A stretch of 64,000 nucleotides of DNA from Blastomyces gilchristii SLH14081 (taxonomy: Eukaryota; Ascomycota; Eurotiomycetes; Onygenales; Ajellomycetaceae), in contig NW_003101681.1 of assembly GCF_000003855.2 (NCBI RefSeq), forward strand, positions 1,681,893 through 1,745,892, given 5' to 3'. Of the stretch, positions 1 to 64,000 are shown one piece after another. The stretch's first letter is position 1; every line of letters begins with the position of its first letter. Both the position numbers and the translations under genes were made by a program. The notes below the pieces were generated by a model. It saw only the letters and a program-made list of their open reading frames with translations, searched no databases and had not been told where the DNA came from.

Positions 1-99
1 AAGCATCTCGAACATGTTCTAAACATGTTCTAACTGACGACGGAGGCGAAAAAAAAGAAAAGAAACAAAAACGGAGTCATCAGGGAATTTTCAACTGGG

Positions 100-102
<3 letters not shown>

Positions 103-144
<42 letters not shown>
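103..144. repeat. 42-nt poly(A) tract
   Basis: An uninterrupted run of A at the left edge of the window. No target-site duplication or retroelement body is visible next to it, so a simple homopolymer expansion is the plainest reading. Confidence 0.9.
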
Positions 145-146
<2 letters not shown>

Positions 147-216
147 AGAGCACAAGAAACGGAGTTAATCTATCAATCTTCTTCTACCAGAGATCCCATC
201 CACCCACAGCTCCACA

Positions 217-604
217 ATGTAAGTAAGCCGGAGAAATCTATTAACTTAGCAGTTAGAGGCCTCAAGGCATTGATTGCTCTTCAAGCTTTTCTATCCGTAT
301 ATTCTTTTGATTGGTTGGGATATAGCTTATTTTCTTCTTGTCCATTCGCTATGTTCGGTTTTTGTTAGTTTAGCTGGGAAGCAAAGAGCAAAGAATCATT
401 GCTAACTAATAATAATAGAATCTTTTTTTTTTTTATACGTTAAAATGTTAACGTTAGTTAGCTATTATTCGAGCTCTCCTTGTTTTCTTTTGACGCAGGC
501 CGAGAAATTTGGAGTGTGGTGGTGGATACAGACAGGCTCCATCTACGTTGGTGAGACTGGTTGACATTGCAATTAATTATGAGGAGCCCATTGGAGATAC
601 ATAG
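217..604 (+). CDS. Possible 35-residue ORF whose start codon is split by an intron
   Basis: A strong fungal donor (GTAAGT) begins at 219, directly after the bases AT, and a matching acceptor (GACGCAG) ends at 498 and is followed by G. Splicing would join AT and G into the start codon of a 35-residue reading frame (MPRNLECGGGYRQAPS...) that stops at 602-604. The upstream region (150-216) is pyrimidine-rich and leader-like. I do not recognise the peptide. It may instead be part of a longer multi-exon gene or of a non-coding transcript. The splice signals are the only positive evidence. Confidence 0.25.
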
Positions 605-3600
605 CTAGAGCTTGTGTAGCTCCTGTAACTCAACTATAGTTATCAAGATTACACATACGGATTAGATGTGGAGTGAGAATTATTATTATTATTATTATTT
701 CGATGAAAATAGTTGAGCATAGAGTAGGGAAACAATATAAATATTCTTCTCATCATAGAAAAGGGTTATATCAGAGCGTATTAGTAACAAACCATAGAAT
801 GATGCTGATGATTAGTTATTAGTTATGAGAAGGTAAATTACCAAACCCTGTATTTAGAAGTGTCGGAGCTATTATTATTATGTAGCAGCTTGCAATAATA
901 GTAACTAATCATTAAGAACCCCGTTGTTACACTTTACTTATGCACCCACCCGATTCCCCGAGACCGGGATCAAGTGCAATAACGAATCCTGGTTGGCGGT
1001 TCTCTTTGTCTGATTCGGCGTCTCTACATGAATGCTGGAACGCTCATCAGCGTTTATCAAAACCGACAAAGTCGAGGGGAGAGAGAGGATTGGCAGACTG
1101 ACAGTTGACAGGGTTCGGCGGGTGCGATCTTCAAGCTTCTTCTGTTCTGTATCGTATCGTATCAGCGGAGGCCAGCATCAGAGACTCGAGTCTCCAACAA
1201 TAATGAATGGTTAGTTACATATATTTCCTTTTGTTTTCTGGTTTCTGTCAGTGTGAAACGCTGACAACCGCGTGGTTTGAAGCGGGTGGCTTTTTCTTTT
1301 TCTTTTTCCTTTTTTCCTTCGTCTTCTGTCGTCTTCTGGAACGTCGGGAAGAAGTGGAGGGCATGCTTTTTTGATATTCTTTCTCTACTTCGTTCTTCTT
1401 CTTCTTGGTATATAACAAATTCTAGAAGTTTGCTTGATCCATTTTATCCTTCAATAAATACTGTAATGATCCTCGTCCAAACCTCAACATCAACATCTTG
1501 TATTAGTCTCCTAGTGGCATTTCGGGGCGGTTACAATTAGTTAGCTGTTCATGATGGATTCTGTTTCACGTCCTTCAGCATTCAATGCCAATGGCCCGTG
1601 TTCATGTCCACGTCTCAAGTCCACGTCTCAAGTAGAGAAATGCATGCATACCTGGGTAAAAAGTATCCACAACTATTCGGAAACAGACGCGGAAACCCTT
1701 TCTCTCTTAAGACGAAAAGAGAGACATCACTGTACCGTACCTGAGGGTTTTCACCAATTGGAGATGCAAGGCGGTTATCAAAACAAATATATATTATATA
1801 CTCTTTTGGAGGAAACATCGGACATTATCACCACCAACTCCTCATCATGTCCCCTATTTTCATTTCGCGACTCGTGTACGGTTCGGTTATGGCTATTAGA
1901 GCTCTAGGAATAGGACTATCAAACCAAGCCTCGAAATCAGCCGTAGGAGAGGGGAGGCTGAACGCATTAGCTAGGACGATGTATTAATGACAATAAGGCG
2001 ATTGATTGTCGAGGATGGATTTCTCTGGACTTCGGTATCGCTAGGTGCGGTGTGCATCTTGTCATCAGCTTGTCATCATTCCCCGTCCCACCTTCAAGGA
2101 CAATATACTCCGTATATTAAATGGGGACAGGGCAATTCTGTGCCAGCGGATTCAGCGCCGGAGGTTTCCTGACAGGCTTCGTTTAACGATGCTGCACAAG
2201 TATGCCAATAATAATATGGCAAATGATCACACGAACCGACATTGATAACGTATGTACCACGAGTGTCATTGTGTCACTCTCCAAAGCAAGAACATTTTTT
2301 TTAAATTTTTTTTTTTTTTAAAAAGTTGCGCACGCAATGGCTATTGACTTTGGCGTCCTCGGTTCTCTATTGATCCCCCTTTTCGGGCGAGCTGTGACTC
2401 TGTTGACTAGGAATTTGATAGCTTGTCGCGCCTTTTTCACGGAAATAGAATAGATCAATCAATTCTCCACAACAACCAACAAGACTGTTGCCAAGAATCA
2501 TATCAAAAGCGCGTTTATTTCTAATCTCTTATTTTTAAACAGAAAAAAAAAATAATAATAATAATAATCCGCCCGAGGAGGCCCAGAGCCTAGTACCTAG
2601 CTGAGTTGCGTGGGTATGGAATCACACATTTAAAATATCGCTTATTCTGTCACTACGATTGGCCCGCCTAACACTTATAACTATAGCAACTGACTGCTCC
2701 GCCCTCTTTCATTATATTTCTTTTCATGCGCTTCATGCGCGGTTATTCTATCCCCTCTTTTGTTATTGTTCTCTCTCCCTTCTTTCTCCCTAGCAAGTTC
2801 CGTAGTCGAGCACAGGATTCAAAATATATTCCTGCTATTATTGTTTCATTATTCGGGACATGTGCTTTACGCAGTAAAAACTCCTGTGAGCCCTAAGCCC
2901 GCTCCCCCCCCTTAGCACTGTCTCTCCCGATCCACCCCACCAAGCGGGCCGCCGAGGGCACCACCATAGTACCCGTGCGCTATGTTCCAGCGCAGGGGGG
3001 GGAGGGATATGGGGGCGGCGGACCGATTAAAAAAAAATAAAAAAAATCGGATAATAGGAGGCGGGGGAGGGGTTTGGGAATTATTTACACATGACTCCAG
3101 ATTCCATATCTTGTTGGATTTCCCAGACAGCTTTATTTCAATATTGAAAAGCCCTTGAATGACCGTTGGGTAACTATTGACTCAAACGCAAGCGTAGATT
3201 TTTTTGCGAACATAGACAGCATATCGCACGGTTCGTCGTTCTACTTGCTATTCAATTTATAAAAGTGAACATACTCTGTAGTTACTCTGCGCGATATCGG
3301 TTGCCTTGCCACTCAGTGGCCAGTTAGAAGTTGCAGACCTACACAGTACACATGTTGGATTGGGGACTGATGGGGGATTTTGATATGGTGCAGTACATAT
3401 GCAGAAGTATGTAATGTATGTATGTACTTCAATCGAGAGCCCGGATTCTCGGGGATCTTGGCGGTGAAGAATAAAATATCTGAATGAAGCGTCCGCCTGC
3501 ATATGTCTGCATGTATGTATGTACTGTCAATGTGTGGCACCTTGTCGCAAGACCATTCAGAGCATTCTTGCATCTTGCCACACCAGCGCAAGCTTCGGAA

Positions 3601-5856
3601 TTTCGGCGGAATGGAAGATATGACTCTGCGTTTCAACTGGGAGGGGAGTTTCTGATAGTAAAATGGAGATGGCGTAAATTAAGAGTTGCCTTCCAGCCGA
3701 GGTGGCATAGAACAAATCTTATCATTCATGAAGCTCTTTTATCCAGCGGAACGCACATGCATTCTTGAATAGTGTTAGCTGGAGGAACCCCCGCCCCCGT
3801 CCGCCCCTTCCCCCCCTGGAATACTCTGCGTCAAGCACAGGGTCTGGAGAACATCAGCAGGAAATCTCGCGACAATTGCCAGGGGCCTGGGAGCCAGGGT
3901 CTCACAAAAGCCGGGATGAAAGAATGGGGTTTTTTTCTTCTTTTTTTTTCGCCTTCTTGATACGACCGACCTGCTTATGTGCATAGAAGCCTCTCAGACA
4001 CAAAACTGGCAAGGATATAGAGAAGACTTGCCACACATGTTCGGATTAAGAATAGTCGACCGTGTCTTTCCCTGCCGTCTGAGAGAGAATCAAGACAGCA
4101 TCCTGGGCTCTGGGCGGGGCAGTTTTAGGGTGGCAATCACCCAGCGGGGGTTCATTCCTTGCATAAATCTTCCAAGTTTTGAAATAAATAAAAGAGATTA
4201 TGATGAGACAGGAAGGTGGTGTCACTCCCGCGCATGAATCGGAAACCAATGAAAAAAAGGGAAAAGACACCCGGAATTTTAGTCACCAGCCAGCATAGCA
4301 CGACAGCGCATGAGAAAACCTATTCCCGCACGCACAAGTGATATCGTAAAACTTCCTTTTTCGTCGTCATTGAGAACTCGTTTCTCCGTACGATCATCTC
4401 AACCCACAAGGAACGCGAGGAATCAGATACCCTAAAAAGCTCTACACATTGGCATGATTGGCTGGTTCTTGGCTAGCCCCCATCTCTGCCGTTGAACAAC
4501 GCATTGGGTGCTGCATTTGCAGAAGGCTGCAGCAGCTCTGCATCTCCTCAGTGGACGCAAGATTCCCAGCAGTAGGGAAACTAATAGGATCAATCCGCGG
4601 CCTGGAGTTACCCTCTCCGGAGTGGAGCGGGACAGGGCAGGCGAATTCGAAAAGAAGCATGCTTTTTTTCGAGCCGTCCGTCTCTCTCAGCATGCATATT
4701 TATGCAAGTTTGCTATTCAGACTCGGCAAGTTGCAGAAGGCAACTCCGATGCAACGTTGTAGTTGGCGGGGTATCGGGAGTTCTGACTGCAGGAAGAAGA
4801 GAAGAGAGAGTGTGGCTTTATTGTGGAAAAAGGCTTCTGCATGCTCTTGTGCTGCACTTGATTCGGTTAGAGTGGCGGAAGGGATGGGGTATTTGTACTT
4901 GTACCTCCACCTCAAGCGCTGAGAGGAAGTGCTAAAGTGCTCGAAAACAGAGAACTCGATCGAAACATATAGGAATCCATGGATATGGTCAGATAGGCGC
5001 AGTATGGTTATCACTGGAAACATCACCTTCACAGAGAGACCTTCCTATTCCAGACTAGCCACGCGTATTTTACACTCGTAATCTTTCAGCATGCGGCTGG
5101 CTGGTCACACCAGTTCGTCCTGGCTGCTGGGTGTACCGAGACCTCAGCGACGGCTCGTCCGGGGGAACGAAGCCGGGTCACGCTTGTACCACGCTTGTTG
5201 CGACTTGTATCGCTGCGAATCTTATTAGGGTCTGGAAGAGCTTGGTTCTTGGGGTCTGTGCTGACTCTGCGGGCGGGAGTGGTGTCATTGGGTTTTTTCA
5301 TACCTGGCGCGGTATTTGATCGAAACCGCAGAACACGTGTATCGTATGGTTATTACGTGTACCGCGTTCTGTTTCGATCATGTATGGTATGGTAACTGAG
5401 AATGCTGGACTTGAGAAGAAAAGAACAATGGAAGGAATAAGATTAATAGCATAGTCATCGTCAATCACCGACAATGCATTGCCTGTGGGGAAAATAAAAA
5501 TAATAAGAAATATATTCATGTTCATTTTCATCTCGTGGCTGCCCTCATCGTCGTTAGCCTGGCTCCGTACATACGAATAGGTCCAAATGCCTTGCCCGCT
5601 GCAGAGTTCGCTGTTTATCGTGCAACAGCAATTCTAGAATTGTGAATTCGGAATGATGTGTTGGGCTAATGACGAGGGACGAGAGGGAAATACAACCGTT
5701 TTACATCCTTTGCAATCCCCGATCCAGGACAACTTGAGACCTCCATCGCTCTCCGTTTTCTGCGCCCGAGATATCAAAAAGCCGAAAACCTGATCGTGCT
5801 CTGCTGAACTGGTGATGTCCTCTGATGCTTTGCTTATCAGGACATAAAAAAGGCAT
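605..5856. other. Gene-poor stretch without a supportable gene
   Basis: About 5 kb in which open frames are short, overlap on both strands and show no recognisable domain. It holds (ATT)n/(AAT)n microsatellites near 686-700 and 2550-2568, and a C/G-run-rich patch at about 2890-3080. An imperfect inverted repeat lies at 5318-5379. I see no conserved protein, no tRNA and no transposon body. It could be a long regulatory region or carry untranslated transcripts. Confidence 0.5.
5318..5379. repeat. Imperfect inverted repeat (hairpin)
   Basis: The left arm starts GATCGAAAC and continues through AGAAC and ACGTGT. The right arm ends GTTCTGTTTCGATC, with ACGTGTACCGC before it, so the two arms can pair with small bulges around a short AT-rich loop. 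No gene or terminator context explains it. It could be a hairpin in an untranslated transcript or chance. Confidence 0.4.
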
Positions 5857-6480
5857 ATGACATCGCACACTTTTATACCAGATGCGATGCCTCAAGCTCA
5901 AGCTCCCTCCGTGGCTTGTGATCCAGAATCACTCGAAACCATGGTAGACGGATATATGGCACTCGGGATCTACCACATATCGGGATCAGGGACCTCCACC
6001 TTGAAAATACCTCCAATGCCGATAGTCCTAATCGGGGAATACACGTTGTGTTTGCCGGCTTGTTTGGATAGCGAGGGTCAGATCAGCTCTATGATAGCCA
6101 CACCCCTATCATGTTTACCTTCCTTCAATGGCGACCCTCTCATCTCTCATCTGCATTGGGAAGAGAGTTATATCAAATGGCAGGCGTCCTCCGTGCAACT
6201 AAGATGCCCGACACCTATTCCTCGCAAATGGACTGGTAATCAGGTGAGCCCCGAAGGGTTTGCGGGCATTTATTTCTTCATCGCAAGACGTAATTCCCCC
6301 GTTTCCACTCTAAGAACACGTAACCCACGTCCTCTCTCTATTCGCATCATTGTTACCAATATTGATCAACTTTGGAAGCATTGGCGCCACATGAATGTTG
6401 ATAGTCGAGCTTTCTTTACCCCTTTTTGGTATCCAGTTGGAACCCAATTTTTTCGCCGTCACCAGCAAATCCAAGTGTAA
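5857..6480 (+). CDS. Hypothetical 207-aa ORF, uncertain
   Basis: The longest open frame in the first 9 kb: an ATG at 5857 opens 207 codons without an intron. The translation has no signal peptide, membrane segment or motif that I recognise, and its composition is mixed. A short opposing frame covers its 3' end. There is no family support, so it may be a chance ORF or the remains of a gene. Confidence 0.2.
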   Translation: MTSHTFIPDAMPQAQAPSVACDPESLETMVDGYMALGIYHISGSGTSTLKIPPMPIVLIGEYTLCLPACLDSEGQISSMIATPLSCLPSFNGDPLISHLHWEESYIKWQASSVQLRCPTPIPRKWTGNQVSPEGFAGIYFFIARRNSPVSTLRTRNPRPLSIRIIVTNIDQLWKHWRHMNVDSRAFFTPFWYPVGTQFFRRHQQIQV

Positions 6481-7170
6481 CGATGTAACAATTGAGAAGT
6501 CTGCAACCTTCTTAATCACCAAGTTAAGAATTATGATGGTCTTTCTCATACTCTGCTCCGTCTGGTAACGGAGAAGCAGAAATGATAACACTGACAACGA
6601 ACTTAACAGTTGCGCATATCCGTTAGTGCTGAAATGTGAGGCTCGTTCAGCACCGGATTGAATTAGCTAAGGAGGGTATTGGATGATCCGAGATAATAAG
6701 AAGTGTGTAGAAATCATGAATAAGATAAGACTTAACGATGGGTTAAAGGAAAACCCTCGGCATCGCCATGACATTGTGCGAGGGACTTCGAGCCAAAAAA
6801 ATCCATGAATGGAGAGAGACATCGTTCCCCGGTAGCTCTAGGGAAAGGAGGGATAAGTGATGGCATGAGCTGAGGAAGCGCCTAAGGTTGAATCTGAGGA
6901 GCCGTGACACGGAGGAAGGAATATCACAACCCTTCTTCGATGTCTATATGGAGCACAGAAGCCTTGAATGGCATTACTATTATCAGACAATTTGATCCGC
7001 TCAATCCTCACTGGTTTCAGGAGAAAGGCGTGGTTTTCCGTTGTAGAACCGTCAAATCAAATCAACTCAAAAGAAATGGAATTATCTTCGCATAGTTTAC
7101 ACACTCGGAAAACGGAGCTGCTGCTTGAAAGGGGCTTGACGGAAAAAAAAAAAGAAAGAAAAAGAATGTT
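6481..7170. other. Intergenic, nothing recognised
   Basis: No conserved ORF. This stretch leads to the 3' side of the minus-strand tRNA-Leu gene. A T-run expected for Pol III termination is present on the minus strand just beyond the tRNA (A-rich 7142-7165 on the plus strand). Confidence 0.5.
7165..7170 (-). terminator. Possible Pol III terminator region
   Basis: Immediately downstream of the tRNA on its own strand lies a T-rich stretch: the plus strand is A-rich from about 7142 to 7165. Runs of T on the non-template strand end Pol III transcripts. The exact stop point is inferred. Confidence 0.4.
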
Positions 7171-7292
7171 GACAAGAGCGAGACTCGAACTCACGCGGGT
7201 TTCCCCATACCGGATCAGGAAATCCTTATTAAGGAATTTCCAAGTGTTCATGCGACTTGAACGGTACGCCTTAACCACTCGGCCATCTTGTC
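7171..7292 (-). tRNA. tRNA-Leu (anticodon CAA) with a 42-nt intron
   Basis: On the minus strand the acceptor arms GACAAGA/TCTTGTC pair perfectly. The D arm carries the A box (TGGCCGAGTGG). The anticodon stem TACCG/CGGTA encloses the loop with anticodon CAA at 7257-7259. The T arm GTGAG-TTCGAGT-CTCGC carries the B box, and a type II long variable arm is present. The anticodon-loop half is separated from its 3' stem by an intron at 7214-7255, at the canonical position after nucleotide 37. Introns in tRNA-Leu(CAA) are a conserved eukaryotic feature. An A-rich run follows on the plus strand, which is a T-rich terminator for Pol III on the transcribed strand. Confidence 0.93.
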
Positions 7293-9365
7293 ATGTTTAA
7301 CATCAATTTATCGGCCGCTACGTTCTCAAGTTATCCAAGAACAATCCAGGCTCGCGGGGGATGATCTTATTTCCCGTTTCAACATATCATTCTATCTCAG
7401 CGGCCAATGCAAATATGAACACGAACGCTTCCAGGGCCGCGCTACTCACCACCGTTCCTCTACCGTCAATCCTAGTGGCTAATCATGCAGGATTGCTTGA
7501 ACCTGTTCTTGACCTTGGGCTGAGGACTGCCGACTGGTACTCTTTGTGCAGGCCAAAAGAGCCATTGCTAGCCGGGATTTCGAATTAGAGCGGCAGCCGT
7601 TCTTGGAACCCTCAAACTCCAGGCTGTCACTCGGTTGAATGGAGCGATAAGTGGCCGAAGCTATGGCTAGTTGCAGGCAGGCAGCTTCCCCGACACGATT
7701 TGCTGAGGATCACCATAGATAGCAGCGTACTATAGCAACGTACAAGATCTCGATGCATATTCCAGATTGAATTTTGAAGCCATTTTGCATGCGTCCGTCT
7801 TACTACACGGAGATTTAGATTCTTTTCTTTATTAAAGGTGAACAAACCATTCCGCCGATGGCGAGCCAGACTGCTTTGCAATCTGGTGAATAAATTGAAC
7901 CATCCCCGACTTCCAGTTAAGAACGCGTTCCCGTCCCAGGTCCGGGGTACATGAGCCTCAAGGATCTCAAAGCCTGATATCGACCCCGAAAACCCCAACT
8001 TGACGCACTTCTGTGGTCAGTTACAGTTACATCAGCTGCCGCCCAGATATCCGGGGTGTATGGCATGAAACCCAACAAGCATTAAGTAGCACCTCCAGGA
8101 ATTTCATACGTCTATACCATACCATATGGCTATACCAAATAATTTCTTCATGTTGATGCGAAGATCTGGGGATCACCGCAGGAAACAATTTACAATCCAC
8201 ATTTAAGCACTGAAGAACCCAATGTCATGAGTCCACCTAACCTTCCCAGATGAATCCCACAAATAAGACTATATTTCGATATCTGAAGGCGCTACCCGTT
8301 GGGTAGATGCGTCGTGATATCAGTGACATTACCAATAAGGCCTTCGCTGGTTCTTCATTCATGAATAGCATGGAATCATCGTGGCGCATTATTCGCTGTG
8401 TTGGTTATCATTCGTGGAAGCCATGCCGCCACATCTCTGGATGGGCGAGTTTGATGAAGTCGCCCAGCTTCTGCATCACCAAAGCGATGCTTGGTGGTGA
8501 AACCTTAAAAGAAAGAGTCACCGCTGTGGGTAGCGATGGTAGCGTCTCTCAGTTATTCGATTGTTTCCTAGAGAAATGAGATACATGACGAAGTCAGAAT
8601 TAAAATGGAAAGCAACCAATTATTCAGCTTTCGTTGTTTTCTTATACTCTCTAAGTTTGGAGGCCGTGTTTCCGCGCAAAATGCGACATCCCCTGAGTTT
8701 ACGCGCCAAGCGAAATTCTTGGGCTGACGGGCTGAAACCTCTAACGTTGCAACACCACTCACAAAACGCAAATGATCTCCCAGAACGGATCAAGGATCAA
8801 ACCTAATTGAGAAAGAGCACAAACCATACAATTCTCGCGACAGGCAGGCCTTGTTGACTGGGGGTGAGAGTTTTGATCAAACCAAGCTCCGACAGGGTGG
8901 AACGTACACCCTCCTTGGCTGTTGCATATACACCCAAAGCCACGCGCTTAGTTGCAATCTTTGGTGAAAAATGACAATGCCATGCCTGCACATCTCGCGA
9001 CGCCATGAGTAAAAGATTTCTTGAACTAGGGACTAACAAATCCTTCAATTGCTAGGGCTGACATGCATCAGGAAGGTGAGGCGATGCCGCTCTGCTGAGA
9101 TATGCTCAAGAGGGCTGGAGCAATCTCTTTAAAACGACGTCCAACTTCCTGCGTCCCTTTAACTTGTTTCCATTTCCATTTTCATTTCTTTTTTCAAATT
9201 TTATTGTTGTGCCTTGTTCAAAGAAAACACATAATCTCGCATCTGCACCTGGTTTATTACATCCGTTCGTTGTCCATACTTCGTTCTCTTTATCTACTGC
9301 ACATTTTAATATCACGGATTACACCAAGAAGCAACGCCAAAAGGGAGAAAAAAAAAGCAGCCATC
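7293..9365. other. Intergenic region upstream of the cupredoxin gene
   Basis: About 2 kb with only short, unsupported frames on both strands. The last 200 bases before 9366 are pyrimidine-rich and end in an A-rich leader just before the start codon, as expected for a fungal promoter and 5' UTR. No transposon or RNA gene was seen. Confidence 0.5.
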
Positions 9366-10140
9366 ATGAAGTCTCTAATCAACACAATTGCATTCGTCGC
9401 TGCCGCCTCTGCAGCGACAATCGACGTCAAGGTTGGCGATGAAGGTCTTACCTTTAGCCCTAACACCATCAGAGCTCAAGCAGGAGACGATGTCGTTTTC
9501 CACTTCTTCCCCAGAAACCACGACGTCGCGGCAGGGCCATTCGATGAGCCCTGCACCCCATCAGACGACGGTCTCTACTCCGGCCTCATCAACATCGACG
9601 GCAGCCAGCCTGATGCTACCTTCACCGTGAGAATCAACAACACGGATCCCATTTGGCTCTACTGCTCGACCCGCGGCCATTGCCAGGGTGGCATGAGTGC
9701 TGTCATTAACCCTCCGTGAGTTTATTTTTTACCCCCCTCTTTTAGCTCCTGTTTCTTCCTTTGCCTTTGGCCCCGTGTATTAATATGCAAACCGAAAAAA
9801 ATATAGGGCTAGAGGAAAGACCCTCGAAGCCTATCAAACCGCTTCCAAGAACGCTCGAAGCGTCCGACCGGAGGAAGTCCGGGGCGGTATCTTCAGGGAG
9901 AACGGGGGCGCAAATCAATCAAGCTCCGCCTCAGGGACACCTTCCAGTAGCCCCACTGGCACCGCCACTGGAACCGCCACTGGAACCGGCACCGCCACTA
10001 GCACTGGCGCTGGTGGTGCTACGACTAGCCCTACCTCAACTCCTGATGCCGCATCTTCCCTTTTCAGCGAAGGGACCATGGTGTTCAACATATTCGCAGC
10101 GGTCGTCGCGGGTGGGGTGGGCTTTGTGGGTCTTCTGTAA
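9366..10140 (+). CDS. GPI-anchored extracellular cupredoxin, serine/threonine-rich (227 aa)
   Basis: Two exons (9366-9715 and 9807-10140) with a GTGAGT donor and an ATATAG acceptor give 227 residues. Residues 1-17 form a signal peptide. A plastocyanin-like domain follows (about 20-117). A histidine in the RNHDV motif and a closing C-x4-H-x4-M arrangement (CSTRGHCQGGM) match a type 1 copper site. After a linker comes a low-complexity Ser/Thr/Gly tract with TGTATG repeats. The chain ends in a hydrophobic tail (FAAVVAGGVGFVGLL) typical of a GPI attachment signal. Fungal members are cell-wall or extracellular serine-rich proteins of mostly unknown function. The copper role is inferred from the ligands. 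An upstream ATG in the same frame at 9102 is rejected because it would bury the signal peptide. Confidence 0.9.
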
Positions 10141-11111
10141 ATGAAGATCCTCGAAGCAGGTGGTGGGGGGTCGTTGGGCAGTTGAATCTCCATCATTATA
10201 ATCTTACCATCTTGTTCTTTGCAACTTAGAGTTTTACTTGTATGTTCACTTCCCATTGTATTGGGGAGGGAGTGGCTACATCATCTTGATCTAGGTTGGC
10301 GATGGAGTGTGGAGAAGGGGTTCGGGGAGAGCGAGGGCGGGGCCCTTTGCATGCGCATAATTATTTACTTGTTATGACTCTGATACTTTGATCTTGCTAC
10401 TTGTTTATTAATTTTATTTTCCCTGTTGTAGATACTCCTGGCTATTTGATGAGTTAGTTATACAGGCTGGCTAGCTTAATTTCTGCTGATCGTTCTGAGT
10501 TCCTACGTATGAGTTGTACAGGACACAAAGAAAAGGAAATATTACCATGCACGTATGAGATATATGATATTACCTGCTTTTTCATGGTGTTGCGAACTTG
10601 GGTCTAGCCCCCTGATGTTGTGTACCGCCCCTTGCAACATCAAGTTTCTCGCAGTTTTAATATTCCAAAGTCGGCAAGATTGAAGAGGAGTCTTCATCAT
10701 AAAAACAACCCAGCCCTCGGAATATTCCCCTTCTTTGTCTCTCGATTGCCAGTTGGTATATTCTTGAATTATAGTTTCAAAATTAATTTTGTTTGCTTGA
10801 GTCGCGTTGGGGTATCAGTACATCAGATGGGGAGGGGTACTTTCCTTGTTGGAAACCCACTGTTACGCCAAAAATATTAAAATTAATAAGGTAATAAATA
10901 GGCTTAGATCCTAATTAATGGTTGTTTTCGAAGTCTTGATAAATGGTAAGGCAGAACGATCTTTGAGTCAGTAGAGCGGCAGCCGCTGCAGGAGTAGATT
11001 ACTAGCTCTGACGGTTGTCATAAGAGTACACATTTGGCTATTTTACCTAATTAGTTACCACGAATAAGTTAATAACTCCTAAATAAAATAAGCAAACGAA
11101 CCTAAAGCAAA
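10141..11111. other. Intergenic between convergent genes
   Basis: Holds the 3' regions of the cupredoxin gene and of the opposing oxygenase gene. Low GC from about 10860. Nothing recognisable apart from a short GC-rich palindrome near 10975-10990. Confidence 0.5.
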
Positions 11112-12327
11112 TTAGGTATATACCCTCCGGCTGATCATTTCCGTGCCCATATTGTTTTCATAATCAATCTCCTTATGCAGCGCTGGCCGATTCCCTAACG
11201 CACGACGAATAATCCAATCCTTGCTCTTAATCTCCTCCTCGTCCACCAAGGCCCCCGTCTCATCCCTAAGTGTAAGTGGCGGGATACAATCACTCCCCTC
11301 CAGCCGCTTGAGAATGACGTCATCCTCTGGCCGTGCAAAGTACACAAGGCTATATCTGGTGGTCTCGGCCTGCGGGCCGGGGGGGGACTCCACTCTGTGT
11401 ATATTAGAGCGTAATAGGCCATTCGTGAATTTCACCATGGCATCGCCTAAATTTATGATTGCATGACCTGGCAAGGGGCGCACGTAACACCACTCTGCGT
11501 CCTTGCCTGGTGGTAGAATTTGTAGGCCACCCACGCGGTTGAAGAGGACGGTTACGCTGCCGAAGTCTGTGTGTTGACCTAGCGCCGTGCGCCTATCGTC
11601 TGGCGGCTGCGGCGGCGCTTTGATCATTCGTACCTGATCACCGCTGACAGCGTCGAGGCGGTGCATGTTTGCTAGGGTGGATGGGGGCAGGTGGAGACTC
11701 TCATTTAGCAGGTTGAGGATCAGGGTTACGATGCTGTGGGCATTGGTCATGAATGATTTGAAAACCGGTCGTGATTTATTGAGGAAATCCGGCGCTGGCA
11801 GGGGTTCTGAGATTCCGAAGATATCGTCCTTGGAAACCTGGTTGTGTTTTTGGTTAGCCCTTGTTCAATGGACTGCGCCTATATAACTCAATAGCCAACA
11901 TTATATCCGGAATCTTCAAGGACCTTGATTGCTGAAACGCTTGGGTGACTATGGTTGGTAAAAGGGGCAATGATACATTATAAAATTCATTCCTATCAGG
12001 ATTCCCTTCCCTGTCCACGACCGCTGCGCCAGTTTCCTTGTATCCAAAGTATGAATTCTCTTTGCTGAAATCATAGCGCCGTTTCTCGTCGATGTCTAGT
12101 TCGAATAACTGCTCCCCGATCCCAAAGAGTTGATCAGCATCTGCCAGGATCGCAGTACCGCGCAGGTCCAAATAGAAGAACCCCAAATCCTTGCATGCGC
12201 TGTATAAGCGTAGCACTTCGGTCTCGTCTTGGCTTAGGAGCTTTTCCAGCGAGAGACGCAGAAGCGGGGCGCAGGGCACATCGTCTGCGAACGGAGGGAT
12301 TCCGGCGAAGTTCTTTTCATAAGACAT
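11112..12327 (-). CDS. 2-oxoglutarate/Fe(II)-dependent oxygenase of the isopenicillin N synthase type (358 aa)
   Basis: Two exons (12327-11977 and 11837-11112) around a 139-bp intron with donor GTATCA and acceptor CCAG give 358 residues, usual for this family. The N-terminal DIOX_N-like part includes the IPPFADD start and the DRNEFYN|VSKDDIFG junction, which fixes the splice site. The catalytic jelly roll shows the iron ligands His206 and Asp208 (GQHTDFGS) and His264 (NIHRVESPPG). Arg278 with Ser280 (RYSLVYF) binds the 2-oxoglutarate carboxylate. Family members oxidise small molecules, often in secondary or plant-like catabolic pathways. The substrate cannot be told from sequence, and no biosynthetic cluster genes sit beside it. 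It is convergent with the cupredoxin gene and divergent from POP4. Confidence 0.92.
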
Positions 12328-12940
12328 CTTCTTTTTTGTTCACGGGGTTGTCAACACTAGATTTGCGTCCGGAAAAGATGGGAAATTAGCTATCTCTGAG
12401 GCATTTCTCGGAGAAATAGCAACGATATAAATAGTACTTAGATCTGGCGCAATGGTTTGGGGACCCATCAGATGGCCGTGGGGCTCGGTCGTTCTCCCCG
12501 CTGCACTGATGGTCCCAGTCCACGAGGGCGGGGAAGAGCGGATATGCCGAGGCCCCGTTTCTCAAATCGCAGACTCGCAGCGAGTTCCGCCAGAAGATAT
12601 CCATGGATGTATGTATATCCGGTATGTGGGGAGGGAGGGTGATCGGCTTTACAAGCGCGAGTTTTCTAATATGCCTTTTCAATCATTCATGGCTATAACT
12701 TGGCGCACACGCCAGTAATGAACTATTAATATGCTAGCAATATCCCTCTCCAGCTAGATATGCCGGGTATAAGATTTGATTTACAGATGATAGCCATGCT
12801 CATCGTTGGAATGCACTGTTAGCACTGTGGATTGGACGAGATTGTGTGGAGGCCTGCTTAGTCACCACAATTTTCTACATTGACGATCCACCACCGCCAG
12901 GACATGACATGAACGCTGCTGAATAGCCCTCACGACGATC
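12328..12940. promoter_or_regulatory. Divergent intergenic region, oxygenase / POP4
   Basis: 613 bp between two divergently transcribed genes, so both promoters must lie here. Short frames on both strands overlap and have no homology that I recognise. No specific binding site is assigned. Confidence 0.45.
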
Positions 12941-13733
12941 ATGGCGCCCTCAGATGCTGCCCCTAATACGCGCGCCCATATTGCGCAGCAGCTGATATCC
13001 CGCGCACATTCACCTGATACAGCTTCAACCATTTTCACGGAGAAAGTAAAGCAGAAACCTCTCTTCCTCGGCCCGACATCCCCCACACCTGCCGATAACC
13101 GCTCTCGCCGACGACTCCACCGCTTGCGAAAGAAGGAATATTTCCTGCGTAAACAAAAACCGAAGCCCCTTTCTGCTCGGGAGAAGAGACTTACTGGCAT
13201 ATATGACCTACCGAAGAAGGAGATCAAATACGACATCTTCAAACGCCTCCACCAGATGTGGATTGAATACATGCACGACGTGCTTGATTTGAAACGGGAC
13301 AACCCCCAAACCTATATTAATCCATTAGTCCATGGGAGTTTAGTGGCCAGCGCGGATTTCCATGGAGCGGAGCTTGAGGTCGTACGTAGCAGATGTGTTA
13401 GTCGCGTTGGTGTGAAGGGCATAGTTGTGCGGGACTCCAAATTTACATTCGTTGTAGTAACAGAGAAAGATGAAGCTAAGAGTAAGTTATAATATCTGTG
13501 CATAATTTCCATTGCCACATATACCATGGGGTTTCTGGCTAACATACTTTCTAGCAATTCCAAAAGAGCATACGATATTTCGTTTCCAAGTGCCCCTTCC
13601 CACCAGCGGCGGCGAACATATGGAAACGGACAAGAGCAATCTTATTTTCGAGCTACATGGCAGCCAGTTCGAGAATAGGCCCGTTGATAGAGCCAACAAA
13701 AAGTTCAAGTGGAGGAATATAGACTATCTTTGA
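12941..13733 (+). CDS. POP4: RNase P / RNase MRP protein subunit POP4 (Rpp29), 239 aa
   Basis: Two exons (12941-13481 and 13555-13733) joined over a 73-bp intron (donor GTAAGT, acceptor TTCTAG) give 239 residues. The N-terminal half is basic and holds RSRRRLHRLRKKE. The C-terminal half is the Rpp29/UPF0086 barrel: NPLVHGSLVASADFHGAELEVV, then GVKGIVVRDSKFTFVVVTE, and after the intron IPKEHTIFRFQVPLP, ending in the FKWRNIDYL tail. The family binds RNase P RNA and helps in 5' maturation of pre-tRNA, and in RNase MRP helps rRNA processing. It acts in the nucleus and nucleolus. The length fits fungal orthologues, and the intron position is confirmed by the continuity of the domain. Confidence 0.93.
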
Positions 13734-15355
13734 GTACCCCAATGTCATAACCTGCAAGCCAACTAGCTACCTCGGAGGGTCCCACGACTTTCTCGAGCAG
13801 AAATAGACACCTGCGTGGGCCTCGTTCAGTATTTCACTCGAACACCGGACGTGGGCCTCTTAACATATCTGGCAAAATAACGACAAGAGGCAATGATCCT
13901 CCTCAAGCAAGGCGGTGAATTTGTTCGTTGGCACCTTATTATTTTCGGCATGTTGATTTCAACCGACGGCAGAAAATCTACAACCATACACGGGGTGTTG
14001 AGGGGAAAGGACAAGCTAAATTTACCTGGAAGAAGAGGGTAATTCTGGATCGCTCGAATCGCGTCCTCCATCTAGCTGGGTATGAAAGAAGTGCCAGTGC
14101 TTTTTCTCGGGCGTCATGCAGGTTACTATGAGTGTCCTGTGTGCGATCGAGAGGGCGGAGGTTCCGTCAAGGGATACATCCTTAACCGTCTTGGATATCT
14201 TCTCCATTTCAATTGGGGATATACTATTGTTTAACCTGGAGAGTCCTCTGGGCGCAGTCGGGGAGATAGGATTGCTGACCGTATGCTGCTCCTAGAGCCT
14301 GGCTGATATACTAGAACTTTTGACAAGGGATGAATGGGTGTCAAATCGTTTGTTGGGACGGGAAACTTCGCGAACTTACATTCCCCTTGACGTGTGTCAT
14401 ATATTATTATCCGTCTATATCACCACGCGGTGCATGATTGTTGTTTACTTCCTTTACCTTGTCTCCCTCCTGTTAGCAACTACGGCGAGATTGAGTGTGG
14501 AATCGACTTCAATGGAATCCATGTTACTTATGGCACGTAATGCTCCGCCAACATGGCCTTCAATTGTTCCCCGCCTTATTCATTGCAACTCCAGTCCATC
14601 AAATTGGTTGCTACCGCTACACCTGCTTCCGAGCATGGCTGTGTGAAATCTTTATCAATTTGTGCATCTTATGTTGGTTCTGGATATTATTGCATGTGCT
14701 TGAGGAAAAGTAAAATTTCAAAACGTTTTAAGGAGTAAATTTATACATTCCTCATCATATCAATACTCAACGTGATGCGTTGTTACATTAGTGGCGTTCA
14801 CCTTGAAACGGTGTCCATTAAGCTAATACAACAACTGGCATAATACCGTCGTCATAATTCAGATGACATATATAGTGAAAGCTTCGCTCTCAACGCTAGT
14901 AGCTCCTCTTATATATCCAGTCGCATCCATTGTCCACTACTTCACGGTAGGCAGGCTGTTGGTGTGTTCGGCTGGCGGGCATTCCACACAAGGTGTGCTA
15001 CTGGGCCTGTTTATTGAGATAGGCAATCCCAATCCTACAGCATGGAGTTATTGTCGACCTTGTTACTTCGAGGTATCTTGCGTTGTATCTTGTTGTTGGC
15101 ACCGTGGTTTGATGTGAAGAGTGGATTCTCAACCATGGCTGGTTCTTGGTAGATAATTAGGTTACGGATGATGTATTCCATTTGAAGTTCCACAGAACAC
15201 GTCGTTTCCAGGCAGACTCGATGCCCCTCTCGGAATGCAAATGCCATGGCTATCGCCAAGTCCTAACCGGCTAATATCGAGGTGCATACCGCCGATGTTC
15301 AGTGGGGTATTGTAAAATATCCACAAAAACTGTAAGAATTTAACAGTTTCCGCAG
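13734..15355. other. Intergenic between POP4 and SEN34, possible gene relic
   Basis: 1.6 kb with no intact gene. One plus-strand stretch (about 14478-14738) reads as a cysteine-containing peptide with a single internal stop and is listed separately. The rest has only short overlapping frames. The 3' ends of POP4 (plus) and SEN34 (minus) face each other here. Confidence 0.45.
14478..14738 (+). pseudogene. Possible relic of a small cysteine-rich protein
   Basis: After an acceptor-like CTCCTGTTAG (ending 14477) one frame reads NYGEIECGIDFNGIHVTYGT. It is then broken by a single TAA at about 14540 and runs on for roughly 65 codons (CSANMAFNCSPPY... GSGYYCMCLRKSK) to a TAA at 14736-14738. The frame holds about seven cysteines, as in small secreted fungal proteins. 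No convincing signal-peptide exon was found upstream, and the family is not recognised. A missed short intron rather than a broken gene is possible. Confidence 0.2.
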
Positions 15356-16288
15356 TCACATTCCAGCCCATTCGAAGCTAAAAGTCCTCACAGCATCAGG
15401 AGAAGTCTCGATATGAGTGTCATCAGGCCACTCTGCACCGCCGATAAGAAAACCTTTCTTGACGCCAGTTCCCAATCTACCACCGGCGACCAGGTTCATG
15501 ATGTCGAATTCTTCATCCCACTCCGCAGAGACGGCTAGGAAGTGGGAGTGGAAACGTAAAGGGTCCCCGGGATATGCAAGGTACTGGCATCCAAATCGGA
15601 GGCCGGGAGATAGGAAGTATCCTTTCGAATGTAAGTGGGCAAAAAGAGGGTACGACTGTGGTACATCTGGAAGAGTGGGAGGCTGAGGGGGTGGAGCTTT
15701 TGGAAATAAACCATCTGATGTTGCGGGGGTGATTCCAAAGACAGCTTCCACGGCAATGGATTGTCTTGAAGGTGTAAGGGCTGAGGAAGGAGTTTGAGTA
15801 GAGCTTTCAAAGAGATGTTCCTCAGACTCTACTTCATTGGAACTTTGAGAAAGCGCTGAACCCTGGATCTGCAATGGCTCTGCCGGTTTAGCAGCGTTTC
15901 TCTTTTCTAATTTCTTGAGTGCTTCCTCTCTCCGTTGTTCCTTACGGCCCGCCTGGGCTAGTGCTGCTTGACGACCTTCTTGCTCGAGACTCTGAAGGTA
16001 ACGATGCCGGTCCTGGTTAGCTAAGTTCTGCATGCCATCCTCATGAACCTTGGCATCATCAACGATATAAGCCACGCCCTTCTCAACTAGTATTCTTGCC
16101 TCCTCTGGCATAAGCTCCAGGGGAAGTCCAAGGAAGACATTCTGCTGGGGAATTTGTGGTAGAGTTCCTATCAGCGCACCACAAATATTGTGCTCCCGAC
16201 GTAGATATGTCGCTATATCGACTGAGAAGAGGAAATAATGTCCGGATACCAGACTTATAGGAACTGGTAGATCTGGGATGCTCCCCAT
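15356..16288 (-). CDS. SEN34: tRNA-splicing endonuclease catalytic subunit SEN34 (310 aa)
   Basis: A single exon of 310 residues. The N-terminal domain (about 8-80, PVPISLVSGHYFLFSVD... LGLPLELMPEEARIL) matches the Sen34 N-terminal fold. A charged coiled middle region (95-135) and a Ser/Pro-rich linker follow. The C-terminal nuclease domain (about 212-310) contains the catalytic triad: Tyr239 in YPGDPLRFHSHF, His247 in the same motif, and a Lys at 277/278 in GVKKGFLIGG. Sen34 cuts the 3' splice site of intron-containing pre-tRNAs as part of the Sen2/Sen15/Sen34/Sen54 complex. A natural substrate, the intron-bearing tRNA-Leu(CAA), lies about 8 kb away. Confidence 0.94.
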   Translation of the reverse strand: MGSIPDLPVPISLVSGHYFLFSVDIATYLRREHNICGALIGTLPQIPQQNVFLGLPLELMPEEARILVEKGVAYIVDDAKVHEDGMQNLANQDRHRYLQSLEQEGRQAALAQAGRKEQRREEALKKLEKRNAAKPAEPLQIQGSALSQSSNEVESEEHLFESSTQTPSSALTPSRQSIAVEAVFGITPATSDGLFPKAPPPQPPTLPDVPQSYPLFAHLHSKGYFLSPGLRFGCQYLAYPGDPLRFHSHFLAVSAEWDEEFDIMNLVAGGRLGTGVKKGFLIGGAEWPDDTHIETSPDAVRTFSFEWAGM

Positions 16289-16843
16289 GGTGATCTATGG
16301 GTCATTGACCCGGAGCATCAAACAATGGCTCTACCCCGTATCGAGTCAACTAGTGGGAAGATGTTAGCCATTTACAGTTTATGCCATGGGTATCATTGAT
16401 ATATAGCAGTGTGCGTGTAATGAATCATAAGAAAATTTACGTTTCTCGTCACACGAATCCAGATTGTAACTGAGTTTTTCAGGGGATTGACAGATTTGTA
16501 GAGGATTAATCATTTAGGAAGGGAGTGGCTATCTCAAGAATGGCATTTCGATTTTTCACTTACCAGTTACACATTGTCATGAGCGTCAAATGGTTGACCA
16601 TCCTCAGTGGGTTAGGATTTCGAAGTTGTTTGAAAATGGGAAGAAAATTTGTTCTCTCAGCATGCTCAGCCTTGATTTCAATTACGAACTAACTACTTTT
16701 GGATTAATAGGCCACTATGCACGCCGTGCAATCATGTGACTTGGGTCTCCCCCGCTTGGTCTCAACTTCAAACACAGCATGCCAATGTTCAATGCTAGCA
16801 TTTACTATTATTTTACGCATATAAGGCAGTGTCGTTACCTCCA
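16289..16843. promoter_or_regulatory. Divergent intergenic region, SEN34 / small membrane protein gene
   Basis: 555 bp between the SEN34 start on the minus strand and the next start on the plus strand. AT-rich patches and no recognisable gene. It must include the SEN34 promoter. Confidence 0.4.
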
Positions 16844-17164
16844 ATGAACGTCATATGGCTTCTCAGCCTCCTTTTTCTGGGACCGTTTCTCCTCTTTCTA
16901 GGTGAGTACCTACACGAATACCACATACGTAATTATCGGCCTGAGCTAACTCAGGTTACAGCGTTCTTGGTGTTGACCTCCTGCCTCGGGGATAGCTTCC
17001 GTGCCCGCATTGCAGGTTTCTCTATCAACCCCCGAGAGGCCATCTACGATCGTAGTTATTTACGGACGATGACGAATAGCGGTTCTGCTATGTCCGAGCA
17101 GATTGAGCTGGAGGATATGTTAAGAGATCGTGCGGATGGTTATGACAGTGATGATGCCTTATGA
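16844..17164 (+). CDS. Small predicted membrane protein with acidic tail (86 aa spliced)
   Basis: The first ATG is at 16844 and opens MNVIWLLSLLFLGPFLLFL. A 60-bp intron is likely at 16902-16961: donor GTGAGT, branch-like GCTAAC, acceptor TTACAG. Splicing (16844-16901, 16962-17164) gives 86 residues, with a hydrophobic N-terminus that continues into AFLVLTSCLG as one long or two short membrane segments. A hydrophilic part (NPREAIYDRSYLRTM) and an acidic C-terminus (DGYDSDDAL) follow. The intron is a multiple of three with no stop, so an unspliced 106-residue form is also open. I do not recognise the family. Clean splice signals and position between conserved genes argue that it is real. Confidence 0.55.
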   Translation: MNVIWLLSLLFLGPFLLFLGEYLHEYHIRNYRPELTQVTAFLVLTSCLGDSFRARIAGFSINPREAIYDRSYLRTMTNSGSAMSEQIELEDMLRDRADGYDSDDAL

Positions 17165-17215
17165 TCGAGATATAGGTTACAACTTCAATCGCCCAGGAAA
17201 ATAATTTGGAGATGA

Positions 17216-18525
17216 TTAGAATTCTAGATGTTCTTTGCTCGTTCCACCTGAAGCGCCACCCTGCTGTGCTTCGTTATCCCCCTCCACGGGTGGCAGGCTA
17301 AATGGCTTAATCGCGAATTTCCTCCTGCTAAGAGTGAAGGCCCAATCGTCGCCCAAACTGCTATCCCCGCCCCCTCCTCCTCGCTCATGCAGAACGGGCA
17401 GCCGGTGGATTTTGAGCATACCCTGTGGTGGTTCTTCCTGTGCTGTGGCTGCTCCCGATGTTGCAGATGGGCTGGCATCGGATAGATGTGGGAATGGTGC
17501 GAGCTCGATAACACCGTCGCTCAACAGTTCAATCCATCGAGTGAGTCCCGAGGCTCTAGGGTATAGGAATAATGGGAGGGTAATCATCGCCGTTACGCGA
17601 TTGGAGTACGACGACAGAATGGCGCGCATGGAATGCAGAAACTGCAATACGTGTTCGGGTTGGCTGGCATGTTGGGGGGATAAAGCTGGAGAAAGCAGGG
17701 ATGGAATTATTATTCGGTGGATGATATTTGGGGGTGAAGTTGATATTGCGGTAGACAGTCGATGGAGAGCAGATGTATACGGAGATGCAGTTGGTGTTGA
17801 GGAGGTTGAAAGAGGGATGTAATTTATAGAAGGGAGAGAGGGATGGGCCAGGCGCTTCGTTAAATCAAACGTGTGACAGAACACCTGCGGTGCCGGGGAG
17901 GATTGTGATGAATCTGCAGTTTTCTCTGCTGTTGGAGCAGGGGCTGTTTAAATAATTAGCCATTCGCGTACTTCCTCAGACACCCTGACCAAACCATGCT
18001 CCTCGTCATGGGGGAAATAGACACAAAAATACTATCGACCAACATACGTCTAGACCCTGCGACGCCAGCGCCAAATTCGCCCAATCGCTCGTATCTCCAG
18101 GCTATTTTCATTTTCTCTCCTGCGCTTTTACTAGGTTTATCATCTGCAGTTTCTCCCGCTCCAACAAGCCCAGGAAGAGCCCTCCCCCATTGCTCACCAA
18201 CACCAATGATATGAAGTTGGTGCTCTTGAACCACACCCTCAGCAGCGAAATACCTCAGCAAAGCACCGGCAAAATCGGTTGTACCGCTTTCTTCAATCAG
18301 AAGCGAATTCCCCAGCACTAATCCTGCATGCCCGGCTAATAAATTATCTAAGGTTGGAGTACCGGTGGACGTGGTCTGTCGCCCATCGATAGGTGAGGGG
18401 CGGAGTCCTAAAGTAGGCTTGGTGGGCGGTTGCGGAGGCTGCGACGGTTGCGAACTGGGTAGATTGGGAGCAATTCCACGGGGTGAGCCTGGCGATAGAC
18501 CTATATTCCTTTTGCGGAATGACAT
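17216..18525 (-). CDS. ELP4: Elongator complex subunit ELP4 (PAXNEB), 401 aa
   Basis: Two exons (18525-18048 and 17943-17216) with donor GTATGT and acceptor TTAAACAG give 401 residues. The N-terminal MSFRKRN and the following RPSPIDGRQTTSTGTPTLDNLLAGHAGLVLGNS segment are hallmarks of Elp4. A RecA-like fold follows (LLIEESGTTDFAGALLRYF, then EKMKIAWRYERLGEFG), and after the intron VFCHTFDLTKRL, a second hallmark. Elp4 forms the Elp4-5-6 ring, a RecA-type hexamer without ATPase P-loop function in most members, that serves Elongator in wobble-uridine modification of tRNAs. A Gly/Ser-rich stretch (HERGGGGGDSS) near the C-terminus is low complexity. Divergent from RPB8, with 431 bp between the start codons. 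Confidence 0.93.
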
Positions 18526-18956
18526 GATAGCGAACAAAAGAGGATGTTGAAAAATTTCTACATATAGCTTATGAGAATCAAGAAGTTCGTCACAAAATAA
18601 CTTAAAAAGAGCCAAGGGCGAGAGATATTTACTGCTGCTTTAGGGGACCCCACCGCTTTAATGTGTAGTTAAGTTAACTACGGAAGAATTAGTCATAAAG
18701 CAGCACCACAACGCGCCCAAAAAAATTGATAAGATAAGCCGCAAAAGAGCCTTTTTCCCAACAGCACCGCAAGGTCTTAGGACCAGATCAAACCCGGAAC
18801 GGACAGCGCATTATTTCTACAATTCTCCAGGCAATACCCACCAAACTCGTATAGCGCATTTATCTTACAGCTCAAAAGAAAAGGCGCAAAACCCTACCTC
18901 TAACTGCACGGGCCCGCAACCTGCGGCCGATTCCCTCCGCCTCCGCCGCTGCAACC
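18526..18956. promoter_or_regulatory. Bidirectional promoter region ELP4 / RPB8
   Basis: 431 bp between divergent start codons of two housekeeping genes. No specific motif is assigned with confidence. Confidence 0.45.
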
Positions 18957-19525
18957 ATGTCAGACCCCGTCCTTTTCGAAGACACCTTTACCATCACCTC
19001 CATCAATGCGCAAAAATACGACCGTGTAGCGCGCATCAGCTGTACCTCTTCCGACAACCTGACAACTTTCACCCTCGATGTGAACACAGAACTATATCCC
19101 GTCTCGACAGGAGAGTCATTGTCCCTCGCGCTTGCGTCTACGCTTGCTCTCGATGGAAAAGATGATAGCGCGGGTGGTAAAGGTGCTTGGAGGGATGTTG
19201 GCATGGGGGAGCAAACGCTGGCGAACGACTATGACTACGTATGCCATGGGAAGGTGTATCGGTTTGAAGAAGGGAATACGGCGGAGAATATGTGAGTTGG
19301 AGATTTGTTTGAATACATCGTATTTATTTGTTCTGCTCTTTTTTTTCCTTTTTTCTTTTCTTTTTAATTTTTTACCATAGAAGTTGGAGCTAATAGAATG
19401 CCTCTTTGATCTTGTGTAGGTCTGTTTTCGTTTCGTTCGGAGGGCTTTTGCTCTACTTGGAAGGCCCATATAAGAAGCTTAATCCGCTCAGGATCGATTA
19501 TATCTACCTTCTGATGAAAAAGTAG
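18957..19525 (+). CDS. RPB8: RNA polymerase I/II/III shared subunit RPB8 (RPABC3), 146 aa
   Basis: Two exons (18957-19291 and 19420-19525) around a 128-bp intron (donor GTGAGT, acceptor GTGTAG) give 146 residues, exactly the family size. It begins MSDPVLFEDTFTITSIN and continues with KYDRVARISCTSSDN and LDVNTELYPVSTGESLSLALASTL. The middle holds YDYVCHGKVYRFEE. The second exon supplies FVSFGGLLLYLEGPYKKL and the terminal RIDYIYLLMKK, all characteristic of Rpb8. The subunit is an OB-fold protein common to all three nuclear RNA polymerases, Pol III included, which transcribes tRNA genes. Confidence 0.96.
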
Positions 19526-19926
19526 CGGATATAAACTCATATACCTAGGGAGAAAGTTCAAGTTTTTTTTTACTTGGTGACTTCAGCGCCTATTCTCGAT
19601 GTGATACACGCGCATGACCAACCTGCGGAACCCAATAGGTTCAAATGAACGGAGATGCAAAAATTCAGTTAGAATAATATTCTTTAGAGCTTGGGCATTG
19701 AGCGTGGGCGTTTTCTCTCATTCTTGTAGTTATTATTATTATAATACCTGAAAATAAAACTAGGACAAAGCTCGAAAGGGGTGTCTGTGAGAAAGAAACC
19801 AAACTTGTGTCAACTCTATCAGGGCGTGCAACGGAAAGCCAAGCCAAAGATAAATGATAGAGGGAAGCGGAAAGAAAACAAAATGAAAATAAAGAGAAAC
19901 GAAGGTAATGGAGAAAAAGGCTCCAT
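19526..19926. other. Intergenic, 3' regions of convergent genes
   Basis: 401 bp between the RPB8 stop and the end of the minus-strand Nudix gene. AT-rich with short A/T runs. No feature seen. Confidence 0.5.
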
Positions 19927-21012
19927 TTAGAGATTCGGGTACCCGAGCTTTCGGTGCATTCTAGAACAGATCTCCTCATAATCAGACTCCCCTTCTGGTG
20001 TGATAAACCCATGTCTGACGAGGAAGTCGACAATAACTATTCCGCAGTTAGACTTGAATTTACCCTTCTTCAGCTCCGTAATAACGTCATTGATCGGCAT
20101 CAGAATGAAATTAGCCGCCTCGTTATCATTCGGCTTAAGAATGACATTGGCAGGAAGCTTGAGATCGTAGATATATTCGCATTCCGGTTGCAATAGCCCC
20201 TTTTCACCACCAGCATCCGCACCCCGTTCGTAGATGTAGCGTAAAGCACCGGTCGCTATCGCGTTCTTCGCCACTTCCCTCGGGATAGATGCTTCCTCAT
20301 CGGCCTCCCGCAACATGCATTCAAACGGGGTTTCACCCGTTGCCATACCACCGGCAACGCTGTTATCCAACATTCCCGGAAATGTTGACTTTGTCTCCGA
20401 GCGTTTTGGGACCCAAAGCAGGTACTCTCCCTTGTCGTTCACGACGTAGGCTGTCATGTGGATGCCCCAGGTCTGGATACCAAAGAGACATGCCGCCGCA
20501 CGCTCCATGCTGCCGAGCACCTCTTCCTTCCCGGGGATGCGGATGGGGTAGTTTTCATTGCGCCACGCCTTCCCTTTAATGACGTCGAATGTATCACGGG
20601 CCGTTTGGAGTGTGTCGTTGATTAACTTAGTGCGCTCATCTGCTGTTGCACCTATGGGTGACATAAGAGTTATCGTGCTGGACTCTCCTTCTGCGCTCTT
20701 GACCACCTTCCATGTTGGTTCAGGCCACGGGAACTTTTCGACTATCTCATTCCTCATGTAGCCGAGGATTTGGGGGTAGCCATTGATTTTGAATGCATGG
20801 AAGGCGGAAACGTATTTCCTGTAGGCCTCAACGTCCTGCTGCATATACGGGAACCTGAAGAAGATCGCGTTGTCAGCTTGATGATATATGTTAAATATAT
20901 GGTTGATGTAGGGTAGGAGGGTATACGAATCACACTCGTGGACTATATCGAGGTAGGATTTGAGTTTTGTTTGTGGTATTTTTGTTTGCGTTGGTTTCGT
21001 TGATTCCGACAT
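19927..21012 (-). CDS. Nudix hydrolase with N-terminal DUF4743, thiamine-pyrophosphokinase-related type (361 aa)
   Basis: A single exon of 361 residues. Residues 15-160 match the DUF4743 arrangement (SYLDIVHECDSYTLLPY... FKINGYPQILGYM... PWPEPTWKV). From about 165 on comes a Nudix domain: FGIQTWGIHMTAYV, then LLWVPKRSETKSTFPGMLDN. The Nudix box is at 222-244 (GMATGETPFECMLREADEEAS), fitting G-x5-E-x7-RE-x2-EE with the usual following Gly replaced. Such proteins (yeast YJR142W type) hydrolyse oxidised or damaged thiamine phosphates, an activity reported for relatives and inferred here. It is the last gene before the AT-rich transposon block, with its start 435 bp from the first LINE fragment. 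Confidence 0.92.
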   Translation of the reverse strand: MSESTKPTQTKIPQTKLKSYLDIVHECDSYTLLPYINHIFNIYHQADNAIFFRFPYMQQDVEAYRKYVSAFHAFKINGYPQILGYMRNEIVEKFPWPEPTWKVVKSAEGESSTITLMSPIGATADERTKLINDTLQTARDTFDVIKGKAWRNENYPIRIPGKEEVLGSMERAAACLFGIQTWGIHMTAYVVNDKGEYLLWVPKRSETKSTFPGMLDNSVAGGMATGETPFECMLREADEEASIPREVAKNAIATGALRYIYERGADAGGEKGLLQPECEYIYDLKLPANVILKPNDNEAANFILMPINDVITELKKGKFKSNCGIVIVDFLVRHGFITPEGESDYEEICSRMHRKLGYPNL

Positions 21013-21446
21013 TTTTGTACGGATTGTATGTCGAGTATAGATAGAGTCAGGGTAAATCCAAGAATGATTGAATTGTATTTGTGAGAAATGACTTCATCAA
21101 AGTAAAGAGTCAAGCAAGGTCTGCTTTGATGAGGGACTGGATTGTTGGTATAACTAATAGATCTGTTGGCTGTTCTGTTGAAATATGTGGGAGAGAGGGG
21201 CGTCCTTTTTTAAATTGCCGGAGGGGCTTAGTTATCGATAAGGCATCCTCCGCCGGCAATATCTCTTTCTCACAAAAATTGAGTGAAAGGAAACCGATCT
21301 GCAACCAGCGCACAAAGGCTCAGGCCTCCATAATTTTGAACCTTCATTGAACAGCAGCCGGCCACATAGCTAATAACAGAGGGATCCTGCAGCGCTAAGT
21401 CGCATGAAATATTTGTGGAAGGTGTAAAGCTTGCTTGATTGAAAAG
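21013..21446. promoter_or_regulatory. Promoter side of the Nudix gene and edge of the gene island
   Basis: About 430 bp of normal composition. The switch to AT-rich sequence is abrupt at about 21447, exactly where a LINE tail begins. Confidence 0.5.
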
Positions 21447-21660
21447 GTTGCTATTATTATTATTATTCTTCAATTATAGATGTATGCAGTCAGAGACTAT
21501 GACATCTACCTGAGAAATTTCAGTTCTCAGGGTTTTTCTAGAATTTATACAGTCAATTATATACTTATTAATTTCAGACATGCAATATTTAGAAAATTCC
21601 AGCTCAGAATACTTAACATCTTTTGATACTCTGAAATTATTTAAAAGATATATAAAGAAA
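21447..21660 (-). mobile_element. 5'-truncated 3' end of the Tad1-like LINE
   Basis: Reads on the plus strand as (ATT)n followed by TTCTTCAATTATAGATGTA, which is the reverse complement of the LINE 3' end seen at 38300-38383 and 40290-40341. Similarity runs through the CCAGCTCAGAATA motif and then fades through a deletion near 21610. It marks the left edge of the AT-rich block. Right limit approximate. Confidence 0.8.
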
Positions 21661-22335
21661 AAGATGTCAGATTGCCTCTTTTGCAAGCTGACTGCTTTCA
21701 CTTACACACTTGATAAAGCTGTTAATTCATACAATCAGCAATTACAAGCTCTTTATAAAAAGTCATATAGCAGCTAGCTTCTTATAAATTATAATAATAA
21801 TTAACTACTTCAAGAACTTCTTCATTAGATTATATTTCTCTTATATATAAGAATTTACTTTAATCATTGCTATATTCTTTCACTATATACTATTATTATA
21901 TACACAAGCTATAAATTAACTTTAATTAAATTATTTCATTTAGTAATTTTATAATAATTTCATCTCTATTAATTATTCAGATCTGTTAATCTCTTATTCA
22001 ATCACTGATTTTACACTTTTCACAGCAAGTATTTATTTAATTATTTTTATTGATTTTTCAATTAATATCTGTTAATTTTTTATTAACTGTTAATCTCTGT
22101 GAATTTTTCACAGTAAGTACTTTACTTAATTACTTTTATTAATTTTTTATTCAATATTTAATCTATGTATTTTTATAAATGAAAATATAAATAATGATAG
22201 AAAAGTTCGTAAAGTAGTTAATTAATATTATAAAAAGTTAACTATAATTCAAAAATTACATAAGTTAATATAGAATTATAAATATACACTGACTTTTTAT
22301 ATATAAGATAAAATAATTAATAAGACAGTTAAAAC
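21661..22335. other. AT-rich relic sequence
   Basis: Very AT-rich, with repeated phrases (ACAGTAAGTA.TT..TTAATTA at about 22025 and 22110, a diverged internal duplication). Presumably an old, heavily mutated transposon. No class assigned. The target site of the TRIM (AAAAC) ends it at 22335. Confidence 0.5.
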
Positions 22336-22448
22336 TGTTGGAGCTACTACACAAGCCCTAACCCACGTGACCCACACACATATATTTAGCTTTCACTAGC
22401 TACTAGTTAGATAACAACAACAACTAACCACGTTCAACCTCTCTCACA
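22336..22448 (+). repeat. 5' LTR of the TRIM
   Basis: 113 bp, TG...CA termini, identical to 23538-23650. Contains CACGTG at about 22374. Confidence 0.9.
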
Positions 22449-22977
22449 GGTTATGAAGCTCTTGCACTTCTACGAAGCATTATAACCATGCAATAATCAT
22501 ACAATAAGCTTTTCAAATAGCTGCTTCTTTCATTCAAATACCTCATATCAAATGCCTGTCAATACTAGATCGATCAACCGCGAAGAGATCTCAGAGAATC
22601 AGATAGCTGGATCCTTTCCAACATCAATAACCGCGCGAAGACAACAAGAATAATCAAGCCCAAGATAATCCTCCAGAACGCGAAGATATGACAGACTGCA
22701 ATGAAGCCATCATTCTGAGACAGCATATTGCTCAGTTGAATGACAAGAACACAAAAAAATCCTGATAATGATGCCCAATAACAATGCCAATAACAATATC
22801 AATATCAAAAATACTGTGGATCCGGAGGTCAGATTTCACAAAACCATAACCATAATCAAAACCATAACCCTGTGGTATCAGCGATATCATGGATATAACC
22901 ATAACCTGTGGTGTCAATGATGTCACGGACATAATCATAACCATAACCACCAATATCAACGCCAAAACAATGGAAAT

Positions 22978-23240
22978 ACCGATATGATGCCAGGCCACAG
23001 TGCCTATATGATGCCAGGCCACAGTGCCTATATGATGCCAGGCCACAGTGCCTACGATGCCAGGCCCCAGTGCCTATATGATGCCAGGCCCCAGTGCCTA
23101 CGATGCCAGGCCCCAGTGCCTATATGATGCCAGGCCCCAGTGCCTACGATGCCAGGCCACAGTGCCTATATGATGCCAGGCCACAGTGCCTACGATGCCA
23201 GGCCCCAGTGCCTATATGATGCCGGGCCACCGATTGCCCA
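22978..23240 (+). repeat. Tandem minisatellite inside the TRIM
   Basis: About eleven tandem units of 20-24 bp with core GATGCCAGGCC(A/C)CAGTGCC, alternating between forms that end TATAT and forms that end TAC. Unit variants alternate regularly, which suggests unequal exchange of a two-unit period. Further short repeats (CCTATGCCGATGA) follow to 23295. Not a CRISPR: there are no unique spacers. Confidence 0.85.
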
Positions 23241-23537
23241 TATGATGACCTATGCCGATGACCTATGCCGATGACCTATGCCTATGCCTATGACGATGAA
23301 AACCACAAAAATAATAAGAATGAGATCCCGCGGCGTTAGAACAACTGGGGGTAATACCAATACTGAAAGGACGGATTTGGGTGTTCTTCTTGCATGTTTT
23401 TTATGTTTTTTCATGTATGGAGCTAGTTGTTATGAGGAAACTAGACTCTACTTTTTGTAATTAATTTTTATTGCAGATTTGAATGATTTGGGTGCTTTTG
23501 ACTGCGTGGGTTAACTGGCCTGCGTAGCATGGGGGGG

Positions 23538-23650
23538 TGTTGGAGCTACTACACAAGCCCTAACCCACGTGACCCACACACATATATTTAGCTTTCACTA
23601 GCTACTAGTTAGATAACAACAACAACTAACCACGTTCAACCTCTCTCACA
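23538..23650 (+). repeat. 3' LTR of the TRIM
   Basis: 113 bp, identical to the 5' LTR. Preceded by a run of seven G and followed by the duplicated AAAAC. Confidence 0.9.
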
Positions 23651-23888
23651 AAAACTTCTTATATTTATAAGTATATTTAGAAATAACTCTGTTATTATTT
23701 AACAGCTATATATTTTTTCAAATTATATTTTCTTTTATTAAATTTAATTATATTTATATAACTGTAATATAAACTCTAACTTTATACAGATTAATATACA
23801 GTTATTATTTATAATTATATAGTTTATCTCTGATTTAATTAATATTTTACTTATACTTATGTAAAAAAGCTTTTATTATATTATATTA

Positions 23889-24006
23889 TATAAGAGGTCT
23901 ATACTAAATAGATCAGTATTAATATATAGATCTTATATAATAAAAGTAAAAAATATTAGAGAAGAGAAAAAGAGAAAGTATGAAAATCAGTAATTAAAGT
24001 AAATAT
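23889..24006 (-). repeat. Truncated gypsy LTR (inverted relative to the adjacent LTR)
   Basis: Matches the first ~118 bp of the 271-bp gypsy LTR as it reads on the plus strand at 42780 (TATAAGAGG..., AAAAAGAGAAAG...). It stops exactly where the oppositely oriented LTR of the next gypsy copy begins at 24007. This suggests that the latter inserted into an older LTR. Confidence 0.7.
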
Positions 24007-24330
24007 TATAGCAGATTACATCTGATTAATAGACTATTTTATTACACTTTATAAATTTCTGCTGAAAGCTTTAATTCTTGATCACTGATTCTTAGCTGAA
24101 GAACTTACAGAGTTTCTATTCTTTCACTCTGAGCTTCACTTTATATATATATAGATATTTACTTATTTCTATTCTTTTATTCTGAAGCTTTATCTTATAT
24201 ATGTATAAATATTCACTCTGATTATTAATTCTTCTACTTTCTCTTTTACTTTTCTTTTCTAATATTTTTCACTTTTATATTATAAGACCTATATATATTA
24301 TACTAATCTATTCAGTGAAGGCATCTTATA
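24007..24330 (+). repeat. LTR of the truncated gypsy copy
   Basis: 324 bp. Begins TATAGCAGATTACATCTG and ends GCATCTTATA, i.e. RIP-altered TG/CA termini. Two similar segments (near 24115-24170 and 24170-24230) account for the extra length over the 271-bp form. Confidence 0.7.
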
Positions 24331-25476
24331 CTTGAAAAATGTTCATCATCTTCTCATTAAAAATGATTATTCAGTAAGAAGATATTTAAATATATAACAA
24401 TGTGTAAGAAATAGAGAAACAAATAATTAGTTAAGCAGACACTGAGTTTCTAAATAGAAGCTTGCTCACTAGTCACTCTAATCTTATAATAAGATCTTAT
24501 AAAGAGAATAAGAGATTAGTGAAAGACTTAAGAGTTCTAACATCTTAGATGTATAAGATATTCATATAATTACACTTCTTTTAATTGCACAGATATCATA
24601 TATCTGATAAATAATAGCTATATCTATCAATAATATGAGAGAACTCTTGAGCGCGAGCATAGATATAGTATCATAGTAACTCTGAGCAATGTTGAAATTA
24701 CAATAGTAATAGATAGCTGATATGCATACAACTTAACAATGTCAATATAAGGAAATTTAACAATTATCTTAACTAGAAACCTCTGCACAAGTAATTTCAA
24801 CACTGACTGAATCAGATATAAACATGATATAAGTACTGAAGAAATATCTAGACACTCTTACATATTTCAATACTTCTGATCTCACTCTCTATCTATCATG
24901 AAGATTGAAAATGCTTGTAAAACTAAGTGTAGATAAAGATGTCATTGATTTATTAACTAATCAAGATTAGTATATTAATAATCAATTAAAAGATTATGTA
25001 AGATAGAAGTGTCATTCATAAATAAAAACATGTGAACTGATGTTATATATGTCTGACAATATCATCAAATATCTTAATATTCTGTTTCAAGATACTGCTA
25101 TATAACAGAAGATATTAGATTAGTTACAGAGTATTTAACAGAGAAATACTTCTCTTATAATATTTATTTCTGATTTTAACATCAAGATTCTAGAAGCAGG
25201 TAATTAATCTTGAAAGAATTGAATGAAGATTAGCACGCTTAAGAAGATACTAACTTTCAAACTTCTACAGACTCTTATAAGTGTAGATAAAGATCAGACT
25301 TATAAAAACTTCTATATATAACTTCAGACATTGAATGATCATCTTATTAAGCTTAAGAGTGTATAGAATAGTAGTAGAAGATATTACATCTCAGTCACTC
25401 ATATATCTGCATCAAAGAATAATAATAATACAGATATTATAAATTGAGTAGACTTAAATATCTATGCATAAACAAG

Positions 25477-26002
25477 GGTCTCTGTTAGACTGGCCGCTGA
25501 GATCATGAATTTCATGTTTGGTCTCATTTGATCTGATCTCATACATTTCTTAACATGAATTCTGCTGAGACTAGTCATTAAAAAAACATGTAAAGTGACT
25601 ATATATAAGATCTTAAAATGAAACCATGACTTGAAAAAAATGAGAAAGTGATTTCATTTGATCTCATTTAGTCTCATTCTTAGCATAAAGTTACTATTTT
25701 TAGACATTTTAAGGTTTTTTTAGATTATTTTTAATTTTTTAAAAAGTAACACTTTTTGATAATGCTCAAATGAGATTTAAAGTCATTTAAAGCAATAAAA
25801 ATAATTTAAATTGAGAAGTGAAAATCATGATCTCATTTGAAAAATGTGATAAGAGTAGACAGTAAGTCTCACTGAGACAGTATGAGACTACTATCTAATG
25901 TTAAAACCATGTAATGAGATCAGTCGAATTGGTAATGAGACTATCAAAAAATCTGGTCCTGGTCTTAGACACGGTCACACGGTCAGTCTAGTCTCTGTCA
26001 CT
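25477..26002. mobile_element. hAT-like MITE (526 bp)
   Basis: The segment is absent from the other gypsy copy at the matching position. It is flanked by the 8-bp direct repeat TAAACAAG (25469-25476 and 26003-26010), the duplication length of hAT transposons. Its ends are imperfect inverted repeats: the left end starts GGTCTCTGTTAGACTGGCCG, and the reverse complement of the right end is AGTGACAGAGACTAGACTGA followed by CCG. The interior is rich in TCTCATTTGATCTCAT-like phrases and codes for nothing. No transposase in the window. Confidence 0.7.
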
Positions 26003-26301
26003 TAAACAAGCTTTCAAGTCCCTGGAATTGCTTTTGAAGAAGTCACTGATTGATATCAATGAGAAGTGTGTATTAATTATAACTATTCAGAATATATTGC
26101 TTTGAACTGCTAATCAGTCTATATATCTTCTCACTTAAAAGAAAGATTAACACTGACAGTTCATGTCAATCATATTACATTGAAGAAAGATTTAGAAGAT
26201 AACTATGAGAATACTCTGATAAAACAGAGAAAAGATTAACTTCTGTTCAAATTCTTAAGCAGAAGCTTGAAGAGGTTAGATGATAATCATTTAAAGAGAA
26301 A

Positions 26302-26610
26302 ATGATAATAAATATAATTCTTGTATCTACTGTAGTAGATAACATCATTAACATGTATAATATGAAAGTCATGATAGACAGTAGTCTATATTATTATACA
26401 ATGATTAAATCTTCAGTTGTAAGATATTATAATCCTCAGTGTATTCTCTTATTAAAACCTCAACTTCTTGCAGAATTTAATAACTCAAAAGATGTTTGCA
26501 TCTGTTATATAGTGAAGCTAAACATAGATATTAGAGAACATCAATATGAAGATATCTATGTATATAAAGTTAATAATCTTGACTATAATCTTATACTAGA
26601 ACTTGTCTAA
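26302..26610 (+). pseudogene. Gypsy retropepsin-like fragment
   Basis: A 102-codon frame with NMYNMKVMIDSS...IKSSVVRYYN, fitting the gypsy aspartic protease pattern (hydrophobic-DSG-A, then Fxxxxx) with the Gly of DSG changed to Ser as expected from G-to-A mutation. A close relative lies on the minus strand at 47505-47728. Not functional. Confidence 0.65.
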
Positions 26611-27152
26611 CTATCTGAATAAGATATCTTACTGAATGCTTAAAACAGGAGTTTAATATTCTTTAATAGTAATAGAATTCATGAAGATAATGTTCACAAG
26701 ACTATAAAGCTGACACAGACTGTCAATACTTATGAAATGCTCTGAAAAAGAAGTCATTGACAAGATCACTGACAAAGTCACTGATAGCAGAATTATATAG
26801 TAATCTATTTCATTAATCTGACTAATATCAAGAAAGCTCTAGAAAAGTTATTCTGTACTATAATAACAGATTCTCATATAAAACTCTCTCAATAATATCA
26901 TGAATATTTAGATATCTTTTGACAAGATAATATTATAAATATACTTCTCTTACAAGACTCAGAAGTAAATCACAGTATTAAGTTAAAAAAGAAGAATAAT
27001 AAGAATTCTGAATCACTGTGAGACTCTCTTTATAACATATTCTGAGATGAACTTCTTCTTCTTCAGAAGACACTCAATAATCTATTGAATAAGAAATTTA
27101 TATATATTAGTAACTCTTTCACTGCAGCAAGAATGAATATCAAATAGACAGA

Positions 27153-27530
27153 TATATACTCAACCGCTCCACCACGAACTCGCTCAATTTTTCGAATAAG
27201 AACTCGCCGTTAGATCCATCGAAAAGCCCTCGATCATACGAGCATTTTGACCCCATCGCCGACCGCATACCCCGTGTGGTCGTGGAGTTATCCAGCCAAA
27301 TGTGAACCAGACATTGTTTGAAACTCCTGTGTGGGATTATCCCCTGTTCTCCCCTATTACACCACAACCCCGGGCCAAATTGCCATACAAAATGTAAGAT
27401 GAAGAGACCTAGCCATATACACCAATCTTCTTGATTTTAGAAGATTCTCAATCTGTAATTGTGAAGATATCTGAGAAGTGATCTTCATGAAAACCCTGTC
27501 CATCATTAATATTTCAAAACATCAACACTC
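27153..27530. repeat. Unclassified dispersed repeat X, copy 1
   Basis: Sequence starting CAACCGCTCCACCACGAACTC that recurs at 28443. It is about 85-90% identical, and most differences are C/T or G/A, this copy being the more AT-rich. Base composition is much nearer to the gene islands than its surroundings. Short open frames on both strands have no recognisable domain. Confidence 0.7.
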
Positions 27531-28442
27531 TCAACTGTTTTTCTTCTCAGTAAGCTTCTGATTATGTTTTCTGATATAATTTTGCATGGATACAGATGCT
27601 GATATTTGTTTTTATTTATATAAAATCTTTATATATTGACAGATCTGTGTTCACTGATGATAGTGAATGCCTCAATATTGAATCATTGATTGAAAACTTG
27701 AAGAATATAATAATGAAGAAATTATCTGTATTATATATAACTGAGTCTTCTATGTCTCTCTCTGTCTCTTCTGTCACTGTTTCTCCCTCTGCTGCTCTCT
27801 TTCAATCTTCTATTCTTGTCTCTGTTTCTGATTCTTCTGCTTCTACTATCTCTGTTCTTATAACTCTCACTTCTACTACTTCTGCTTCTTCTGCTTCTGC
27901 TGTCTCTGCTTTCATTATCAGCTCTTCTCATTTTAAGAAGATGTTGTGTAGACTTAATGAACTATGTTTCTCAGTGTATATACTTCTGTTCTTCTTACTG
28001 ATCTCTAAAATAATTTATTGTATAAAAACTGTATACAATATAACTATCTGAAGCTTGATTACAGATGCTGATTATTATATTCATTTTAAGTATTTATAAT
28101 AAGATAATTATTCATTTATATCAGAGAATCATCTCTCTCTTCAACAGTGTTGAGATTATAAGTCTTTTCTTTTTTCATCTTTTCTTTCTGACACTGATTT
28201 TTCTGTTCTTAGAGAAAATCATTATGAGTTTTATTATGCACAAAGTCATGATATTCACAGATATTAAGAAACTTTTTACAACTGTTAAATTCAATATTAC
28301 AGATATATTCACTCTGATGAATATCTTCAGAATAATTAATCTGTATCAGTCTATTCTCTGATATTTATTATTCAACTTCATGATGCAGATGAAGAATATC
28401 TGTGTTTTCAGAAACAGAAACATGAATATCATATCACTACAA
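27531..28442. other. AT-rich spacer between the two X repeats
   Basis: About 0.9 kb containing a 151-codon plus-strand frame (27596-28051) with a Ser/Thr/Val low-complexity middle part, and a second frame (28065-28361) of hydrophobic composition. Two ACAGATGCTGAT phrases stand near 27592 and 28062. It may be the interior of a composite element bounded by X, but no class can be named. Confidence 0.35.
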
Positions 28443-29060
28443 CAACCGCTCCACCACGAACTCGCTCGATTTTTCGAATAAGAACCCGCCGATAGATCCA
28501 TCGAAAAGCCCTCGATCATACGAGCATTTTGACCCCATCGCCGACCGCATACCCCGTGTGGTGGTGGAGTTATCCAGCCAAACGTGAACCAGACGTCGTT
28601 CGAAACTCCTGTGTGGGATTAACCCCCATTCTCCCCTACCACACCACAACCCCGGGCCAAATTGCCATACAAATTGTAAGGTGAAGAGACCTAGCCATAT
28701 GCACCAATCTTCTCGATTTTGGAAGATCCCCGATCTGTAGTTGTGGAGATATCTGAGGAGCGACCTCCGCGAAAACCCTGTCCATCTTTGATGTTCCAAA
28801 ACACCAGCGCCAAGTCCCACCCTCGTACCGCCCTTCCTAATCTGGCCCATCCCTGGCAGAAAAATACAAAAAGATACCTCGGTGATAATATCAAGCACAT
28901 AACCAATGGCCACTTCTGAAGTGCAACCTCCGCGGTCTGTCTTCAGTGTATCTAGACATCAATGCCAAGTCTCACCCTTGTACCACCTGTCTCAATCTGG
29001 CCCATCCTCAACAGAAAAGTACAAAAAGATACCTCAGCAACTGTACTTGATACATAATCA
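28443..29060. repeat. Unclassified dispersed repeat X, copy 2 (longer)
   Basis: The GC-richer copy. After the part shared with copy 1 it holds an internal tandem duplication: the segment beginning about 28802 (CGCCAAGTCCCACCCTCGTACC... AAAAAGATACCTC) returns at about 28959 with C-to-T differences. A 158-codon minus-strand frame (28437-28913) spans the first half, but its translation matches nothing that I know. Confidence 0.65.
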
Positions 29061-30109
29061 GCAGACATGACAACTATAAAATCAGTATATCTCAAGATCT
29101 GACTGAGCCTTTGATCCCTGCACAGTGAGATATATTAAATCTAGTTTTAATATCTCAATATTTAATAGATTCTGCAAGAGATTGAGAACAGCAACACTAG
29201 GTTTCTATTAAATTTGAGAATTAACTCTATATTGATATAATCATTGACAAAGTCTTCTATTTTGAGATATAAATAACCAGTTTCTCTACATTCTGCTGAT
29301 AATATTTACATTATCATATAGAAACAGACTTATATTCTCTATAATATCAAGACTCTGAAGAGAGAAAGTCTTGATAGAGAGTATACAGTAGTATATATCT
29401 TAGCAGTTTCTATCTCATTCTTCTGCAGCAGTTAATGTAAAAAAAAAAGATCTTAGAAATAGTTTTTTACTTCTCTTGAAAAAGTAAGGTGTTTTTCTCT
29501 GAGTTTTACACAATATTCTTATAAAGAATTAAAAACAGAGTTGTTTTCTATCATAATTTCATATTCTTTTAAGTAAGAATTACTTTTTCAGTAGCTAAAG
29601 AGCTTTCATTAATACTTAATTCTTTTTTACACTCTTTATTAACTGATTTGAGTTGCACACTTGTTGTGTGAGAAGAATTGAATAATTTAGAATAAAATTG
29701 AATAGTTTTAATCAATTTCTCTGTAAAAAATTGATTTATTTTTTATCAGTTTTTCTCTCAAAAACTGTTATATTATCTGATTTATTATTAATTGATATCA
29801 TACTTTTCCTCACTGTATCTCAAGAAAGAGATTGTAAAGATTTTATTAATTTATCTTAAAAATCAATTTTAGTTTATTAGATTCTCTTCAAAAATCTAAC
29901 CTAGTTACTGAACTAGTGTGAAAAAAAATCAGATGTTTTATATACAAAAGTCTGTTATTCTTCTTTTGAAATAGTCTGATCAACTTTTCAATTGAAAACA
30001 GACTTAAAAACCTCTTAATTGAAACAGTCTGATCAACTTTTCAATTCAAAAGAGTTTAATAAATATCTCAATTGAATTAGTCTGATCAACTTTTCATTGA
30101 GTAAGAACA

Positions 30110-31549
30110 ATGAGTTCAAAAGTACACTCAGTTGATGTGAAAAAGAATGCTTTCTTAAATACTATTTCTGAGATTAAAATTCTGAAGAGAAGAAAGAAAG
30201 AAGAAATAAAGAAACAACAAGTTCTTGAAATACAGAAACTTGAAAAAGCAAGTAAAATTCTTGAAAAGCAGTGTCTGAGTGAGATGAATGAAGAAGTTCT
30301 GTTAATTCTTCATACTCAGACTAGACAACTACAGAAAGTGATCAAGTTCAAACTTGGAATTTCAAACACAGTTCAAAAAACTTTGAAAATTTCTAATACA
30401 ATCACTGACTCTTCAGTTTACTCTTTCTTCTTTTCTACTTCATCTTCTTCTTCTTCTTTAAATTAGAAGAAAACATATGCTCAAGCAGCAGAATCTGCTG
30501 TCTTCAAACCTGCTATCTCTAAATCTGCTATCTCAAAATCTGCTCAAAATTCTGAGAAAACTGAGAAGAATACTGCTCATACTTCTATTGATAGAAGAGT
30601 GAAGAAAAAAATGTAAAAAGAGAAAAATCTTCAAATCTCCAGAAATAGAAGACTTATTCTCAAAGTCTCAAATCAGGACATATTGCAGAGAAATAAGCTA
30701 AACTCAAATCTCATTTTCAGAATTAGAAATGAAATCAACCAGCAGTTCTTTTCTCAGTTAATAACTGATATTAAAGTTTAAAAATTAGTTATAGCTTCAA
30801 TTGAGTTATTCTTCTTTGAAAACTTCATCATTCTGATCACAATACCTGAATTCAGTGCAGAATTTCTTATTCAGAATAAGAATCTCTGAAAGTCAGCAGT
30901 AGAATCTCTGTTAAACACAATAATTCTATCTGAGAGAGATAAAAAGTGAGATAAATTCATTCTTCATGATATTTCAGTTGAAATCTTTGACTGTGAGAAA
31001 GGAATACTACTTCTTAAAAATGAATTGAAAGAATACAATTCTGTTCAACTGAGAAAAGAGCCTGTATGACTTAATTCAATTGAGTTCAGACAGAGTAGAA
31101 GAAATGCCTCTGTTCTAGTGTATATAAAGACACTTGAATAATCAAGAATCTCTGAAGTAAGAGTAGCAGATTTGAAAATGAGAGTTCATAAATACAAAGA
31201 CTCAAGAATGAATCTCAAAGCTCAAACACAGTGTTCAAACTGTCAAAGATATGAATACTTTGCAATCTCTTATTTCAGAGACTCAAAATGTGTATTCTGT
31301 GCTAGAGATCACAAAACTAGTGAGCATAATTATGAAACATGCTTAAAAAGAGATGAAATATGTCAATATACTCTGCTTAAGTGCTTCAATTGCAAAGAAA
31401 AACATGCATCTAGCTCAAAAGAATGTGTATTTGCTTCAAGAACTCAGAAGAACTGGAGAAAAGATGAAGCTCAAAGTGAATTTAAAACTGAAGAGAAAAG
31501 TCAAGCTAGTAAATCTACAACTGTAAGCTTAAAAAGAAGAAATTCTTAA
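30110..31549 (+). pseudogene. LINE A ORF1 (gag-like, zinc knuckles)
   Basis: One continuous frame interrupted by about seven stops, each at a place where a CAA, CAG or TGG codon would be one transition away. The N-terminal part is a basic coiled coil (ILKRRKKEEIKKQQVLEIQK). The C-terminal part has CCHC-type cysteine clusters (CSNCQRYEYFAISYF, CVFCARDHKTSEHNYETC, CFNCKEKHASSSKEC) like those of fungal Tad1-clade ORF1. The protein would bind the element RNA. It cannot be made from this copy. Confidence 0.85.
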
Positions 31550-31749
31550 CTATCTAGATCTTCAAACTCTAACTCTTCAGCTAAGTGTAAACAGAATTTG
31601 AATTCTCAAACTTCTGTTAAGATTAGAGAATTGAGAAATGACTCTGATAATAAACTAGATATAATGCAAGCAGTTGAGATTTCTACTTTTCAAAATAGTT
31701 ATAATCTACTATCTGATAATAGAAATTAGATTCTACTCTATCTCTACTC

Positions 31750-33380
31750 TCTCTTAGTATGAATATACAACAAAAATAATAAAAAAAGTTTAAAAACTCT
31801 TCAAAAATCACATTTATTTAAAATAATGTGAATAGAAACTCAAATTGCATTTATTCTTATCTTCAGATTGTATTTGAATAAAAAGTTGACTTTGTACTTC
31901 TTCAAGAACCAAACTTTGATACTGAGCAAAAGTACATTATTTCTCATTCAAGCTATTACTGCTTTCTTCCTGAAAAATCTGAGATAAAATCAAGAGTAGT
32001 GATCTATGGAAGAAAAAGATCAAGATATCAATTTAATTTAAGATTTGATATTATATCTGACTCTGATATTCTAGTGAGTGATATTATAGATAAAGAGAAT
32101 GAGTTTGATACTATTCAACTTATAAATATCTATAATGAAAAGTCATTGAAAGAAAACAACAATATCTGAACAATTGATAGAGAATTTTTGAATATAACTC
32201 TCTTAAAAAACTCTATAATTATAGAAGACTTTAATACACATCATCTCTGATGAAACTCAGAGTGCATAAGAGCAGTAAGAGCAGATAAACTGATTGAATG
32301 AACTTTTAAACATTCAATAGATTTAGTTAACAAGTCTGATCAATAAATATTCTTTAGAAAAGACATGAAACAGAAATCTATTATAGATCTAACTTTCATA
32401 TCATAAAATCTAATTAAGAAAAGACTTATAAACTGATTTATTAATTCAAATGAAACCTCAGAATCAGGTCATGAGATCATTCAATTTGATATTGAACTGA
32501 GTGAAAAATAAAGAAGTGAAAATCCTCTTCTCTCTAATCAGTATAACTTTGAAAAAGCTGATTGAAAAGCAGTTAAAGAAAGAGTAAAACAGCTGAAATC
32601 TGAAAGACAGAGTGAGCTTTATTGAAATCAAAGTCAAGATATCTTAAATGAAATGCTTGAGAATAGAGCAAAGCTGATTACATCTATTCTTCTAACAAGT
32701 ATTAAAGAAAATATTTCAAAGAAAAAGTCTTCTGAGTATTTCAAACCTTGATGAAATGAGAATATCACTTCTAAAAGAAAGCAATTAGTCACTGCTAAGA
32801 GAGAGTGAAAGAATAACTTAATATCTGATGAAGAGTTCAAAGCTATTTGAAATGAATATTTTTCAGATATTAAAAAAGTCAAAACAGATTACTAAAACAA
32901 ATTTCTTAAAGAAGCATAAGAAAAAGAAGTTTTTAAAGCCTTTAACTATACTAAAACAAGAAGTGTAGCAAAGCTTTCAACCTTAGAATATGAATTTCAG
33001 AATGAATTGTATACAGCAAACTCTTCTGAGGAAAAATATCAAGCTTTTATGAGAATTCTCTTTCAAAACTCATCACATTTAGAAGAGAAGAATATGTCAT
33101 TTCATGAATATATTGATGAAAATAACTGGGAATGGCCTGAGCTTACAGGTGATGAACTAGAGTCAGTAATATTCTCAAGTTCAATTAAAACTGCTGCAGG
33201 GCCTGATTCAATTAATTATTTAATTATTCAAAACACATATTTCTACTTGAAGAATGAATATTTTGAGCTCTTTTTCAATCTCTTAAGAAATGATTATCAT
33301 TCTGAATGCTGGAGAGAAGCTACTGAAGTAATCCTTGCAAAACCTAATAGAAAAGCTTCAGTTTCTAAGTCATATAAAGT
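31750..33380 (+). pseudogene. LINE A ORF2, endonuclease and start of reverse transcriptase
   Basis: Fragments of an apurinic-type endonuclease are visible: FVLLQEPN with the catalytic Glu (about 31890), and IIEDFNTHH in place of the usual GDFN-H (about 32220). The reverse transcriptase begins with TAAGPDSI (about 33190-33215). Numerous TGA/TAG/TAA stops from RIP. The SINE at 33381 interrupts it. Confidence 0.8.
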
Positions 33381-33751
33381 GCCCCGGTGGCCGAATGGTT
33401 AATGCGGCCACCTGGTAGCACCTTGGCGTGGGAAACCAAGGCGCGTGGGTTCGAAACCCGCAGGGAATACATTAAATCCGGAACTCAAGCACCTCAGGTT
33501 TCTAATAAATACAGAGGTGTACAAATCACTTCAATGAATTGCTCTATGTTCCTGAGCTGGGAAGTTATTATCGCATGTATCTAATTGTCACTTCTTTGTA
33601 TTTTCCTATGTTCTTGTTATCTTGGTGTGGTCTCAACACCTGTATTTCCTCCTGTATAATCAACACTTGACCTGTATTTAACATCACGCAAGGACTCATC
33701 ATAAGCTCCGCTTGCATATGAGTATAATGAAAGAATAATAATAATAATAAT
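33381..33751 (+). mobile_element. tRNA-derived SINE, copy 1 (371 bp)
   Basis: Begins GCCCCGGTGGCCGAATGG, with a Pol III A box (TGGCCGAATGGTTAATGC), and has a B box GGTTCGAAACC about 60 bp downstream. A 280-bp unrelated body and an (AAT)n tail follow. The insertion is flanked by AAGTCATATARAGT (33367-33380 and 33752-33765, one A/G mismatch), and the LINE reading resumes without loss on the other side. GC content is normal and CpG is retained. It is 96% identical to the copy at 36516. It probably relies on the resident LINE, whose 3' end has the same (AAT)n. Confidence 0.9.
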
Positions 33752-34525
33752 AAGTCATATAGAGTAATATCTCTGTTGAACTATTTAAGAAAAGTTCTAG
33801 AAAAGATAATAGTTACTAGATTATCTTTTATAAGCTCTATTAGTAATTCTCTTCTATTTAATGAATAAATAAGAGATAGAAAACAATATTCTGCAATTGA
33901 CACTGTTCTCTCAGTTCTTTATAATATTTAAGTAGCAAAGCATGAAGACCTGGTCTCAACTGCAGTTTTTATTGACATAAAAGATGCATTTAATCATGTT
34001 TCAAAGTCTAAGATGATTCAAACTTTAAAGATGTTAAAACTGTCACTTTCTCTAATAAAATAAGTTGATTGTTTCATGTCTAAAAGAATTATACAACTAT
34101 TCTTTGATGAAAGAAAATAAGATAAAACTGAGATAAAAATAGAAGTATTATAAGAATCTTCAATCTCACCTGTTTTATTTGTAATATACACTGCATATTT
34201 ATTCAAGAATAGAGAGATGAAAATAGTGAGATCTTCAAGTTATGTAGATAATATTGATCTTCTCTACAGTTCAAAGACAATCAAAGAGAATTTAGAAGTA
34301 ATTGAGAAAGCAGTAAAGAAAATCTTTGTTAGAGCAGATATCAATCTAATTTAATTTAATATGAATAAAACTGAGTTAATTCACTTTTTTTTCAGATTTA
34401 ATAAGAAAGAACTAGGTCTAACTCTTCTGAATAAAGAGATTAAACTCAGTTTGAATGTCAAATAACTAGGAGTATGGTTAAACTCCAAGTTGAATTTTAA
34501 ATATCATATTCAACAAAGAATTATC
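33752..34525 (+). pseudogene. LINE A reverse transcriptase segment
   Basis: Continues ORF2 after the SINE with fragments such as LLNYLRKVLEKIIVTRLSF and SSYVDNIDLLYSSK, where the polymerase Y-x-D-D motif is altered to YVDN by a G-to-A change. The segment ends at the target site of the bipartite element (AACAAAGAATTATC, 34512-34525). Confidence 0.8.
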
Positions 34526-34606
34526 GCCAGCGTGGCCCAGTTAGTAAGACTGGTAACCAAGGCCGCACACATTAGAGGTGTGTGGGTTCAAATCCCACCG
34601 CTGGCA
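34526..34606 (+). other. tRNA-like head of bipartite retroposon 1
   Basis: GCCAGCG at the 5' end pairs perfectly with CGCTGGC at the 3' end. A T arm GTGGG-TTCAAAT-CCCAC (B box GGTTCAAATCC) and an A-box-like TGGCCCAGTTAGTAAGAC are present, and ACC follows the acceptor stem. The central arm is not a standard anticodon arm, so I call it tRNA-like, not a tRNA gene. It would act as an internal Pol III promoter. Confidence 0.75.
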
Positions 34607-35276
34607 CCTGCCACTTCTTACCCATGAAAGCCCCCATGTAATAGAGGCTGAGCCTAATTAGTAAGGCTTGGTGCAGGGTAGAACTCTCTACTGCAAGCCA
34701 AGCCACTAGTTAAGTGAGATCCTGCGAACACTCACCAGGGCCGGTATGAGGTGTCAATGTCCCACTATTCTACTGTGCACCTGTCAAGGTTCTAATGATA
34801 TAGAGCCAAGCCTAATGTAGTGATTATACACTACTTAAGTGAGTCCCTAACTAGGGCTGTCATCAGAGCCTAGCTCTCCCTCAAATACAGAGAATGATTT
34901 TGAAAACCATCTGACTAGCAGGCCTAGACATGCATCTAGGCTCTAGGCAGGGCACTCTGATAGGCTAGAGCCTGCAAGCTCCCTGCCAAGCCCTAATACT
35001 GGCAGGGAGGACTGCAGTCATCAAGCCTATAATTAGTCTCTAACGCAGAGCGAGGTCACAACAGCTGATTGATAGGCCTATGGGCATCTAATGAGGCCGA
35101 GATCAGCAACCGGAAGCTTGGTGTGTACATCATCAAGTGAGCGGTGGCAGTCACTAACTAACACCCCTGGAAATTAGTGACTGGCCCGAGAGAACAGACA
35201 CGGTGATCAGTTAATTATAGAGGGTTAAATGTAATTAGCTTAAGATGCATTCTGCGGGTGGCTAGCGCCTGTAGCT
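34607..35276 (+). other. Non-coding body of bipartite retroposon 1
   Basis: About 670 bp with near-normal GC, several self-complementary stretches (e.g. GGCAGGG/CCCTGCC around 34950-35005) and no ORF. Its last 180 bases share phrases with the body at 46526-47166: TTGATAGGC, GAGAGAACAGA...GTGATCAGTTA, TAGCTTAAG, CTGTAGCT. These two are therefore diverged members of one family. Confidence 0.75.
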
Positions 35277-38200
35277 TCAATTCCTAAGTTATATAGAGTA
35301 ATATCCCTATTGAACTGCCTAGGAAAGGTTTTAGAAAAGATAATAGCTACTCAACTATCTTTTATAAGCTCTATAGATGATTCTCTTTTATTCAGTGAAT
35401 AAATGAGAGATAGAAAACAGTGTTCTGCAATTGACACTGTTCTCTCAGTTATTCATAATATTCAAATAGCAAAGCATGAGAGTCTGGTCTCAACTGCAGT
35501 TTTTATTAATATAAAAGAAGCATTTGATTATGTTTCAAAGTCAAAGTTAATTCAGATATTGAAGATATTAAAACTGTCACTTTCTCTAATAAAATGAGTT
35601 AACTGTTTTATATCTAAAAGAAGTATACAACTCTTCTTTGATGAAATGAAATAAGACAAGACTGAGATAAAAATAGAAGTATCACAGAAATCTTTAATCT
35701 CACTCATTTTATTTACAATATACACTGTATATCTATTTAAAAATAGAAATATGAGAATAGTGTAATCTCTAAGTTATGTGAATGATATTAGTCTAGTCTA
35801 CAGCTCAAAAACTATCAAAGAGAATTTGAAAGTAATTGAAGAAGCTGTAAAGAAAATCTTTATTAGAGCAGATATCAATTAAATTTAATTTAATATGAAT
35901 AAAACTGAGTTAATTCACTTCTTTTCTAGATTCAATGAGAAAGAACTATCTCTAACTCTTTTAAATAGAGAGATTAAACCCAGTGTAAATATCAAATGAT
36001 TAGAAGTATGATTAAACTTCAAGTTGAATTTTAAATATCATATTCAACAAAGAACTGTCGAGGCAGAAAGACTATTAAACAACATAATCAGACTATTAAA
36101 TACAGAGAGAGGTCTATTCTTTCAGGCTATGAGACAGTTATATATAGCCTGTATTACATCAGTAGCTGATTATGAAGTTCAAGTTTGATGAAATAATCAA
36201 GAGAATTTCACTGAACTCTTTCAAAGTCTGTAAAACAGAGTCTTGAGAAGAATTCTGAAAGCATTCAAATCATCTTCTATTAAAGCAATAAAAATTAAAG
36301 CTTCAATTCCTTCTTCTGCTATTAGATTTGAAAAGGCCTGTATAAACTATACTCTGAGAGTTGTAAAGATGAGCTTAAATCATATAATCAGAGAAAGAGT
36401 CTCTTCTTCATTTTCATTAATTAACTCTGGAAATGAACTGGATTGAAATAGATTTCTTGATTGAAATGAAAATAATTCTTTAAAGAAAATGCCTTCTCAA
36501 CTGTACAGACTATGCGCCCTGATGGCCGAATGGTTAATGCGGCCACCCGGTAGCACCTTGGCGTGGGAAATCAAGGCGCGTGGGTTCGAAACCCGCAGGG
36601 GATACATTAAATCCAGAACTCAAGCACCTCAGGTTTCTAATAAATACAGAGGTGTACAAATCGCTTCAATGAATTGCTCTATGTTCCTGGGCTGGGAAGT
36701 TATTATCACATGTATCTAATTGTCACTCCTTTGTATTTTCCTATGTTCTTGTTATCTTGGCGTGATCTCAACACCTGTATTTCCTTCTGTATAACCAACA
36801 CTTGACCTGTATTTAACATCACGCAAGGACTCATCATAAGCTCCGCTTGCATATGAGTATAATGAAAGAATAATAATAATAATAATAAGTACAGACTATG
36901 CTCTCTGATTAAAAATCAATTTTCTTCTTTAAATGTTGAAAAAGTTGATCATGAGAAGTTATCTCTCTGAAGAGAAAAGCTTGAATCTCTTATAAACTTA
37001 CAAATAAGTGAACTATCAAAAGAGAAAGAATATGAACAGTATTTAAAGAGAATTTCTATAATCAATATAAAAGACTCTATTCTGATTTATTCAGATGACT
37101 CAAAAAATGAGAACTTGAATAGATTAGATGCAGGCATTGCTTATACTGAAGATAATATCAATTTTATCTCAGATTTCTGAAATCTAGGCTCTGAATGTGA
37201 AGTCTTTGATACTGAACTATTTGTAATAGTGAAAGCTTTCAAACTCATTGAAATAAAATCTTATAAAAGAGAAAATTGTTTGAAAGAGATATGAATATTC
37301 TCTGATAGTCAAGCTGCTTTAAAAAGACTTAGAAATAGTCAGATTTATAATGATCAAATGAATCTTGAACTGATCTTAAACTCTATTTTAAAAATTCAAA
37401 AGAGAAGAATATCAAAGCTGATAATTTATCTGCACTGAGTTCCTGCTCATATGAATATTCATGGCAATGAATTGGCTGATTCAGCTGCAAAAAAGAGTGC
37501 AGAATTAAGCAGATCTATTCAAAAAATTATGTTCTGGTCTTTTATAAAGAGAAAAATAAAAGAATCTTGTTTAGACAAGTGAAATGAAAGCTGGCAGAAA
37601 CAAAAGAAGAGTATATATTATTCAAGATTTAAAATAAAACCCAAGTGAAAATCTTGTTCAATTAAATGTAAAAAGAAAATATTCTCATCTATAATACAGC
37701 TGAAACTAGAACATGGCTATTTCAAATCTTATATACAAAGATTTGATGATAGATTTGACTCAATAGAATGCTCATTCTGCAATATAAATGAGAATCCTGA
37801 GTATATTGTAATGCACTGTGCATTATACAATAGTCTCAGAGTCAGATTGAAAGAGAAGTATGATCTAAATCAATTAAATATGAGATTCTTATTCTCAACT
37901 GAGACAGGAATTAAATACTTAATAGACTTTCTATCAGAAACTCAAGCAGCTACAAGAAAATAGCTAAATTCAGAATTAACTGAATATGAAGAGGAGGAAA
38001 TCAACCAGATATAGTCTGTTAAAACAGCTATATACTATCTTTTAATAATTTGTTTTATTACAGTCTTTCTTTATTTTATCTTTTTCTTTCAATTTCTTTC
38101 TGTCTATCTATTTAATGTGTCTATCTTTAAGACTGTGTTCTCTTTTCCTTTGTCATGATATTGTCAAATGATTTCAAAGTATGAGATGATGTTAAAACAC

Positions 38201-38383
38201 TGCAATTTGTAAACAGTTTTTGTATTCTGAGCTGGAATTTTCTGATTTTGCATATCTGAAATTGATGAATGTATAATAGTTAACCTTACAGATATAGGAA
38301 AAACCCTGAGAATTAAAAGTTCTCAGGTAGATGTCATAGTCTCTGACTGCATACATCTATAATTGAAGAATAATAATAATAAT
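35277..38383 (+). pseudogene. LINE B: 3' half of LINE ORF2 with RNase H and 3' UTR
   Basis: Aligns with LINE A from AGCTTCA.TT.CTAAGT (33354 in A) to the tail. It covers the reverse transcriptase C-terminal part and an RNase H (ILIYSDDSKNEN, FDTELFVIVKAFKLIE, FSDSQAALKRL, HMNIHGNELADSAAKKS). The C-terminal zinc finger CSFCNINENPEYIVMHC closes it. RIP-type stops throughout. The SINE at 36516 splits it. Confidence 0.8.
36516..36888 (+). mobile_element. tRNA-derived SINE, copy 2 (373 bp)
   Basis: Flanked by GTACAGACTATGC (36503-36515 and 36889-36901, perfect 13 bp). Begins GCCCTGATGGCCGAATGG and has the same A and B boxes, body and (AAT)n tail as copy 1. By my alignment the two copies differ at 14 sites, all C/T or G/A transitions. 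It sits inside LINE B, so it is younger than that insertion. Confidence 0.92.
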
Positions 38384-38397
38384 AACAAAGAATTATC

Positions 38398-40341
38398 AAG
38401 GCAGAGAGACTACTGAATAGTATAATCAGACTATCAAATACTGAGAGAGGTCTATCTTTTCAGGCTATAAGACAGTTATACATAGCCTGTATTACCTCAG
38501 TAGCTGATTATGAAGTTCAAGTTTGATGAAACAATCAAGATAACTTCACTGAACTGTTTCAAAGTCTATAAAACAGAGCTTTGAGAAGAATTCTGAGAGC
38601 ATTCAAATCATCTCCTATTAAAGCAATGGAAATTAAAGCCTCAATTCCATCTCCTGCTATTCAATTTGAAAAGACCTGTATGAACTATGCTCTGAGAGTC
38701 ATAAAGATGAGCTTAAATCATATAATCAGAGAAAGACTCTCTTCTTCATTTCCATCAGTTAACTCAGGAAATGAACTGGATTGAAATAGATTTCTTGATT
38801 GAAATGAGAATAATACTTTAAAGAAAATGCCCTCTCAACTGTATAGACTATGTTCACTTATTAAGAATCAATTTTCTTCATTAAATGTTAAGAAAATTGA
38901 TCATGAGAAGATATCTCTCTGGAGAGAAAAGCTGAAATCTCTCATAGACTTATAAATAAGTAAACTGTCTAAAGAGAGAGAATATGAACAGCATTTGAAG
39001 AAGATCTCTATAATCAATATAAAAGACTCTATTCTGATTTACTCAGATGGCTCAAATAATGAGAATTTGAATAGATTAGATGCAGACATTGCTTATACTG
39101 AAGATAATATCAATTTTATCTCAGATTTCTGAACTTTAGGCTGTGAATCTGAAGTCTTTGATGCTGAACTATTTGCAATAGTGAAAGCTTTCAAACTCAT
39201 TGAAATAAAATCTTATAAAAGAGGAAATAGTTTGCAAGAGACATGGATATTCTCTGATAGTCAAGCTGCTTTAAAAAGACTTAGAAATAGTCAGATTTAT
39301 AATGATCAAATGAATCTTGATCTGATTTTAAACTCTGTTTTGAAAATTCAAAAGAGAAGAACATCTAAACTGATAATTCATCTGCATTGAGTTCCTGCTC
39401 ATATGAATATTCATGGCAATGAATTGACTGATTCAGCTGCAAAAAAGAGTTCAGAATTAAGCAGATCTATTCAAAAAACAGTGTCCTGGTCTTTCATAAA
39501 GAGAAAGATAAAAGAATCTTGTTTAAACAAGTGAAATGAAAGCTGGCAGAAATAAAAGAAGAGCATACATTATTCAAGATTTGAGACAAAATCAAAGTGG
39601 AAATCTTGTTCAAGTAAATGCAAAAAGAAAATATTCTCATTCATAATTCAGCTAAAACTAGAACATGATTATTTCAAATCCTATATACAAAGATTTGATG
39701 ATAGATTTGATTCAACAGAGTGCTCATTCTGCAATACAAATGAGAATCCTGAGTATATTGTAATACATTGTGCATTATACAATAATATCAGAGTCAGATT
39801 AAAGAAGAAGTATGATTTAAATCAATTAAATATAAGGTTCTTATTCTCAACTGAGACAGGAATTAAATACTTAATAGACTTTCTATCAGAAACTCAAGCA
39901 GCTACAAGAAAATGAGTGAATTCAGAAGTATCTGAATATGAAGAGACGGAAATTAATTAGATATAGTCTGTTAAAACAGCTATACACTATTTTTTAATAA
40001 TTTTATTTTATTATAGTCTCTCTTTACTGTACTTGTTTCTTTCTGTTCTTTTCTATCTATCTATTTAATGTGTCTATCTTTAAGACTATGTTCTTTTTTC
40101 CTTTGTTATGATATTTTCAAATGATTTCAAAGTATCAGAAGATGTTGAAATACTGCAATTTGTAAACAGTTTTTGTATTCTGAGCTGAAATTTTCTGATT
40201 TTGCATATCTGAAATTAATAAATGTATAATAGTTGACTCTATAGATATAGGAAAAACCCTGAGAACTAAAGGTTCTCAGATAGATGTTATAGTCTCTGAC
40301 TGCATACATCTATAATTGAAGAATAATAATAATAATAATAA
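38398..40341 (+). pseudogene. LINE A RNase H and 3' UTR segment
   Basis: Resumes LINE A after the bipartite insertion. Shows RNase H motifs ILIYSDGSNNEN (first Asp), FDAELFAIVKAFKL (Glu), FSDSQAALKRL (Asp) and HMNIHGNELTDSAAKKS (His). A CSFCNTNENPEYIVIHC zinc finger follows, then a stop at about 39958. The 3' UTR carries CTCTCTTTACTGTACTTG and ends in TTGAAG plus (AAT)n. Confidence 0.85.
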
Positions 40342-40348
40342 TCATTCT

Positions 40349-42779
40349 GTTGTTTAGAATAGTTTTAAATAAATATTCATTAAGATATGAATATTTGAAG
40401 TTGATTGTAATTGATTTTCATTCTTTAACAGTTGATATAGTAAATAAACTATGTAATGTAGACTCTGATATTACTGCAGTATATAATCTTATATAATAAA
40501 TACTCTACTGTTATAAGAACTCTCTAATCACTTAGCAAGCTCTAAAGCAGATGATTTCTCTCTTATTATTGAATTCTTAATTATATACTTATTTATCTAT
40601 AAGAATATTCATTTCTGAGATCTTTTCAATAATAATATATGTCTTCTTCTATTCAAATATTTTAATCTTCTTTTTCATTGTCTTATGTTAATAGTCTCAG
40701 TCTGAGCTTCTCTTGACTTCTGTCAGTGTAGTTGAGCAGTCTGTCAGAATACTTAAAACAGAATTATTCTTATTAACAGAGTCTTTGAACTCTTTATTCA
40801 TAACAAGCTATTTCTTATTATCTAGAAGATAGATTGAATTAATTACATTCAGTAAGTTTTCATTAATAATCATCTTTAAAACATCTGATTTATTCTTTAT
40901 AAGTCTTTTCAGAAGGCAGTGTTGTTATCTCTCTCTAATATTTAAAATGTTCAATTTATTAGATAATTTATTGAATTCTCTCACTGTATTTACAGGTGTA
41001 TTTGCACTCATATCAAGAGCTTTATCAAATATAATATCTTGTGCAATCTCAAGACATTATGCAATAGAATCTCACACATAATATTAATATAATTCTTGAT
41101 ATTTAATTAGCTGTTATTTCTTACTGTCAGTTCTATCTGTGAGCTTATTTAGCACTTTTAAATTCTTCTTATAGATCTTGTACTCTCATCTCTGTATTCA
41201 ATGAACAGAAGATTGCATCTTAGTTCAAGCTTTAAAAGATGTAAGTGATATTTCTTTCTTACATCTAAATATCTTTATTAATATTGAGAAGGTGTTAATT
41301 ATTATAATTGTGACTTGTATTACTTCATCTCAAAGTGCTCTTTTTAATTTACTATTAAATAGTAGACTTCATATCTTTTCTATAACTATTCAATTCATGT
41401 GTTTCACTGAGTTATTTGATTGTGATGTGTCAGATGTAGTTATTTCATATACTATTTCTTTACTCTGACAGTAGGTCTTAAGTTCTTGACTTTTAAACTC
41501 TTCTTCATCATCTCAGTGTAGAGTTTCAACTTAATATTCTATAGTTATCTCAATATCTGTGATAAAGTTCATTAATCTTGCAGTAGATTTTCTCTTTCTT
41601 ATTATAAGAATTACTTATCTATATCAGATTACATCATCTATTATATTCAATTAATAGCTTATATCTTCTCTAGTGAAAATGTCATTTCTGTTGAAAAGTG
41701 TTTTTTCACTCTCTGTCAGATTGATGAAGAATCTCATTATCAGCTTAATAGCTTATGTTATAGATATGAAGATTGAATATGTTATTTTTATCTAAATACA
41801 GACTTTGCAGAATGATAAAGCTTATTGACTAATAATTCTCATTTCTAGATGTGAATCTATCATCATTTTTACTATATTCACAGAATTTAAATATTCTAGC
41901 TTTTAATATTATTACATTATTATAAGTTCTATAATCTTTGTATTATTTCTATTAGATAGTGTCAACATTATATTATCTTTCACTTGTAATATATTTACAG
42001 ATTCAAAATCATTATTAAGTATAGTAAACTGAATTAAGTCTCTGTATATAATCAGTCTTTTCATCTCATAGATATCATTCTCATTTAATCTTATTATAAA
42101 TGAGAATATATGATCAGAAGATATAATCAATATAGTATAATTATTCTTATATATTAACTGCTTATAGATATAACTCTGATGTATAAGCTTATTTATACTT
42201 ATAAAATTCACTTCTAACTTCAGAATATAGCAGATATTATTTAACAGTATATTTATCTCTTTCACTGAAATCTTCATATCTTCTATAGCTGCAGTGAGAA
42301 CTATCATTTTATCTGTTATTTTTAATATTACTTTCATCTTCTAAGGTTTTATTATAACAAGATCTCTGTAAGATGTGATATAAGTATCTGATTCAGAGTC
42401 TAGAATTTAGATATCTTTTTCTATTTAATTACTTATATAGATCTTTTCTTTGATATAAAATACTTACTTTATAATATTGTAAATAAATAGAAGTAGTATC
42501 TGTATTCTCTGTATTCTTATCTTTATTCTTATTTCTATTTATATTGAAATTTGAATTTAAAGAATATTTCTCAGAATATTTCTTTTAACAGTCAGTCTGA
42601 ATATAATCAATCTTTTAATAATAATAGCAGATTCTCATGTTATTATTTCTACATTTAGATTTGAATTCAGTGTTCTTATTATTATTATTATCTTTCTCTT
42701 TATTCTTGTCTTTCTTATTCTTATCTTGTATATTATTAATAGAATTTCTAGATACATTAGTATTTACTTCATTTATAGC
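40349..42779 (-). mobile_element. Ty1/copia-like element, gag-pol part, RIP-mutated
   Basis: On the minus strand a 141-codon frame (42337-41912) contains LLNNICYILKLEVNFISINKLIHQSY, the typical copia segment between protease and integrase (GAG_pre-integrs). Upstream, near 42580-42655, a degenerate gag zinc knuckle is readable (CYY.. K...I..DC pattern). The rest down to 40349 is badly mutated and gives only fragments. The gypsy element at 42780 is inserted in it and LINE A cuts it on the left, so it is the oldest layer. Confidence 0.65.
41912..42337 (-). pseudogene. Copia pol fragment (GAG_pre-integrase region)
   Basis: 141 codons open by chance survival. The LNN-x-CYIL-KLEVNFISI-NKL spacing is that of copia polyproteins. 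No intact integrase follows. Confidence 0.6.
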
Positions 42780-43050
42780 TGTAAGAGGCCTACGCTGAAT
42801 AGATCAGTATAATATATAGATCTTATATAACAAAGTAAAAAACATTAGAAAAGGAAAAGAAAGAGAAAGTGTGAGAATCAGTGATTGAAGTGAATATTTA
42901 TATGTGTACACAGTGAAGCTTCAGAGTGAAAGAATAGAAATTCTGTAGATTTTCAGCTGAGAATCAGTGACTGAGAATTGAAGCTTTCAGTAGAAATCTA
43001 TAAAGTATAACAGAATAGTCTATATGATTGATCAGAGACAGTCTGTTATA
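42780..43050 (-). repeat. Gypsy LTR (3' LTR for the minus-strand element)
   Basis: 271 bp reading TGTAAGAGGCC...TCTGTTATA on the plus strand. Paired with 49205-49475. Confidence 0.88.
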
Positions 43051-45449
43051 TTAGTTTCTCTCTTTTCTGATTGTATGTAATTCTCATCAGTCAAGAGCCG
43101 CAGTCTCAGATAACATGAAACTTAGAGTTCAGGTCAGGCAATTATAGCTGACTTATTTTATCAGATATTATCAGCTGCAGTCACAGAATCTCTTATCAAG
43201 AATATTCTCAATCTCTCACTCAAGTTCATTATCTTCTTCTATGATTTCTGGCAGCTGTCAGTTGAAAGTCAGTTAAGAAGAGAATGAGTCAGTGACAGCA
43301 CAGCAGAGCAAGCTTGTGTGAAACACATTATAAATTTCTGACAGAGTATTCAGACAGTAATTATGACTGTCTAGAACTTCTATCACTGTGTATTTCACAT
43401 GATAATAATTCAATGTATAAGATGAGTGTGTGATTTATATATTTCTAAAATTCAATTATATAAGATCTTCTATCTTATACTGCTCTGTGAAATCTTATCA
43501 GATATTGATTTAATCTTCTTGATCTTGTTTAGTACTTATCATGAAGACTTCTACTCAGTCACAGATATCTTGAAGCTTTATTACTATATTATCAGCAATC
43601 TGAATTAAACTGCAGAACTTCAGTGTAAACTGTATAATCTCTAGAAGATTCAACACTTTCATATGATAATTATATATAAGAAAGAATGAGCTTATATCTG
43701 TTAAAACAGCATCTCAGCTGTTGATAGCAATCTCTATATATAAAAGAAGATCATGTTAATCATCTTATAAGTAGTTGCAGAACTTATGAAAATAATTCTT
43801 TATAGTCTGAATTATCTATTCTGATGCATTATCAGTCTCAGAGTGATAGACAGTTAATAAATAGTATATAATCTTGAGAACTTGACAGATTCTTATTCAG
43901 AGAGTGCTTATAAATTGACAGCTCTAATCTGATAATATAGATCTCAGTAATTCATGTATCTGATAGAATGAGCTCTGTAGAAAGACTTCAGTGACTTATT
44001 CAGTATTCATCTTATTACAAGATTTCAATATTATATCTTTACTTAATTGATTCATAATGATCAGAATGTTTCTATAACTCTTACTCTTAGAGAGATTAAT
44101 AGTGAAGTCAATTATTATATCTTATCAGATTCTATTAGAGATATTGAGTGATTTCAGCAGATCTTTTCTACAGTTCATTTACATAATGATGAAAGAATAA
44201 TAGTTGCAGTTTCAGATAAAATATCTGATGCTGTTTAATATCTCAGATCAGTAGAACTCTTAAGAGATTATTTAATACAGTTATTTATAATCTGAATAAC
44301 TGATTATAAAAGAATCATGCATCTCTTATATTATTCAGATGTATAAGAGTTCAGAGTGAGAGACTCAGTGTTATTCATGAAATCACAGAGTGTTATTATT
44401 ATTAATTGAGCATTCTGAGATATCAGTTCTTATATATAGTTCTGAAGAGAATCAGAGTACTTCTTGATATACTGCTTCAGTGAGTGCTTAAAGAAGTTCA
44501 TCAGTTTGAGCTGTTATATATCACAATTTATTCAGTGTAGATTCAGAAGATATTCTGATTAATAAAGTATATATAGTATCATGAGTGATGTCATTATAGT
44601 TAACTAATATCTTCAGATTCAAGAGCTGATGTTCTCAGTTCATTCAATATGTATCTATTACATCAGATAATATATCTTACTCTCATTATAAGAGAGTGTC
44701 TGTTATTGAGTTCTGACTATCAGAGTAATAGTGTATAGTGAAATGAAAACAGCTTAATAGTTCAGATCATTGTATCTGATATTCAGTAAGCTTACAGATA
44801 ATTATGAAATACTTGAGATTCTTATAATCTATGATTATCTTAAATTTGAAAACACTTCAGAGTTCAGAGTCTCATTCTTCTAGATAGTGTATAATTATAA
44901 GAAGCTTCTTATCATAGATCTCATAATTGCATTCAGCAGAACTCAGTTTCTTAGACATGAAGATGCATAATTATAAGACATCTTTATTATTATATTATAA
45001 TATAGCTTCTTCTGTGATATAGTCAGAGAAATCAGCTTTAATAACTATCTTACAATCAGAATTAAATATTATTAGTAGAGAGATATTAATGAACATCTTC
45101 TTCATCTATATAAATACAGCTTCAGTATTCACTGATTACTAAAATACTGAGTTCTTCTTAATAAGTTCTGTAAGTGACCTTGTAATATCTGAGAAGTTTT
45201 GTATAAATTACTGATAGAAGTTAGTAAATCTGATAAAGCTTTGTACATCTTTCACAGTATATGAAGCTTTTCATTTGAGAATGATGAAGATCTTCTCAGA
45301 ATTTATTCAAATTCTCTTATCAGCTTCTATGATAAAATCTAGGTATTTTATACTCTTAACTTTGAAATTATACTTATTAATATCTATTAATAGTTCTGCT
45401 TCTTATAATTATTATAATACTCTCTGTATATATTCTTGATATTTCTTTC

Positions 45450-45840
45450 TGAATTCATTGATAAAGATGAGAATGTCATCTAGATATATAGATACAAACT
45501 TATCAAGAAAATCTCAGAGTGCTCAGTTGATATACTTCTGAAATGTACTGAGAGCATTAGTCAGTTCAAAGAATGTGACTACTTATTCAAAGAGACTATA
45601 ATATGTTCAGAATACTGTAAGCTATTCATCTTCTTTAATAATACAAATCTTATGAAATGCAGTGATAATATCTAGCTTTGTAAATTATTAAACTTATCTG
45701 ATATATGCTAGAGTTTCATTGCTGAGAGATAAGAAATAATGATCTTTCTTTATCAATCTATTCAGATCTTAATAGTTTACACAGAATCAGAGTTCTTCAT
45801 CTGATTTCTTTGCAAAAAGAATAAAAGCTGTGATAGAGAA
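45450..45840 (-). pseudogene. Gypsy reverse transcriptase core
   Basis: The minus-strand translation shows AFILFAKKSDEELxFCVNYxDLNRLIKKDHY (x marks stops), then FLDKFVSIYLDDILIFINE. This is the motif series of Ty3/gypsy reverse transcriptases. The YLDD active site has escaped mutation. Confidence 0.8.
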
Positions 45841-46419
45841 GTTACTAATGTATATAAATTCTTTATTCAACAGATTATTAAGTGTCTTCTGAAGAAGAAG
45901 AAGTTCATCTCAGAATATATTATAAAGAAAATCTCATAATAATTTAAGATCTTTATCATTTTCTTTTTTAACTTGATACTGTGATTCACTTCTGAATCTT
46001 GTAAGAAAGATAGATTTGTAACATTATTATCTTATCAGAAGACATCTAGATATTCATGATATTATTAAGAGAGTTTTGTATAAGAATCTATTATTATAAT
46101 ATAAGATAACTTCTCTAGAGATTTTTTAATATTAGTCAGACTGATAGAGTAGATTATTACATGATTCTGCTATCAATGATCTTATCAGTGATTCTGTCAG
46201 TAACTTCTTTTTCAGAGTATTTCATAAGCATTGACAGAGATCTGTGTCAGATTTATAGTCTTGTAAATATTATCTTCATGAATTCTATTATTATTAGAAA
46301 ATATTAAGCTTCTGTTTTAAGTATTCAATAAGATGTCTTATTCAGATAGTCAGACAAGTTCTAATATAAGATTATAATCAAGATTATTAACTTCATATGC
46401 ATAGACTTCTTTATATTGA

Positions 46420-46525
46420 CCCGGTGGCGTAGTGGTTAACTACGCTATCATGGAGCCTCAATTAGCGGCCTTCCCTCCGGGGAATGAATGCCAAGAGAGG
46501 GCAGGTTCGAACCCTGCAAGAGCCA
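46420..46525 (+). other. tRNA-like Pol III promoter head of bipartite retroposon 2
   Basis: Internal A box (GGTGGCGTAGTGGTTAACTACGC) and B box (GCAGGTTCGAACCCTGC, a perfect T arm). The spacing of about 60 bp is longer than in an ordinary type I tRNA gene but compatible with Pol III promoters. The acceptor ends do not pair well, so it is not a functional tRNA. Confidence 0.7.
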
Positions 46526-47489
46526 TCTTAACCACAGCTTTCACTGTTAAGTCATAAAACAGTATCAGAGGCCCTCAGATGCACTATAGCAAATCATCAT
46601 CAAGCTTAAGATGTTCATCTCAGAGATCCCCAGGTGCTAATTCTCACTGATCTTAGAGTTAACAGCTTCTCAGATGCTTCAAGTTAGATCAGTACTAGAG
46701 TGATTGAGGTCTAGAGTGTTCACAGAATAGTGAATCATTATCAAGCTTAACTGGCCAGGCCTCATCCCTCTCACTCTAGGCACTCACTTCCAGGGAATGA
46801 GATTTAAAAACTATTCAATTAGAACACTCTGAGCCTAGCAAGAACCTAGGTGAGACAAGGCCTAGGCACCCTTAATAGGTGGTTAGTGTAAGCAAGACTG
46901 TGACAGCCAATTGATAGGCTGAAATGCCAAGATTGACAGCTGAAAGATTAGAGACTTAACTAGAATTGAGTAGCTCTGATGTTATTCTTAGTGAGAATCT
47001 CACTTATGAATAAGCTAGTTACAGAAGCTAGCTGAGCAGCAGCTCTTTAAGAAGAATGATAATTCCTGAAGCAGGCCTGAGAGAACAGAGGCAGTGATCA
47101 GTTATATAGAGTGTTAAAATATGTATATAGCTTAAGGTGTAAACTGCAGAGATCTTGTTCTGTAGCTCTCTTTACTGTACTTGTTTTCTTCTGTTCTTTT
47201 CTCTATCTATTTAATGTGTCTATCTTTAAGACTATGTTCTCTTTTCTTTCATCATAATATTTTCAAATGATTTCAAACTATCAGAAGGTGTTGAAATACT
47301 GTAATTTATAAACAGTTTTTATATTCTGAGCTGAAATTTTCTGATTTTGTATATTTGAAATTGATAAATATATAATAGTTGACTCTATAGATATAGAAAA
47401 AACTCTGAGAACTAAAGATTCTCAGGTAGATGTTATAGTCTCTGACTGCATACATCTATAATTGAAGAATAATAATAATAATAATAATA
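46420..47489 (+). mobile_element. Bipartite retroposon 2: tRNA-like head, body and LINE 3' UTR (1070 bp)
   Basis: Inserted in the gypsy element with a perfect 15-bp duplication ACTTCTTTATATTGA (46405-46419 and 47490-47504). It opens CCCGGTGGCGTAGTGGTTAA, an A box, with a B box GGTTCGAACCC at about 46504. A 640-bp body related to that of bipartite retroposon 1 follows and ends at CTGTAGCT (47168). It then joins the LINE 3' UTR at CTCTCTTTACTGTACTTG and ends with the LINE (AAT)n. The body end is the same as in the other copy, but the LINE entry point lies far downstream. Confidence 0.87.
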
Positions 47490-49204
47490 ACTTCTTTATA
47501 TTGATATCTCTTAACATCTATGTTTAGCTTTATTATATAATGAATGCAAACATCTTTAAGATCATCAAATTCTGTAAGAAGTTGAGATTTTAATAAGAAG
47601 ATATACTGAAGATTATAATATCTTATAACTGAAGATTTAATCATTATATAATAACATAGACTGCTGTCTATCATGACTTTTATATTATACATATTATTAA
47701 TCACAGTAGATATAAAAATTGTATTCATTGTTATTTTCTCTTTAAATTATTATTATCTAACCTCTTTAAGCTTCTGTTTGTGAATTTGAACAGAAGTTAA
47801 TCTTTTCTCTATTTCATTGAAATATCTTCATAGTTGTCTTCTGAATCTTTCTTCAATGCAATGTGATTAATATGAATAGACACTGATTCATTCTTTGAAT
47901 AAAAAGATACTAATCTTTCTCTTAAGTGAGAAGATATGTAGGCTGATTAGTAGTTGAAAGTGATATGTTCTGATCAGTTACAATTGATATATATCTCTTA
48001 TTAATATCAATTAGTGACTTCTTTGAGAGTGATCTCAGAGACTCAGAAGCCTGTTTAAACAGTGAAAATTCTTGTTTATATATAGATATTTGAGTTCACT
48101 TAATTCATAGCATCTGCATTGTTATTCTTCAGTGCAGATATATGAGTGACTGAGATATAATATCTTTTACTGCTGTTCTGTATACTCTTAAGCTTGATGA
48201 GATAGTTATTTAATGTTCAGAGTTGTATACAGAAATCTTCATAAGTCTGATCTTTATCTATACTTATAAGAGTCTGTAGAAGTTCAAAAGTTAGTGTTTT
48301 CTTAAGTATGTTAATCTTCATTCTATTCTCTCAAGATTGATCATCTGCTTCTAGAATCTTGATATTGAAATCAGGAATAAATGTTGTAAGAGAAGTATTT
48401 CTTTATTAAGTACTTTATAATCAATCTAATATCTTCTGTTATATAGCAGTGTCTCAGAACAGAATATTAAGATGATTGATAATATTATCAGATATATGTA
48501 ATACTGATTCACATGCTTTTATTCATGAATAAAACTTCTGTCTTACACAATTCTTTGATTGATTATTGATATACTAATCTTAATTAGTTAATGAATTAAT
48601 GATATCTTTATCTACACTTAGTTTCATAAGTATTTCTAATCTTTATAATGAATAGAGAGTGAGATCAGAAGTATTAAAATATATAGAAGTATTTAAATAT
48701 TTCTTCAGTACTTATATATTTATATCTGATTTAATTAATATTGAAATTACTTATACAGAGGTTTTTAGTTAAGATAATTATTAAATTTTCTTATATTAAT
48801 ATTGTTGTTAAGTCACATGTATATCAGCTATCTATTACTGTTATAATTTCAATATTACTCAGAGTTATTGTAACACTGCATCTATACTTATATTTAAGAG
48901 TTCTCTTATATTATCAGTAGACATGTTGTTTATTGAATATATAATATCTGTGAAATCTAAAGAAGTATAATTGTATAAATATCTTATATATCTAGAGTAT
49001 TAGAACTCTCAGATCTTTCACTGATATTCTCTTTATAAGATTTTATTACAGAGTCAGAGTGACTGATGAGTAAGCTTTTATCTGTGAACTCAGTATCTGC
49101 TTAACTGATTGATTATTTTTCTATTTCTTATATATTGTTATGTGTTTGAATATCTTTTTAATAAGTAATTATTTCTAATAAGAAGATGATGAATGTTTTT
49201 TAAG

Positions 49205-49475
49205 TATAAGAAGTCTATACTGAATAGATCAGTATAATATATAAGTCTTATATAACAAAGTGAAAAACATTAGAAAAGGAAAAGAAAGAGAAAGTGCAGA
49301 AATCAGCAATTGAAGTAAATATTTATATGTGTATATGATGAAGCTTCAGAGTGAAAGAATAGAAATTCTGTAGGTTTTCAGCTAAGAATCAGTGATCAAG
49401 AATCAGAGCTTTTAGCAGAAATCTATGAAGTATAACAGAATAGTCTATATAATTGATCAGACGCAGCCCGTTATA
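49205..49475 (-). repeat. Gypsy LTR (5' LTR for the minus-strand element)
   Basis: 271 bp, TATAAGAAGTC...CCCGTTATA on the plus strand. The differences from the other LTR are mostly transitions, as expected from RIP, so LTR divergence cannot be used as a clock. Confidence 0.88.
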
Positions 49476-49480
49476 ATAGC

Positions 49481-50640
49481 AGAGAGCTGTAAAAGAATAT
49501 CACAGTATAAACTTATAAAATCATTCTCTAAGAGTTGAATATTATTCTTGTCAATTTAATTCATTCAATTTCTTATAAATAAGACTTAATCTCTGTTAAC
49601 TTCTATAAGCAGTCTGTTGAAAAATATAATATTTGAGATCTTATATTCTAGATATATATAGTCAGTTCTTATAATAATTTATTATTTAATAAAAGCTCTG
49701 TTATATTCTTTACTTTTAAAAATTATTTTAATAAGCTCTTTAAATAAATAAGTTCTGTATATAGCAGATCTCTTAGAAAAGTTATTCTTTATAATAGTTT
49801 ATAAAGTATAAGCTGATAATTTAAACTTCTTAAGTATAGTGAAATAAGTCTTAATCTGTAAGATAATTACAGATTATATATAATTATATAATTAAAAATT
49901 ATATTCTTTTCAGAAATATTATATATTTATAGTAGTATTCTTATTAAAATTATTATCTTTAAAAATATTATTAGTTTCAGACTGTTCTGCAGTTAAGAGA
50001 ATTTTCTCTTTTTATATTAAGTAATTAATAAATTTAGTAAGAACTATTAATGTTTTAATAAGTCTTACTTAGCTTCTAAATTCTTTGAAAACTTTTATTA
50101 TAATAGATATCTTCTTTTTCTATTAAAGATATTCTATTAAATCTGCTTTTATTTTATTATCTATAGAGTTATTTCTACTGATCTTTATTCACTTAATCTT
50201 ATACTGATATCTTGTAATTTCTAGTCTTATATAAGTTTTCTTACTTACTAAGCTATTATTATTTCAGTTACTTAAGTCTCTTATATTATTTAATATCTTA
50301 CAGATATCTTTAACTAAGTCTTTATATTTATTATTAAACTTATCAGACTGTTTTTTTATAATAATTTTATCTAATTTAAATACTCTAAGAGCTATCTTCT
50401 GATTTATTATTAATATTAATAGTAATTTATAATCTTATATTTACTACTCTGATATTTTCTCATTTCTTCATCTTAAAGATATATATTCTTTTATTAAGTC
50501 AGACTTTTCATCTGATCTTAGATTCATTATAAGTTTAATTAATTATAAAAGATATTTAGACACATGTAATAATATATGAAGATATAGTTAGTATGTTATT
50601 TCAGCAGTTTTCATTAGCTTAATAAGAGCTTTATAACCTT
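49481..50640 (-). mobile_element. Right flank of the copia-like element (upstream part), strongly RIP-mutated
   Basis: By position this continues the copia copy on the other side of the gypsy insertion and should hold gag and the 5' LTR. The sequence is so AT-rich that no protein can be read. Composition returns to normal abruptly at about 50640-50680. Confidence 0.4.
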
Positions 50641-51802
50641 TTAAAGAATAACATTATTATGTTATATGTAATCTATCTACGCGAGTTACACTAAATAGGG
50701 TTTTGGTGGCACGTGACTAGAGTAGGTGTAGTAATCACCAACAGAATAATAATAATATTAATAACAATGTTGTTGCTGATTGAAATGGTGGAACAACCAT
50801 AATCCGGTCGTGTAATAGTTATAGTTAACCCTTAGCTTTTCCGGTATGGATAAAATAGTGGGGCATGTGATCTAGGTAACTAGGTTGCCACAGCGGCGGC
50901 CGCAGAAGTGATGAGGGTAACTAAGGGAAGGCACGTGCAGTTAAACAGCTGAGTTGTTTCACTAAAATGGTATTGCACTAATTGTGGCCTCGCGGCCAGA
51001 CAAGGGGGGGAGGGAGAGATCGCTGTTCCGTTCGTTCCTGCAGTTCCTGCAGCTCCGCCCAAACCCAGCGGCGGGTGACGATCACAGCGCTCAACCCCTC
51101 CACCTCCCACCGTTTATCGTTTATTTAAGCCCCTACAACAACGAACAAGCCGACCGGCCAAACAACAACAATCGCAAACCTACAGAATATATGAGCTTCT
51201 GATGTATAGCTCCATGTATCATCTCCGCAGCAGCTATCCTACCATCTAGGCGAGTAATTACTTTTCTTCCACGTACAACGAACCCGATTGCTCCGATCCG
51301 CCGAACCTCGGTGCCGGTGCTGATGACTTCACCTTGTTTTTTATATTTCTAAACCTCTCATAGGTGCTAACAGATATTCATTTGATAGGTAAATATTGGT
51401 ACATAATTGCTGCAATTCCTCGCCTTCTCTCGATCTAACCCCCCTACGCTCATTCTCGCGACTGTCCCGCGGGCCGGCACCTTCTCCGCTCCGCCCTAAC
51501 CTCACCTTCCCGGTTGCAATTCCTATAACGACTCATTAACGAGGATCGATAGTTTTTAAGGCTGATAAACCTCGACGCCGCCTCCCCGTTCGACCATTCC
51601 TGCTATTCCTAAGTGCTGTAGAAAACAGGACCCGCCAATACTCACTCCCCTATTGCTGGTATATTCAGTTGCCCCGATACAGTGCCCACATGAGGTCTTG
51701 AAAAGGCACGGGTTTTAGAGCGCCCGGCCGCGCTCCAGGCACTATAACGGATACCATTTCCTGGGAATATTCAGATTCATTGTCTGGTTATATACCAATC
51801 CG
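50641..51802. promoter_or_regulatory. Upstream region of the Zn2Cys6 regulator gene
   Basis: 1.16 kb of normal composition with pyrimidine-rich patches (51420-51520), CT-rich stretches and TATA-like elements close to the start codon (TTATATACC at 51788). Short open frames overlap on both strands and look non-coding. A long 5' leader with small upstream reading frames is possible. Confidence 0.45.
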
Positions 51803-54340
51803 ATGGCATCAACAGTTGATGGAAACGTCCTCGCGCAACCAGAATTCGAAATTCCTCTGAACTTGGCTGCGCCTGCCGCTACAGCGGCTGAGGGGGATTA
51901 TCCTGTAAATGGCGACACTTACCGGATAGCTGCGAAAGCAGCTACGAATTTCAATACCCAACCGCGGCAACAAAAACCGAAGAATGTCTGCGGTGGAGAC
52001 AGCACGAGTTCTGGTCCGGGTAACGCTGCGACAAGGGCTGCGAATGCCTCAGGCCAGATGAATACGCAAAAACCCAAACGTGTACGGACGGGATGTCTGA
52101 CGTGTAGAGAACGACATCTCAAATGCGATGAGACGCTTCCTCGATGTCAAAACTGCCAAAAGTCGGACCGACAGTGTAAGCGTGGCGTGCGACTGAACTT
52201 TATTGACACTCATGTCGCAGCACCACCATTTGCAGCGCCATTCACGCATGACTGGCAGGTTAACTTTCACGACGAATCTCGTGAGATTGCTTCGGAATAT
52301 CGGGGGGGTTTTGAGCGGTATCCCCGCCTAAGGAAAGATGGCCCCTCTGCCTCTCGAAAACCAGTGCCTCACCCGTCCGCCTACAATTTCCCTGATATCA
52401 TGGGAGCACCATCCCTTTCGCATCAGAGCCTTTCGCATGCTGCTCCTCTGCTTCCTAACTATCCCGAGTCGCAACAACCGGAAATGACTGAGCCCATTTT
52501 CCAACATACCCCTCAAACAGACCACCACTCTAACCCAACATTTTCTAACCACCCTCTAACACATTCTCCATTCAATTCTCTGAAATCTAATCTAGGACCT
52601 CCCGGAAATGTCAAACACTGTCTGGAGAGTGCAGAGGAAGTTCTACTCATGCAAGTTTTCGTAGAGGAAGTTGGGCTATGGATGGACTCGATGGACTCGA
52701 AAAAACATGTAAACATCTCCCCCTCCCTGTCATTCGCCTCCACAACGCTGATTAAGACGTCGCTAATATATCTACCTAGTTTTCTCATATCCTACCATAC
52801 CATGCTCTTAACGAACCTATGCTTTTGAATGCGTTTATGGCATGCGGCGCACGGCACCTGTTTTTGGTTAATCCATCATACGGCGAAGACAAGGCTCTGT
52901 ATTATTACAACACTTCTACGCGTGATCTCCTTACCTGTTTGCAAAACCCCAATCGCGATACAGTCTTATGTGCCACGACAGCGGTAATTCTTAACGTTTA
53001 CGAAATAATGTGTGAAAAGGCGATGCAGCGGATGAACCATATCGCGGGCGCCCGGGCCCTCATTAAGGAGTGCCGCTGGGATGCCAAAAGTGTTGGGATA
53101 GGAAGCGCTTGCTTCTGGCTTAATGTTGGCATGGAGTTATTGAGCTGTCTCCATTTCAACTGGAGAATGGCCTGGGATCCGGATACCTGGGATATAGATA
53201 TGAACATGACCGCGTCGCAGAATGCTATCACGGGCGATGAAGAGCTGTGGACCCATCGGATGGTGTACATATGTGCGAAAATCGCCAATTTTAGATCAAC
53301 GATTCCGCATTTCCAGGACCCAGATCGAGCCGCGCATGATTTGCGACTGAACCAGCGGATCCAGGAATGGAATACGTATAGGGGGTGGTGTGACGAGTGG
53401 GCGAGATGCGTACCGCGCTCAATGATGCCGCTTGGTTACTTACAGCCTTGGCAGACAAGCTCCAAGTCGTCGTTCCCGGAGGTTTGGTTAGTTTATAAAA
53501 CCGTCTACGACTCGCGTGCATTAGCCAATTCTGTTGAATTACGTCTTTTTATACTGACTATTCCCTCCCTTTCCAGGCTTATTAAACGCACTGCCGTCGT
53601 AGGTCGGCTGTTTTACCACACAGCCTGCTGTCTGCTTGCGAAAATCCACCCCACGGAATCCGAGTACAGCGAGAATATGATGGCGATGCAGCAGAGCCAC
53701 GCGCATGATATTTGCGGAATCGTGGCGCATGTGAAAGACAGGTACGCTTACACTTCGGATTCTTTACTTTAATCGATCCAATATATATATATCTACGACA
53801 ACAGTCCACTTACTTCAAAACAATAACAGAGGCGTCGCCAGCGTTTCCCTCCGCTGCCTTGCCATTGCCGCAGAATGCTTGACAAACCGACAAGCACAGG
53901 AAGAAGTCCTACAAATCATCGACAAAATCATCAAAGAGACGGGTTGGCAGGTGGCCTTCTTGCGCACTGAACTTATGGAGAAGTGGGGATGGAGTCATAA
54001 TAACAATAATAACAATAACAACAACGCCAACAATCATAATAATAATCATAATAACTCCTCCCCGCGACAGCTGCAAGCTTCCGCTTCCACAGCACCAGGC
54101 TCGTCCGCGCCATCATTACTCTCGTCATCACTTCTGAAATCCGGCCCGCATAATCCCAACGCAAGTGGAGGGCGCGGTCCAACTACCACTCCGCCCCGCC
54201 AACGGATGCCACAGGGCATCGTGAACCCTCTTATGGCTACTGCGGATTTTTCATACGAGAACCATCCGTACCAGGCCCACTACGTTGCGCCCCATGATCA
54301 CAATCATCTGGGGGGTTATCAGCATTACGAATCTTACTGA
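51803..54340 (+). CDS. Zn2Cys6 fungal transcription factor with Fungal_trans_2-type regulatory domain (762 aa)
   Basis: Four exons (51803-52708, 52780-53486, 53577-53741, 53830-54340) give 762 residues. All three introns have GT...AG borders and keep phase. The middle one is set by the joint SSFPEVW|LIKRTAVVGRLFYH. The zinc cluster C-x2-C-x6-C-x6-C-x2-C-x6-C uses Cys 98, 101, 108, 115, 118 and 125 (GCLTCRERHLKCDETLPRCQ). The middle and C-terminal parts (about 290-620) are helical and resemble Fungal_trans_2 regulators (MLLNAFMACGARHLFLVNP, TTAVILNVYEIMCE, HIAGARALIKECRW). An Asn/His-rich tract encoded by AAT/AAC/CAT repeats follows (54000-54055). The head resembles the OefC/cutinase-factor-like regulators of Aspergillus, a family guess only. 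Target genes cannot be inferred. Confidence 0.9.
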
Positions 54341-55817
54341 TATATATATATATATATGATATATATAATATTTTTATTGTTTCCATTTTGGCTTCTTTTG
54401 CCCATCGTGATATTCTTTTGGCATTTTCTGTGATTACTATTATTTACGGCTATTATCATTGGGGTTTCGTGCAAAAAATGTGGATTTGAGATACCAAATA
54501 CCAATTGATTTGTTTTTCTTTTACGTTCTCTTACCTTTATTTTTTGTTCAGAATCGGCGAATGATTCCGTTTTCTCCATGTGGGGATTTGGAAGTGTTCA
54601 TTTGATTGTGTATTATCAGTATTTCACCATTCTTATTATTAAAGAGAGATTTGCTTTTTGGATGGTATAATGTATATACAGCTTACACACGCTCTTCTCT
54701 ATCATATTCCAAGTTAACTTTTCTCATTTCTTCAAATCTTCATATAGTATCAAAGTGTACACGATCTTGGATATTTCACATGCCATATCATCATCATATC
54801 ATACGTTTGTACGTTTTCTTGTGTCATTTAGATATAGCATTTGTACTAAAACACTTAGCAATCTTAGCAGATACCAATGTCCCTCAGCCATCGCCCTCCA
54901 TTCCCAAAATAAAATTGTTCACTAACTATGAATATTATTGCATAACTTCATGCAGACATATATGCATAAACACCTTCCCTGCTCTTTGCATCCTTTGATT
55001 TGATGACTGATTGGACATTAGTTCGTTTCCTTTGCCTCCCAAGCCCTCTAAGAATAGCAAAGTATCCATTACCTTGATGTCCAAACGTATAGAAATTACT
55101 GCTTTTCATTTTTCCCGAGTAGCGAGTTAGCCGCCGCAAATTGTGGGACGAACGATCTACGATTGGCGCTTTTTCCCCCCTAATAAAGAATAAAAAGGGC
55201 GCCTATTTCTCTTCGCCAAACCTCGTGAGGGTTAAGTTACCCCGCTATGTTGGACGTTGGGCATTTGCGCGAGGAAGAATCCGGCTCTGTCTCTCTCTCT
55301 CTCTCTCCCTCCTCTCCTCCCCTCCCCCTCTCCTCTCCCCTACCGCATCACATCTTCCCCCGCCGTACCTCTTGTGTATGATGAATCGGAAGAACCCAGG
55401 AAAGAAGGACAAATTAAAAATCGAAATATGGATGTAAACCTCTCCCCTTCATCTTTCCAAAGGACCCGTTGTCGATGAACTATTGAATATCTCCGGCACG
55501 ACCGCCCCAAAATCCTCAAATTCCCCCAATTTCTTTTTTCTCTCTCTTGCTTCAAAGAATAGCTTTTTCTTTTTCTCTTTCTTTCTATTATTATTATTTT
55601 TCTTTTTTTTATAAAAAAAAAACAACGTTGGACGAGTCTGAATCCATAAGAGGGAAAGCAAATTCATTCAATTCATTGGTTCATTTCGTTTCGTTCATTG
55701 CCATTTGGTTTTAAATAAAATTTATTCTTTTCACATCTATAACCATCCGAAAAAAGAAGATAACCACAAGAGGGAACCGAAAAAGGGAATTTAAAAATAA
55801 CGGGGGGAGAAAAGAGA
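54341..55817. other. Intergenic between the regulator and the hypothetical protein gene
   Basis: About 1.5 kb. It starts with an (AT)n microsatellite (54341-54370), then AT-rich 3' sequence, and has a (CT)n run at about 55287-55325. Just before the next start codon comes a long A/T- and purine-rich leader (55560-55815). No gene found. Confidence 0.5.
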
Positions 55818-56468
55818 ATGACCACTCCCGCCGACCCGCTCATTCTAGAACCATACTCCCTCTACATCCTCCTCTTCGGCCGCGGCGAAACGTACCGATT
55901 TCACTGGGGCTTATTCCTCACCGCTGGCTATCAGACGGCAACAACCGCAGAAACAGCAGAAACGACACCGTCAACAACAGGCACAGCTACCACTACAATT
56001 ACAATAGAAGGTCCACAAGAAGCCAACGCAGGAGAACCACCAACAACAAACCCCACCGGCACCCTCTTCGAACTCACAAACCCAAACCCTTCCAATGACA
56101 AGCTCTGGGCCTACAAAACCACCCTCCTAACCTCCTTCACACACAGACACAACCCGCTCTGCGCCCTGAAAATCTCCAACATAGAACCGCTGCTCCAGCT
56201 GGACTTCCATGCCCTCCTGCCCACGATCCCTATCGTCCCCTATTCCCAGCGCTTTGGCGAGGAGATCTCGTGCCGCGTGTGGCTGAAGGAGGCGCTGTAT
56301 GAACTAGACCAGAGCGGGTTTATACAGCTTGTCCGCCCCGTCGAGGATATTGAGATGGAGGCTCAGCATCTGGGGATGATGTGCTGGTATGTTAGGGTTG
56401 GGAGGGGGGAAGGGAGGGGAAATTTGGTGGTTGACAGGGTGGCAAGGAGTAACGGATGCATATTCTGA
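55818..56468 (+). CDS. Hypothetical fungal protein with HW motif (216 aa, or 199 aa if spliced)
   Basis: The ATG at 55818 opens LILEPYSLYILLFGRGETYRFHWGLFLTAGY, an arrangement (β-strand, RG..-HWxLFL) seen in small fungal-only families such as DUF6914-like proteins. I offer this as a resemblance, not an assignment. A Thr/Pro-rich insert (about 38-80) follows, then FELTNPNP, LLQLDFHALLPTIPIV and CRVWLKEALYELDQSGFIQL. A 51-bp segment (56387-56437, donor GTATGT, acceptor TTGACAG, G-rich) may be a final intron. It is in frame, so both forms end at the same stop. Function unknown. Confidence 0.65.
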   Translation: MTTPADPLILEPYSLYILLFGRGETYRFHWGLFLTAGYQTATTAETAETTPSTTGTATTTITIEGPQEANAGEPPTTNPTGTLFELTNPNPSNDKLWAYKTTLLTSFTHRHNPLCALKISNIEPLLQLDFHALLPTIPIVPYSQRFGEEISCRVWLKEALYELDQSGFIQLVRPVEDIEMEAQHLGMMCWYVRVGRGEGRGNLVVDRVARSNGCIF

Positions 56469-57161
56469 GGGTGGGAGCAAAGCTTGTATAGGATGGTGGG
56501 GATGGGAATGATGAGGATAGAATGTGGGACAGCAGAGGAGGGTAGTAGTGAGTAAGTGAGTGGGTTTGTTGACTTGGTTTTGCTTGTTGATTGCTTCGGG
56601 ATATATTAGGCTGCGGCCTTCACGCCTCTTTGGAGGAAATCATATGAAAATACTTGATATTGTGTTTGATGGGTGTGATTTTTTAGCCTTCTTTTTTTTC
56701 TTTTTTTTTTTTTCTTCTTTTGGAGGGGGTGGGCGGGGGTTCATGCTGTGAGTTCTGATCATATTTGCCGAAATAGAGGAGGGTCGAGGCCTGGAGAAAG
56801 TTACCACGAAAGAAGAGCAACCATAGAAAAAAAGATGTAAATAGCAAAATAATGAAACAATGCCTCACTACCTCACGCCCAATCCCAGAAGTAAGAAATG
56901 ATATCCCTTGTCTTTATCGATTTGATAAGAACGAAGATATTGAGACTATAGAAGGAAAGCGTTGTGTAGCATGCAGATGAGATGACAACCTTGAAGCAAG
57001 CCGTAGCCCCTAATCTTTCCGTAAACGCTCAGTATATTTTGTATTCTTCCTTTTGGAACAGGAGGGGGTGGGGGGGAATGAAAAATGAAGACTTGTTGAA
57101 ACAGGGAAAACCCCACAGTTGTCAAATTTTGTTGTATCATTAAAAACTGTCGTCCCACAAA
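56469..57161. other. Intergenic between convergent genes
   Basis: Contains T- and G-runs (56680-56745) and no supportable gene. The 3' end of LEA1 (minus strand) lies at its right border. Confidence 0.5.
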
Positions 57162-58364
57162 TTACATTTGCATCTCAGTGTCATTATCCTTTTCTTGGTC
57201 ATCGCCATCTCCCAGCGCACCCCCGGGTATCCTCCCCTCATTCAACTCTCGTTCCAATTTCGTGATTTCCTGTAAACTCTTCGCTTCCCGGATCATTTTC
57301 TCCACTCGTTTCCGTTCCTTCTCCGTGAGTTTAACACGAATTGGCCTTTCACCGGCTTGTTGTGACGATGCGTCACGTGTCGTGGTTCCGAACGTAGATG
57401 CTGAGACGTCAAAAGTGCGGGATTTTATGCCCATGATCTTGGAGGTGAGTGGCGTGGGGTTTGAAGGGGTGCCGAAAAGCTCAGCGGCGCGGTGTCGTTC
57501 TACGTCCTTGACTCTTTGGTAATCGAGGAAGCGTACTGTGGGTAATAAGAAGATTACCCAGAGGCGGTAGTGCTATATATTTTCCTCGCGGGAATTTAAG
57601 ATGTGGATATTAGCTAAATATAATAAACAGAATTCAGGCATATACAAGGACTCTCTGAAACAAAGACTCAGGAGCAACACGAATCTCTTTCCCTTCCACC
57701 AACCACAACCAAGATAAGAGGGTATTGTATAGAAGGCAACTAACCTCCTTCCTCGTCACAGGATTCTCCAACAATGATACATGTGTCAATTTCGTTAAAA
57801 CCTTTAATGGCTCCAGATCCGCAAGCTCTGCGATGTTATTCGCAGTAAGGATTAGAGTGGTTAGATTTGGGATCGACGATGCTATTGACGGGTGGATTTG
57901 CGAGACACGATTGCGGGCGAGAAGCAAGGTTCGGAGGCGCGGGGAGAAAGGGAAATTGGAGATCGAGGAGATATCGTTGTCGGTGAAATCGATGGCGTCA
58001 TGGTCCTGCGCCTTAGATTAGATTGGAAATGCAACTTTTGACGGAATGCAGAAGAGAAAAGAACTGAACAATCGAGGGAAACATCATGGGTTCGTTGTTA
58101 CGCATCCGTAGACATGATTGACCTCACTTACCTTCGCAGCACCCATGTTCTCAATAGCGGGAATTTTATGGCCTAATATATACACCCCATCCCGAAGAAA
58201 GGAAGCAAATACGATATCAATTGAGCTCATTACCAAGTGTGTGACACGTGCAGCAGTAGTAGTATCTGTTCTTTTCAATACGCACCTCGAAGATCGAGCT
58301 CTCGCTCTTTGAGAGGGTTGAGGTAGGAGAGGGAGTTCTGGATCAACTCTACTGTGAGTCGCAT
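57162..58364 (-). CDS. LEA1: U2 snRNP A' protein LEA1 (263 aa)
   Basis: Four exons on the minus strand (58364-58286, 58172-58132, 58005-57745, 57572-57162) give 263 residues. The start MRLTVELIQNSLSYLNPLKE and the join ELDLRG|HKIPAIENMGAAK|DHDAIDFTDNDIS are diagnostic of U2A'. Leucine-rich repeats follow (LRTLLLARNRVSQIHP, LTTLILTANNIAELADLEPL, LTHVSLLENPVTRKE). The LRR cap HYRLWVIFLLPTVRFLDYQRVK comes next, and then a charged tail. The protein binds U2 snRNA stem-loop IV together with U2B'' in the spliceosome. All introns have consensus ends. Every boundary preserves the reading frame. Confidence 0.95.
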
Positions 58365-59131
58365 TGTTGGAAATATAAGATAGGATATTTATTTGAAAAC
58401 TGCTTTCGGGGAGAAGAGGGGGGGAGTAAGGCGACGGTATTTCCCTAGGTGTGATTATCAGAAGGGGGATTGGGTGGGTGTTGGAGGTTTGCGATCGTTT
58501 GAGAATGGTCTGTCTTGGTTGAATTGGAGGAGTTAATGCTGAAGAGCTGGCGCGAGAAGTTCAAAATTTCCCTTTAGAAATTTGGGGCTGGCCCCGAGCT
58601 TGTGCTATCCATATCACGTGATGTATATCCTTTTTGGACCCATACGCCTGGATATTTTGGAGATGGAGATGTTACTGTAATACATTCCATTTAGAGATAG
58701 GTCTACTAATTACAACAGTTGTGAGTTCTTCCCAGGCGTATTCGTCCCATATATGCTCAAGTCCCAAGTTCAATTGACGGGGAGTTCGCAATAATACAGA
58801 TTAGAAGAAGCGGAAGAAAATTTTAGGAATGTATGTATATTATATGAATACAAGGGCTAAGAATGGGCTAAAAAACTAACAGTGTACGTATACACGTGGA
58901 GTTTTGAATAAATAAGAAAAAGAAATTCAAGAAGGGGCCTTTGGAAAGGAAAAAGACAAAGACGGATTGACTGGATGGGTGAGCGGAGGATTTAACTCCT
59001 ATCAAGTCCAGTCCGGATCAGTAGCCCCTGAGCCTACAGGTAACACAACACCTGCTGAAAATATATAGTTACATGCGAAATTCACGTCCGTCAAAAAAAC
59101 CTGTGGCTAGGAAAACCGGACATGCACGCTC

Positions 59132-59164
<33 letters not shown>

Positions 59165-59535
59165 TACAAAGCAAATGAGGATGGTGGGACCGTGTTATAA
59201 TCCCAACAATCAACGTCGCACATGTGTATTACAGTGATTTTAGGAAGCGAATCAGAGGGAAAAAAAGGATAACGGGACCTCTCCTCCAAAAGGTTGGTCA
59301 CACCAAAATAACACAGCTTCTAAAGCGGAAGAAAAAAAAAGAGAAAAGAATAGAAGTGACAAAAAAACCCACAACGGAACGCGGTGTCACTATGAGTATT
59401 AAAACAATGCTCAAGAAAAGACGAGAAGCAAATGCAGCATGAAACCGAGGTTTCTCTCGAAAAAAAGAAAGTAAATAAACGCAAATCATCAATTGTCATC
59501 ATCATCATCATCATCCGAAAAAACAATCTACCCCT
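58365..59535. other. Intergenic between LEA1 promoter and YND1 3' end
   Basis: 1.17 kb. Holds the LEA1 promoter side, then AT-rich sequence, a 30-nt poly(A) tract at 59133-59162 and a purine-rich part (59325-59470). No gene seen. Confidence 0.5.
59133..59162. repeat. 30-nt poly(A) tract
   Basis: Third long homopolymer of the window, in intergenic DNA. Confidence 0.9.
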
Positions 59536-62052
59536 TTAATGATGTCGCACGGGACTCGTTGCCCTCGACCGGCGGCCATTGGTCGTCGGCCCCAGTGCCA
59601 ACGGTGCGAGACGATCTCGACCCTCCGTCCGCACCGCTAACCCATGACGATCCATGTTACCTAGCGCACTGATGGTAGTAGTAGCATCGAGGCCCGGGGG
59701 ACTACCGAGAGAGATGCCCATGCCGCTGGTTGTGCCGGGGTCGTTGTGATTGTTGTTATGGTGGTGATGGTGGTGATACATGCTATTAGTCGATTTCGTC
59801 CGGACGAGGATGTTGTTTGTATTATTATCGTCGTTGTAGGTGTTTGTGAACGTTGGGGTGAAGGGGGTGTTGGGGATTATTGGAGGGATGGACATGGACA
59901 TGGACATGGTCTCATCGTCTGTAGGAGAGGAGCTAGGGCTAGGCTCGAAATCGCGCGCGCCGGCTTCGAGAAGGTCGTCGTAGGAGGCGGAGAAGGAATT
60001 GGTGCGTTTTAGGGACGGGGACGAGAAGATGCGGGGAAGCGTATTGAAGATCTTAGACGAGAAGCCGTTGCCTCGTCGGTAGTAATTGTTATTCTGATGA
60101 TGATAGGAACCGTGACTTGTTCGCCGGATATATTTTCGGTAGAGTCGTGTTCGGCGCTCGCGGCCGCAGAGGAAAAAGATTGCTATAACAACTATTATTA
60201 AGAAGAGGAAAAGACCTGGGACCCGCCGCGGAGAATGGCCAGTAAAAAGCGTGTCGTGCCAGTGCGGTGATGCGACACTAGACGCATGCGGCTGGGAGGC
60301 AGTCTCATTGTGAGTTGGGGATGGTGACGGCGGACTAGGCAGAAGGTATGGAGCTCCCGGTCGCTGGAAATCGTCTGGGATGCGATTCTTGCTTCCAGCT
60401 GGGGGGTTGCTTCCGAAGCCCACAGGGAGGCCGTTGGGAAGTGGTGGCACCTGTGACGAAGCGTATAGCACGGCTTTCCCGAGCGTCCAGCTCACTTCAG
60501 TCGAGTCGATCTTGTTTACAGCCTGGAAGGCGTCTAGGTAGCCCTTTACGTTCGACTCCACTGTACTATTGTGTCCTCCTGATTCAATGTCAACGCGGGG
60601 AATGCCGATCCCATCATGTAAAATACTTATTAGCCATGAAGCTTTGAAACAAACCGCAAAGGCGGTTTCCTGATCGACCTTTTTCCCCCACTGCTTGCTC
60701 TTAACGCCTTGCTCAATAGCCTCCCACGGCTGTGAGCAGAATTCTTGGACGCGCTGGAGGTACGTGGTGAAGTCGTACGATTTATCCTTATGGCCCATTT
60801 CGAAAATCTCATGTGTCGTATGCCAGTATTCACTTACGCCGATGAAATGGTTGACGTCGAAATCAATTGCGGGTACGTGGACGCCATGTAGAAGACACGG
60901 CTCATCGGGGCAGGGCGCATCCTTCTCTAGCAACGGGTATGTATTACGATAGCACTCTTCGAATTTACCCGTTCCAACAAGATACGGCTCCATGCCGGAC
61001 ACGGGACCGGTGGGAGGTAGAATGGTTCCGTCATGGGTCGTTCGGAGGCCGGAATGCAAACAAGGATCCGGTCGAGCTCTGTTCTTGTCATTGGCAGTTG
61101 ATTCCAACAGCGCCTTCACATATCGACTCCTAGCTTCACGTGCACCAAAGCCTAACCACGACGTGACAAACACCTTGTATTCCATAGGCAAGCCGTTGAG
61201 GGTCCGCAGGCGCAGTAGCGTTAGGTCGTTCGCATGCTTCTCCGCCTCCGTCGCATTTGGGGCAAACGCGATCTGCGCCGAGGCTCCACCCATATCCAAA
61301 AACCCGTACGTATGATGGCCCTTTCCATGATTGTGAGACTGGCGATCGTTAAAGCCACCCATTAAATAGTTTGTTGCAATCCACCCATAAAGCCCCTCTG
61401 TGTCGCCTTCGATAACTTGTACATGTTGCCTACAATCGGGGATCAGGAAATCGGTACTACTGCGGATATAGGCGCATACATTATCGAGAATGGCTCTTTG
61501 CTTCTGGCTTGGAAGTAGACGCATGCCAGCGGTTGCGAGGAGGAAGATTGGGGTATCGGATATCTCTTCTTCGGGGATAACTTCTTGGACATGGTCGAGG
61601 AGGGGCCTGAGGTGTTCGAGGCCGACGGTTTCGGGTTTATTGGAGAATGTTGAAATGCCTGTTAATTAGTTTCAGTTAGCTGTTGTTCCTGAGCGGCGAA
61701 TTGACTCGACTTTCAGAATCCGCTGCGTACCAGGATGTATCTTCTTGGTCCATTTATCCTTAGTGAGGAGTTCGGGCAGCGACGCCAGCTGTTTCGAGGA
61801 CGCCGACTTTCGTGCGCTGACGCTATCGGGCCATCTGTAGACATGTGCGCGAGTCCCCTGAAATTTTACGAGTTAGTAAAATGGAGAGTGGATATTATAC
61901 GCAAGCAACTCACAGATGAACCAGCATCCAAGACGACGGCATATCTCCCTATACAAAGATATCGTTGTTAGCTAAATGCATTGCCGTACAGGAATATAGA
62001 CTCGGCCTTTCGAGGCAAAGAGAGGCGAGGGTGCGTCCATACATATCCCCAT
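59536..62052 (-). CDS. YND1: Golgi apyrase of the GDA1/CD39 family, YND1 type (764 aa)
   Basis: Four exons on the minus strand (62052-62043, 61948-61914, 61857-61731, 61658-59536) give 764 residues. The first coding exon has only 10 nt (ATGGGGATAT) and with exon 2 yields MGIWRYAVVLDAGSS. Apyrase conserved regions appear in order: DAGSS|GTR, FLLATAGMR, EGDTEGLYGWIATNYLMG, FLDMGGASAQIAF. A transmembrane segment lies near residue 550 (GLFLFLIIVVIAIFFL), with a long cytosolic tail of low complexity (poly-His/Asn tract, MSMSMS). The family hydrolyses nucleoside di- and triphosphates in the Golgi lumen and so supports glycosylation. The tail is longer than the catalytic-only mammalian CD39L forms, as in fungal Ynd1. 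Confidence 0.94.
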
Positions 62053-63417
62053 CTGGAAACTTCCTTCTTCCCGTATAAATCTAGTAGTCTAATCCTTTAT
62101 TATCCCTTTTTTCTGGTCTATCTCGAATGCATCGCTCCAAAGAGTCGCAGTAAGATTACAGACTAGGCGGAGGAGAGGAAGAAGAAGGGTTGTTGCATTT
62201 CCCTCTTTTTTATTATTATTGAAATAATACGCGTTGCGCTGTTCGCAAAGTTTCGGAACGGAGGGATGAATGAAATGAAGTGGCGGCCGGAGGGATAATT
62301 CGACGGTTAAACTAGCCAATGCAGCTGGATATTAACAAGCGTAGTAGTAGAAGGGCAAGAAGATGAAAAATGGAGATGAAGAGACGGATGAAAGGAGAGG
62401 ATCAAAAAGGATAACCAAAATAGCCACCAGATGAGGCTGAGGATTATGATTAAGAGTGCCTAGGTGGTGGGTGGGTGGCCGAAGAGAATAATACCCAAAA
62501 GGGAAAAAGTTAAAAACAAAAGCCAAGAAATATCTGCCGTCCCCATGTTTCTTACCAGTACGCAATACTCCGTACGGTATGCAGCATCCCCCGTAGGTAA
62601 GGTAGGCTAATTCAGTAGAAATACAGTTACCGAGCCATGCCTATTATGGATTGAGTTCTTCTTCGTCAGTTACTGTTTTTGGTTGAACCCTTCCCTTCCG
62701 CTAAACTGTGTCTAGAACAAGAAAGTCTTAGCTCGCCAATGACGCGTATGCTCGTGGGGCCGGTTGGGGTTGATACAGCCAATCAGAGACCTACCACAAT
62801 GCACTGCACCATCCCTTGTCATCAAAAACCAGCCTTGGATCGACAGGGATAATTGGTACGACTCTCGTATTGGCCATATCGCTTTTGGCCAGACTTTTGG
62901 CTGGGATGGTGTTTTATAATGTATCGTCTGGTATTCAAATATACTATCTGGATGTGGAAGGAAGAATAGAGAGGAGAGATGCAATGGATATATATATTAG
63001 ATAATGACGAACAGGTTCAGAACAAAGATGAAGAAAATGAAGTATGACAGTATTCACCTCTGAATATCATAAAAATTTTGTTCTTAATTAAGAGAGTATC
63101 AAGTTGAATTACCTGTCCTGGGGTGTTCGGATAAGGAACCGCTTAATAGCATCAACGGTGGCAATTATTTATAAAACAAAAAATGGAAAGAAGTCGAAAG
63201 AAATAACAGAGAGAGAAGAATATAGCAGCTTCATCGCGTAGAGTGCAAGAATTGAAGCTTTCTCAAAGAAGCGAAATTAAAAAAAAGCAGTGCATTACAA
63301 ACCTAGCCAAAGCAAATAAAAAAGCAAGAGCAAACTTGGTATCACGATGAGCGGTTATATATATAGGGATTGATATAAAGACACCAAGGGACCCCTTATA
63401 TAACATATATTCCGTTA
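62053..63417. promoter_or_regulatory. YND1 promoter side and intergenic region
   Basis: About 1.36 kb. Short overlapping frames only. It includes the YND1 promoter and the 3' side of the gene at the right edge, which is on the same strand. No RNA gene or repeat recognised. Confidence 0.45.
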
Positions 63418-63686
63418 TCACAGCTTCGCGCTCGAGCCCAATGGCGTCCGTCTGCGCTGTTTTGTAGACACGTCAACCTCTTCCGCAGACTCTTCTGCTG
63501 CGGCTGCAACTTTGAACACCTCCCGACCTACCGAATCGGTCATGGTGAGCACGCGAGAGGATACGGTTGCTCCATCTCGTCGGTTTTTCCTGAAGGATTG
63601 GAAGTGTCAGCTCCGATCAACGGGGGCGGGGGACCTTATTATGTAAATAATGAAAGGAAGAAAAGGGCGGAAATAAAGGAGGGGCG

Positions 63687-63744
<58 letters not shown>

Positions 63745-64000
63745 GAGGGCGGTTACATACCCTTCGCGCCGCGACTGGGCTATTAGGGACATAAAGTCCC
63801 ATAGCTTGCCCCGGGCTAGGAGTTTGCCTGTTTTTGCATCGCGCTCAGGCATCCAGCTGGGAGCTAGTCTCATGGTGGGCGCTTGGCTTGTCTTCACATC
63901 CTTCATCCTCGGTCTTGTGACGATGATGATTCTTTCTTCCTCAAATCGCTGATATGCGTTTTTAAGGGTTTCTTTGTTGACGGCTTCGAAATATGACAGA
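63418..64000 (-). CDS. C-terminal part of a gene running off the right edge, possibly a PlsB-type acyltransferase
   Basis: Two exons are visible: 64000 (open)-63761 and 63589-63418, separated by a 171-bp intron with donor GTATGT and acceptor TTCAG. The readable protein is SYFEAVNKETLKNAYQRFEEE RIIIVTRPR in two parts, then TMRLAPSWMPERD, GKLWDFMSLIAQSRREG|KNRRDG, and an end RRRTPLGSSAKL. The helical SYFEAVN..LKNAYQRFEEERIIIV segment resembles the C-terminal region of glycerol-3-phosphate/dihydroxyacetone-phosphate acyltransferases, but the catalytic part lies outside the window, so this is a weak guess. The intron contains a 56-nt homopolymer. Confidence 0.6.
63687..63742. repeat. 56-nt poly(A) tract inside an intron
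   Basis: An uninterrupted run of A on the plus strand, i.e. poly(U) in the pre-mRNA of the minus-strand gene, between its donor (63760) and acceptor (63590). Its true length may differ from the sequence because such runs are error-prone in sequencing. Confidence 0.9.

Follow-up and report, generated by a model that had tools for sequence, protein, structure and literature searches.

A tRNA-headed non-coding RNA joined to 5'-shortened LINE sequence at many positions in Blastomyces gilchristii

Results

The insertion in the window

The window, a stretch of 64,000 nucleotides, contains a LINE copy (LINE A) interrupted by an insertion that consists of a tRNA-like head, a non-coding body and a LINE part (Table 1). 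An earlier note on the window had taken a 14-bp duplication to bracket these three parts, and this holds exactly: at up to one mismatch, AACAAAGAATTATC has only the two tabulated matches in the window, against a chance expectation of 0.07. The insertion begins, as had also been claimed, with the first base of the tRNA-like fold, the Rfam tRNA match starting at model position 1. Since the uninterrupted target site has 25 matches in LINE DNA fetched from the genome (some places counted twice), LINE A resumes without loss on the far side, again as proposed. The size given for the unit needs revision: 3.86 kb are indeed bracketed, but they also contain a SINE that arrived later with its own duplication, so that the chimera proper measures about 3.5 kb.

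Table 1. Features of the insertion and of the LINE that hosts it, in window coordinates
Feature	Position	Strand	Remarks
Host LINE A, 5' side of insertion	28437..34525 (start approximate)	+	SINE nested at 33377-33751
Left target-site duplication AACAAAGAATTATC	34512..34525	+	exact 14-bp match with right copy
tRNA-like head	34526..34606	+	Rfam tRNA, 32.4 bits; A box 34533-34543, B box 34585-34595
Full-length 749-nt non-coding RNA copy (head and body)	34526..35274	+	both ends shared by 67 of 68 perfect-head copies
9-bp terminal hairpin; final base is the joint	35252..35274	+	folding
LINE part of chimera, 5' of nested SINE	35275..36515	+	
Nested tRNA-headed SINE, later arrival	36516..36889	+	duplication TACAGACTATGC at 36504-36515 and 36890-36901
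Remaining LINE part, with RNase H domain and (AAT)n tail	36890..38383	+	
Right target-site duplication AACAAAGAATTATC	38384..38397	+	identical to left copy
Host LINE A, 3' side of insertion	38384..40342	+	

Pfam searches of the LINE pieces matched RNase H only, with no reverse transcriptase or endonuclease match in three damaged pieces. The 5' part of LINE A is GC-rich (28437-29000), and a related piece lies at about 27400-27540; Tad1-like elements are named in the available text of one Blastomyces genome paper. The tRNA-headed SINE, about 371 bp long and with a 3' end like the LINE tail, occurs at both places given in Table 1, the copy at 33377-33751 with the duplication AAGTCATATA and the one at 36516-36889 with TACAGACTATGC. 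Its best genome hits are 97-98% identical, and by first-look candidates (1156 vs 244) it is about five times as common as the tRNA-headed body. Elsewhere in the window, the product of a flanking gene shares 90% identity with a Blastomyces parvus protein (Golgi apyrase), and an Rfam tRNA match of 43.7 bits lies on the minus strand at 7170-7292; because it is 123 bases long, this tRNA perhaps has an intron.

The tRNA-headed RNA

The head scores above the Rfam gathering score for tRNA (29 bits); ARAGORN, run with the bacterial code on the window and on six loci, reported no tRNA. In the window copy the A box and the B box are each one change off consensus, and in the majority sequence of 49 copies, which is 749 nt long, both are exact (A box TGGCCCAGTTG at base 8, B box GGTTCGAATCC at base 60). 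The A box pattern is retained in 45 of the 49 copies and GGTTCGA in 35. Pol III boxes thus lie within the tRNA-like head, as they do in tRNA-derived SINEs, and the 749-nt RNA is probably made by Pol III. A source gene for it was not found in the genome search.

For one copy, the folding energy is -291 kcal/mol, with a z-score of -3.8 from 20 shuffles. The 23 bases at the 3' end make up a 9-bp hairpin, and the joint lies at its final base. Between the body and the LINE tail there is no match, whereas the SINE matches that tail over at least 28 bases in most LINE ends tested. The fixed 3' tail that a tRNA-derived SINE has of its own is therefore absent here: the body ends in the hairpin, and LINE parts of varied length supply the tail. 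A body end of CTGTAG could have been the end of a tRNA-Tyr exon, attached through tRNA splicing; we rejected this idea since the majority sequence ends in CCCGTAG.

The 49 bodies differ from the majority sequence by a mean of 5.8%, and 1628 of the 2114 differences (77%) are C-to-T or G-to-A. Within body copies L001-L060, C-to-T changes affect 18-22% of CpG, 13-15% of CpC, 4% of CpA and 1% of CpT sites, a pattern that is a RIP-like process of unusual context. Such a process would make TGA from TGG codons, and changes of this kind are seen in the LINE frame.

Copies in the genome

Searches of the 74.8-Mb genome returned 168 matches to a head pattern (87 + 81; control 0 + 0) and 156 to a pattern of the body 3' end (82 + 74; control 0 + 1). 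Against these totals, 122 copies were examined on the 3' side: 108 from whole-body and 3'-end searches, and 14 from perfect heads with no partner among the 100 listed of the 156 ends. The body ends in GTAG and passes into sense LINE sequence in 121 of the 122 (108 of 108 and 13 of 14); the exception, L125, breaks off at body base 193.

The RNA part is nearly always complete, with 67 of 68 perfect-head copies reaching the same two ends. Among the 48 of these with an end among the matches listed, 46 measure 738-751 bases, one 696 and one 1132; six others span the whole body, and 13 of the remaining 14 reach its end. Conversely, 29 of 30 copies selected by their 3' end carry the head in its place, the sequence upstream of the thirtieth being N.

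On the LINE side, 89 distinct positions of LINE A account for the 121 joints, all on its plus strand. Three of the 108 copies could be placed only with the LINE reference extended upstream and a looser E-value limit; the placement of L023 relies on a 38-base LINE match, and in L083, whose entry point is close to the LINE 5' end, the first five bases do not align. The earlier note had taken different LINE entry points among independent genomic copies as a confirmation of template switching, and had named two findings that would speak against its reading, a body always fused to the same LINE position and a body running on past its end elsewhere. The 89 positions are such different entry points and rule out the first of these findings, and in none of the 122 examined copies does the body continue past GTAG. 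Nor were solo copies of the RNA seen among these 122, of the 168 head places.

Independent insertions

Target duplications could be sought in 17 copies whose LINE tail lies inside the fetched DNA. Thirteen have their own duplication directly before the head (11 exact, of 12-17 bases including those shared with the AAT tail, and two with one mismatch), a feature that the earlier note had also asked for in independent copies; the longest match in 272 mismatched control pairs was 7 bases. In the other four, L016 and L019 were anchored on the wrong tail, L027 is cut by the end of the stretch, and L051 gave no match. These duplications bear on the idea that a body copy and a LINE copy were inserted separately and are neighbours by chance, as might happen in AT-rich nests full of LINE copies. 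In 13 of 17 readable copies, and in the window copy too, both parts share a single bracketing duplication, while the LINE is in sense orientation and the joint is at the last base of the body in 121 of 122 copies, so that we find separate insertion scarcely credible.

We also asked how the copies that share a LINE position are related, given that 16 positions, holding 40 of the 108 copies, occur more than once. Such recurrence would be expected of one composite element that simply transposes. However, bodies at the same LINE position differ by 0.083 (12 pairs) and others by 0.086 (1164 pairs), and the twelve closest body pairs all have different LINE entries. Same-position copies being no more similar to each other than other pairs, the chimera is not merely transposing, and with 89 entry positions against it as well, a composite element is very improbable. 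The recurrence itself fits a set of preferred sites, as in MINE: draws from the 224 ANNTC sites of the LINE predict 18.9 recurring positions, close to the 16 observed, compared with 0.7 for uniform draws. If only the 71 ANATC sites are drawn from, 32 are predicted, which overstates recurrence and counts against the explanation that we favor below.

The joint

The joints are seamless and carry a motif on the LINE side, A-N-A^T-C (^ marks the joint). With the closest fetched LINE copies as reference, A is found at -3 in 77 of 88 joints, at -2 in 54 and at -1 in 64, T at +1 in 65 and C at +2 in 45; for one of the 121 copies no usable relative was available. With LINE A alone as reference (n = 89), the counts are 73, 53, 61, 62 and 46, with binomial chances of 4e-17, 4e-5, 8e-9, 4e-13 and 1e-15 from -3 to +2. 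Microhomology with the body end is lacking in 83 of the 89 distinct joints, where 85% would be expected to lack it; two joints overlap by one base and four by two. The 4-bp AGCT overlap that the earlier note saw in the window copy is accordingly not general, and there only AG can be body: since the body ends at GTAG (35274) in other copies, CT is LINE sequence. The leading base is unlike every LINE copy in 5 of 88 joints.

The joints show no clear codon phase. Folding energies of 40-base stretches beside them are near those of controls, and the mean unpaired probability of bases -3 to -1 is slightly higher (0.59-0.65 vs 0.48-0.52 in controls). Trans-splicing by the spliceosome or by group I or II introns requires AG and other specific neighbors; the LINE side lacks these, and we rejected both.

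For comparison, 23 LINE-only 5' ends were fetched. Among the first 20, 13 have a visible start or break; the three fetched later have no start in reach. An adjacent duplication is present in three (L141, L144 and L145), which show no clear motif but, at n = 3, are too small a control. In a search for other RNA partners, Rfam returned nothing at the gathering score in seven LINE-only loci. The pieces upstream of L140, L150 and L151 have matches in other fetched loci or in the window and are therefore repeats, not RNA partners, and L153, on visual inspection, resembles a decayed body copy. Two LINE copies, L148 and L155, lie at different places on the same contig with the same LINE 5' break and near-identical flanks on both sides; they are probably a duplicated segment.

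Discussion

Proposed mechanism and alternatives

Based on these findings, we propose that the copies very probably constitute a MINE-type bipartite retroposon family, in which a tRNA-headed RNA is fused to 5'-shortened LINE RNA. In this scheme, a structured 749-nt RNA with a tRNA-like 5' head would be joined via its exact 3' end to 5'-shortened LINE RNA, mostly at A-N-A^U-C sites. The LINE machinery would then start at the LINE tail and continue copying through the joint as far as the head's first base, and the whole fusion would be inserted with a target duplication, mostly with one joining event per copy. Because the RNA has no LINE-type tail of its own, it would spread only as LINE fusions.

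How the two RNAs come together is a separate matter. The earlier note had the reverse transcriptase switch templates while copying LINE RNA; this can only be inferred, since the two RNAs may be joined before reverse transcription. We lean toward cleavage of LINE RNA at the motif and end-to-end joining, whether by a run-off template jump or by ligation, over a mid-template switch guided by homology. For the jump, the LINE reverse transcriptase would halt, or reach the 5' end of a cut LINE RNA, and from there move to the 3' end of the tRNA-headed RNA, and we give this an even chance. It would account for a fixed acceptor end and a variable donor position, as described for MINE in the main text of PMC2104539, and the R2 reverse transcriptase is described as jumping end to end in vitro (PMC8857657). 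According to the same text, however, such a jump by R2 depends on an addition or overhang of one or two bases able to pair with the end of the acceptor, which sits poorly with the few joints here that have a non-LINE leading base or overlap the body end. Moreover, pairing of the cDNA with the acceptor fails to explain the strongest motif base, because -3 lies in LINE RNA that is not copied.

Another possibility is that cleavage of LINE RNA at A-N-A^U-C is followed by its ligation to the tRNA-headed RNA, presumably through tRNA ligase in fungi, and that the chimeric RNA is then retrotransposed; we take this as a serious candidate, although on balance we would not expect it to prove correct. The seamless joints, with a motif spanning both sides of the cut, speak for ligation, but we know of no nuclease with an A-N-A^U-C cutting preference, and the control of LINE-only 5' ends is too small, with three adjacent duplications among 23 fetched. 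Ligation before reverse transcription is the stated origin of U6/L1 chimeras in the text of PMC8857657 and one of two in that of PMC13174262. A stricter form, in which cutting and joining at the RNA level are directed by sequence and the cut in the LINE RNA lies three bases 3' of a fixed base (A in this family), seems to us rather unlikely; in MINE, position -3 is occupied by G in 11 of 12 distinct MGL sites, as counted from Table 3 of PMC2104539. If it were true, the RNA would have a retroposon lifestyle of its own, as a parasite of LINE RNA joining and not of LINE tail recognition.

The 89 mapped positions form a larger set than the 28 sites of the MINE set in the main text of PMC2104539. 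With a set of this size, both reverse transcriptase jumping vs RNA ligation and the question of what fixes the joint become testable. The family also places the MINE architecture outside Magnaporthe, and it offers a route that brings tRNA-headed RNAs together with LINE tails, which may be how the birth of a SINE begins.

Comparison with known systems

The closest relative in architecture is MINE (WEIRD-MGL) of Magnaporthe. As presented in the main text of PMC2104539, it has a full-length non-coding RNA as 5' part and a 5'-shortened LINE on the same strand as 3' part, with many joint sites (six of them recurring), duplications, a sequence motif at the joint and no solo copies found. The present family shares the full-length 5' RNA part (67 of 68), the variable sense LINE cut (89 positions) and the single duplication (13 of 17). 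It differs in its 749-nt RNA with a tRNA-type head, the word tRNA being absent from that main text; in its motif, which is GCC^A/U there; and in the number of joints mapped, 121 compared with 33 chimeras there. WEIRD is set beside the tRNA-headed RNA by its description in PMC2104539, not by sequence.

The U6/L1 chimeras of mammals, as described in the available text of PMC4476161 and PMC13174262, likewise carry a full-length small RNA in sense on a 5'-shortened LINE, but RNA and LINE are different and there is no long tRNA-headed RNA. The earlier note knew of no tRNA-headed chimera of this type. tRNA/L1 chimeras, with tRNA sequence beside a LINE and inserted together with it, are published in mammals (PMC13174262). 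However, the 21 loci given there are mostly antisense tRNA halves ascribed to twin priming, whereas the fusion described here, with a full-length tRNA-headed RNA in sense, is different.

tRNA-derived SINEs share with our RNA the tRNA head with Pol III boxes and the use of LINE enzymes, but they have a fixed 3' end with a LINE-like tail, which the body here lacks. That the SINE matches the LINE tail and the body does not fits a remark in PMC4476161, where LINE clades with strict tail recognition are said to make U6 copies only as chimeras. Judged by the open-access literature as far as we searched it, the tRNA-type head, the copy number and the A-N-A^T-C motif are new among such chimeras.
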